Below are positions 1 to 33,720 of a DNA stretch of 33,720 nt, one piece after another. This stretch comes from Trueperaceae bacterium. Its GTDB lineage: Bacteria > Deinococcota > Deinococci > Deinococcales > Trueperaceae. Each line of letters begins with the position of its first letter. Positions within the stretch are counted from its first letter, which is position 1. The position numbers were made by a program, and so were the translations under genes. The stretch lies in NCBI GenBank assembly GCA_030147925.1, contig JASBUK010000021.1, positions 1-33,720 of the forward strand, read 5' to 3'. Below the pieces are notes generated by a model that was given only the letters and a program-made list of their open reading frames with translations, was not told the DNA's origin and made no database searches.

Positions 1-103
1 CAAACTGCCTGCCGCAATCTTTACACCTATAGCGCTGCTTACCATTATGAATATGACCATTCTTGACAACTGCTTTACTTTCACATGCTGGACACTTTAG
101 CAT
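1..103 (-). mobile_element. IS1-type transposase, N-terminal fragment cut by the window edge
   Basis: Reading the minus strand from an ATG at 103 gives 34 residues before the window edge. They form the zinc-ribbon head typical of IS1-family InsA-like transposases: Cys4 and Cys7, then a basic stretch ending GKQRYRCKDCGRQF with Cys27 and Cys30. In the family this domain binds the terminal inverted repeats. The rest of the element lies outside the window, so whether it is intact is unknown. No terminal inverted repeat could be recognised between 104 and 243. The next gene reads away from it. Confidence 0.75.
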
Positions 104-182
104 CTGAATAGTCTATAACATTACCTCTGGAGGACTACCGCTTTGCAACGACCTTGCTTTTGGCGTCAAATGTTAAGAAATG

Positions 183-191
183 TGCTATATT
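183..191 (+). promoter_or_regulatory. Extended -10 promoter of the DeoR/ABC operon (candidate)
   Basis: TGC followed by TATATT forms an extended -10 element, with no good -35 box at 16-18 bp. It would start a transcript near 198 with a leader of about 45 nt carrying the AGGAG ribosome site at 232-236. It is the best promoter candidate for the 244-6957 operon. Confidence 0.4.
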
Positions 192-243
192 GCTAGAGAT
201 TAACAGAATTGCATATAAGGCTTTAGCTGATTAGGAGTTTCCC

Positions 244-1008
244 ATGCTTGCCCTGGAGCGGCAACAGCGTCTCGTTAAACGGGTAAAAGCCAAGGGTTTT
301 GTAAAAACCGTTGATTTACAGAGGGAATTTGCCGTTTCCCATATGACCATCCGGCGGGATTTGTTAGAGCTCGAGCACCGAGGACTTATCCGGCGGGTCC
401 GGGGCGGTGCAGCCTCCTTGCAGATTCGCGACATAGGTTTTGGCCGTCGTGAGCGAATGAATCGGCGGGAAAAAGAGCTTATCGGCAAAACAGCCGCAGA
501 ACTGGTATCGGCAGGCCAAGCGGTTTTCATCGATGCCGGCACTACCTGCATAGAGGTGGCTCGACACTTAGTGAAACGTCAACTATCCGGCCTTTATCTG
601 GTGACTACTTCGGTAAAAGTTTCTGCCGAATTGGCTGGTATACCGGGTGTGAAAATTACGCAACTTGGCGGCGATATTTATGATCAGTCTTTTGGCACCG
701 TTGGTGACTCGGTGGTGTCGGCAATGGCCAAACTGCGAGTGGACTGGGCTTTTTTAGGCACCTGCGGAGTGGATCTAGAGGCGGGTCTAACTAATAATAA
801 CCACTTCGAGATACCCGCCAAACAGGCGGCTATTAAAAGCGCAGGGCGGACAGTGTTTTTAGCGGACAGCAGCAAGTTGGAGCGGGCTACTATTGTCCAG
901 ATTGCCCCGATTGACGAGCCGCACGCACTAATTACGACGGCAGTAAGCAAGTCGGATTTTCTCACGCAGTTGCGTGTGCTCGGATGGGAGGTGAGGCTTG
1001 CTTCTTGA
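244..1008 (+). CDS. DeoR-family sugar-responsive transcriptional repressor
   Basis: This 254-residue protein has the standard DeoR build. An N-terminal winged helix-turn-helix (about residues 1-57, with VSHMTIRRDLLELE and the GGA turn) is followed by a DeoR C-terminal effector domain of the ribose-5-phosphate-isomerase-like fold (about 75-230, including FIDAGTT and the late FLADSSK motif). Family members repress adjacent sugar operons and release DNA on binding a phosphorylated intermediate. It is the first gene of a same-strand run with a binding protein, two permeases, a kinase and an aldolase, so local autoregulated control is the likely role. An AGGAG site lies 7 nt before ATG 244. The inducer is unknown. 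Confidence 0.9.
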   Translation: MLALERQQRLVKRVKAKGFVKTVDLQREFAVSHMTIRRDLLELEHRGLIRRVRGGAASLQIRDIGFGRRERMNRREKELIGKTAAELVSAGQAVFIDAGTTCIEVARHLVKRQLSGLYLVTTSVKVSAELAGIPGVKITQLGGDIYDQSFGTVGDSVVSAMAKLRVDWAFLGTCGVDLEAGLTNNNHFEIPAKQAAIKSAGRTVFLADSSKLERATIVQIAPIDEPHALITTAVSKSDFLTQLRVLGWEVRLAS

Positions 1009-1062
1009 GGCTGAGGCGGTTGAAAGAATGGGAATTGCTAGCTGCTTAAAAGGAGAGGAAAT

Positions 1063-2703
1063 ATGCAGAGATTAAGGTGGCTTGTTTTTGTAGCAGCGTT
1101 GCTGTTTGTTTGGGCTACAGCAGTGGCGCAGGAGGGAAATTATCTCGAGTGGAACGCTGACGGTAGCGTTACCCTAATCACTTTTGAGGATGAAGAACGC
1201 ATCACTATTCCCGCCGACCAGATTGGCACCATGTTTGGCCCCGGCCAACAGCCCTTCGCCGGGAAACGTATAGCCATTACGGTAAATAATGGCGGCCCCA
1301 AAGGGGGTATTTCAGGGCCACTTTACCGCCTACGCCCTGCCTGGGAAGAACTTACTGGCGCAGAACTCGACATTGTGGAGATGCCGTTGGCCGAGCAACT
1401 GCCTGCTACTATCAATGACCTGCGGCTCGGACTCAACCAGTTCGACGGTTTTATTGAAGGCGCCTGGTATATGGGTGAATACGTCACCCCGGGCTTCATC
1501 ATCCCCATCGACGATTATATGGCCGACCCCGGTTTCCCGCAGTGGGATCCCAACTGGCTGCCACCGTCGCTGCGCGAGATCTACATGTGGGAAGGCAAAT
1601 GGTACGCCACCCCCAACGACAGCGACGGACAGGTGCTCTACTGGCGCAACGACATCTTGAGCAACCCCGAGTGGCAGGCGGCCTACGAAGCCGAAGTGGG
1701 CGAGCCGATGCCGTTCCCGGTCAAGACCTGGGATGATGTTATTGCCATTGCCCGCTTTTTTGACGGTAAGAACTGGGACGATAACGACCCCGATCCGGAC
1801 AGTGGCGTGGTGATGCACTTCCGTGTCAACGAGCAGGGCATGTTCCACTACATGACTATGTCGGCTCCGTTTGTGGTGCGCGGAGGTGACACTGTAAACC
1901 GCTGCACCAACAACTACTGGTTTGACCCTGCCACCATGGAGCCGCTCATCAATTCTCCTGGTCATGTCCGTGCCTTAGAAAAGTTGGTGGAGCTGTCCCA
2001 ATATGGGCCTGACGCACAGGTTGGTTGGGACTTGGGAACCACCTGGGACTGGTTCTTACGTGGCAAGTCCATCTTCGTCTTTTCCTGGGGTGATGTGGGC
2101 TCGCTGGTCCAGGACACTACGCGCTCACAGATTAAAGGTAAGCTTGGTGCATCGATAGTTCCGGGCAGCAATGAAGTTTACAACATGTGTACAAATGCCT
2201 GGGAGACCCTAGCTGAACCCAATGTGGTTGGTAACACTACCGGCGGTTCCTGGCAAGGTGTGGTTTCCGCACGTTCGCCCAACCCCGATGTGGTTTATAG
2301 CCTCTATGCGCTGATGGCCACAGAGCCGGTGAGTTTGTGGAACGTCAATCGTGGTTGGACTGGCGTCGATCCCGGCTGGTCGATCCACTTCCTGCCACCA
2401 GATGGCACCGCAAGCCTAGAGGGCTATCTGGAAGCAGGCTGGAACGAAAGCGATCTTAAGTTCTACTTACAGGCTTACCGGGATAACTTCTTTGCCGACA
2501 CTATGTTGCCCTATTTGCGCATCAATGGGGCCGAGGAGTATTGGCGCGCGCTTGATCAAAATCTCTCTGAGGCGATGATTGGCAGACTGGCCCCACAAGA
2601 GGCACTGGATCGTACCGCTGTTGCCTGGGACGAGATAACCAATCGACGTGGCCGCGATGACCAACTCAAGCAATTCCAGGAATCCATAGGTTACACACCT
2701 TAG
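1063..2703 (+). CDS. ABC transporter extracellular solute-binding protein (family 1, sugar/polyol)
   Basis: The 546-residue protein begins with a signal peptide (basic MQRLRW, hydrophobic core, cleavage probably after Ala22 in AVA-QE). No lipobox cysteine is seen, so it is probably soluble or anchored by other means. The body resembles family 1 carbohydrate-binding proteins of MalE/SmoE type, rich in tryptophan and aromatic residues that could stack on a sugar. It is about 100 residues longer than most of that family. It follows the DeoR gene by 54 nt with an AAGGAGAGGAA ribosome site, and precedes two permease genes. Kinase and aldolase genes downstream suggest a monosaccharide or polyol ligand. 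The exact substrate cannot be told from sequence. Confidence 0.85.
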   Translation: MQRLRWLVFVAALLFVWATAVAQEGNYLEWNADGSVTLITFEDEERITIPADQIGTMFGPGQQPFAGKRIAITVNNGGPKGGISGPLYRLRPAWEELTGAELDIVEMPLAEQLPATINDLRLGLNQFDGFIEGAWYMGEYVTPGFIIPIDDYMADPGFPQWDPNWLPPSLREIYMWEGKWYATPNDSDGQVLYWRNDILSNPEWQAAYEAEVGEPMPFPVKTWDDVIAIARFFDGKNWDDNDPDPDSGVVMHFRVNEQGMFHYMTMSAPFVVRGGDTVNRCTNNYWFDPATMEPLINSPGHVRALEKLVELSQYGPDAQVGWDLGTTWDWFLRGKSIFVFSWGDVGSLVQDTTRSQIKGKLGASIVPGSNEVYNMCTNAWETLAEPNVVGNTTGGSWQGVVSARSPNPDVVYSLYALMATEPVSLWNVNRGWTGVDPGWSIHFLPPDGTASLEGYLEAGWNESDLKFYLQAYRDNFFADTMLPYLRINGAEEYWRALDQNLSEAMIGRLAPQEALDRTAVAWDEITNRRGRDDQLKQFQESIGYTP

Positions 2704-2711
2704 CTTTGGCC

Positions 2712-2739
2712 TTAAGGGGCGCAGCATTGCGCCCCTTAA
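2712..2739 (+). promoter_or_regulatory. Intercistronic 12-bp perfect stem-loop after the binding-protein gene
   Basis: TTAAGGGGCGCA, loop GCAT, TGCGCCCCTTAA forms a perfect 12-bp stem starting 8 nt after the binding-protein stop codon. No U-run follows, so it is not a standard terminator. In many sugar ABC operons such a hairpin shields the binding-protein mRNA from 3' decay and gives more binding protein than permease. That role is inferred here from position. Confidence 0.75.
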
Positions 2740-2787
2740 CCCTGCAAGAAGGGATGGCGATATGGTCGCCTTGATGAGGAGGCGTAG

Positions 2788-3636
2788 ATGACTCGCAACA
2801 GCCGTCTTAAAAATCTCTTTTTAGCACCTGCTGCACTCTGGGTGCTGGCGTTTACGGTCTATCCCTTGCTTTACAGCCTGCGGCTGGCCTTTTACCGGGT
2901 CAACATTGGCCAGAGCGATGTTTTTATTGGCTTTGAGAATTTTGCTCGAGCCTTTAGTGACGGTAACGCCATCAATTCCGCCGTAGTGACGCTGATCTTT
3001 GTCGGGGGTGGCGTTATTATCCAGCTCAGCTTAGGCATTCTTTTTGCCTTGCTGTTTAACCGCGAACTACCCTTCCGCGGCCTTTTGCGCACCATCATGA
3101 CCTTGCCGCTTTTTGCCACACCTATTGCCGTGGGCTTCTTATTTTTCACTATTTTTTATGAAGAGGGAGGTCTGATCAACGGTCTGTTACCGTTCAAAGT
3201 TCCCTGGTTATCCGACCCTAGTTGGGCTCTGTTTTCCGTGATGCTGGTTGACATTTGGCAGTGGACGCCTTTTGTTTTTTTAGTGACTTTGGCTGCACTA
3301 CAGGGTATCCCTAACGAGTATTACGAAGCCGCCAGCCTAGAAACCTCAAACGCGATGACACAGTTTCGCTTCATCACGCTGCCACTATTACAGCCCACCA
3401 TTATCCTGGTGCTGGTATTGCGTATCGCCGAGGCTTTTAAGGTATTCGACATTCCCTTCACGCTCACTGCCGGTGGGCCTGGAGCCTCGACTCAAGTTTT
3501 TTCCATGTTTGCCTATCGAACGTCCCGCCGCTTCTTTGATTTTGGCTATGGTTCAGCACTGGCCTATTTGTTGCTGGTTGCAGTGCTAATCGTGGTACTG
3601 TTCTTTTTCAACCGAATCAGGCAGACTTACCAATGA
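2788..3636 (+). CDS. Sugar ABC transporter permease, MalF type
   Basis: A 282-residue inner-membrane protein with six predicted membrane segments of the binding-protein-dependent permease family. The N-terminal FLAPAALWVLAFTVYPLLYS segment is typical of UgpA/MalF-like subunits. The cytoplasmic coupling loop (EAASLETS..., about residues 180-200) matches the EAA motif, but the usual DGA triplet reads ETS, so the conserved glycine is missing. A GATGAGGAGG ribosome site precedes ATG 2788. The stop overlaps the start of the next permease by four bases (ATGA), implying coupled translation. It should pair with that permease and a shared ATPase encoded elsewhere. Confidence 0.9.
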   Translation: MTRNSRLKNLFLAPAALWVLAFTVYPLLYSLRLAFYRVNIGQSDVFIGFENFARAFSDGNAINSAVVTLIFVGGGVIIQLSLGILFALLFNRELPFRGLLRTIMTLPLFATPIAVGFLFFTIFYEEGGLINGLLPFKVPWLSDPSWALFSVMLVDIWQWTPFVFLVTLAALQGIPNEYYEAASLETSNAMTQFRFITLPLLQPTIILVLVLRIAEAFKVFDIPFTLTAGGPGASTQVFSMFAYRTSRRFFDFGYGSALAYLLLVAVLIVVLFFFNRIRQTYQ

Positions 3637-4625
3637 CCGGGCGTCGTATTCGCGCCATTATTTTTACGGTGCTGGCCCTTGTGGTGGTGCTGGTGTGGCT
3701 CATGCCGTTTTACTGGGCTCTGAGCCTTAGCATTCGCAGCAAGGCGGAAGCCTTCACCGTAACCGGGCTGGCCGTGCCTTTTGTGCAGTACCGACCGACT
3801 CTTGAAAACTGGATCGATCAACTGCGCGTACCCGAGACCACTAAGGCGCTTGTCAACAGCACCATTATTGCTTTTACAGCTAGTTTTATCACTCTTGTTA
3901 TCGGCACTCCGGCTGCATACGCACTAGCACGTTTTACTTTCCGGCCCCGCTTGGTGGTGATTTTGTCGGGTGTCTTGGCTGCTGTCGCGGCATTGCTTGC
4001 CGTCAATTTCGGTGTGGCCTTGCCTTTGGCGCTCACCGGCGCAGCTGCCTTGTTCGTATTGTTGGCTCTAACCTTAGGACGCCGTTTTAAGCGTGCTCTG
4101 GGTAATGAAGACCTCACCATGTGGTTCTTGTCGCAGCGGTTTTTGCCGCCTATTGCCACGGTGGTGCCGTTTTTGTTAATCATGAGTCAGTTACGCCTGA
4201 TTGATACGCGCCTGTCGCTGATTTTGGTCAACGTTACTTTTAACCTGCCCTTTGCCATCGTGATAATGCGCCAGGCTTTTATTGACCTACCCATAGAGTT
4301 AGAAGAGGCTGCTTTAGTAGACGGTGCCTCGAATTTCCAGGCTTTTACGCAGATAGCCTTGCGCTTGGCGGCACCGGCTATGGCCGCCACATTGATGATA
4401 GTGTTGGCCTTTAGTTGGAACGAATTTCTCTTTGCCCTGACCCTGGGTACCCTTAAGGCCAAGACTATCCCGGTGTTGATGGCCGGAGCGGTGGATACCC
4501 GTGGCATCCAGTTCTGGTTCGTGGCGGTGCGTACCCTATTGGCCATCATTCCGCCCACTATCTTGGCTTTATTGGCGCAGCGTTACATTGTAAGAGGTCT
4601 GACTTTCGGAGCAGTTAAGGGTTAA
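3633..4625 (+). CDS. Sugar ABC transporter permease, MalG type, with an extra membrane insertion
   Basis: This 330-residue protein is the second permease. A membrane helix near the N-terminus, then NSTIIAF..., the TPAAYALARFTF segment, DLTMWFLSQRFLPP, and a canonical coupling loop EEAALVDGAS are all characteristic of MalG-like subunits. Family members are usually about 270-290 residues. Here about 45-50 extra, strongly hydrophobic residues (roughly 110-155) sit between LARFTF and DLTMWF and could form two added membrane helices ending in a basic GRRFKR stretch. The gene starts inside the stop of the MalF-type gene. No nucleotide-binding subunit follows. Confidence 0.9.
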   Translation: MTGRRIRAIIFTVLALVVVLVWLMPFYWALSLSIRSKAEAFTVTGLAVPFVQYRPTLENWIDQLRVPETTKALVNSTIIAFTASFITLVIGTPAAYALARFTFRPRLVVILSGVLAAVAALLAVNFGVALPLALTGAAALFVLLALTLGRRFKRALGNEDLTMWFLSQRFLPPIATVVPFLLIMSQLRLIDTRLSLILVNVTFNLPFAIVIMRQAFIDLPIELEEAALVDGASNFQAFTQIALRLAAPAMAATLMIVLAFSWNEFLFALTLGTLKAKTIPVLMAGAVDTRGIQFWFVAVRTLLAIIPPTILALLAQRYIVRGLTFGAVKG

Positions 4626-4657
4626 TTTGCCAATAAGGCGTCTTTTTGGGTGAGTAT

Positions 4658-6127
4658 ATGCTCCTTGGAATTGACTTAGGAACAACGCACAGTAAGGTTG
4701 GGGTCTATGCCAAAGATGGCTCGCTATTAGCGAGCGTCAAAGAGCTGACGCCCCGAACAAAGTCGCTAGCAGGATTTGAGCATTTTCCTCCTGAAGCTTT
4801 GTGGCAAAACACGGCCAAGCTCATCCGCCAGGCTGTAGAAAAGGCCGGAGTCGAAATTGAGGCCCTTGCACTAGCCAGCATGGGCGAGGCGGGCGTGCCA
4901 CTTGATAAAAACGGGCAAGCCACCTATGCCATAATCCCCTGGAACGATCACCGTACGGTGGCTCAAATGCACTGCCTGGCCGAAAAACTCGCACCTGAGC
5001 GCTGGTTTGAAATAACCGGGCTTTTCCCGAATCCCATTCACAGTATCGCCAAGTGGCTGTGGCTTAAAGAAAACGAAGTCCAGGCCTGGGAGAAAACGCG
5101 GCTGTGGTTAAGCGTGATGGGCTACGTTCGCTTCAAACTTACCGGTGAAGCGGTCATGGAACTTAGCCAGGCCGCCCGCACCATGGCCTATGATGTGCAG
5201 CGTAACGCCTGGTCGCAGGAGTTGCTTACGCTTGCCGGACTGGACACTAGCTTTTTGCCGCCGCTGGTCACAGCGAAAACCTTAACGGGCTTTGTCAAGC
5301 CTGAGGTTGCAACACTTACGAGTTTAAAAGCCGGGATACCTGTGTTTGCCGGAGGACACGATCATATTTGTGCTGCGCTTGCCTGTGGTGCACTCAGCCC
5401 TGAGATTGCGCTTGACTCGCATGGCACAGCCGAAGGACTCACGCTAGGACTGCCTGGGACGTCAAATCCTGCTAAAGCGGGTGGTTTTGGCACAGGCCCA
5501 CACGTAATCGAAGGCTATAGTTATCTTCTTGGCGGTGTCTACAGTGCCGGAGCTGCGGTGCAGTGGGTAAAAAACTTGCTTAATCTCAAGAGCTTTGCCG
5601 AGTTGCACAATTTAGCGGCAAGTGTTGAGCCGGCCAGTTCCCCTCTTTTTTTACCTCACTTTAATGGTGCAGCCCCACCCTTTAATGATCCGGATGCCAA
5701 TGGGGCATTTATCGATGTCAAGTCAGACCATGGTCCTTTACATTTTGCCAGAGCGGTTTATGAGGGAATCGTCTTTGAACTAAAACGTGGTATTGAAGCG
5801 CTCGAGCACACTACCAAGCAACCGGTGGAAATTGTACGCATGGTGGGTGGTTCAGCTGGTGACCCGATGTGGTCAAAAATACGGGCGGCTATTTTGTGCA
5901 GACCGCTCGAGCTAGCGCGCCATCCCGATATGGTGACTATGGGTGCAGCGCTTCTTGCCGGTATTGGGGCGGGTATTTATAGCAGCCCGCAAGAGGCTAT
6001 CGAACTTAGTTATCAATCTCGCCGAACTTTTGAACCCAACCCTATTTGGCAAGAGCTTTACGAGGATGTTTATTCGCGCTATAAACGGGCCGTTGCGGCC
6101 CTAAGGGAAAGTAGAACGGAGGGATAG
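4658..6127 (+). CDS. FGGY-family carbohydrate kinase
   Basis: A kinase of about 490 residues in the FGGY family, which phosphorylates pentuloses, hexuloses, polyols or gluconate with ATP. The N-terminal phosphate-1 motif GIDLGTTHSKVG, the hinge-side GGHDHICAALACGA and the C-terminal adenosine motif VRMVGGSAGDPMWSKI with GAALLAGIGAG are all present. ATG 4658 places GIDLG immediately after the start, as usual. A TTG four codons upstream (4646) is possible but less typical. It follows the permeases by 32 nt and ends 2 nt before the aldolase gene. Its product is probably the phosphorylated sugar split by that aldolase and possibly the effector of the DeoR repressor. The substrate is not resolved. 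Confidence 0.88.
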   Translation: MLLGIDLGTTHSKVGVYAKDGSLLASVKELTPRTKSLAGFEHFPPEALWQNTAKLIRQAVEKAGVEIEALALASMGEAGVPLDKNGQATYAIIPWNDHRTVAQMHCLAEKLAPERWFEITGLFPNPIHSIAKWLWLKENEVQAWEKTRLWLSVMGYVRFKLTGEAVMELSQAARTMAYDVQRNAWSQELLTLAGLDTSFLPPLVTAKTLTGFVKPEVATLTSLKAGIPVFAGGHDHICAALACGALSPEIALDSHGTAEGLTLGLPGTSNPAKAGGFGTGPHVIEGYSYLLGGVYSAGAAVQWVKNLLNLKSFAELHNLAASVEPASSPLFLPHFNGAAPPFNDPDANGAFIDVKSDHGPLHFARAVYEGIVFELKRGIEALEHTTKQPVEIVRMVGGSAGDPMWSKIRAAILCRPLELARHPDMVTMGAALLAGIGAGIYSSPQEAIELSYQSRRTFEPNPIWQELYEDVYSRYKRAVAALRESRTEG

Positions 6128-6129
6128 CC

Positions 6130-6957
6130 GTGCCTTATGTTGCTGATGGGCGCATCTTGATTGAACGTGCTTTTGCAGGTCAATATGCCATGCCCGCTTT
6201 TAACGTCTGTAGTCTGGAAATGGCCAGGGCATGCATAGAGGCCGCCGAGCTCGAGCATGCCCCTATCATTTTGCAAACCTATCCCGGCGACCTAGAGCAA
6301 GCGTCGCCTGGCGTAATGGCGGCGATGATTAGAGCGCTGGCGGAGGAAGCTGCCGTGCCGGTGATGTTGCATCTGGATCATGGTGATTCGCTCGAGCTTG
6401 CCACAAAGTGCCTAAGGGCCGGTTATTCATCGCTGATGTTTGACGGTGAAGAATTTTCTATAGAGGAGAACATACGCAAAACACGTGAGATTGCCAGCAT
6501 TGCCCATGCCGCTGGAGTCTCTCTAGAGGCAGCCGCCGGTAGCTTTGGCAGTGGTGAAGGTAAAGAAGAAGCCTTGCACCTCACCGACCCCGAAGTTGCG
6601 GCACGACTTTATGAAGAAGCAAAAGCTGACATGGTGGCCTGTTCGGTTGGGTCGCGTCATGGCCAAGTCAGCCAGCTTGACTTAGATAGACTCAGGGCTA
6701 TTTACGAGCTTGTTCAGAAGCCGATTGTGCTACACGGCGGCACCGGCATCCCGGCTGAGGATTTAAAGCAAGCCGTTAGTCTGGGTGTGGTTAAGGTTAA
6801 TATCGGCGCGGGTTTGCTCCGCGCGCTACTTGCAGTGTGGCAACGCGACTCAGCCGCTGCGCCTACGCATTATGATGTTTACCATTCAGCCCGTGAGGCG
6901 CTCATTGCGGTTGCCCGGGAGAAGATTCAAATTATGGGGGGCTCGAGCAAAGCCTAG
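6130..6957 (+). CDS. Class II (zinc) ketose-bisphosphate aldolase, GatY/KbaY/Fba-like
   Basis: A 275-residue TIM-barrel aldolase starting at GTG 6130 with the ribosome site GGAGGG inside the kinase tail. Expected class II features are visible: LHLDHG (catalytic Asp83 and zinc ligand His84), LMFDGE, His177 in GSRHGQ, His202 in LHGGTGIP and the phosphate-binding VNIGAG. The helper motif normally reading E-A-E-L-G reads E-A-A-A-G (residues 133-137), so the second glutamate (Glu174 in E. coli FbaA), an auxiliary zinc ligand, is alanine. Together with the upstream kinase it would cleave a phosphorylated ketose into dihydroxyacetone phosphate and an aldehyde. It is the last gene of the operon and converges on the oxidoreductase gene 9 nt away. 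Confidence 0.87.
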   Translation: MPYVADGRILIERAFAGQYAMPAFNVCSLEMARACIEAAELEHAPIILQTYPGDLEQASPGVMAAMIRALAEEAAVPVMLHLDHGDSLELATKCLRAGYSSLMFDGEEFSIEENIRKTREIASIAHAAGVSLEAAAGSFGSGEGKEEALHLTDPEVAARLYEEAKADMVACSVGSRHGQVSQLDLDRLRAIYELVQKPIVLHGGTGIPAEDLKQAVSLGVVKVNIGAGLLRALLAVWQRDSAAAPTHYDVYHSAREALIAVAREKIQIMGGSSKA

Positions 6958-6966
6958 TTTTGCAGA

Positions 6967-8055
6967 TCAGCCCTTGGCAACATCTGTCCACACCCCGCCC
7001 TGTTGCGCCGACAACTGAGCAGCGTCTATGACCGCCTGTGCCCGGACACCATCTAGCAGAGACGGCGAGGGTTGTTTACCAGTCTCTATTGCCGCTATAA
7101 AGCGCCTGCCCAACTCGGCAAAGGCAAACTCGCCCCAGTCCAGATCCCAATCTATCGGCGTTTCTGCGTCGCCCCAATACTTATCGGCAAGTTCCATTTT
7201 GCGGTATACGCCGTCGCGTTCGGCGAATTCGAGATAGCCGTTGCGAGCATTGACACTTAGGGCAGGTCGGACCCGCATGGCCGCTTTTGTCCCTTGAACT
7301 TCAACCTCGATTGTTTGCGGGCCGCCAGTATGCACGCGACTTAAGGAAAATGCGCCGCTGATACCATTACTCAACTCAGCAATCAGAGCCACTTCATCAT
7401 CATTCTCAACTTGGCCGCCGGGCCTTTTGGGGAAAGCAATAGAGGTCATAGCGGCAAGACGTTCAAACTCAAGACCCGAGACGTAGCGAACTAAATCGAA
7501 CAGATGCGCTCCCAAGTCGCCCAGGGCACCCGCCCCGGCAGTGCCGCGCTCGGCCCGCCAGACCCTGGGCACGTTTGAGTCGGCCATAAATTCGGCGTGG
7601 AAGTGACCACGAACATAGAGCAGCCTACCCAGAGCGCCTTGCTCCAACAACTCGTGGGCACGTACCGTTACAGGGTGGCCACGGCTGGACAAAGTGGTTA
7701 TGCCTATCACGCCCTTATCGGTAGCGGCTTTAAGCACCGAGCGTGCTCCGGCGAGATCAAGAGCCAAAGGTTTGTCTATAAACAGGTGCAGGCCGTGCTT
7801 AAGCGCCTCAAGTGCATAGGTCACGTGGCTGTTATTTGGTGTGGCGATGGCTACGGCGTCAACATGGGGAGCCATCTCAGCTACAGAAGAATAGACGCTG
7901 GCGTTATATTTTTGAGCCAGTCTTTGGGCTCGCTCGCGGCTGCGCGACAGCACAGCGGCAATCTCGGCCCCGGCACGTTTTAGCCCTGGAGCGTGGGCGG
8001 TGTCCGCCCACCAGCCTGCCCCGATAATGCCAATTCGAACGGCCTGTGTTGTCAT
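6967..8055 (-). CDS. Gfo/Idh/MocA-family NAD(P)-dependent oxidoreductase
   Basis: 362 residues with an N-terminal Rossmann fold (IGIIGAGWWADTAHAPGL) followed by IATPNNSH and the D-K-P version of the family's E-K-P nicotinamide-site motif (FIDKPLAL, about residue 94). The C-terminal domain has GDLGAHLFDLVRYVSG, carrying the usual catalytic-site histidine region. Members oxidise or reduce sugars, inositols and their derivatives. AAGGGAG lies just upstream of ATG 8055. It follows the mannose-6-phosphate isomerase gene by 14 nt on the same strand, so the two are co-transcribed. They converge on the sugar operon, which suggests participation in the same carbohydrate pathway. The substrate is unknown. 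Confidence 0.87.
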   Translation of the reverse strand: MTTQAVRIGIIGAGWWADTAHAPGLKRAGAEIAAVLSRSRERAQRLAQKYNASVYSSVAEMAPHVDAVAIATPNNSHVTYALEALKHGLHLFIDKPLALDLAGARSVLKAATDKGVIGITTLSSRGHPVTVRAHELLEQGALGRLLYVRGHFHAEFMADSNVPRVWRAERGTAGAGALGDLGAHLFDLVRYVSGLEFERLAAMTSIAFPKRPGGQVENDDEVALIAELSNGISGAFSLSRVHTGGPQTIEVEVQGTKAAMRVRPALSVNARNGYLEFAERDGVYRKMELADKYWGDAETPIDWDLDWGEFAFAELGRRFIAAIETGKQPSPSLLDGVRAQAVIDAAQLSAQQGGVWTDVAKG

Positions 8056-8069
8056 AGGACTCCCTTCTT

Positions 8070-9131
8070 TTAGAAAACTTCGCCCAAACTGCGGATTTCA
8101 TTGTCGCTGTAACCGCAGTCCCTAAGTGGTTTGATGATGTCTTGCTCTAAATCTGGCAGATAGCAAGCGATTAGGTCTCCCTTTGCTTTGGGGATGACTT
8201 TCACTTCGCCGATGGCAGCGGGTAGAATACAGGATTCGGCTCTTCCCAGCCGTTCTTCTCCACCTGTAAACTCCAGCCTTATTGGCTCGCCGAGGTTGGT
8301 CAGGGTTGTGCAGCGCCGGGGGTGGGCAGCTTCAAGGTGGGTGATGCTCAGAGTCCAGTGCTCGAGCGCAAAATATGGGCCAGCGGCACCGATTACGCGT
8401 TTGTTGGCACCATCCTCGACTGTCAGGCCAGGGTTAGGGCGTGGCTGGTAGTGGCTGCGCAGCTCGTCCAGGGTCTCGTGGATATTGCTGTTCCAGACAT
8501 CTTCGGGATAGACCTTGCCATAGAGATCGGTGGGCATGACCGTTTGACCCAAATCTGAGGTTTGTTGCACTTCAAAGATGAGCGTGTCGGGGCCAAAGCT
8601 GTGCAGAATGCCGCCCGGCACATAAACGGTGTCGCCGGCCCGAATGGGAAAGCGGTTTATTACCGCGTCGTAGTCCTGGGCTTTAAATGCCGCTGTGAGT
8701 TGCTCGGGCTCGAGCCCTGCTTTTATACCCGCTAAAATGCTGGCGCCCGGCGCTGCCCAGAGAATATGCCAGGCCTCGGTTTTGCCGTTGGGTTCGCCGT
8801 ATTTGCGCTTGGCGGTTTCGTCGTCGGCGTGTAAGTGAACCGGCAACATCTGCGAAGCGTCAAGAAACTTTCCCAGCAGCGGAAAATGCGGTCTGCGCCA
8901 GCCCAGCCCTACCAGATCGTCAGGATGTGTCAGCACCAGTTCGCGTAAGCTGTGACCAGATAAGTTACCGTTTAGGATAGTCCCGCTGGTATCGCGGTAG
9001 TCGCTGAACTCCCAGGTTTCCGCCACTATCCCGTCCGACGCAACCCGTTTACCTAGTTTTTCGGGGATGAGGCGCGCCCCAAAGGCGTAACTGCGCACAT
9101 GAAAGGAGAGCTTTAGGGGATACCAGAGCAT
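8070..9131 (-). CDS. manA: Class I mannose-6-phosphate isomerase (ManA-like)
   Basis: A 353-residue cupin metalloenzyme that interconverts mannose-6-phosphate and fructose-6-phosphate. Zinc-site elements are readable: LPVHLHAD (His99, His101), KTEAWHIL (Glu119, His122) and PGGILHSFG (His177). The length fits bacterial short-form type I enzymes (about 310-390 residues). GGAAAGGA lies 4-5 nt before ATG 9131. It heads a two-gene minus-strand unit with the Gfo/Idh dehydrogenase. Divergent from it across 9132-9397 is DNA-repair and membrane-protein DNA unrelated to sugar use, so the promoter must lie just upstream. Related phospho-sugar isomerases share this fold, so the precise sugar is not certain. 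Confidence 0.85.
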   Translation of the reverse strand: MLWYPLKLSFHVRSYAFGARLIPEKLGKRVASDGIVAETWEFSDYRDTSGTILNGNLSGHSLRELVLTHPDDLVGLGWRRPHFPLLGKFLDASQMLPVHLHADDETAKRKYGEPNGKTEAWHILWAAPGASILAGIKAGLEPEQLTAAFKAQDYDAVINRFPIRAGDTVYVPGGILHSFGPDTLIFEVQQTSDLGQTVMPTDLYGKVYPEDVWNSNIHETLDELRSHYQPRPNPGLTVEDGANKRVIGAAGPYFALEHWTLSITHLEAAHPRRCTTLTNLGEPIRLEFTGGEERLGRAESCILPAAIGEVKVIPKAKGDLIACYLPDLEQDIIKPLRDCGYSDNEIRSLGEVF

Positions 9132-9174
9132 AATTTTCCTTTCCGCCGTACGTTGTCGGTATTAACTTACTGTA

Positions 9175-9348
9175 TCAAAAAAACAGCGCCGCTATCCCGA
9201 CCAAAACAAAACTTAAGATTGCTACTAAAAAGCCGTGCAGCAAGATTTTTGGGTAACGTTTTCTGATGCTCTCAAAGACGTAAAGGCTAACCATAACAAT
9301 TCCTGCTAAAAAGACATAGGCGCTAAAGGCAATAAGCGTATCTTGCAT
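9175..9348 (-). CDS. Small membrane protein of 57 residues, function unknown
   Basis: ATG 9348 to TGA 9175 encodes 57 residues: a short start (MQDTL), a hydrophobic helix (about 5-25), a charged turn FESIRKRYPK and a second hydrophobic helix (about 35-57) ending in FF at the C-terminus. The predicted hairpin has both ends on one side and a positively charged loop. It is too short for a standard ORF cut-off and fills the gap between manA and the ATL gene. A TAAAGT hexamer 8 nt before the start fits a leaderless transcript. I recognise no family. Confidence 0.6.
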   Translation of the reverse strand: MQDTLIAFSAYVFLAGIVMVSLYVFESIRKRYPKILLHGFLVAILSFVLVGIAALFF

Positions 9349-9356
9349 CTCGCGCT

Positions 9357-9362
9357 ACTTTA
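9357..9362 (-). promoter_or_regulatory. -10 element (TAAAGT) of the 57-residue membrane protein
   Basis: The minus strand reads TAAAGT, 8 nt, then ATG, matching the leaderless arrangement seen repeatedly in this window. It lies back to back with the ATL promoter at 9384-9389. Confidence 0.4.
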
Positions 9363-9383
9363 ACCTGAATCGAGCTTGTGCTG

Positions 9384-9389
9384 TAGGAT
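9384..9389 (+). promoter_or_regulatory. -10 element (TAGGAT) of the ATL gene
   Basis: TAGGAT is followed by 8 nt and ATG 9398, with no ribosome-binding site between. This predicts a leaderless mRNA. Confidence 0.5.
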
Positions 9390-9397
9390 TAACATCA

Positions 9398-9748
9398 ATG
9401 AGCGGATTTCGCAAGCTGGTTTTGGCACTGGTTGCAAAAGTGCCCCGGGGTAAGGTGGCCACTTATGGTCAGATTGCCATGCTGGCTGGTAAGCCCGGGG
9501 CGGCTAGGCAGGTAGGCATGATTTTGCGGGGCATCCGCGCAGAAGAAGACATCCCCTGGCAGCGCATCATCAACGCCCAGGGCAGCATATCCACCTATAA
9601 GATTGGTGCGGGCGAGTTGCAAACCGCACTGCTGAAGGCCGAAGGCATAGAGTTTAGTGACAAGGGCTACTGTGACCTCAAGCGTTTTGGCTGGCGGCCC
9701 AAGATATCGCCCCTTGATATGACGGTCGATGAGGAGACCCGAAGTTGA
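9398..9748 (+). CDS. Alkyltransferase-like protein (ATL), MGMT-type DNA-binding domain without the acceptor cysteine
   Basis: 116 residues covering only the C-terminal DNA-binding domain of O6-alkylguanine-DNA alkyltransferases: VPRGKVATYGQIA, then GAARQVGMIL (a helix carrying the arginine finger) and the active-site segment. Where MGMT has PCHRV, this protein reads IPWQRII: the acceptor cysteine is tryptophan, the hallmark of ATL proteins. Family knowledge: ATLs bind O6-alkylguanine, bend the DNA and hand the lesion to nucleotide excision repair; Thermus has one. The glutamine in place of the usual histidine (PWHR) is a local variant. It is monocistronic and probably leaderless. Confidence 0.88.
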   Translation: MSGFRKLVLALVAKVPRGKVATYGQIAMLAGKPGAARQVGMILRGIRAEEDIPWQRIINAQGSISTYKIGAGELQTALLKAEGIEFSDKGYCDLKRFGWRPKISPLDMTVDEETRS

Positions 9749-9785
9749 ATTTTGCTTGCGAGGCAATTTGGGCCGCAAAAACCCT

Positions 9786-9791
9786 TATGAT
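9786..9791 (+). promoter_or_regulatory. -10 element (TATGAT) of the M20 peptidase gene
   Basis: TATGAT, 7 nt, then ATG 9799. The hexamer is close to the sigma-70 consensus and no Shine-Dalgarno site is present, so a leaderless transcript is likely. Confidence 0.55.
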
Positions 9792-9798
9792 TTAGTTG

Positions 9799-10944
9799 AT
9801 GAAGATATCAGACGAAATTCTCTTGGCCCAGCAGTTGATTCAGGCTCACAGTCCTTCGGGTAAGGAATCTTCGGCGGCGCAGGTCTTAATGACGGCTTTT
9901 CAGCGCCTTGCCTATGATGAAGCCTATATCGACGAGGCTGGCAATGCCGTTGGAGTGTTTTCACGGGGTGAAGGCCCGACCGTGATGCTAAACGGCCATA
10001 TTGATACCGTACCGCTTGGTGACGAGGCCAGGTGGCCGCATCCACCTCTTTCGGGTGCTATTGCTAAAGAACGTTTATGGGGTAGGGGTGCTTGTGATAT
10101 GAAAGCGGCGGTGGCCTGTATGGCTTTGGCCGCCAGGGATGTCGCCGCTGCCGGGTTTAGGGGCAAGTTGCTGGTGGCGGGCGTGGTGCAAGAAGAGGTC
10201 GGTGGCCTAGGGGCGCGTTATCTGGCTCAGCAGCAACGGGCTGATGTGGTTATCCTGGGTGAACCCAGCAAGCTCAAGCTGATGCTGGGCCACCGAGGGC
10301 GGATAGAAATTGAAGTCAGTGTTCCTGGCAGGATTGCTCACGCGGCTAAAAATGAACTGGGTGACAATGCGCTTTATCATGCGGCTGATTTTCTGACAAA
10401 GCTGCAAAATTTGACTTTGCCCCAGGGTGGTCCGTTGGGCGGCTCGAGCCTCACAGCAACACGTTTGACTTCTTACCCGCGTGACGGTGCCAACGTAGTG
10501 CCGGGCCGCGCCGAGTTAACCATTGACTATCGCAATATCCCGGGAGACGAACCGGCGGATATTCTGGCGCGTTTACAGGCTTTGACTCCGGAGGCGACGC
10601 TGAAAATTCCCAGCGAAGATGCCAAAAGTGAGAGTGGTAAAGTCGCCATGACTTTTCCCCGGGTCATGCCTCCCTATTTGACCCCTGGTGAAAATCACTA
10701 TGTCAATCAGGCTCGCCAGGTCTTGAGTACTTTGTTTGCCGCAGAAGGACATCCTTTTGACGAAAGCCTGTGGTGGTTTGGCACCGATGCGCCTTATCTG
10801 GCGTCTATGGGAGCCGTGGTTATTGGGCTGGGGCCGGGCGAAGAAGAACTGGCTCACACTAGCAATGAAAGTGTGCCGCTTAAAGATTTGCAGCTTGCTC
10901 GCAAGGCCTATGCGGCTTTGGCTCGAGCCTACTTAAATACTTAA
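9799..10944 (+). CDS. M20-family metallopeptidase/deacylase (ArgE/DapE/LysK-like)
   Basis: About 381 residues with the two-zinc M20 layout: HIDTVP (first His and catalytic Asp), GRGACDMK (bridging Asp), QEEVGG (catalytic Glu-Glu), GEPS, the GRIAHAA dimerisation-lid segment and the final ligand in AHTSNESV. These enzymes remove acyl or aminoacyl groups from amino acids such as N-acetylornithine, succinyl-diaminopimelate or LysW-linked lysine. No arginine or lysine pathway genes are nearby, so substrate assignment stops at the family. ATG 9799 is preferred over TTG 9796 because of the -10 hexamer spacing. It is followed 11 nt later by the DUF2007-like gene. Confidence 0.85.
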   Translation: MKISDEILLAQQLIQAHSPSGKESSAAQVLMTAFQRLAYDEAYIDEAGNAVGVFSRGEGPTVMLNGHIDTVPLGDEARWPHPPLSGAIAKERLWGRGACDMKAAVACMALAARDVAAAGFRGKLLVAGVVQEEVGGLGARYLAQQQRADVVILGEPSKLKLMLGHRGRIEIEVSVPGRIAHAAKNELGDNALYHAADFLTKLQNLTLPQGGPLGGSSLTATRLTSYPRDGANVVPGRAELTIDYRNIPGDEPADILARLQALTPEATLKIPSEDAKSESGKVAMTFPRVMPPYLTPGENHYVNQARQVLSTLFAAEGHPFDESLWWFGTDAPYLASMGAVVIGLGPGEEELAHTSNESVPLKDLQLARKAYAALARAYLNT

Positions 10945-10955
10945 AGGAGTAAAAA

Positions 10956-11288
10956 ATGACGGGCGAAACAATCATTTTAAATGGAGACCGCTGGACAATT
11001 GTCGATGTGGCTCCGGCTGCGCCGCTAGCAGAGATGGTGGCGGCGATTTTAGAAGAAGAGGGTTTTGTGGTGGTTACCCGGGGTCCGGATAGCGTGACCG
11101 ATATTTTCTCGCACCTGGGTTCACACAGCCTGGGTACAACCTATACGTTAGTACCCGAAGCAGATGCCGAGCGCGCCATGCAGGTGATTGCAGAAACCGT
11201 CACCGATTATGAAGGTGAAGAGCTCGAGCAAATTTTAGAGCAATTAGCTAAAGAGTCTGAGTTAGCAGAGCTCGATTCTGAGACTTAA
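10956..11288 (+). CDS. DUF2007-like small protein, putative signal-transducing domain
   Basis: 110 residues, soluble and acidic, with no signal peptide. The WTIVDVAPAAPLAEMVAAILEEEGFVVV segment followed by a LVPEADAERAMQVI helix resembles the beta-alpha pattern of DUF2007 proteins, small ferredoxin-like domains of uncertain role. The C-terminal tail is glutamate-rich (EGEELEQILEQLAKESELAELDSE). It has a strong AAAGGAG ribosome site, follows the M20 gene by 11 nt and precedes the cation transporter by 12 nt, so all three form one operon. Assignment to DUF2007 is by pattern only. Confidence 0.6.
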   Translation: MTGETIILNGDRWTIVDVAPAAPLAEMVAAILEEEGFVVVTRGPDSVTDIFSHLGSHSLGTTYTLVPEADAERAMQVIAETVTDYEGEELEQILEQLAKESELAELDSET

Positions 11289-11300
11289 ACGAGAATAATT

Positions 11301-12221
11301 ATGAGCCAGAGCCAACAGCGCAATGCCACCGCCGTTATCAGCCTGGGCATTGCTGTTTTAGTATTGCTACTAAAGCTAGGAGCATACTGGCTTACTGGTT
11401 CAGTGGCGCTTCTTTCCGATGCCGCGGAGTCGGTGGTCAATGTGGCTGCTGGGCTGGCGGTGATTTTCTCGATTCGTTTGGCGCAGCGCCCACCAGATTA
11501 TGAGCACCCTTACGGGCATCAAAAAGCAGAATATTTTTCCAGCGCCTTCGAAGGCAGCCTGATTCTGCTGGCCGCCGGAATGATTTTGGTCACGGCGATG
11601 CAACGCCTCTTTGATCCACCCGCGCTCAGCAGCATGACCGAAGGCCTGGGTATCGCGCTGCTCGCAATGCTGATCAACGGGCTGGCCGCTTGGTATATCG
11701 CCCGTGAAGGACGCCGTTCGAATTCTGCGGCACTGGCCGCTAATGCCAGACACATTCTTACCGACGTCTGGACATCGGTAGGTGTTGTTCTAGCGGTTGT
11801 CTTAGTCTGGCTGTCCGGCTGGATGGTGCTCGACCCGGTGATTGCTATTGTAGTGGCGCTAAACATCATTCGCGAGGGCTGGCGGGTGCTTACCAGCTCG
11901 CTTTCGAGCCTCATGGACGCCCGACTTCCCGACGGTGAGGAACGCATCATCTTGGATTTGCTCAATGCGCATCCAGAGGTGTTGGGCTATCACCGCCTGC
12001 GCACCCGGAGCTCAGGAAGAAGACGCTTTGCGGAATTTGATATTTTTGTCGATCCAGACTTATCAGTGTTTCAGGCGCATGAGCTGGTTGCCGCGCTCGA
12101 AGATCAAATTTGCAATGAGCTCCCGGACTTAATTACCACTGTGCATGTCGAGCCATATATCAAAGGGAAGCGCGAAGGATCTAGCTCACCAGTTGATGAG
12201 TTTGGAGTTTCGGCGAAGTAG
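11301..12221 (+). CDS. Cation diffusion facilitator (CDF) metal transporter
   Basis: 306 residues with six membrane segments and a cytoplasmic ferredoxin-like C-terminal domain (about 205-290). Metal-site motifs are readable: LLSDAAESVVN on helix 2 (Asp40) and HILTD on helix 5 (His151, Asp155), plus YGHQKAEYF in the first cytoplasmic loop. CDF proteins export divalent metals (Zn, Mn, Fe, Co) by proton antiport as dimers. The S-D-A-x-E-S-x-x-N form on helix 2 is common in the FieF/MamM-like branch but does not fix the metal. It is the last gene of the M20-DUF2007-CDF unit. It has a weak ribosome site and is probably coupled to the gene before it. Confidence 0.92.
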   Translation: MSQSQQRNATAVISLGIAVLVLLLKLGAYWLTGSVALLSDAAESVVNVAAGLAVIFSIRLAQRPPDYEHPYGHQKAEYFSSAFEGSLILLAAGMILVTAMQRLFDPPALSSMTEGLGIALLAMLINGLAAWYIAREGRRSNSAALAANARHILTDVWTSVGVVLAVVLVWLSGWMVLDPVIAIVVALNIIREGWRVLTSSLSSLMDARLPDGEERIILDLLNAHPEVLGYHRLRTRSSGRRRFAEFDIFVDPDLSVFQAHELVAALEDQICNELPDLITTVHVEPYIKGKREGSSSPVDEFGVSAK

Positions 12222-12240
12222 TGGGTGGTTTGTAGTCGGT

Positions 12241-12270
12241 AGTTGGTGGTGAGTGGTTGGTAGGGAAATC
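12241..12270. repeat. Dispersed intergenic repeat copy A
   Basis: The stretch from AGTTGGTGGTGAG to TAGGGAAATC recurs in reverse complement at 25017-25046 with only a few differences over 30 bp. Both copies lie at gene ends. The surrounding 12222-12454 interval otherwise shows only the hemN promoter. Confidence 0.5.
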
Positions 12271-12441
12271 CGCTCTCTTTATCCCCTTTTCACTTGCCCC
12301 TTATGGGATAGCTGTTCCGGGAGGGTGGGGTGACAGCAACAAAAAACGCGACTTAAGCACAAAATAAGCACAAAGGCTATCAGGCTGTGTATAGTGAACC
12401 GAGAGTAATCGGCTGATGCCGAAAGAAATTAAAGACTGTCA

Positions 12442-12447
12442 TAGGTT
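12442..12447 (+). promoter_or_regulatory. -10 element (TAGGTT) of hemN
   Basis: TAGGTT, 7 nt, ATG 12455, without a ribosome-binding site. This is consistent with a leaderless mRNA for the haem pair. Confidence 0.45.
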
Positions 12448-12454
12448 TTAAATA

Positions 12455-13852
12455 ATGTCAGAGCACACCCCATCCTCTAGCCACACAGTTTCCGCCGAGC
12501 TTTTGCAGCGTTATGACAAGCCCGGCCCACGCTATACTTCTTACCCAACCGCCGTAGAATTTCACAGTGATTTTGACGAGACGGCTTATCGTCAGGCGCT
12601 TAAAGCCGCAGCGCTTATTAACGCGCCCTTATCAATTTATACGCATTTACCCTTCTGTCAGGAGCGCTGTCTGTATTGTGCTTGCAATGTAGTTATCACT
12701 CCGCACCAGCAAGTCGCTGAGCCTTATTTAGAGCGCTTGAAGCGTGAAATTGAATTGGTGCAAGATTTACTGGGTGAGCGCCGCAAGGTGTCGCAATTTC
12801 ACTTTGGCGGCGGTACCCCGACATACTACCGACCCGAGCAGCTTGCTGAGCTGATGCAGTTTTATCGGCAACACTTCGACTTTTTACCCGACGCCGAAAT
12901 CGCCTTAGAAGTAGACCCTCGGGTCACTACCAGCGAGCATCTTGAGGTGCTGGCCGCACAAGGTTTTAACCGTTTGTCATTAGGCGTGCAGGACTTTGAT
13001 CCCTTGGTGCAGGAAACGGTGCATCGCATTCAATCTGTTACAGATGCCAGGGCGCTTATTGACTATGCTCGAGCTCTTGGCTTTGGCTCTATCAACGTCG
13101 ATTTGATCTATGGCTTGCCGCACCAGAGCAATACCTCTTTTTCACGGACGATAAAGCAGGTAATCGCCTTAAAACCCGACCGCTTGGCGGTCTATTCCTT
13201 TGCGCTGGTGCCCTGGATGAAACAGCATCAGAAACTTTTGCCGCAAGATGCCCTGCCCAAGGGTCTGGCCAAGTTTGAGTTGCTGGCCATTGCCAGAGAG
13301 CTGCTTTTACAGGCGGGCTATCAGGATATCGGCATGGATCATTTTGCCCTGCCGGGTGACGAATTGAGCATAGCGCAGCGTCAGGGACGCTTGTGGCGCA
13401 ATTTTATGGGCTACACTACCGCTAAGGCCCCAGACATGATTGGTCTTGGCCTTTCCGCTATCGGTTCGGTGGCCGGCAGCTTTTCGCAAAACGTCAAAAA
13501 ACTCAGCCAGTATTATCAGGCGCTTGACGAGGGCCGTCTGCCGATTGAACGCGGCTATGCGCTAAACAAGGACGATTTGCTGCGTCAGCATGTGATTCGT
13601 GAGCTAATGTGCAACTTTGTGATTGACAAAGCTGAGGTTGAGCAGCGTTTTGCCGTTGATTTTGATGAGTACTTTGCGCTCGAGCTCAGCGAGTTAAAAC
13701 CCTTAGAGGCCGAGGGCTTTGTTAGGTTAGAAGATAAGGCCATTTTAGCGGTGGATTTGGGCAGACTGTTTGTGCGCAATATCGCCATGGTTTTTGACGC
13801 TTATCTGCGGGCGAAAAAGCAAGAACGCCCGGCATTTTCCAGGACCGTGTGA
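12455..13852 (+). CDS. hemN: Oxygen-independent coproporphyrinogen III dehydrogenase (radical SAM)
   Basis: 465 residues. The N-terminal KPGPRYTSYPTAVEF segment is diagnostic of true HemN, unlike the shorter HemW. It is followed by the radical SAM cluster motif C-x3-C-x2-C-x-C (Cys68, Cys72, Cys75, Cys77), the FGGGTPTY S-adenosylmethionine-binding turn and a HemN C-terminal domain. It converts coproporphyrinogen III to protoporphyrinogen IX in the cytoplasm without oxygen. The next gene, 7 nt downstream, encodes the following pathway step, so this is a two-gene haem operon. An oxygen-independent enzyme next to an oxygen-using type oxidase is a mixed arrangement. Confidence 0.95.
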   Translation: MSEHTPSSSHTVSAELLQRYDKPGPRYTSYPTAVEFHSDFDETAYRQALKAAALINAPLSIYTHLPFCQERCLYCACNVVITPHQQVAEPYLERLKREIELVQDLLGERRKVSQFHFGGGTPTYYRPEQLAELMQFYRQHFDFLPDAEIALEVDPRVTTSEHLEVLAAQGFNRLSLGVQDFDPLVQETVHRIQSVTDARALIDYARALGFGSINVDLIYGLPHQSNTSFSRTIKQVIALKPDRLAVYSFALVPWMKQHQKLLPQDALPKGLAKFELLAIARELLLQAGYQDIGMDHFALPGDELSIAQRQGRLWRNFMGYTTAKAPDMIGLGLSAIGSVAGSFSQNVKKLSQYYQALDEGRLPIERGYALNKDDLLRQHVIRELMCNFVIDKAEVEQRFAVDFDEYFALELSELKPLEAEGFVRLEDKAILAVDLGRLFVRNIAMVFDAYLRAKKQERPAFSRTV

Positions 13853-13859
13853 GGAATTT

Positions 13860-15257
13860 ATGTCACAGCAAGATATAGTAATCGTAGGCGGCGGTATTTC
13901 CGGCCTGAGTGCGGCTTATTATTTGAGTCAGCAGCAGCCTACAGCTAAAATTACCGTGCTCGAAAAAGAAGACAGCGTGGGTGGCACGGCGCGTAGCGAT
14001 CAGCTTGCGGGCTACACCATCGACCAGGGAGCCAACGGCTTTTTGACCAATGTGCCGGAAACGCTCGAGCTAGCCGAGTCACTTGGCCTAAGCGAAGAAC
14101 TGCAGCCCGCTACCGAAGCAGCCAAACACCGCTATTTGTATTTTGATGGCGCGCTGCGTGCCTTACCTGGTTCGCCGCTTAAGTTTTTTGGCTCCGATTT
14201 GCTGTCGCCGCTGGCCAAGGCAAGGGTGGCGCTCGAGCCCTTTGCAGTCAAACGTGACCCGGCTGTAGACGAAACCGTCTATGACTTTGCCAAAAGGCGG
14301 TTGGGTAAAGAATTTGCCGAGGTTTTTATCTCTTCGATGGTTTTGGGCATCACCGCTGGGGACGCTAAAACGCTGAGCTTGGGAGCGCTTTTCCCGCGTA
14401 TGCGCCAGCTTGAGGACAAACATGGAGGATTGTTAAAAGGTATGTTGGCTCAGCAGCGCGAAGCAAAAAAACAAGACTCTGAGCGGCAGGTGCGCGGTGG
14501 CCCTGCGGGGCCCGGCGGACGACTCACCAGCTTTAAGCAGGGTGGCGTAGCAAGGTTGATTCAGGCCTTGCGTGAGCAGCTTGGTTCGCGTATACTGACC
14601 GGGGCGGAGTTAAAAGAGTTTGAGCAAAACGGTGAGGAAGGTGGCTACCGGCTGCGACTGGCCTCGGGAGAAATGCTGAACGCCGATGCGGTAATCTTGG
14701 CTACGCCTGCTTTTGTAACTGCCGAACTCTTAGCTTCGCTATTGCCCGAAGCTGTGGCTGACCTAAAAGCGATTCCTTATGCCGGGGTAAGCGTACTTGG
14801 TTTAGGCTATGACCGGATTGATGTGCCGCACTCCCTGGATGGTTTTGGCTTTTTGGTGCCCAGAAACCAGGGTGTAAGGATTTTGGGTTGCCTGTGGACC
14901 TCGACATTATTCCCTCAGCAAGCACCGGACGGCAAGGTGCTGCTGCGCGTGATTGCCGGTGGTGTTCATGACCCGGAGTTTGTGCTACGTGACGATGAAG
15001 AAGCACTGGACATTGTCCGCCGAGATTTAGAGCGCAGCATGGGTATCACTGCTGTGCCTGAGCTGGTACACCAGATTCGCTGGCCACAGGGTATACCGCA
15101 GTATGTGGTGGGTCACCAGGAGCGGGTGGCTCGCATCATGAAAGCAGCTAAACGCTTGCCCGGTTTGCAGCTTAGCGGCAATGCCTATTACGGTATAGCG
15201 CTAAACGATTGCGTGCGCGACGCTAATCGAGTGGCCAAAGCCGTAGCTAGTGCTTGA
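13860..15257 (+). CDS. hemG: Protoporphyrinogen/coproporphyrinogen oxidase (HemG/HemY-type flavoprotein)
   Basis: About 465 residues. The N-terminal FAD-binding dinucleotide fold IVIVGGGISGLSAAYYL starts a few residues after ATG 13860, followed by EKEDSVGGTARSD and DQGANGFLTN, as in the flavin-dependent HemY/HemG oxidases. The C-terminal end LSGNAYYGIALNDCVRDANRVAKAV closes the FAD site. The enzyme oxidises protoporphyrinogen IX to protoporphyrin IX (or coproporphyrinogen to coproporphyrin in some lineages). I chose ATG 13860 because GAGGA lies 5-9 nt upstream. A longer frame starting at 13770 would only overlap hemN. Naming differs between databases (hemG or hemY). Confidence 0.92.
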   Translation: MSQQDIVIVGGGISGLSAAYYLSQQQPTAKITVLEKEDSVGGTARSDQLAGYTIDQGANGFLTNVPETLELAESLGLSEELQPATEAAKHRYLYFDGALRALPGSPLKFFGSDLLSPLAKARVALEPFAVKRDPAVDETVYDFAKRRLGKEFAEVFISSMVLGITAGDAKTLSLGALFPRMRQLEDKHGGLLKGMLAQQREAKKQDSERQVRGGPAGPGGRLTSFKQGGVARLIQALREQLGSRILTGAELKEFEQNGEEGGYRLRLASGEMLNADAVILATPAFVTAELLASLLPEAVADLKAIPYAGVSVLGLGYDRIDVPHSLDGFGFLVPRNQGVRILGCLWTSTLFPQQAPDGKVLLRVIAGGVHDPEFVLRDDEEALDIVRRDLERSMGITAVPELVHQIRWPQGIPQYVVGHQERVARIMKAAKRLPGLQLSGNAYYGIALNDCVRDANRVAKAVASA

Positions 15258-15291
15258 GCAGGTTTTCTTGTCTTAGCAGCACGTAAAATTG

Positions 15292-15300
15292 TGCTACACT
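15292..15300 (+). promoter_or_regulatory. Extended -10 promoter of the antitoxin-toxin pair
   Basis: TGC followed by TACACT forms an extended -10 element 39 nt before the antitoxin start. The palindrome at 15307-15317 falls on the predicted start of transcription. Confidence 0.45.
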
Positions 15301-15306
15301 AATTAT

Positions 15307-15317
15307 GGTGTAACACC
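15307..15317. promoter_or_regulatory. Candidate operator palindrome GGTGTAACACC
   Basis: A perfect 5+1+5 palindrome lies just downstream of the -10 element and upstream of the antitoxin gene. A related half pattern (GTGCTACAC) occurs 15 bp upstream. The position fits autorepression by the antitoxin, as is usual for toxin-antitoxin operons. Confidence 0.5.
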
Positions 15318-15338
15318 AATTTATGTGAGGTATTGTAA

Positions 15339-15578
15339 ATGCAACGCAATATCACCCTGTCGTTATCTGAGGAGACCTTGCGAGAAATCAAAGTGATTGC
15401 TGCAAAGCGCAATACTTCGGTCTCTGCGCTAATGGCTAAAAAATTACAGGAACTTATAGACGAAGAAACCGGCTATGCCAAAGCCAAAAAGCAGGCGCTG
15501 GCCTTACTTGAGCAGGGATTTTCTTTGTCAACAGACGGAGCGATCAACTGGTCGCGTGAAGAACTGCATGAGCGCTAA
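15339..15578 (+). CDS. Antitoxin, ribbon-helix-helix-like, partner of a PIN toxin
   Basis: 79 residues. The start MQRNITLSLSEETLREIKVIAAKRNTSVSALMAKKL has the beta-strand plus two-helix pattern of CopG/Arc-type ribbon-helix-helix DNA-binding antitoxins, including the short DUF6364-like group. The C-terminal half (about 45-79) is probably the toxin-blocking tail. GTGAGG precedes ATG 15339 and the stop overlaps the toxin start by 11 nt, giving coupled translation. The palindrome upstream is the likely operator. Family naming is by pattern only. Confidence 0.75.
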   Translation: MQRNITLSLSEETLREIKVIAAKRNTSVSALMAKKLQELIDEETGYAKAKKQALALLEQGFSLSTDGAINWSREELHER

Positions 15579-15996
15579 GATTTTTGTTGACACCAACATT
15601 TTTGTTTATGCCCATGATCGCAATGCGCTTAGCAAACAACCGGTGGCCAAGGCGCTTTTAGAGCGTTTATGGCAAGAACAAGGTGGCTGTTTAAGCGTGC
15701 AGGTTTTGCAGGAAGTTTTTGTGAGCTTAACCCGTAAATTAGCTACACCACTTAGTGCGGTGCAGGCACGTGCGGTGCTCGAGCCCTATACCCACTGGCG
15801 TGTCTATGCGCCAGCAGCAAATGACGTATTGGCCGCAATTGATTTGCAGATGCGCACAAAGCTGTCATTTTGGGACGCCATGGTGTTGCATAGTGCCAGC
15901 ATCTTGGGTTGTGAATTGCTTTATTCTGAAGACCTTAATTCAGGTCAGGAAATTGCCGGGGTTCGGATGGTAAATCCTTTTGTGCTCGGGCCCTGA
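15568..15996 (+). CDS. PIN-domain ribonuclease toxin (VapC-like)
   Basis: 142 residues with the acidic PIN active site: Asp8 in IFVDTNIFVYA, the Glu in VLQEVF (about 51), Asp in SFWDAMV (about 107) and Asp in YSEDLN (about 125). PIN toxins cleave RNA, often tRNA or rRNA, with Mg2+ or Mn2+. ATG 15568 is chosen because it gives a short MSAK lead into the VDTN strand. A frame extending to 15475 merely overlaps the antitoxin. It is the second gene of the pair. One host-type GCTCGAGC site lies inside, so the module is not obviously recent. Confidence 0.85.
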   Translation: MSAKIFVDTNIFVYAHDRNALSKQPVAKALLERLWQEQGGCLSVQVLQEVFVSLTRKLATPLSAVQARAVLEPYTHWRVYAPAANDVLAAIDLQMRTKLSFWDAMVLHSASILGCELLYSEDLNSGQEIAGVRMVNPFVLGP

Positions 15997-16014
15997 GGCC
16001 AATTGATATAAATC

Positions 16015-16560
16015 TTAACGCCCTTTGGACACAAAGCGACTGTCGGCATCAAAGAAGCGCAAGGGCGCGTCTTTCCAGGCGCCGGCATAATCTATGCCGA
16101 TACGCGCTGTGGTGATTATGCGCTGCGGGGGTTGGCCTGCTGTTAAATAGAGCGGTTGTTTAAATAGCGGCAGGCCGTTGTACTTTCTGCTTATGCCCAG
16201 TGCCTTGGTCAGTTTGCCAGGGCCGTCGGTTTTACCGCTGATCTGCTTTAGCGGTTCCACGGCGCGTATCAGCACGGCCTGAGCATCACCATTTTGACCG
16301 GCGACGATATTGAACATGTCGTGCATGCCGTAAATTAAATAAACGTAAGCGTAGCCTGCCGGGCCAAACATCGTCTCGGTTCTTTTGGTGCGGCCTTTAG
16401 CAGCGTGGCAGGCGAGATCATGAGTGCCTACATAGGCTTCTGTTTCGACGATGCGAGCTTGTTTTTCGCAGTTGTCCAGCTTATGAATCAGCGTAGCGCC
16501 CAATAGTTCCTGGGCTACGGTGGCGGCGTCGCGTGAAAAAAATGCTTGTCCTAAAATCAT
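16015..16560 (-). CDS. 3-methyladenine DNA glycosylase (Mpg/AAG family)
   Basis: 181 residues, a compact version of the AAG fold (bacterial members are usually about 190-210). IVETEAYVG contains the catalytic glutamate (Glu41), followed by DLACHAAKGRT, MFGPAGYAYVYLIYGMHDMFNIV and the VLIRAVEPL and DGPGKLTKALGI segments of the family. It removes alkylated and deaminated purines in base excision repair. It is monocistronic, divergent from the DJ-1/PfpI gene across 132 bp, with TAGGAAG as a possible ribosome site. Confidence 0.92.
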   Translation of the reverse strand: MILGQAFFSRDAATVAQELLGATLIHKLDNCEKQARIVETEAYVGTHDLACHAAKGRTKRTETMFGPAGYAYVYLIYGMHDMFNIVAGQNGDAQAVLIRAVEPLKQISGKTDGPGKLTKALGISRKYNGLPLFKQPLYLTAGQPPQRIITTARIGIDYAGAWKDAPLRFFDADSRFVSKGR

Positions 16561-16587
16561 GAATTGGCTTCCTAAGGTTCGTTAACA

Positions 16588-16593
16588 AGTCTA
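16588..16593 (-). promoter_or_regulatory. -10 element (TAGACT) of the Mpg glycosylase gene
   Basis: The minus strand reads TATAGACT about 28 nt before ATG 16560. This promoter would give a short leader that includes TAGGAAG. Confidence 0.35.
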
Positions 16594-16680
16594 TACACAA
16601 GTTTGGGATGGCCGCTGTGTTCTCAGCGTCTAAATGCTGTTACTTTGGTTTATAAGGGTCGAAATTTGCCGGGCTGGTTA

Positions 16681-16686
16681 TAAGAT
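16681..16686 (+). promoter_or_regulatory. -10 element (TAAGAT) of the DJ-1/PfpI gene
   Basis: TAAGAT, 6 nt, ATG 16693, no ribosome-binding site: a leaderless start. Confidence 0.55.
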
Positions 16687-16692
16687 AGTTTT

Positions 16693-17292
16693 ATGAACAT
16701 TGCGGTTTTGCTTTTTCACGATGTACACGAACTGGATGTGGTGGGGCCCTACAGCGTCATTAACGCGGCCAGAGCTTTCTTGGACGACCCCGAAGCTCTG
16801 AGCCTCCAAACTATTGCCAAGTCGCGCAATTCCGTACAGACTTCAGGCGGTATGGTTATTACCCCACACTGGGCTTTTGCCAGCGCGCTGCAACCCGAGC
16901 TGCTGATTGTTCCGGGTGGTAAAGGCGTAGTGGCCGCCAGCCGTGATAAAGCGGTGGTCGGATATGTGCGTGAGCAGGTCGAGCGTGTGCGGTTTTTAGC
17001 CAGTGTTTCCACTGGCTCGTTGCTCTTAGGTAAGTTGGGTCTTCTGCGCGATCTTACAGCCACGACCTCTCCTGAAATGCTCGAGCAACTCCGTGATTAT
17101 GAGGTGGGCGAGATTTCTCGTGAGCGAGTGGTCAAAAATGCCTGGCATGGAGGTGGCCTGTGGTGTGCTGGCGGCAGCACGGCAGGCATTGACTTGGGGC
17201 TCGAGCTCCTGACAGAACTCTACGACCCCGAACTTGCTAAGAAAACCGCCGCCCAACTTGACTATCCCTTTAGGCCCGTTACAGCGGAATAA
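16693..17292 (+). CDS. DJ-1/PfpI (isocyanide-hydratase-like) protein with Ser at the nucleophile position
   Basis: 199 residues of the DJ-1/PfpI superfamily: MNIAVLLFHDVHELDVVGPY, LLIVPGGKGV, a nucleophile elbow and GGSTAGIDLGLEL. The elbow normally reads S-V-C-T-G-A/S; here it is S-V-S-T-G-S, with Ser106 replacing the catalytic cysteine (codon TCC). The glutamate partner region (Glu13) is kept. Family members are isocyanide hydratases, glyoxalases, proteases or regulators, mostly relying on this cysteine. The substitution suggests altered or lost catalysis. The gene is leaderless-type and its end overlaps the convergent moeA end by 14 bp. Confidence 0.85.
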   Translation: MNIAVLLFHDVHELDVVGPYSVINAARAFLDDPEALSLQTIAKSRNSVQTSGGMVITPHWAFASALQPELLIVPGGKGVVAASRDKAVVGYVREQVERVRFLASVSTGSLLLGKLGLLRDLTATTSPEMLEQLRDYEVGEISRERVVKNAWHGGGLWCAGGSTAGIDLGLELLTELYDPELAKKTAAQLDYPFRPVTAE

Positions 17293-18499
17293 CTGCTACG
17301 TTTTGGCCTTCTTCGATTTGCTGGTGAGCTGGCACTATCACCAGGCAGTTGGCATAAAGCATCGAGGTGAGCACGCCCGAACTTTGTGAGCCGGTGCTAT
17401 GCACCTGGTATTGCCCGCTGTCTTGGTCAAACTCCAGCACGCCACGTCTAAAGGCTTCTTTGAAACCAGCTCCTTTAAAGATCGAGCCAGCAATAGCGCT
17501 TAAGCGTTGGTAATAGGGTAGAGGGTGGCTCGAGCCCAAACTGCTATGTAAATAAGCCTGAGTCAAGAGCATAAATACCACCATGCTTGATACCGGATTG
17601 CCGGGCAAACCAAAGACGGGTAAACCTTGCCACTCGCCAAAAAGAGCCGGGCCACCGGGCCGGATGGCGACTTTCCAGAAATGTACCTTGCCCTCATCAA
17701 AGAGCAGATCGCGCACAAAATCATAGTTGCCCATCGAGACGCCGCCGGAAGTGACCAGCAAATCCACCCCGCCCACGTTTTCTAGGCTTTGCCTTAAAAT
17801 CTCGGGATCGTCTACGGCCCGGGGCAAAATTACCGCCATGCCGCCCGCATCATTTACCAGCCCCGCCACCGAATAGGAATTGGAGTTATAGACTTGACCA
17901 TCACGAATTGCCTCACCGGGTTCAATGACTACGTCACCGGTGGCTAAAACCCCCACACGGGGCTTTCGGATTACCGGGATACGGGCGTAGCCCATAGATG
18001 CCGCTACTCCAACCGCCGCCGGACTGAGCTGTGTACCGGCCTTTAGGTAGACTTTAGCCGCTTGTAAATCCTGCGCTCTTGGCCTAATGTCCGTCTTGCG
18101 TGCGGGTCGTTTTAGTAGAACTTTATCCCCTGCGTGCTCGGTATCTTCCACGGCAATAATTGCGTCAGCGCCTTCCGGAAGGGGTGCTCCGGTGTAAATA
18201 CTTACCGCTTCGCCGGGGCCGATTTTGCCTGCAAAGACACTACCGGCAGGCACGTCGCCAATGATGTTTAAGCTAACAGGTGTTGTAGCGCTAGCACTAA
18301 CTGTGTCTGCTTCTCGGCAGGCGTAGCCGTCGAGCGCCGAGTTATCACAACTGGGGTGATCGACCTGGCTCGCTAAATCTTGCGCCAGCGTGCGTCCATA
18401 GGCCTGAGACAAGGCCACTTCCTCGGACGCTAATAGCTGGGCTCGAGCCTGCACGATCTTTAGAGCTTCCTCTAGGCTGATTTGACTACGATAATCCAT
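17279..18499 (-). CDS. moeA: Molybdopterin molybdenumtransferase
   Basis: 406 residues with the MoeA/gephyrin layout. SLEEAL opens the N-terminal domain, DNSALDGYA is the conserved substrate loop, TSGGVSMGNYDFV lies in the central MogA-like domain with its catalytic acidic site, and PGNPVSSMVVF leads into the C-terminal beta-barrel domain. It inserts molybdate into adenylylated molybdopterin. It stands alone here, without other cofactor genes. A TAGCAT hexamer 6 nt before ATG 18499 suggests a leaderless transcript. Confidence 0.95.
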   Translation of the reverse strand: MDYRSQISLEEALKIVQARAQLLASEEVALSQAYGRTLAQDLASQVDHPSCDNSALDGYACREADTVSASATTPVSLNIIGDVPAGSVFAGKIGPGEAVSIYTGAPLPEGADAIIAVEDTEHAGDKVLLKRPARKTDIRPRAQDLQAAKVYLKAGTQLSPAAVGVAASMGYARIPVIRKPRVGVLATGDVVIEPGEAIRDGQVYNSNSYSVAGLVNDAGGMAVILPRAVDDPEILRQSLENVGGVDLLVTSGGVSMGNYDFVRDLLFDEGKVHFWKVAIRPGGPALFGEWQGLPVFGLPGNPVSSMVVFMLLTQAYLHSSLGSSHPLPYYQRLSAIAGSIFKGAGFKEAFRRGVLEFDQDSGQYQVHSTGSQSSGVLTSMLYANCLVIVPAHQQIEEGQNVAVIPL

Positions 18500-18505
18500 A
18501 CTGCC

Positions 18506-18511
18506 ATGCTA
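18506..18511 (-). promoter_or_regulatory. -10 element (TAGCAT) of moeA
   Basis: On the minus strand TGC TAGCAT (extended -10) is followed by 6 nt and ATG 18499. Confidence 0.55.
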
Positions 18512-18594
18512 GCAAGTCGGCTTAAGCCACATGTTAAACTCGGCGGGAAAGTTTTTTTCATACCGACTTTAGAAACTTTATCAAGGAGATCATC

Positions 18595-19854
18595 ATGTTT
18601 GACAAGATCAAGGTTCCTGACGGTGACAAGATCACTATTGACAAGGGCGTTTTGCAGGTAGGTAATCGCCCGATTATCGCCTTTATTGAGGGTGATGGTA
18701 CCGGCCCGGATATCTGGGCGGCCTCAAAACGCGTGATAGACGCCGCTGTAGAGAAGGCCTATAGCGGCAAAAAAGAAATTGCCTGGATGGAAGTTTATGC
18801 CGGAGATAAAGCCAACGACGTTTATGACGAGGTTGTCTGGCTCCCCGACGAAACCATTGCGGCTTTAAACGAATATTTAATTGGCATCAAAGGTCCCCTG
18901 ACCACACCGGTGGGTGGCGGTATTCGCTCCATCAACGTTGCCTTGCGCCAGCGCCTCGATCTTTACGCCTGCCTCCGCCCGGTGCAGTATTTCCAGGGCG
19001 TACCCAGCCCCGTGAAAAAACCAGACGATGTGAACATGGTGATCTTCCGCGAAAATACCGAAGACATCTATGCCGGTATCGAATACCAGGCGGATTCTAA
19101 AGAAGTCAAGACCTTCTTAAAATTATTTGAGGAAAACTTCTCGCAGTCTTATGCCAAGATTCGCTTTCCGGAGACGAGCGGTATTGGCATCAAGCCGGTG
19201 TCAAAAGAAGGCACCGAGCGCCTGGTTCGTGCGGCTATCGACTATGTCATTGCCAACGATTTGCCTTCGGTGACGTTGGTTCACAAGGGTAATATCATGA
19301 AGTTTACCGAAGGCGCTTTCCGTGATTGGGGTTATGAACTCGCCAAGCGGGAGTACGGCGCCAGCGAGCTTGACGGCGGCCCTTGGTGCCTCCTTAAAAA
19401 TCCCAAAACAGGTCGTGACATCATCATCAAGGATGTGATTGCCGACGCCATGCTGCAACAGATACTCACCCGTCCTGCCGAATACAGCGTAATTGCTACG
19501 CTTAACCTAAACGGTGACTATATCAGTGACGCCTTAGCAGCCCAGGTAGGCGGCATCGGTATTGCTCCGGGCGCCAATATCAACTATGTGACCGGCCATG
19601 CAGTTTTTGAGGCCACTCATGGCACGGCGCCCAAATATGCCGGGCAGGATAAGGTCAATCCCAGCAGCGTGATTCTCTCCGGCGAAATGATGCTGCGGCA
19701 CCTGGGTTGGCATGAAGCCGCGGATTTAATCATTCACAGTATGAGCAAGACCATTGACAAAAAGACCGTGACCTACGATTTTCACCGCCTGATGGAAGGG
19801 GCGCAGCTGCTCAAATGCAGTGAGTTTGGCACGGCTCTCATTGAGAATATGTAA
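18595..19854 (+). CDS. icd: NADP-dependent isocitrate dehydrogenase
   Basis: 419 residues, close to the E. coli-type enzyme throughout. The isocitrate loop [13 protein letters not shown] (Ser112, matching the regulatory serine of E. coli), [31 protein letters not shown] and [19 protein letters not shown] are present. The Lys-Tyr pair in PKYAGQ is the NADP-selecting determinant. It oxidises isocitrate to 2-oxoglutarate in the citric acid cycle. AAGGAG lies 7-12 nt before ATG 18595, so this abundant enzyme uses a normal leader, unlike many neighbours. Whether the serine is phosphorylated here is unknown; no AceK is in the window. Confidence 0.97.
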
Positions 19855-19890
19855 TATTTCGGGCTTGAAATTGGTAAGGACTGAAGACCG

Positions 19891-19928
19891 AGGAACGGAG
19901 GAGTGGGGATTTGGGAACGGGGAGCGAG
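19891..19928. repeat. Purine-rich intergenic repeat copy C
   Basis: A G/A-rich segment (AGGAACGGAGGAGTGG through GGGGAGCGAG) downstream of icd. Its words AGGAACG, AGTGGGG and GGGGAGCGAG recur in reverse complement at 24954-24985. The rest of the 165-bp gap shows no gene. Confidence 0.4.
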
Positions 19929-20019
19929 TTATTAACTCTTAGTGATTTAACCACTCAACTTCCCACCCCCACCCTCAAAAGTTCTAAGCTACACATTTTT
20001 TGCTAGTTGCTTCAGCCTG

Positions 20020-20493
20020 CTAAGCTCGCTGTAAACCGCGTCCATCCCAACCGGCATAAGAATAAAACCTGCCTGCTTTGCGGTCACGCAGATAATTGGT
20101 CAGAGGCTCTTTTAGCGGCGGAATAGGAATCAGCTCCTCGACTTCCTCGACCGGGAAAAAGCGCGCCTCGACGATAAAACCATCGGGGTCACGGGGATTT
20201 AAGAGCCCATCGTATTGCGCTAAAAAGGCAAAAGAAACCGCTCGGTCGTTGCGCCGTACATCCTCAACATGCACCGCATAGGCCAGATGCTCGACGTGGG
20301 TGATGTTTAGACCGGTCTCTTCTTTAACTTCGCGGGAGAGCGCATCCAGAGTGGATTCGCCGCGTTCGACCACGCCACCGGGCAGCGTGTAGCGGATATG
20401 ACCAAAGCCTTGCCAGTCGTTGCCTACCAGCAGTACCCGACCCCGGGAGTCGAGCAAAATTGCGGCGGCAACGACAAACTCACGCCGGGCCAC
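20020..20493 (-). CDS. Nudix hydrolase
   Basis: About 157 residues. The Nudix box is complete: GGVVERGESTLDALSREVKEETGL fits G-x5-E-x7-REUxEExGU, which binds Mg2+ and cleaves nucleoside diphosphates linked to other groups. I place the start at GTG 20493, just before the first strand (EFVVAAAILL), giving a 14-nt overlap with prfA. A GTG at 20541 would add residues that overlap the prfA end by 62 nt. Neither start has a good ribosome site. Co-transcription with prfA is likely. The substrate is unknown. Confidence 0.88.
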   Translation of the reverse strand: MARREFVVAAAILLDSRGRVLLVGNDWQGFGHIRYTLPGGVVERGESTLDALSREVKEETGLNITHVEHLAYAVHVEDVRRNDRAVSFAFLAQYDGLLNPRDPDGFIVEARFFPVEEVEELIPIPPLKEPLTNYLRDRKAGRFYSYAGWDGRGLQRA

Positions 20494-21568
20494 TGCTAGC
20501 GCTCGCCAAGTTGTCGAGACGCTGACTTTGTTCGGCTTCACTAAGAGCTTGCGTTAGCTCGTCCAAGCGACCAAACATGATGTCTGAGAGGTTATGAGTG
20601 GTGTAGCCGATGCGATGGTCGGTGACGCGGGACTGTGGAAAGTTGTAAGTGCGGATTTTTTCCGAGCGTTCACCCGTACCGATTTGTACCAGCCGCGCCT
20701 GACGTGCTTGCGCCGCCGCACTTTCACGTTCACGCTCCAGCAGTCTTGCCCGCAAGACCGTTAGGGCCTTCTCTTTGTTTTTTATTTGTGATTTGCCGTC
20801 TTGGCAGGTGACTACGATTTCCTCGGGAGTTCCCGCTTTGTAGGTGATGCGCACTGCCGAGTCGGTGGTATTGAACGACTGACCACCCGGGCCGCTCGAG
20901 CGGTAGACATCTACGCGGTAATCATTAGGGGAGAGGTTGACGTCTACATCCTCCGCTTCAGGCAGAACCGCCACGGTGATAGTGCTGGTGTGAATGCGCC
21001 CTTGCGTTTCGGTTTCCGGTACGCGCTGCACTCGATGAACACCAGACTCGAACTTGAATTTGCTGTAGGCTCCACGGCCAATGATTTCAAAGCTGACCTT
21101 GCTAAAGCCGCCCAAGCTATTTTCATAAGAATCCAGCACCTCGGTCTTAAAACCCAGGGCTTCGGCGTATTTTAAGTACATGTTTAAGACTTCGGCGGCA
21201 AAGAGCGAGGCTTCGTCGCCACCGGCGGCGGCGCGAATTTCTACGATAACGTTTTTGTCGTCAAAGGGGTCTTTGGGCAAAAGCAAAGTTTCTAACTGTC
21301 GCTCGAGCCCTTCTTGCCGGGGTTCAAGAGCCGCCAATTCCTCTTTGGCCATTTCGGCCAGTTCCTCGTCGGCAAGCGCCTCCTGGGCGTTGCCAACGGC
21401 AGCTAAGACATCTTTGTATTCCCGGTAAACCTTGATGATGTTGTTAAGCTCGCTGTAGCGCTGCATGGCCTCACGGTAACGCGACTGGTCGCTTAATAGC
21501 TCCGGGTCGCCTAAGCTGTGCTCGAGCACCTCAAATTCTTCTCTTAGGTTTTCTAACTTCTCGATCAT
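20480..21568 (-). CDS. prfA: Peptide chain release factor 1
   Basis: 362 residues, full length for RF1. The acidic N-terminal helical domain starts MIEKLENLREEF, and the GGQ loop is in RSSGPGGQSFNTTDSAV, which triggers peptidyl-tRNA hydrolysis at UAA and UAG. IVTCQDGKSQIKNKEKAL and KIRTYNFPQSRVTDHRIG follow as expected. I choose ATG 21568 over an upstream extension to 21688, because TAGACT sits 7 nt before it and the protein then begins exactly as RF1 normally does. The next gene on the strand is the Nudix hydrolase; the K+ channel gene is divergent. Confidence 0.96.
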   Translation of the reverse strand: MIEKLENLREEFEVLEHSLGDPELLSDQSRYREAMQRYSELNNIIKVYREYKDVLAAVGNAQEALADEELAEMAKEELAALEPRQEGLERQLETLLLPKDPFDDKNVIVEIRAAAGGDEASLFAAEVLNMYLKYAEALGFKTEVLDSYENSLGGFSKVSFEIIGRGAYSKFKFESGVHRVQRVPETETQGRIHTSTITVAVLPEAEDVDVNLSPNDYRVDVYRSSGPGGQSFNTTDSAVRITYKAGTPEEIVVTCQDGKSQIKNKEKALTVLRARLLERERESAAAQARQARLVQIGTGERSEKIRTYNFPQSRVTDHRIGYTTHNLSDIMFGRLDELTQALSEAEQSQRLDNLASASSGPA

Positions 21569-21575
21569 TGCTCTT

Positions 21576-21581
21576 AGTCTA
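21576..21581 (-). promoter_or_regulatory. -10 element (TAGACT) of prfA
   Basis: Minus strand TAGACT, 7 nt, ATG 21568, with no Shine-Dalgarno site: a leaderless start. Confidence 0.6.
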
Positions 21582-21662
21582 CCGTTAATCCCCTCAAAAG
21601 ATTGATAACTACCCAATGTCGGCCAGCCGTTATACCTGCAAGTGCAGTTATCCTTAGCGCGG

Positions 21663-21668
21663 TAGGAT
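21663..21668 (+). promoter_or_regulatory. -10 element (TAGGAT) of the K+ channel gene
   Basis: TAGGAT, 6 nt, ATG 21675, with no ribosome site: leaderless. It is divergent from the prfA promoter about 80 bp away. Confidence 0.55.
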
Positions 21669-21674
21669 ATTACT

Positions 21675-22475
21675 ATGCAGAATTTCAAAGAGCGTCTTGG
21701 TCACATCATCTTTGAAACAGACACGCCTGCCAGCAGGCTCTTTGACGTAGCCTTGCTGTGGGCCATTCTAATTAGTGTCATCCTGGTCATGCTTGAAAGC
21801 GTCGTGGGTTTTCGGGAGCAATACGGTCTGAGTTTGAGAATACTCGAGTGGATTTTCACCGGACTTTTCACTATTGAATATGCCATTAGGATTTATGTTG
21901 CCTACAACCGCCCAAAGTACATTCGCAGTTTCTACGGCATTGTGGATCTGCTGGCGATATTGCCCACTTATCTGAGCCTTTTCTTTGCCGGAACGCAGTA
22001 TTTTATCGTCATTCGGGCGCTCAGATTGCTGCGGGTGTTCCGGGTACTAAAATTAGTGCGTTTTTTGGGCGAGGCCGGCACGCTGGTCAGGGCGCTTAGG
22101 GCCAGCCGCGAAAAAATCACCGTTTTTCTGGTGACGGTCATTACCCTTGTCGTCGTCATTGGTTCGCTGATGTTTTTGGTCGAAGGCGAAGAAAACGGCT
22201 TTAATAACATTCCCGTAAGTATTTATTGGGCGATTGTCACCCTTACCACGGTAGGCTATGGCGATATCGCGCCAAGAACGCCCTTAGGACAATTTCTTTC
22301 CGCTATCGTGATGATTTTGGGCTATGGCATTATCGCCGTGCCAACAGGCATCGTTTCGGTGGAACTGGCTCGAGCCGAGCGGCAGGAAAGGCCCAGAACC
22401 TGCTCCGATTGCCAGCGCAGCGGTCATGACCCCGACGCGGTTTTTTGCAAGTACTGTGGTGAATTGCTCGATTAA
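21675..22475 (+). CDS. Voltage-gated K+ channel with a C-terminal zinc ribbon
   Basis: 266 residues of the six-helix voltage-gated ion channel family. Helix S4 carries regularly spaced charges (Arg114, 117, 120, 123, Lys126, Arg129), followed by S5, the pore helix and the potassium filter TVGYGD (192-197), then S6. After a short ARAERQERPR linker comes C-x2-C...C-x2-C (Cys243, 246, 258, 261) in CSDCQRSGHDPDAVFCKYCG, a zinc ribbon in place of the usual ligand-binding or TrkA domain. It should pass K+ across the inner membrane in response to voltage. The gene ends overlapping the convergent binding-protein gene by 4 bp. Confidence 0.93.
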   Translation: MQNFKERLGHIIFETDTPASRLFDVALLWAILISVILVMLESVVGFREQYGLSLRILEWIFTGLFTIEYAIRIYVAYNRPKYIRSFYGIVDLLAILPTYLSLFFAGTQYFIVIRALRLLRVFRVLKLVRFLGEAGTLVRALRASREKITVFLVTVITLVVVIGSLMFLVEGEENGFNNIPVSIYWAIVTLTTVGYGDIAPRTPLGQFLSAIVMILGYGIIAVPTGIVSVELARAERQERPRTCSDCQRSGHDPDAVFCKYCGELLD

Positions 22476-23620
22476 GGCACAGCCAACAAGCGACCTTCGC
22501 GGATGGTGGCAATAAGCAGCGAGCGCACATCGACACCCTGGTGATCGGCTTCGCTGTAGTCATAAACCGCTGCCGCACCGGCCACGGGTCTTAAACCCAC
22601 CAGCGAATCGCGCATAGCCTGTCTAAAAACCGCTGTTTCATTGGGGTCAAGGCCCAAAGAAAGGGTCTGTTCTATAGCGGCACGAAGCAAAACAAAGGCG
22701 TCCCAGACATAGGCTCCACTGCTGCTGGCGTTACCCGGGCCGTAAACCGCCGCCATATTCTGCAAGTAATTGTTCGCCTCTGCCCAGTTGGGGTTTTTAG
22801 CATCCAGAGAGTCGAATACGGCTACGGCATCGCTGACTATGCGCACCCCTTCGAATTTGCCGTTTGACAGCCGTGGCAAGCCGGGCTCGAGCCCGGCATT
22901 TAAATAGATAGCCCCACGATAACCTCGTTCCTTTAGGGCAGTTACCGCCAATTCGCTGTCCTTGGCCAGACCCCAAACCAGAACGCCAGCCGGTTGCCGG
23001 GTAGCGATCCAAAGTGCCTCCGGGGTCAGCACGCGCACGTCTGGTCGGTAGCGCGTTTCGGCGACCAAGCTAAGGCCGCTGCCAGGACCTAAGCTCTGCT
23101 CGAGCGCCGCTTTGGCCGCATCGCCATAGCTGTTATCCAGAGTCATGAGTGCCAGTTTGTCGGCCCCTCTACTGGCAATGTCAAGCACCATGCGGCGGAT
23201 GCGCACGGCGTCGCTAGCAGGCAGGCTAAACAGCCAGTATGGCGCTGCCGAGTCCAGGGCCAAAGGGTTTAATGACAGCGTCAGAACTTTCAGCGCTAGG
23301 CCTTCATTGCTGATAGCCGTTGCGGTGGCCAAGTTGTTGCAACAAATGATTGCCTGAACCTGCTCTTGCTCTACTAAGCGTTGCACCTCGCGCTTAGCGC
23401 TCAAGGGATCACCGTTGTCGTTGGTGATGATAATCTCGATTGGCACACCAAAAATTCCCTGTGTTGCGCGTAGCTGTCCCTGGATTAGACGCAGGACATT
23501 TACCTGTGTCCGACCTTTGGTGGTAGTCGTGGAAAGTACCGCGCCAATACGGATGGATTGACCCCAGCCAAACGTGATGAGACTAAGAGCTAACAGACTG
23601 ATGAGCCATTTGCGCCACAT
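22472..23620 (-). CDS. Orphan branched-chain amino acid-type ABC substrate-binding protein
   Basis: 382 residues with a signal peptide (MWRKW, hydrophobic core, cleavage near GWG-QS). The following periplasmic-binding-protein type 1 (Leu/Ile/Val-like) domain has SIRIGAVLS, TNDNGDPLSAKREVQRLV, then the lobe-joining LMTLDNSYGDAAK and GVLVWGLAKDSELAVTALKERGY. Relatives bind branched-chain amino acids, amides or urea. No permease or ATPase genes are adjacent, so it must serve a transporter encoded elsewhere or act as a sensor. The upstream CACAAT hexamer 6 nt before ATG 23620 is only a weak promoter match. Confidence 0.85.
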   Translation of the reverse strand: MWRKWLISLLALSLITFGWGQSIRIGAVLSTTTTKGRTQVNVLRLIQGQLRATQGIFGVPIEIIITNDNGDPLSAKREVQRLVEQEQVQAIICCNNLATATAISNEGLALKVLTLSLNPLALDSAAPYWLFSLPASDAVRIRRMVLDIASRGADKLALMTLDNSYGDAAKAALEQSLGPGSGLSLVAETRYRPDVRVLTPEALWIATRQPAGVLVWGLAKDSELAVTALKERGYRGAIYLNAGLEPGLPRLSNGKFEGVRIVSDAVAVFDSLDAKNPNWAEANNYLQNMAAVYGPGNASSSGAYVWDAFVLLRAAIEQTLSLGLDPNETAVFRQAMRDSLVGLRPVAGAAAVYDYSEADHQGVDVRSLLIATIREGRLLAVP

Positions 23621-23786
23621 AATTTTATTGTGCGCAGCTAGAGATTTGAGGACTATGAGTAGGTAATGTGAGTTATCTTACACAGCTTTTATAAAACCCG
23701 TTTTTTAAGACAAATTAGGCTGAGACCCCGATGAGAACATGATTTTGGGCTCATCAATATCTCAGTTAAATTTGTTATCTTTCCTG

Positions 23787-23796
23787 GTGCTAGACA
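23787..23796 (+). promoter_or_regulatory. Candidate -10 of the LysM-M23 gene
   Basis: GTGC followed by TAGACA is an extended -10-like sequence about 24 nt before ATG 23820. The 23621-23819 gap also has GATGAG...CTCATC as an inverted repeat. No gene is seen in it. Confidence 0.3.
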
Positions 23797-23819
23797 TCTT
23801 CTTGGGGACTATGGATTAA

Positions 23820-24824
23820 ATGCTGCAATTATCTTTTTTTCGTTATTTCGTTTTAAATGCTTTGTTATCGGCAATGTCTCTCGCCCTGGCCGATGGTGGT
23901 GGTTACGCCTTGCGCGCTGTTAGCGCCGGGGAAAGCCTTGGTTCGATTGCCAACCGTTACAACATCAGCGTCAATACCTTAATGGAGTTTAATGAATTTG
24001 AATCGGCCACTATATATCCTGGCGATATAATCCGGGTCCCCTTTAGCGATGCCACCGGTGGTTTTATAGAAGCGGCGCCAACGCCGCCGCCGGGTTTTCG
24101 TCTGCACGTGCTGGCTCCCGGTGAAACCATCAGCTCGGTGATGGAGGCCTATGATCTTAGCTTAGAAGCTTTAGTGGGGGCCAACCCCGATATTTCTTCG
24201 CTTGACCGTTTGCCGGTAGGGCTCGAGCTCTTGATTCCACCCGCAGCAGGCTTGGTTATTACCCTTGAAGAAGGTCAGAGTGTCCTAGACTTGATAAAAA
24301 CCTATAATGTGAGTCCTGTTGATCTGGTTAAAGTCAACCAGCTTGAATCCCCCGAAGATTTACAGCCCGGAACCATGGTTTTCTTGCCGGGAGTGCGCCC
24401 TATTCAGGTGCTCGAGCGGCTTGCTAAGGTCCGCGAACTGGAAAATACCTATATCTGGCCAGTCAGTGGGCGCATCACCTCGTACTTTGGCCGTCGTAAC
24501 TTAGGCTTAGGAACTTCCGGTTTTCATCGCGGCCTTGATATTGCCCTCCCACAGGGTCAGTCGGTAGTGGCGGCCCGCAGCGGTACGGTGTCTTTCGCTG
24601 GTTATCAGGGCAACTACGGTTATCTAGTAAAGATAAGCCACCCCGGCGGCACCGAGACACGCTACGCTCATAACAGCCGTCTTTTGGTTTCACCTGGACA
24701 ATATGTGCGGCAAGGCGAAGTAATCGCCCTGGTTGGCTCCACGGGCTTATCCACCGGTCCGCATGTGCACTTCGAGATACGCGAGCAGGGCACGGCTATC
24801 GATCCCCTGAGTTACCTGCGCTAA
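23820..24824 (+). CDS. Secreted LysM-M23 murein endopeptidase (NlpD/EnvC-like)
   Basis: 334 residues. A signal peptide (to about Ala24, ALA-DG) is followed by three LysM-like repeats that bind peptidoglycan (about 29-77, 95-142 and 145-190) and a lysostaphin-type M23 domain (about 215-334). Zinc ligands are visible in GFHRGLDIALP (H-x3-D) and in PHVHFEIREQG (H-x-H). Members cut cross-links between peptides in the cell wall or, when degenerate, activate amidases; here the ligands are intact. The gene stands alone between two minus-strand genes. The third LysM copy is the most divergent. No clear ribosome site precedes the start. Confidence 0.9.
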   Translation: MLQLSFFRYFVLNALLSAMSLALADGGGYALRAVSAGESLGSIANRYNISVNTLMEFNEFESATIYPGDIIRVPFSDATGGFIEAAPTPPPGFRLHVLAPGETISSVMEAYDLSLEALVGANPDISSLDRLPVGLELLIPPAAGLVITLEEGQSVLDLIKTYNVSPVDLVKVNQLESPEDLQPGTMVFLPGVRPIQVLERLAKVRELENTYIWPVSGRITSYFGRRNLGLGTSGFHRGLDIALPQGQSVVAARSGTVSFAGYQGNYGYLVKISHPGGTETRYAHNSRLLVSPGQYVRQGEVIALVGSTGLSTGPHVHFEIREQGTAIDPLSYLR

Positions 24825-24953
24825 GCAGTTCATAACAGCAAAGCAAAAACCAATCCCCGGTCCAAGGTCGGGAGTTTTGCTAGAGGCGAGAAATCTCTAT
24901 CCCTAAAAACCCAGGATCGCGGAGTGAGGATAAGGGAAAAAGAGTAGGCTGAC

Positions 24954-24985
24954 TCCTCGCTCCCCACTCCAAATTCCTCGTTCCT
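24954..24985. repeat. Intergenic repeat copy D (reverse complement of copy C)
   Basis: Pyrimidine-rich TCCTCGCTCCCCACTCC...CTCGTTCCT mirrors the purine-rich words at 19891-19928. It sits in the 220-bp gene-free gap between the convergent M23 and zinc-ribbon genes. Confidence 0.4.
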
Positions 24986-25016
24986 GTTGTAGGGAATGGG
25001 GAAAGTAGAAAGTAGA

Positions 25017-25046
25017 GATTTTCCTACCAACCACTAACTACCAACT
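25017..25046. repeat. Dispersed intergenic repeat copy B
   Basis: Reverse complement of the repeat at 12241-12270 with a few differences. Its end coincides with the stop codon of the zinc-ribbon gene, so the repeat supplies that gene's last bases. Confidence 0.5.
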
Positions 25047-25743
25047 ACTCCTTAGGCCAGAGAATGCGCCCACAACTGGGACAACGAGTGATGCCGCGAC
25101 CACTTTTGGCCTTCTGAATCACGTGAATGGGCAAACGCATATTGCAGCCCCCGCAGCGCTGATTGTCGATGATGGCAACTATGCCGAGACCACGTTTGGA
25201 ACGGCGCACCTGCTCATACTGCTTTAGGAGGCTGGCATCGATTTCTCGGGCTAAGGCATCACGCTCACCGGCGAGCGCTGCAATCTTTTCGTTTACCGTG
25301 GCCAGCCGCGCATCTTCGGCTTTAAGCAATTCCTCTAACTTGGGTTCTAATTCGGCCAACTGCTCTTTAAGAGTTTGCAATTCTTTTTCTAGTTGCTCCA
25401 TACTTCCTATAAGTGGAATAGTGTCGTCTTCTAATTCCTGTAAGCGGGTGGCGAACTGCAACTCCTGATTTTGATACTGTGACGCCTCTTTGCTGTTGCG
25501 GGCAGCCGTCGCAGAGTCAGCGGCAGACTTACGGCGAGTTGCTAAGTCTTCGAGCTCGAGCTCGTTGATGTTGAGTTGCTTTCTGAGTTCGTTGTGTCTT
25601 TGCTGGGCGTTATCTAATGCGGCTTGCAAGCTGGCTTTTTGTTCACGCGTAGCGATAAGTTCTTTGGGAGTCTTTTTCTTTTCCTGCTCTAGTGCGTCTA
25701 AGTCTAAATCACGAGTCTGTACGTTGTTTAGTTTCTCGAGCAT
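25045..25743 (-). CDS. Coiled-coil protein with C-terminal C4 zinc ribbon (DUF164-type)
   Basis: 232 residues. Most of the protein (about 1-180) is a long charged coiled coil rich in Leu, Glu, Gln and Lys. The last 45 residues are a zinc ribbon, with RCGGCNMRL and RCPSCGRILW giving two C-x2-C knuckles (about Cys197/200 and 221/224). This architecture is the widespread zf-RING_7/DUF164 family, proposed to bind nucleic acid but poorly characterised. AGGAGG lies 5 nt before ATG 25743. Upstream is an unusual structured leader with a terminator-like hairpin, hinting at attenuation. It is divergent from the unknown gene at 25971. Confidence 0.87.
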   Translation of the reverse strand: MLEKLNNVQTRDLDLDALEQEKKKTPKELIATREQKASLQAALDNAQQRHNELRKQLNINELELEDLATRRKSAADSATAARNSKEASQYQNQELQFATRLQELEDDTIPLIGSMEQLEKELQTLKEQLAELEPKLEELLKAEDARLATVNEKIAALAGERDALAREIDASLLKQYEQVRRSKRGLGIVAIIDNQRCGGCNMRLPIHVIQKAKSGRGITRCPSCGRILWPKE

Positions 25744-25766
25744 AGGTCCTCCTGTGCCGTCACCTT

Positions 25767-25806
25767 AAAAAAACGAACTCCGCTCAGCCGGACTCGGCAA
25801 GCGGAG
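25767..25806 (-). terminator. Terminator-like hairpin in the leader of the zinc-ribbon gene (candidate attenuator)
   Basis: Read on the minus strand, CTCCGCT pairs with AGCGGAG (25800-25806 with 25778-25784) and an inner GCCG pairs with CGGC around a 4-nt loop. Then comes TTCG and a run of seven T (25773-25767). It stands about 24 nt before the start codon and downstream of the only candidate promoter, so it is inside the leader and not after a gene. Confidence 0.65.
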
Positions 25807-25834
25807 ACTTTTGTTTCTTACGTAATAGCGAAAA

Positions 25835-25851
25835 GGTGTATAACACACACC
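25835..25851 (-). promoter_or_regulatory. Second hairpin near the 5' end of the zinc-ribbon leader
   Basis: GGTGT (25835-25839) and ACACC (25847-25851) form a 5-bp stem with a 7-nt loop, within the first bases of the predicted leader transcript. Confidence 0.4.
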
Positions 25852-25855
25852 CTTG

Positions 25856-25864
25856 AGTCTAACA
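25856..25864 (-). promoter_or_regulatory. Extended -10 promoter of the zinc-ribbon gene
   Basis: Minus strand TGT TAGACT gives a start near 25849 and a leader of about 105 nt, unusually long for this window where most starts are leaderless. Confidence 0.45.
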
Positions 25865-25957
25865 CGTTCCTCGCTGCCAAGACCTTTATTTTTAATCATC
25901 GCGCCATCGCGGCGGCATTTTGAGTGTTTTGCGCGGTCTAATGTTAAGGCGGTAAGT

Positions 25958-25963
25958 TAAGAT
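25958..25963 (+). promoter_or_regulatory. -10 element (TAAGAT) of the gene at 25971
   Basis: TAAGAT, 7 nt, ATG 25971, with no ribosome-binding site: a leaderless start. Confidence 0.55.
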
Positions 25964-25970
25964 AGCAATA

Positions 25971-26438
25971 ATGCTAGAAGATTCCATCGAGAGTTTTGTA
26001 ACGCAATGGAAACCATACGCCGCTACCGCAGAGCTTTTTGCGCACTTTGAGGGTAGTCCACTACTCGAATGCCGCGCCGCCGGGAAGATATTTCATGTCT
26101 TTGAGCGGACCGGCCCCTATCTTTCGCAACCGGGGATGGTGCAAATGATTATTCATCCGGTTACCGAATCTGTAATTAAGCTGGCCGACGGCAGCAAGCA
26201 ATTTGAGGTTATTGGCCACAGCCAGATCAGGGCCCAGGGTATTTTGCTCTTGCGCCAGGAAAATATCCTGGTGATTGATGCGGGCATTCCGCTGGTGGTG
26301 GGTGTATTGGGTGACTTACCCGCGGACCTTAATTTGGGAGACTGGCTTCACTTTGAATCCAGCAGGCCGATTCATGGTTTTGTGTTGCCACCGGCTCGCA
26401 CAGACAGAACCTTATCCAGGGGCGCAGAATCCGATTAG
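25971..26438 (+). CDS. Protein of unknown function, 155 residues
   Basis: A soluble protein with no signal peptide, membrane segment or catalytic motif I recognise. A helical opening (MLEDSIESFVTQWKPYA) leads into a series of predicted beta strands (FEGSPLLECRAAGKIFHVFER, VIGHSQIRAQGILLLRQENILVIDAG, IPLVVGVLG, DWLHFES) that would suit a small beta-barrel or sandwich domain. A proline- and arginine-rich tail follows. A leaderless-type -10 element supports expression and this start. It is divergent from the zinc-ribbon gene. The 227 bp after it (26439-26665) hold no further gene that I can see, only the next promoter. Confidence 0.7.
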   Translation: MLEDSIESFVTQWKPYAATAELFAHFEGSPLLECRAAGKIFHVFERTGPYLSQPGMVQMIIHPVTESVIKLADGSKQFEVIGHSQIRAQGILLLRQENILVIDAGIPLVVGVLGDLPADLNLGDWLHFESSRPIHGFVLPPARTDRTLSRGAESD

Positions 26439-26633
26439 CCTTGTCGGTCAATGAGGCCATAAACTTCAGTTTGTCCAGGCTATTTTGGCTAGCATAAACG
26501 CCATGGAATTGCTCCCCACAGAACTGCCAATGTGCTCAAACGGAGTCATGTGGGCCTTTTCGCCAGGCTGGCTTAAGCTTAACTTGCCGCCGGGACATCG
26601 CTAGTGGGTTTTGTCAAATGTCACAAGGGGTCT

Positions 26634-26662
26634 TTGGTAAATACGCTTTGGTTTGCTAGACT
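26634..26662 (+). promoter_or_regulatory. Promoter of the DUF512 gene (TTGGTA, 17 bp, TAGACT)
   Basis: A -35 box TTGGTA (26634-26639) and a -10 box TAGACT (26657-26662) have ideal 17-bp spacing. The -10 ends 3 nt before ATG 26666 and 9 nt before ATG 26672, so the first ATG would barely be transcribed and the second is the probable leaderless start. Confidence 0.6.
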
Positions 26663-26671
26663 GTCATGTTT

Positions 26672-28081
26672 ATGAAGTCTCGCTTTGCCGCAGCAACCAA
26701 TGACCCGCCTTTTGTGGCGACCATTTCACAGGTGAGCCCTGGTTCGCCCGCTGATAAAGCTGGAGTCAAGGCTGGTTGGGAATTGCTTCGGGTCAATGGC
26801 GAGCTAATACCTGACATCTTGGCCTATCGCCGCGAATTAGAGCGTGGTGTGGTCAAGATAGAAGTGCGAGACCCGCAGCAAAAAGAAGAGCGGCAGTTTA
26901 CCGTCGAGTGGGAAGACCCCGGACTTGAATTTTCCGAGGTGATTTTTGACGGTTTGAGGCTCTGTGCCAATAAATGTGATTTTTGCTATGTCCATCAGAT
27001 GCCCAAGGGCATGCGTAAAAGCCTTTATGTGATGGATGATGACTTTAGAACCAGTTTTTTGTACGGCTCTTTTGTCACCCTGACCAACCTAACCGAGGCC
27101 GATATTGAGCGCATCGTCGATGAAAACTTAAGCCCTCTTTACGTCAGCGTTCACACTGCTAACGAATCACTGCGCCATGAAATGATGAAATGGTGGCGGC
27201 TAAAGGTCAAGGATGAAAAGGCCACTAAAATTCGCGATATGCTGGCGCGGCTGAAAAGCATAGACCTCTATACCCAGATGGTGCTGTTGCCCGGGCGTAA
27301 TGACGGCGAGCATTTGAGTGAAACGCTTGACTATCTGGCCTCGCAAGAGCATGTTCTGGCGGTGGCCTGCGTGCCAGTAGGGCTTACCGAGCATCGGGTG
27401 AACTTGCCGGAAATACAACCTTATACGCAAGAACAGGCCCGCGATGTGCTGCGCCGCGTGAGCAGTTTTCAGCAGCGCATGTTAAAAGAGCGGGGCAGCC
27501 GCTTCGTCTTTGCCAGCGATGAGTTTTATCTGCTGGCTGCCGAACCCCTGCCCACAGCCGAGGCTTATGAAGGCTTTCCCATGTTGGAAAACGGTGTGGG
27601 TATGATCAGAGACTTTTTAGCCGAAGGTTTACCAGCAGATTTGCCGCTAAGTTTGCCCAAGCCCAAGCGGGTGCTGTTGGCTACAGGAAAGCTTTTTGCC
27701 CCGGTGCTTAAGCAGGCCGTTGCGCCGCTTGAGCAGATTGAGGGGCTCGAGCTCGAAGTGCGCGCCCTGAAAAATCGCACCTTCGGCGAAGTGACAACCG
27801 TGGCGGGACTCTTAGCAGGCCGTGACTTTTTAACGCAGATTAAGCCTGGCGAGGCCGATTTATTGCTCTTGTCTCCCAACAGCTTTAAATACGGTACTGA
27901 CTTACTGCTAGATGGCTGCACGCTTGGCGATTTGCGCCGTGAATTAAAAATGTCCGTGGAGATTGGCGGCACCAATTTAGCAGAGTTAGCCCAAACGATC
28001 CTGACGGGAGCTACGGTGCACCATTTGCCCCAGTTTGGCTATTCGACACAGGCCATAAAAGAAACCCAAATAAGCGACTGA
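26672..28081 (+). CDS. DUF512 protein: PDZ plus radical SAM-like domain
   Basis: About 469 residues. An N-terminal PDZ-like segment (ISQVSPGSPADKAGVKAGWELLRVNG) is followed by a radical SAM-type core with C-x3-C-x2-C in LRLCANKCDFCYVHQMPKGMRKSLY, and then the DUF512 C-terminal region (NSFKYGTDLLLDGCTLGDLRREL). This three-part layout is found in Firmicutes, Deinococcota and other phyla. The reaction is unknown. Some annotate it as a putative FeS oxidoreductase. I prefer ATG 26672 over ATG 26666 because of promoter spacing. It is monocistronic, with pgi following 78 bp later under its own promoter. Confidence 0.88.
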   Translation: MKSRFAAATNDPPFVATISQVSPGSPADKAGVKAGWELLRVNGELIPDILAYRRELERGVVKIEVRDPQQKEERQFTVEWEDPGLEFSEVIFDGLRLCANKCDFCYVHQMPKGMRKSLYVMDDDFRTSFLYGSFVTLTNLTEADIERIVDENLSPLYVSVHTANESLRHEMMKWWRLKVKDEKATKIRDMLARLKSIDLYTQMVLLPGRNDGEHLSETLDYLASQEHVLAVACVPVGLTEHRVNLPEIQPYTQEQARDVLRRVSSFQQRMLKERGSRFVFASDEFYLLAAEPLPTAEAYEGFPMLENGVGMIRDFLAEGLPADLPLSLPKPKRVLLATGKLFAPVLKQAVAPLEQIEGLELEVRALKNRTFGEVTTVAGLLAGRDFLTQIKPGEADLLLLSPNSFKYGTDLLLDGCTLGDLRRELKMSVEIGGTNLAELAQTILTGATVHHLPQFGYSTQAIKETQISD

Positions 28082-28146
28082 GCAAGCACTTATTAAACAA
28101 AATATCTTCAGGGACAAAAGACCAAACAGCAAATAGATGTTTGCGT

Positions 28147-28152
28147 TAGACT
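28147..28152 (+). promoter_or_regulatory. -10 element (TAGACT) of pgi
   Basis: TAGACT, 7 nt, ATG 28160. An ATG at 28154 lies only 1 nt from the hexamer and could not be a leaderless start, so 28160 is favoured. Confidence 0.6.
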
Positions 28153-28159
28153 TATGCCC

Positions 28160-29530
28160 ATGATTAGACTTGACACGAAAAATATTGCCAGCGAACGTCT
28201 TGGTAAAGAGCATGGCATTGATACTGCTAGAGAGTTCTCAGCCTGGGCAAAAAAATTAGATGGTTTTGTTGCAGACCTAAGAAAGCGTAAAACTGATCCC
28301 AAGGCTATGCTTGGCTGGATTGACCTGCCTGAAAATAATGGCGAACTGGCTGCTATTGAAACTTACGCGGCTCAGCTAGACGAAAAGTTCACTGATCTGA
28401 TAGTGCTGGGTATTGGGGGCTCGAGCTTAGGCGCTCTGACCGTAGTTACGGCGCTGCAACACCCTTACCGCAATTTACAGGCACAGGGCCAGGGCTTGCG
28501 AGTTCATTTTGTCGACAATGTCGATCCGGACGTTATCAAAGGCCTAAGCGAAGTGCTTAATCCTCAAACCACGCTGGTAAACGTCATTAGCAAGTCGGGT
28601 ACAACCGCTGAAACGATGTCGGCTTATCTGGCCTTTAAACAGTGGCTGCAAGATGCCGTAGGCGAGGCTTACAAGAAGCAAATTATTGCCACTACCGACC
28701 CCGAGGCCGGCATCTTACGGCCACTGGCCAGGCGCGAAGGCTATACGACCTTTGAAGTACCCCCGTCGGTAGGCGGACGTTTTAGCGTTTTATCCGCCGT
28801 AGGTCTCTTACCGATAGCTTTGGCCGGAATTGACCTGCGCGAACTGCTGCGTGGCGCTGCCGCTGCCAACGCCATGATTGAAAAACCCATTGCCGAAAAT
28901 CCCATCAAACAGTCGGCGCTTATTCAGTACCTGGCTTATCGTCGCGGTAAAGCAATTAGTGTGCTCATGCCCTACAGCACCCGCCTGCGCTATCTCAGCA
29001 ACTGGTACGTGCAACTTTGGGCCGAGTCTCTGGGCAAGGCCGTCAACCGCGACGGCAGTTTAGTAAACGAAGGCAGCACACCGCTCGCCGCACTAGGCGC
29101 TACCGATCAGCACTCGCAAGTGCAATTGTTTAACGAAGGCCCGAACAACAAAATCGTGACCTTTGTGCGTGTTGCCAACTTTGATAACGAAACCCTGATT
29201 CCCGATGCCGAGCCAGGAGTTGCGCAGCTAAGCTATCTTGCCAAGCAAAGCTTTAATCGCCTGATAAACGCCGAACAATCTGCCACGGCACATGCCATTG
29301 CCGCCCATGGCCGCCCCAACTACACCATTGAGCTAAAGAGGCTTGACGCTTATAACTTAGGCTTTTTACTACAGTTTTTTGAATGGCAAACGGCTCTGAT
29401 GGGTGAACTGACCTATATAGATACCTACAATCAACCCGGTGTCGAACTTGGTAAAAAATACACCTATGCGCTCATGGGTCGCGAAGGTTACGAAGACTTG
29501 CGTAAAGAACTAGAAGAAGCAGGCATCTGA
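28160..29530 (+). CDS. pgi: Glucose-6-phosphate isomerase
   Basis: About 456 residues, the shorter bacterial form. LGIGGSSLGALTVV (substrate phosphate loop), VISKSGTTAETMSAYLAF, PPSVGGRFSVLSAVGLLP (PGI signature 1 region), NEGSTPLAALGATDQHSQVQL (with the ring-opening histidine region) and the late QPGVELGKKY lysine segment are all present. It interconverts glucose-6-phosphate and fructose-6-phosphate. It is the last gene carrying the window's GCTCGAGC octamer (28419-28426) and the last with a clear host-type leaderless promoter. A 6-bp inverted repeat overlaps its stop codon. Confidence 0.96.
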   Translation: MIRLDTKNIASERLGKEHGIDTAREFSAWAKKLDGFVADLRKRKTDPKAMLGWIDLPENNGELAAIETYAAQLDEKFTDLIVLGIGGSSLGALTVVTALQHPYRNLQAQGQGLRVHFVDNVDPDVIKGLSEVLNPQTTLVNVISKSGTTAETMSAYLAFKQWLQDAVGEAYKKQIIATTDPEAGILRPLARREGYTTFEVPPSVGGRFSVLSAVGLLPIALAGIDLRELLRGAAAANAMIEKPIAENPIKQSALIQYLAYRRGKAISVLMPYSTRLRYLSNWYVQLWAESLGKAVNRDGSLVNEGSTPLAALGATDQHSQVQLFNEGPNNKIVTFVRVANFDNETLIPDAEPGVAQLSYLAKQSFNRLINAEQSATAHAIAAHGRPNYTIELKRLDAYNLGFLLQFFEWQTALMGELTYIDTYNQPGVELGKKYTYALMGREGYEDLRKELEEAGI

Positions 29531-29564
29531 GCTGAATGCTCAGTGATGGGTAGAAGTAGAAGGT

Positions 29565-29613
29565 AAGGAACGAGCGGTGCTTTTTGCTGTCCGAGCGCAT
29601 GCGATTGTTGGGT
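29565..29613 (-). other. Degenerate attC-like site at the left edge of the cassette segment
   Basis: On the minus strand ACCCAAC (R-Y-Y-Y-A-A-C) is followed by an imperfect palindrome with CTCGGAC, a five-A loop and CACCG, then GTTCCTT, which does not fit the R' box. It looks like an attC whose far arm is eroded or fused to other DNA. It marks the change from host-type sequence to the right-hand segment. Confidence 0.35.
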
Positions 29614-29680
29614 CTATAGCAAAAAATAGGGCGATAAACAAAGCAATAGCTCAGCTATAAACTGCACAAAATGGCACGTA

Positions 29681-29995
29681 CTATCGGGGTATTACGCCTT
29701 TTCCTTTTTCGCCGTGATGTAGGAAATCCCAGGCACCATGCAGTGCTAGACCCGCAACCAAGAACCACCAGCTTGTCCAAAGTCCAAGCAGAGCTAAAGC
29801 AACGAAGAACACACACCCGACGACTTGTTTGACGATGCCAAGCTTGCCCTTCGCCGTAAGCGCAAACCCCACATAGATGGCTGCTATTAGTGTCAACAGG
29901 TTCGAGGCAGCTCCGCGCGCCCACTCAACGGGCAACACAACCAGGAGCAGGCTGGTGATAATGGCAAGACCGATTCCAATAAGTACTTCGCGCAT
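29681..29995 (-). CDS. Small integral membrane protein of unknown function, cassette-like
   Basis: 104 residues with about three hydrophobic segments (residues 5-25, 32-48 and 57-86) and a C-terminal LHGAWDFLHHGEKGKG motif. That His/Trp/Asp/His-His signature appears in small membrane proteins of unknown function (compare DUF6010-like proteins). It starts 10 nt after an attC-like R' box with no ribosome site and lies between two attC-like sequences on the same strand, the usual position of an integron gene cassette. The window's host octamer is absent. Function is not assignable. Confidence 0.65.
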   Translation of the reverse strand: MREVLIGIGLAIITSLLLVVLPVEWARGAASNLLTLIAAIYVGFALTAKGKLGIVKQVVGCVFFVALALLGLWTSWWFLVAGLALHGAWDFLHHGEKGKGVIPR

Positions 29996-30005
29996 AAATT
30001 TAGAA

Positions 30006-30025
30006 ACCTAACGGTGGAGTTGGGT
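30006..30025 (-). other. Collapsed attC-like site between two small genes
   Basis: Minus strand ACCCAAC, 6 nt, GTTAGGT: both conserved attC core boxes (RYYYAAC and GTTRRRY) are intact, but the roughly 45-bp central palindrome is missing. It sits exactly in the 34-nt gap between the DUF5680 and membrane-protein genes. Chance occurrence cannot be excluded. Confidence 0.35.
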
Positions 30026-30029
30026 CTCA

Positions 30030-30500
30030 CTACTCCTGGACAACGCCCCCATGATACACCAGTTCATATACCCGCACACCCTCGCGCTCAATCCATTCTC
30101 TGCCCTGAAAGAACAGCACATCGCCCTCACTGGTGTCGATGTACTTGAAGTCATCCACGCTGTGCGCGAACCCGCCGAGGAATCGGCCCTCACGATACAT
30201 GCGCGACAAACTGGCCTTAATCACCTGACCGGCTTGCGCAGCGGTGATGCGGTCTGGCTGGAGGATGTGCCCGAAGTAGTTCATGCCCCAGACGATGTGG
30301 CGACGATGATAGATGACTTCCTGGCCGATGAAATCGCGCTCACCGAGGTAACTATCGTGGTAAGTCCAGTCGCCGTCGCTGAACTGGAGGTCATGTGAGC
30401 CGAGGCGATAAGGCAAGAGGGTGAGGCCATCGCCGACATAGGTGGCCTGCTTGGCGCGGACGATGAAGTCATGCAGGGCTTGAGTGGGAACATGGCTCAT
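30030..30500 (-). CDS. DUF5680-like protein, cassette-like
   Basis: 156 residues, soluble, aromatic-rich. The HDLQFSDGDWTYHDSYLGERDFIGQEVIYHRRHIVWGMNYFG stretch matches my recollection of DUF5680 proteins, small mixed alpha/beta domains found in transferred DNA of many bacteria. A C-terminal half with REGRFLGGF and GREWIEREGVRVYELVYHGG follows. No catalytic motif is clear. It lies between the full attC-like site (30574-30632) and the collapsed one (30006-30025) on the same strand, and 34 nt before the membrane-protein gene. No Shine-Dalgarno site precedes ATG 30500. Codon and octamer features differ from the left part of the window. Confidence 0.7.
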   Translation of the reverse strand: MSHVPTQALHDFIVRAKQATYVGDGLTLLPYRLGSHDLQFSDGDWTYHDSYLGERDFIGQEVIYHRRHIVWGMNYFGHILQPDRITAAQAGQVIKASLSRMYREGRFLGGFAHSVDDFKYIDTSEGDVLFFQGREWIEREGVRVYELVYHGGVVQE

Positions 30501-30573
30501 GGCAGTATCAATATCTCGTGGCGACTATGCGGTTACAGCAGTGAGTGGATGAATGCACGATGAGTGGTGTGCG

Positions 30574-30632
30574 GCCCAACGATATCCTTAAGCGGCGCAG
30601 CTTTTCGCGTCCGCTTGAAGGGCTGGTTCGAC
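30574..30632 (-). other. attC site (59-base element) of an integron cassette
   Basis: Exactly 59 bp on the minus strand. It has an R''-like box GTCGAAC, a left arm CTTCAAGCGGACGCG, a short A-rich loop, a right arm CGCCGCTTAAGG and an R' box GTTGGGC that fits GTTRRRY. The arms TTCAAGCGG and CCGCTTAA form the imperfect inverted repeat expected of a folded attC. The R'' box deviates at one position from RYYYAAC. No intI gene or attI site is in the window. Confidence 0.65.
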
Positions 30633-30654
30633 GCCTTACGTCTTTCCTTATCAA

Positions 30655-30750
30655 TCAACGATTTTCAACGCTACGTATTTTTGGCCAAGGCCTTTTTCGG
30701 TCTTGACGCTCGTATAGCTCATAGGACAACTGCTCGATTTGCTTTGTCAT
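30655..30750 (-). CDS. 31-residue ORF overlapping the ATPase stop codon
   Basis: ATG 30750 shares four bases (ATGA) with the ATPase stop and has GAGGAAC about 8 nt upstream, inside the ATPase gene. The 31 residues (start MTKQIEQLSYELYERQ, end RSVENR) are charged and helical, then basic. It stops 22 bp before the attC-like site, so it may be a truncated remnant of a longer gene. The YELYERQ segment recalls the start of small DUF2934 proteins, but it is too short to assign. Confidence 0.35.
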   Translation of the reverse strand: MTKQIEQLSYELYERQDRKRPWPKIRSVENR

Positions 30751-33227
30751 ATCGGGGAGTTCCTCGGTAACAGCGGCGGCTCGGTGGGATCAAAAACCCG
30801 ATACGTGAGCAATTTTACGCGGTCATTGACGAGAAACCACACCAGCGCATAGCCCCAGACGAACCCTGCCCAGCCCCAGCCGAGTGGTGCCATGAACACG
30901 CCATACACCGCGATCAAGGTCGCGATGATTTGCGTGCCGACTACGGCTATCCACAGAATTCGCGCCGGACGGATCGACCAGAACGGGCCGCGTGTGCGGG
31001 TCAAGAAGATCGTTAGATGTCCCGCCACCGACAGCTTCAAATATATCAGCGTCTGGATGTGTGCACGGTCGAGGTGAAACACGCGTTCACCCAGATAAAA
31101 CAAACCAAAGGCGGAAACCACTCCGATGACACCCAGCACCGTCGAGATTCCCAATACCATGTGCATATCCCAGGACTCGGGCTTGTCCTTGTAATGCACC
31201 TTGTCATAGGCAATAGAGAGAATCGCACCGTCATTGAGCAGCGCCAGCAGCACGATCATCACCGCAGTCACCGGGTAAAAATTAAAGACCAGGATCGACA
31301 GCGTCATGAACAACAGCACCCGCAGCGTTTCGGTAATGCGGTAGATAGCGTAGCTATTCATGCGCTGGAAGATTTTGCGGCTTTCCTTGATCGCGTCGAT
31401 GATCACTGACAGCCCCGGTGTCATCAGCACGATGTCCGCTGCCGCACGCGCCGCGTCCGTTGCGTCGGACACCGCGATGCCGCAATCGGCCTTCTTCAGC
31501 GCGGGGGCGTCATTTACTCCGTCGCCGGTCATGCCGACGATGTGACCGCGTTGTTGCAGGACATCAATAATGTGGAACTTGTGTTCGGGGAAGACCTGAG
31601 CAAAGCCATCGGCGTGTTCGATGGACTCCGACAGTTGCGCGGTCTCGTGATGCTTGGTATCGCCGAAACCACTGGCATCGAGGATATTGGTGCCCAGCCC
31701 CAATTTAGCAGCGGTTTCTCTGGCAATGGCCATGGCATCGCCCGTCACCATTTTAATCTTCACACCCATCGCGCGCGCAGTCGCGATAGTCGCCCTGGCT
31801 TGTTCCCGCGGCGGATCGAACAGCGGTAACACACCGAGGAACTGCCACTCACCGTTACCCTCGGCACGCGCTACGCCTAAGGAACGAAAGCCGCGCGACG
31901 CAAATTCGTTAACCGCTCTATCAACCGCGGACTTCACCTGCTCGGCATTGGAAGACAATTCCAGAATCACCTGCGGCGCGCCCTTGGTTACTTTGAATTC
32001 TTTTCCATCCGCCGCTTTGACGCTGGCCTCGGTGCGCTTATGCACCGGATCGAATGGCTGGAAATGCACGACGTCAAAACCCGTTAACGCATCCTTGTCT
32101 TTCAATCCGCCCAGCACCGCCAGGTCGATTGTGTCTTTGTTATCTGCGCGCGATGCCATCGCGGCGTTGAGGATGAGCTGCTCGACAGGGATGTCATTGA
32201 CGCTGAACGGATCGCCCAGTGTCAGCTTGTTCTGAGTCAGGGTACCGGTTTTGTCTGCACACAGCATATCCACGCCAGCCAGTTCTTCGATGGCTGCGAG
32301 CCGGGTTACGATTGCCTCTTTTTTGGCCAGTAGGCGGGCGCCGACCGCCATAGTCACCGACAATACCGTGGGCATCGCCACTGGAATCGCGGCCACGGTC
32401 AGCACCAGAGCAAACTGCAAGGCAGTCAGGATCGGGTCGCCGCGAAACAGCGCGACCGTGATAATCACCGCTACCAACGTGACCGCAAGGATGATCAGGT
32501 AATTGCCGATCTTCAACACCGTGCGTTGAAAATGGCTGACGTTCTGCGCCTCTTGCACTAGTTGCGCGGTCTTGCCAAAGTAGGTGTTGGCACCAGTAGC
32601 GTAGACCAGCGCGTCGATCTCGCCGGTGCGGATGATGGAACCGGAGAATACCGCATCACCGGATTTGTGCGTGACGGGCAAGGACTCGCCTGTCAGTGCA
32701 GATTGATCCACTTCGATCGGGTCACCTTCCAGCAAACGCGCATCTGCCGGCACGATGTCGCCCAGACGCAGATGGATGACGTCGCCCGGCACCAACTCAC
32801 GCGCCGCCGGGTTGATCCACTTGCCATCGCGTTTCACCTGAGCCTTGATCGCCAGCTTGGCCTTCAGCGCGGCGATGGCGTTGCCTGCCTGATGTTCTTC
32901 CCAGAATTCGACTATAGCGTTGGCCAGAAGCAGCACGAGGATGATACCGAAGTCCGGCCAATGTTGCGCAACCGCCGATAGGATCACAGCCGCTTCAATC
33001 ATCCACGGAATCGGTCCCCAGAAATAACTGAGAAATTTCAGGAAGGCATTGGTTTGCTTTTCTTCAAGTTCATTCGGCCCGTATTGACTCAGCCTTTTTT
33101 GCGCCTCGGCCTGACTAAGGCCGTTCGGTGAAGTTCGCAGCTCAGCCTGTAGCTGTGCCAGCTCTAAGTTTTTCCATTCATCGTTATCGCCATCGTGTTG
33201 GCTTGCTGGCTCCGTTTTCACATGCAT
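30747..33227 (-). CDS. Plasma-membrane proton-efflux P-type ATPase (type IIIA)
   Basis: 826 residues. The order is a soluble N-terminal segment, YGPNELEEK, membrane helices 1-2, the actuator loop with SALTGESLP, helices 3-4 (VAAIPVAMPTVL), the phosphorylated DKTGTLT (about residue 325), KGAPQVILEL, the hinge GDGVNDAPALKKADCGIAVSDATDAARAAADIVL and the C-terminal helices. Length and the absence of heavy-metal domains match fungal/plant-type H+-ATPases found in many Proteobacteria and archaea. They pump protons out of the cytoplasm using ATP. It is probably transcribed alone or with the upstream truncated methyltransferase. It contains no GCTCGAGC octamer, in contrast to the left part of the window. 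Confidence 0.95.
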   Translation of the reverse strand: MHVKTEPASQHDGDNDEWKNLELAQLQAELRTSPNGLSQAEAQKRLSQYGPNELEEKQTNAFLKFLSYFWGPIPWMIEAAVILSAVAQHWPDFGIILVLLLANAIVEFWEEHQAGNAIAALKAKLAIKAQVKRDGKWINPAARELVPGDVIHLRLGDIVPADARLLEGDPIEVDQSALTGESLPVTHKSGDAVFSGSIIRTGEIDALVYATGANTYFGKTAQLVQEAQNVSHFQRTVLKIGNYLIILAVTLVAVIITVALFRGDPILTALQFALVLTVAAIPVAMPTVLSVTMAVGARLLAKKEAIVTRLAAIEELAGVDMLCADKTGTLTQNKLTLGDPFSVNDIPVEQLILNAAMASRADNKDTIDLAVLGGLKDKDALTGFDVVHFQPFDPVHKRTEASVKAADGKEFKVTKGAPQVILELSSNAEQVKSAVDRAVNEFASRGFRSLGVARAEGNGEWQFLGVLPLFDPPREQARATIATARAMGVKIKMVTGDAMAIARETAAKLGLGTNILDASGFGDTKHHETAQLSESIEHADGFAQVFPEHKFHIIDVLQQRGHIVGMTGDGVNDAPALKKADCGIAVSDATDAARAAADIVLMTPGLSVIIDAIKESRKIFQRMNSYAIYRITETLRVLLFMTLSILVFNFYPVTAVMIVLLALLNDGAILSIAYDKVHYKDKPESWDMHMVLGISTVLGVIGVVSAFGLFYLGERVFHLDRAHIQTLIYLKLSVAGHLTIFLTRTRGPFWSIRPARILWIAVVGTQIIATLIAVYGVFMAPLGWGWAGFVWGYALVWFLVNDRVKLLTYRVFDPTEPPLLPRNSPI

Positions 33228-33326
33228 CCTCCATGGTTAGATTGACCTGGGCAACCTATTTCTATCGTACGTCGAACGGCTTTGAGTTATGCAGCATTCA
33301 GGATTTCCCATCAGAGCGACACCCGA

Positions 33327-33578
33327 TTAAGACCCCCGGGGAAAGATCCTCGGGATTAGGAATGGGGTCTCCGCCTTATAGACCAAGTAATCTTCTCCAA
33401 ATCGCGCCTCTAGTTCGCGCTCCTCAATTTGCTTGATATATGCGATGAGCAGAATGGAGAACGCGAAGACTATACCGATGGATGAGATTGATCCAATGAG
33501 GATACTAATTCCCAGATAGAAAAGAATGGTTCCGAATGACATCGGATTCCGACAGTGCTTGAATGGGCCAGATATCAA
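33327..33578 (-). pseudogene. N-terminally truncated isoprenylcysteine/phospholipid methyltransferase-like protein
   Basis: The last 80 or so residues of an ICMT/PEMT-family membrane methyltransferase. GPFKHCRNPMSFG is the conserved R-N/H-P-M motif that contacts S-adenosylmethionine. It is followed by two hydrophobic helices and the IKQIEERELEARFGEDYLVYK segment typical of the family. The N-terminal membrane helices are missing: upstream the sequence runs into an opposite-strand IS3 transposase fragment. The TTG at 33578 is unlikely to be a real start. The exact break lies between about 33570 and 33590. Confidence 0.75.
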
Positions 33579-33579
33579 C

Positions 33580-33720
33580 AGCTTCTTCGCTACCCTGAAA
33601 AAAGAACTCGTCTATCAAACTGGCTTTCAAACCAGAGAGCAAGCTAGGCTTGAAATCGTTGACTTTATCAACATGTACTACAACTCCTGGAGACTTCACA
33701 GCAGCCTTGATTATCAGTGT
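33580..33720 (+). mobile_element. IS3-family transposase fragment (C-terminal part), cut by the window edge
   Basis: From 33580 the plus strand reads SFFATLKKELVYQTG, then TREQARLEIVDFINMYYNSW and RLHSSLDYQ. This is the end of the rve integrase core of IS3-family OrfB proteins, including the final catalytic glutamate region. Upstream of the Ser-Phe-Phe the frame no longer matches a transposase, so the element is broken at the junction with the methyltransferase remnant. It continues past 33720. Confidence 0.8.

Follow-up and report, generated by a model that had tools for sequence, protein, structure and literature searches.

A decaying gene-cassette array beside pgi in a Trueperaceae bacterium, probably the distal end of a chromosomal integron split by assembly

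The window analysed here, a stretch of 33,720 nucleotides that makes up the entire contig C83 of a Trueperaceae genome (2,982,247 bases in 151 contigs), carries an intact attC site, attC1, followed on the minus strand by two small genes and the remains of two further attC sites (Table 1). Most likely this is the distal, decaying end of a chromosomal integron that entered the genome between pgi and ubiA and was divided by the assembly, with pgi lying beside the cassettes on C83 and ubiA lying downstream of an intact integron integrase gene (intI) on a second contig, C63. The cassettes would then look orphan because the assembly broke between them and their integrase.

Table 1. Coordinates of the features of the window and of integron parts elsewhere in the host genome and in a relative
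Feature	Position	Strand	Details
pgi	28154..29530	+	host gene at the distal edge of the array; radical SAM-pgi-ubiA order kept in relatives
Degenerate terminal attC	29565..29614	-	R'' ACCCAAC and degenerate 5' half only
DUF6010-like membrane protein gene (PF19473), 104 aa	29681..29995	-	Pfam E 9.4e-7, narrowly above cut-off
Collapsed attC, stem deleted	30006..30025	-	R'' ACCCAAC, TCCACC, R' GTTAGGT
DUF5680 gene cassette, 568 bp	30012..30579	-	bounded by the R' boxes of attC1 and the collapsed attC
DUF5680 gene (PF18931), 156 aa	30030..30500	-	Pfam E 5.2e-27
attC1	30574..30632	-	R'' GTCGAAC 30632-30626, L'' TTCAAGCGG, L' CCGCTTAA, R' GTTGGGC 30580-30574
Proton-efflux P-type ATPase gene, plasma-membrane type (IIIA), 826 aa	30747..33227	-	TIGR01647 1066.8 bits; upstream of attC1
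Candidate 5' boundary of ATPase cassette, GTTCGAC	33271..33277	-	exact complement of attC1 R'' GTCGAAC, 7/7
PEMT (PF04191) phospholipid methyltransferase-like gene	33327..33578	-	Pfam E 1.4e-9; start cut off by insertion sequence
IS3-type transposase, 3' part, at contig end	33562..33720	+	rve_2 E 2e-13; single copy in assembly
C42 array	L112:5210-6690		YgaP-like membrane gene, attC, NUDIX gene, attC-like site, kinase gene
C44 array	L113:8400-9897		CMD-family gene, attC, GNAT gene; at a contig end, after the pntB-like gene
G012 fossil	G012:C1 ~1528194-1530417 (L130:4195-6418)	intI -, attC +	broken intI; attC (31 bits) behind 567-aa gene

attC1 and its two decayed neighbours

The minus strand of attC1 reads GTCGAAC-CAGCCC-TTCAAGCGG-ACGCGAAAAGCTGCG-CCGCTTAA-GGATATC-GTTGGGC, with core boxes that fit R'' RYYYAAC and R' GTTRRRY but for a G at R'' position 4, a base also found there in two of the 23 sites used to train our covariance model. 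This model, R1, was built in this analysis and is not that of IntegronFinder; its 23 attC sites, aligned gap-free, all come from other genomes and none from the host. As a yardstick for attC we used 80 loci of named organisms encoding integron integrases, together with one class 1 array. A fixed-register scan of these loci gave 25 matches on the array side of intI, every one of them on the cassette strand, and four further matches in loci L062 and L075, where the sites are on the other strand beyond intI; the 23 training sites were drawn from these matches. R1 recovers 110 sites in the 80 intI loci (E <= 0.01) and is strand-specific, every site being on the cassette strand outside three loci that have theirs on the other strand beyond intI.

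With R1, attC1 scores 40.3 bits (E 2.4e-9) and is the sole strong match in the window. A strict scan of both strands of the 33.7 kb, for core boxes and arms with one bulged base, likewise returned attC1 as its single match, with simulated sequence of the same dinucleotides yielding 0.15 weaker matches per window and full 8-pair arms in 0 of 20 simulations. All eight arm pairs form in attC1 when the register of real attC sites is applied. Folded as DNA, the plus strand gives a stem with one T and one G unpaired (extrahelical), and two extrahelical bases, a T and a G, are a feature of IntI-attC structures. Relative to shuffled sequences the 59-base fold gains only modest stability (z -1.4 to -1.6) and is unremarkable by itself, so that the case for attC1 depends on the R1 score. 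The 59-bp minus-strand element to which the earlier note ascribed attC architecture is a real attC site, borne out by the covariance-model search that the note had proposed and that was run here with our own model. A DNA similarity search with attC1 within the host genome gave matches at chance level only, an Rfam search of the window matched zero families, and direct and inverted repeats sought in 29000-31200 gave none that was informative.

attC1 looks usable by IntI. The integrase would bind the folded bottom strand of the site, which corresponds to the plus strand of the window with its extrahelical T and G, and would cut the R' box between G and TT, as in all integrons, the crossover point in attC1 being expected between G30580 and T30579. 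Such recombination would excise or insert single-gene circles.

The two flanking attC-like sites described previously are both present, albeit decayed, and are probably not functional attC sites. The 20-bp site is an attC cut down to its two core boxes, and is the second-best R1 match in the window, weak when taken alone (12.5 bits, E 0.15). Box pairs of this type are an ordinary motif, with three in the window against 1.55 expected; the probability of one occurring in the right orientation inside the 34-nt intergenic gap that it occupies is 2.7e-4. Scored with a half-site profile, the terminal site resembles a 5' attC half that carries one extra base (P 0.004 for a 160-nt region); its 3' half is unrecognisable and the site gives no R1 match. 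The oldest cassettes of an array, those farthest from intI, would be expected to decay in this way.

Cassette genes and their boundaries

A cassette begins with TTRRRY and finishes in an R'' box that is the complement of this opening sequence. The DUF5680 cassette starts with GTTGGGC and ends in R'' ACCCAAC (6/7 complementary), and the DUF6010 cassette starts with GTTAGGT and ends in ACCCAAC (again 6/7). The gene-then-attC order on one strand, pointed out in the earlier note, holds for both, each consisting of one small gene followed by an attC on the same strand, with the sites after both genes decayed. Both genes are probably fixed, forming the decaying tail of the array, because the next site is without a stem and the last is a degenerate half. 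The suggestion that the same genes might be met as cassettes in other arrays found no support, as none recurs among the 80 intI-bearing loci.

DUF5680 is present in 2 of 111 Deinococcota genomes, namely the host and G001 (60% identity), with zero attC matches in the 9 kb surrounding the G001 gene. No DUF5680 was found in plasmids, and the plasmid matches to DUF6010 are distant homologues only, in two Sulfitobacter plasmids. The GC3 of the DUF5680 gene is 0.73 and that of the ATPase gene 0.69, compared with 0.51-0.63 for host-like genes.

The ATPase gene upstream of attC1 may be an oversized cassette of ~2.7 kb (33276-30580). This is suggested because the motif GTTCGAC, which sits 44 nt before the ATPase start codon, complements the R'' box of attC1 at every position, with a probability of 0.004 for an exact copy within 100 nt. 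The gap between the ATPase stop codon and attC1 is longer than usual (115 bp), and an attC upstream of the gene, sought with R1, is absent, so the ATPase cassette stays a suggestion only. If GTTCGAC is a true boundary, the ATPase gene could remain mobile as a cassette of this length. The cluster limits first proposed, 29565-30632, do enclose cassettes, but the cluster probably reaches past them, taking in the ATPase gene with its leader as far as about position 33277.

The integrase, the pgi-ubiA order and rival explanations

A search of the host genome for intI and further attC sites, as the earlier note had advised, found an intact intI on C63, a deleted intI on C124, and attC sites on C42 and C44. 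The intact gene lies at the contig edge (C63:3-938), and its product matches TIGR02249 from model position 5 to the model end with 455.1 bits (cut-off 265), its identity being 57% to a Kovacikia plasmid IntI and 54% to IntI1. Residues R129, H260, R263, and Y295, which we take to be the recombinase catalytic tetrad, are invariant. The second copy opens C124 (L009:1-325) and has ~200 codons missing from its middle. The first 141 bases of C63 and of C124 are exactly the same and are found nowhere else in the assembly, so the assembler apparently broke where the two intI copies diverge, and the sequence upstream of intI, with attI and the first cassettes, is therefore absent from the assembly; neither an attI site nor proximal cassettes were found in the binned contigs. 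No intI was found on C83 itself, which stops 3.1 kb from attC1.

The gene order of relatives suggests how the two contigs would connect. In all five relatives (G005, G028, G006, G018, and G024) pgi adjoins ubiA, with a radical SAM gene preceding pgi in four of them and LON and TruD genes following ubiA in three, and the pgi-ubiA junctions of relatives are without attC. In the host, C83 carries the radical SAM gene and pgi up to the cassettes, while ubiA-LON-TruD lies on C63 downstream of intI, with about 3.7 kb of other sequence between intI and ubiA. Four genes in this interval (L008:1785-4524) resemble, by eye, DinB, Rrf2, SnoaL, and alcohol dehydrogenase genes, and the relatives have none of the four at their pgi-ubiA junction. 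When the contigs are joined, the C83 part runs pgi(+), DUF6010(-), DUF5680(-), attC1, ATPase(-), methyltransferase fragment(-), and IS3 fragment, and the C63 part, after a gap, runs intI(+), other genes, and ubiA(+), with the cassettes pointing away from intI in the canonical divergent integron layout. The integrase gene would thereby point in the direction opposite to the array, and the attI region and proximal cassettes would fall in the assembly gap. The cassettes had earlier been called orphan, with no integrase, a label that is probably wrong; the genome encodes an intact IntI, and the pgi-ubiA order would place its contig beside the right end of the window.

Some observations weigh on the other side. 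The assembly has no contig bridging C83 and C63, and neither attI nor proximal cassettes turned up in it; the IS3 fragment at the right end of C83 is non-repeated in the assembly; and the window has one intact attC only. The separation of pgi from ubiA could also have come about by an independent rearrangement.

The strongest competitor, which we regard as improbable though worth weighing, is a true CALIN, with IntI acting in trans from another locus to insert cassettes off target at an attG-like site beside pgi, so that no integrase was ever linked to the cluster. Insertion of this off-target kind is one of three proposed CALIN origins, alongside intI loss and rearrangement (PMC8618304), and the host genome does hold other small attC clusters apart from the intact intI, on C42 and C44. 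However, the contig that bears intI falls, correctly oriented, at the very break between pgi and ubiA, and a CALIN would need this to be coincidence.

The R1 matches in these clusters lie at C42:5725-5816 (31.2 bits) and C44:10816-10874 (21.3 bits), and since 150 of 808 candidates were scored with R1 in the genome-wide search, attC counts are lower bounds. A second, long attC-like site on C42, at ~6558-6682, was read by eye and missed by R1. The CMD cassette on C44 starts with GTTAGCT, matching R'' AGCTAAC at 7/7 positions, and a hairpin, TATACCGC-AGTCT-GCGGTATA, was noticed directly before the cassette start. Were C124 joined here as a second integron, the C44 cassettes would read toward, not away from, the expected position of intI; the neighbour gene on C124 was sought in six relatives and found in none of them.

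It is very unlikely that the contigs are misbinned and that the integron entered the host assembly by error from a different organism. The assembly is in 151 pieces and two of the array genes have a GC3 above that of their flanks, but the contigs with attC and intI also hold the conserved order of the family (radical SAM-pgi on one, ubiA-LON-TruD on the other), the listed contamination is 0.22%, and near-closed chromosomes of Deinococcota contain related intI or attC. A chance hairpin beside ordinary genes, with no integron at all, can practically be dismissed, for although both flanking sites are weak alone and the 59-base fold is only mildly favoured over shuffles, the R1 E-value of attC1 already refutes it, and the genome holds an intact intI and more attC arrays.

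Integrons across Deinococcota and comparison with known systems

The presence of integron cassettes in a Deinococcota chromosome, raised as notable at the outset, is supported by attC1 together with the intI of the genome, and integron parts recur in the phylum. TIGR02249 matches at E <= 1e-30 are found in 12 of the 111 Deinococcota genomes, seven of them exceeding the cut-off, and attC matches at E <= 0.01 in 4 of 39 Trueperaceae genomes. G012, a Trueperaceae genome in a single contig of 3,260,398 bp, contains a fossil integron, whose intI remnant (62.5% identity over 72 residues, E 2e-22) lies 1.9 kb from an attC, the two being in the normal layout. After the 567-aa gene and its attC, small DUF4160, RelE-like, and HigA-like genes were seen by eye. 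G085, from another Deinococcota family and in three contigs, has intI and, on its array side, three attC matches scoring 17 to 28 bits, and G051 carries both intI and attC. On G085:C1 (L158:2360-8795) the intI/attC layout appears normal, with transposase-like genes seemingly inside the array. In the Trueperaceae genomes G009 (L131-L134) and G020 (L135) several attC matches were observed, some near small toxin-like genes; the listed contamination of G009 is 9%, so the ownership of its matches is uncertain.

In one IntI tree the host protein, the G012 remnant, and the G051 protein cluster together (96/95 support), whereas in a second tree with more Deinococcota rows the host IntI falls elsewhere. 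A tree holding the Deinococcota rows together has the higher likelihood (p-AU 0.71), so common descent of these integrases is possible but not established; the intI pseudogene of G030 groups instead with a planctomycete IntI. We offer tentatively, as the less probable view, that an integron was resident in Deinococcota before another family of their order diverged from Trueperaceae, capturing cassettes of up to 2.7 kb that carry a proton pump, and was mostly lost, leaving fossils.

A 2021 review lists about fourteen integron-bearing bacterial phyla, Deinococcota not being among them (PMC8618304), and in the literature that we searched (Truepera, Trueperaceae, Deinococcota, and Meiothermus) no report of attC arrays in Deinococcota was found, reports beyond that literature being possible. 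One Thermus paper applies the term probable integron to a prophage that has attL and attR, which is a different thing. At least one near-closed Deinococcota chromosome has intI and attC in the normal layout, and integrons seem under-reported in Deinococcota. The host case is a known mechanism in a phylum apparently unlisted for integrons. It also illustrates how, in a draft genome, conserved gene order can link an orphan-looking cluster of cassettes back to its integrase. This is of importance since CALIN counts are inflated in draft genomes, where integrons are split between contigs (PMC9024848).

Like a CALIN, C83 holds attC-bounded genes without intI, but unlike one it comes from a genome with an intact intI at the expected place. 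IntegronFinder 2 by default takes at least two attC per CALIN (PMC9024848), a number above that of the window, with its one intact, one collapsed, and one half site. Cassettes with truncated attC in which R'' alone is recognisable have been described (Partridge 2009, as cited in PMC12901181); the last site of the window is similar in keeping R'' with the rest lost, whereas the 20-bp site differs in retaining both core boxes and losing the stem alone. Compared with sedentary chromosomal integrons, that of the host is split in the assembly, has few recognisable attC sites, with the distal ones decayed, and belongs to a phylum missing from the 2021 list (PMC8618304). Yet it shares with them an intact IntI (TIGR02249), attC with R and L boxes and bulged bases, and single-gene cassettes in one orientation that, if C83 and C63 are joined as we infer, diverge from intI.
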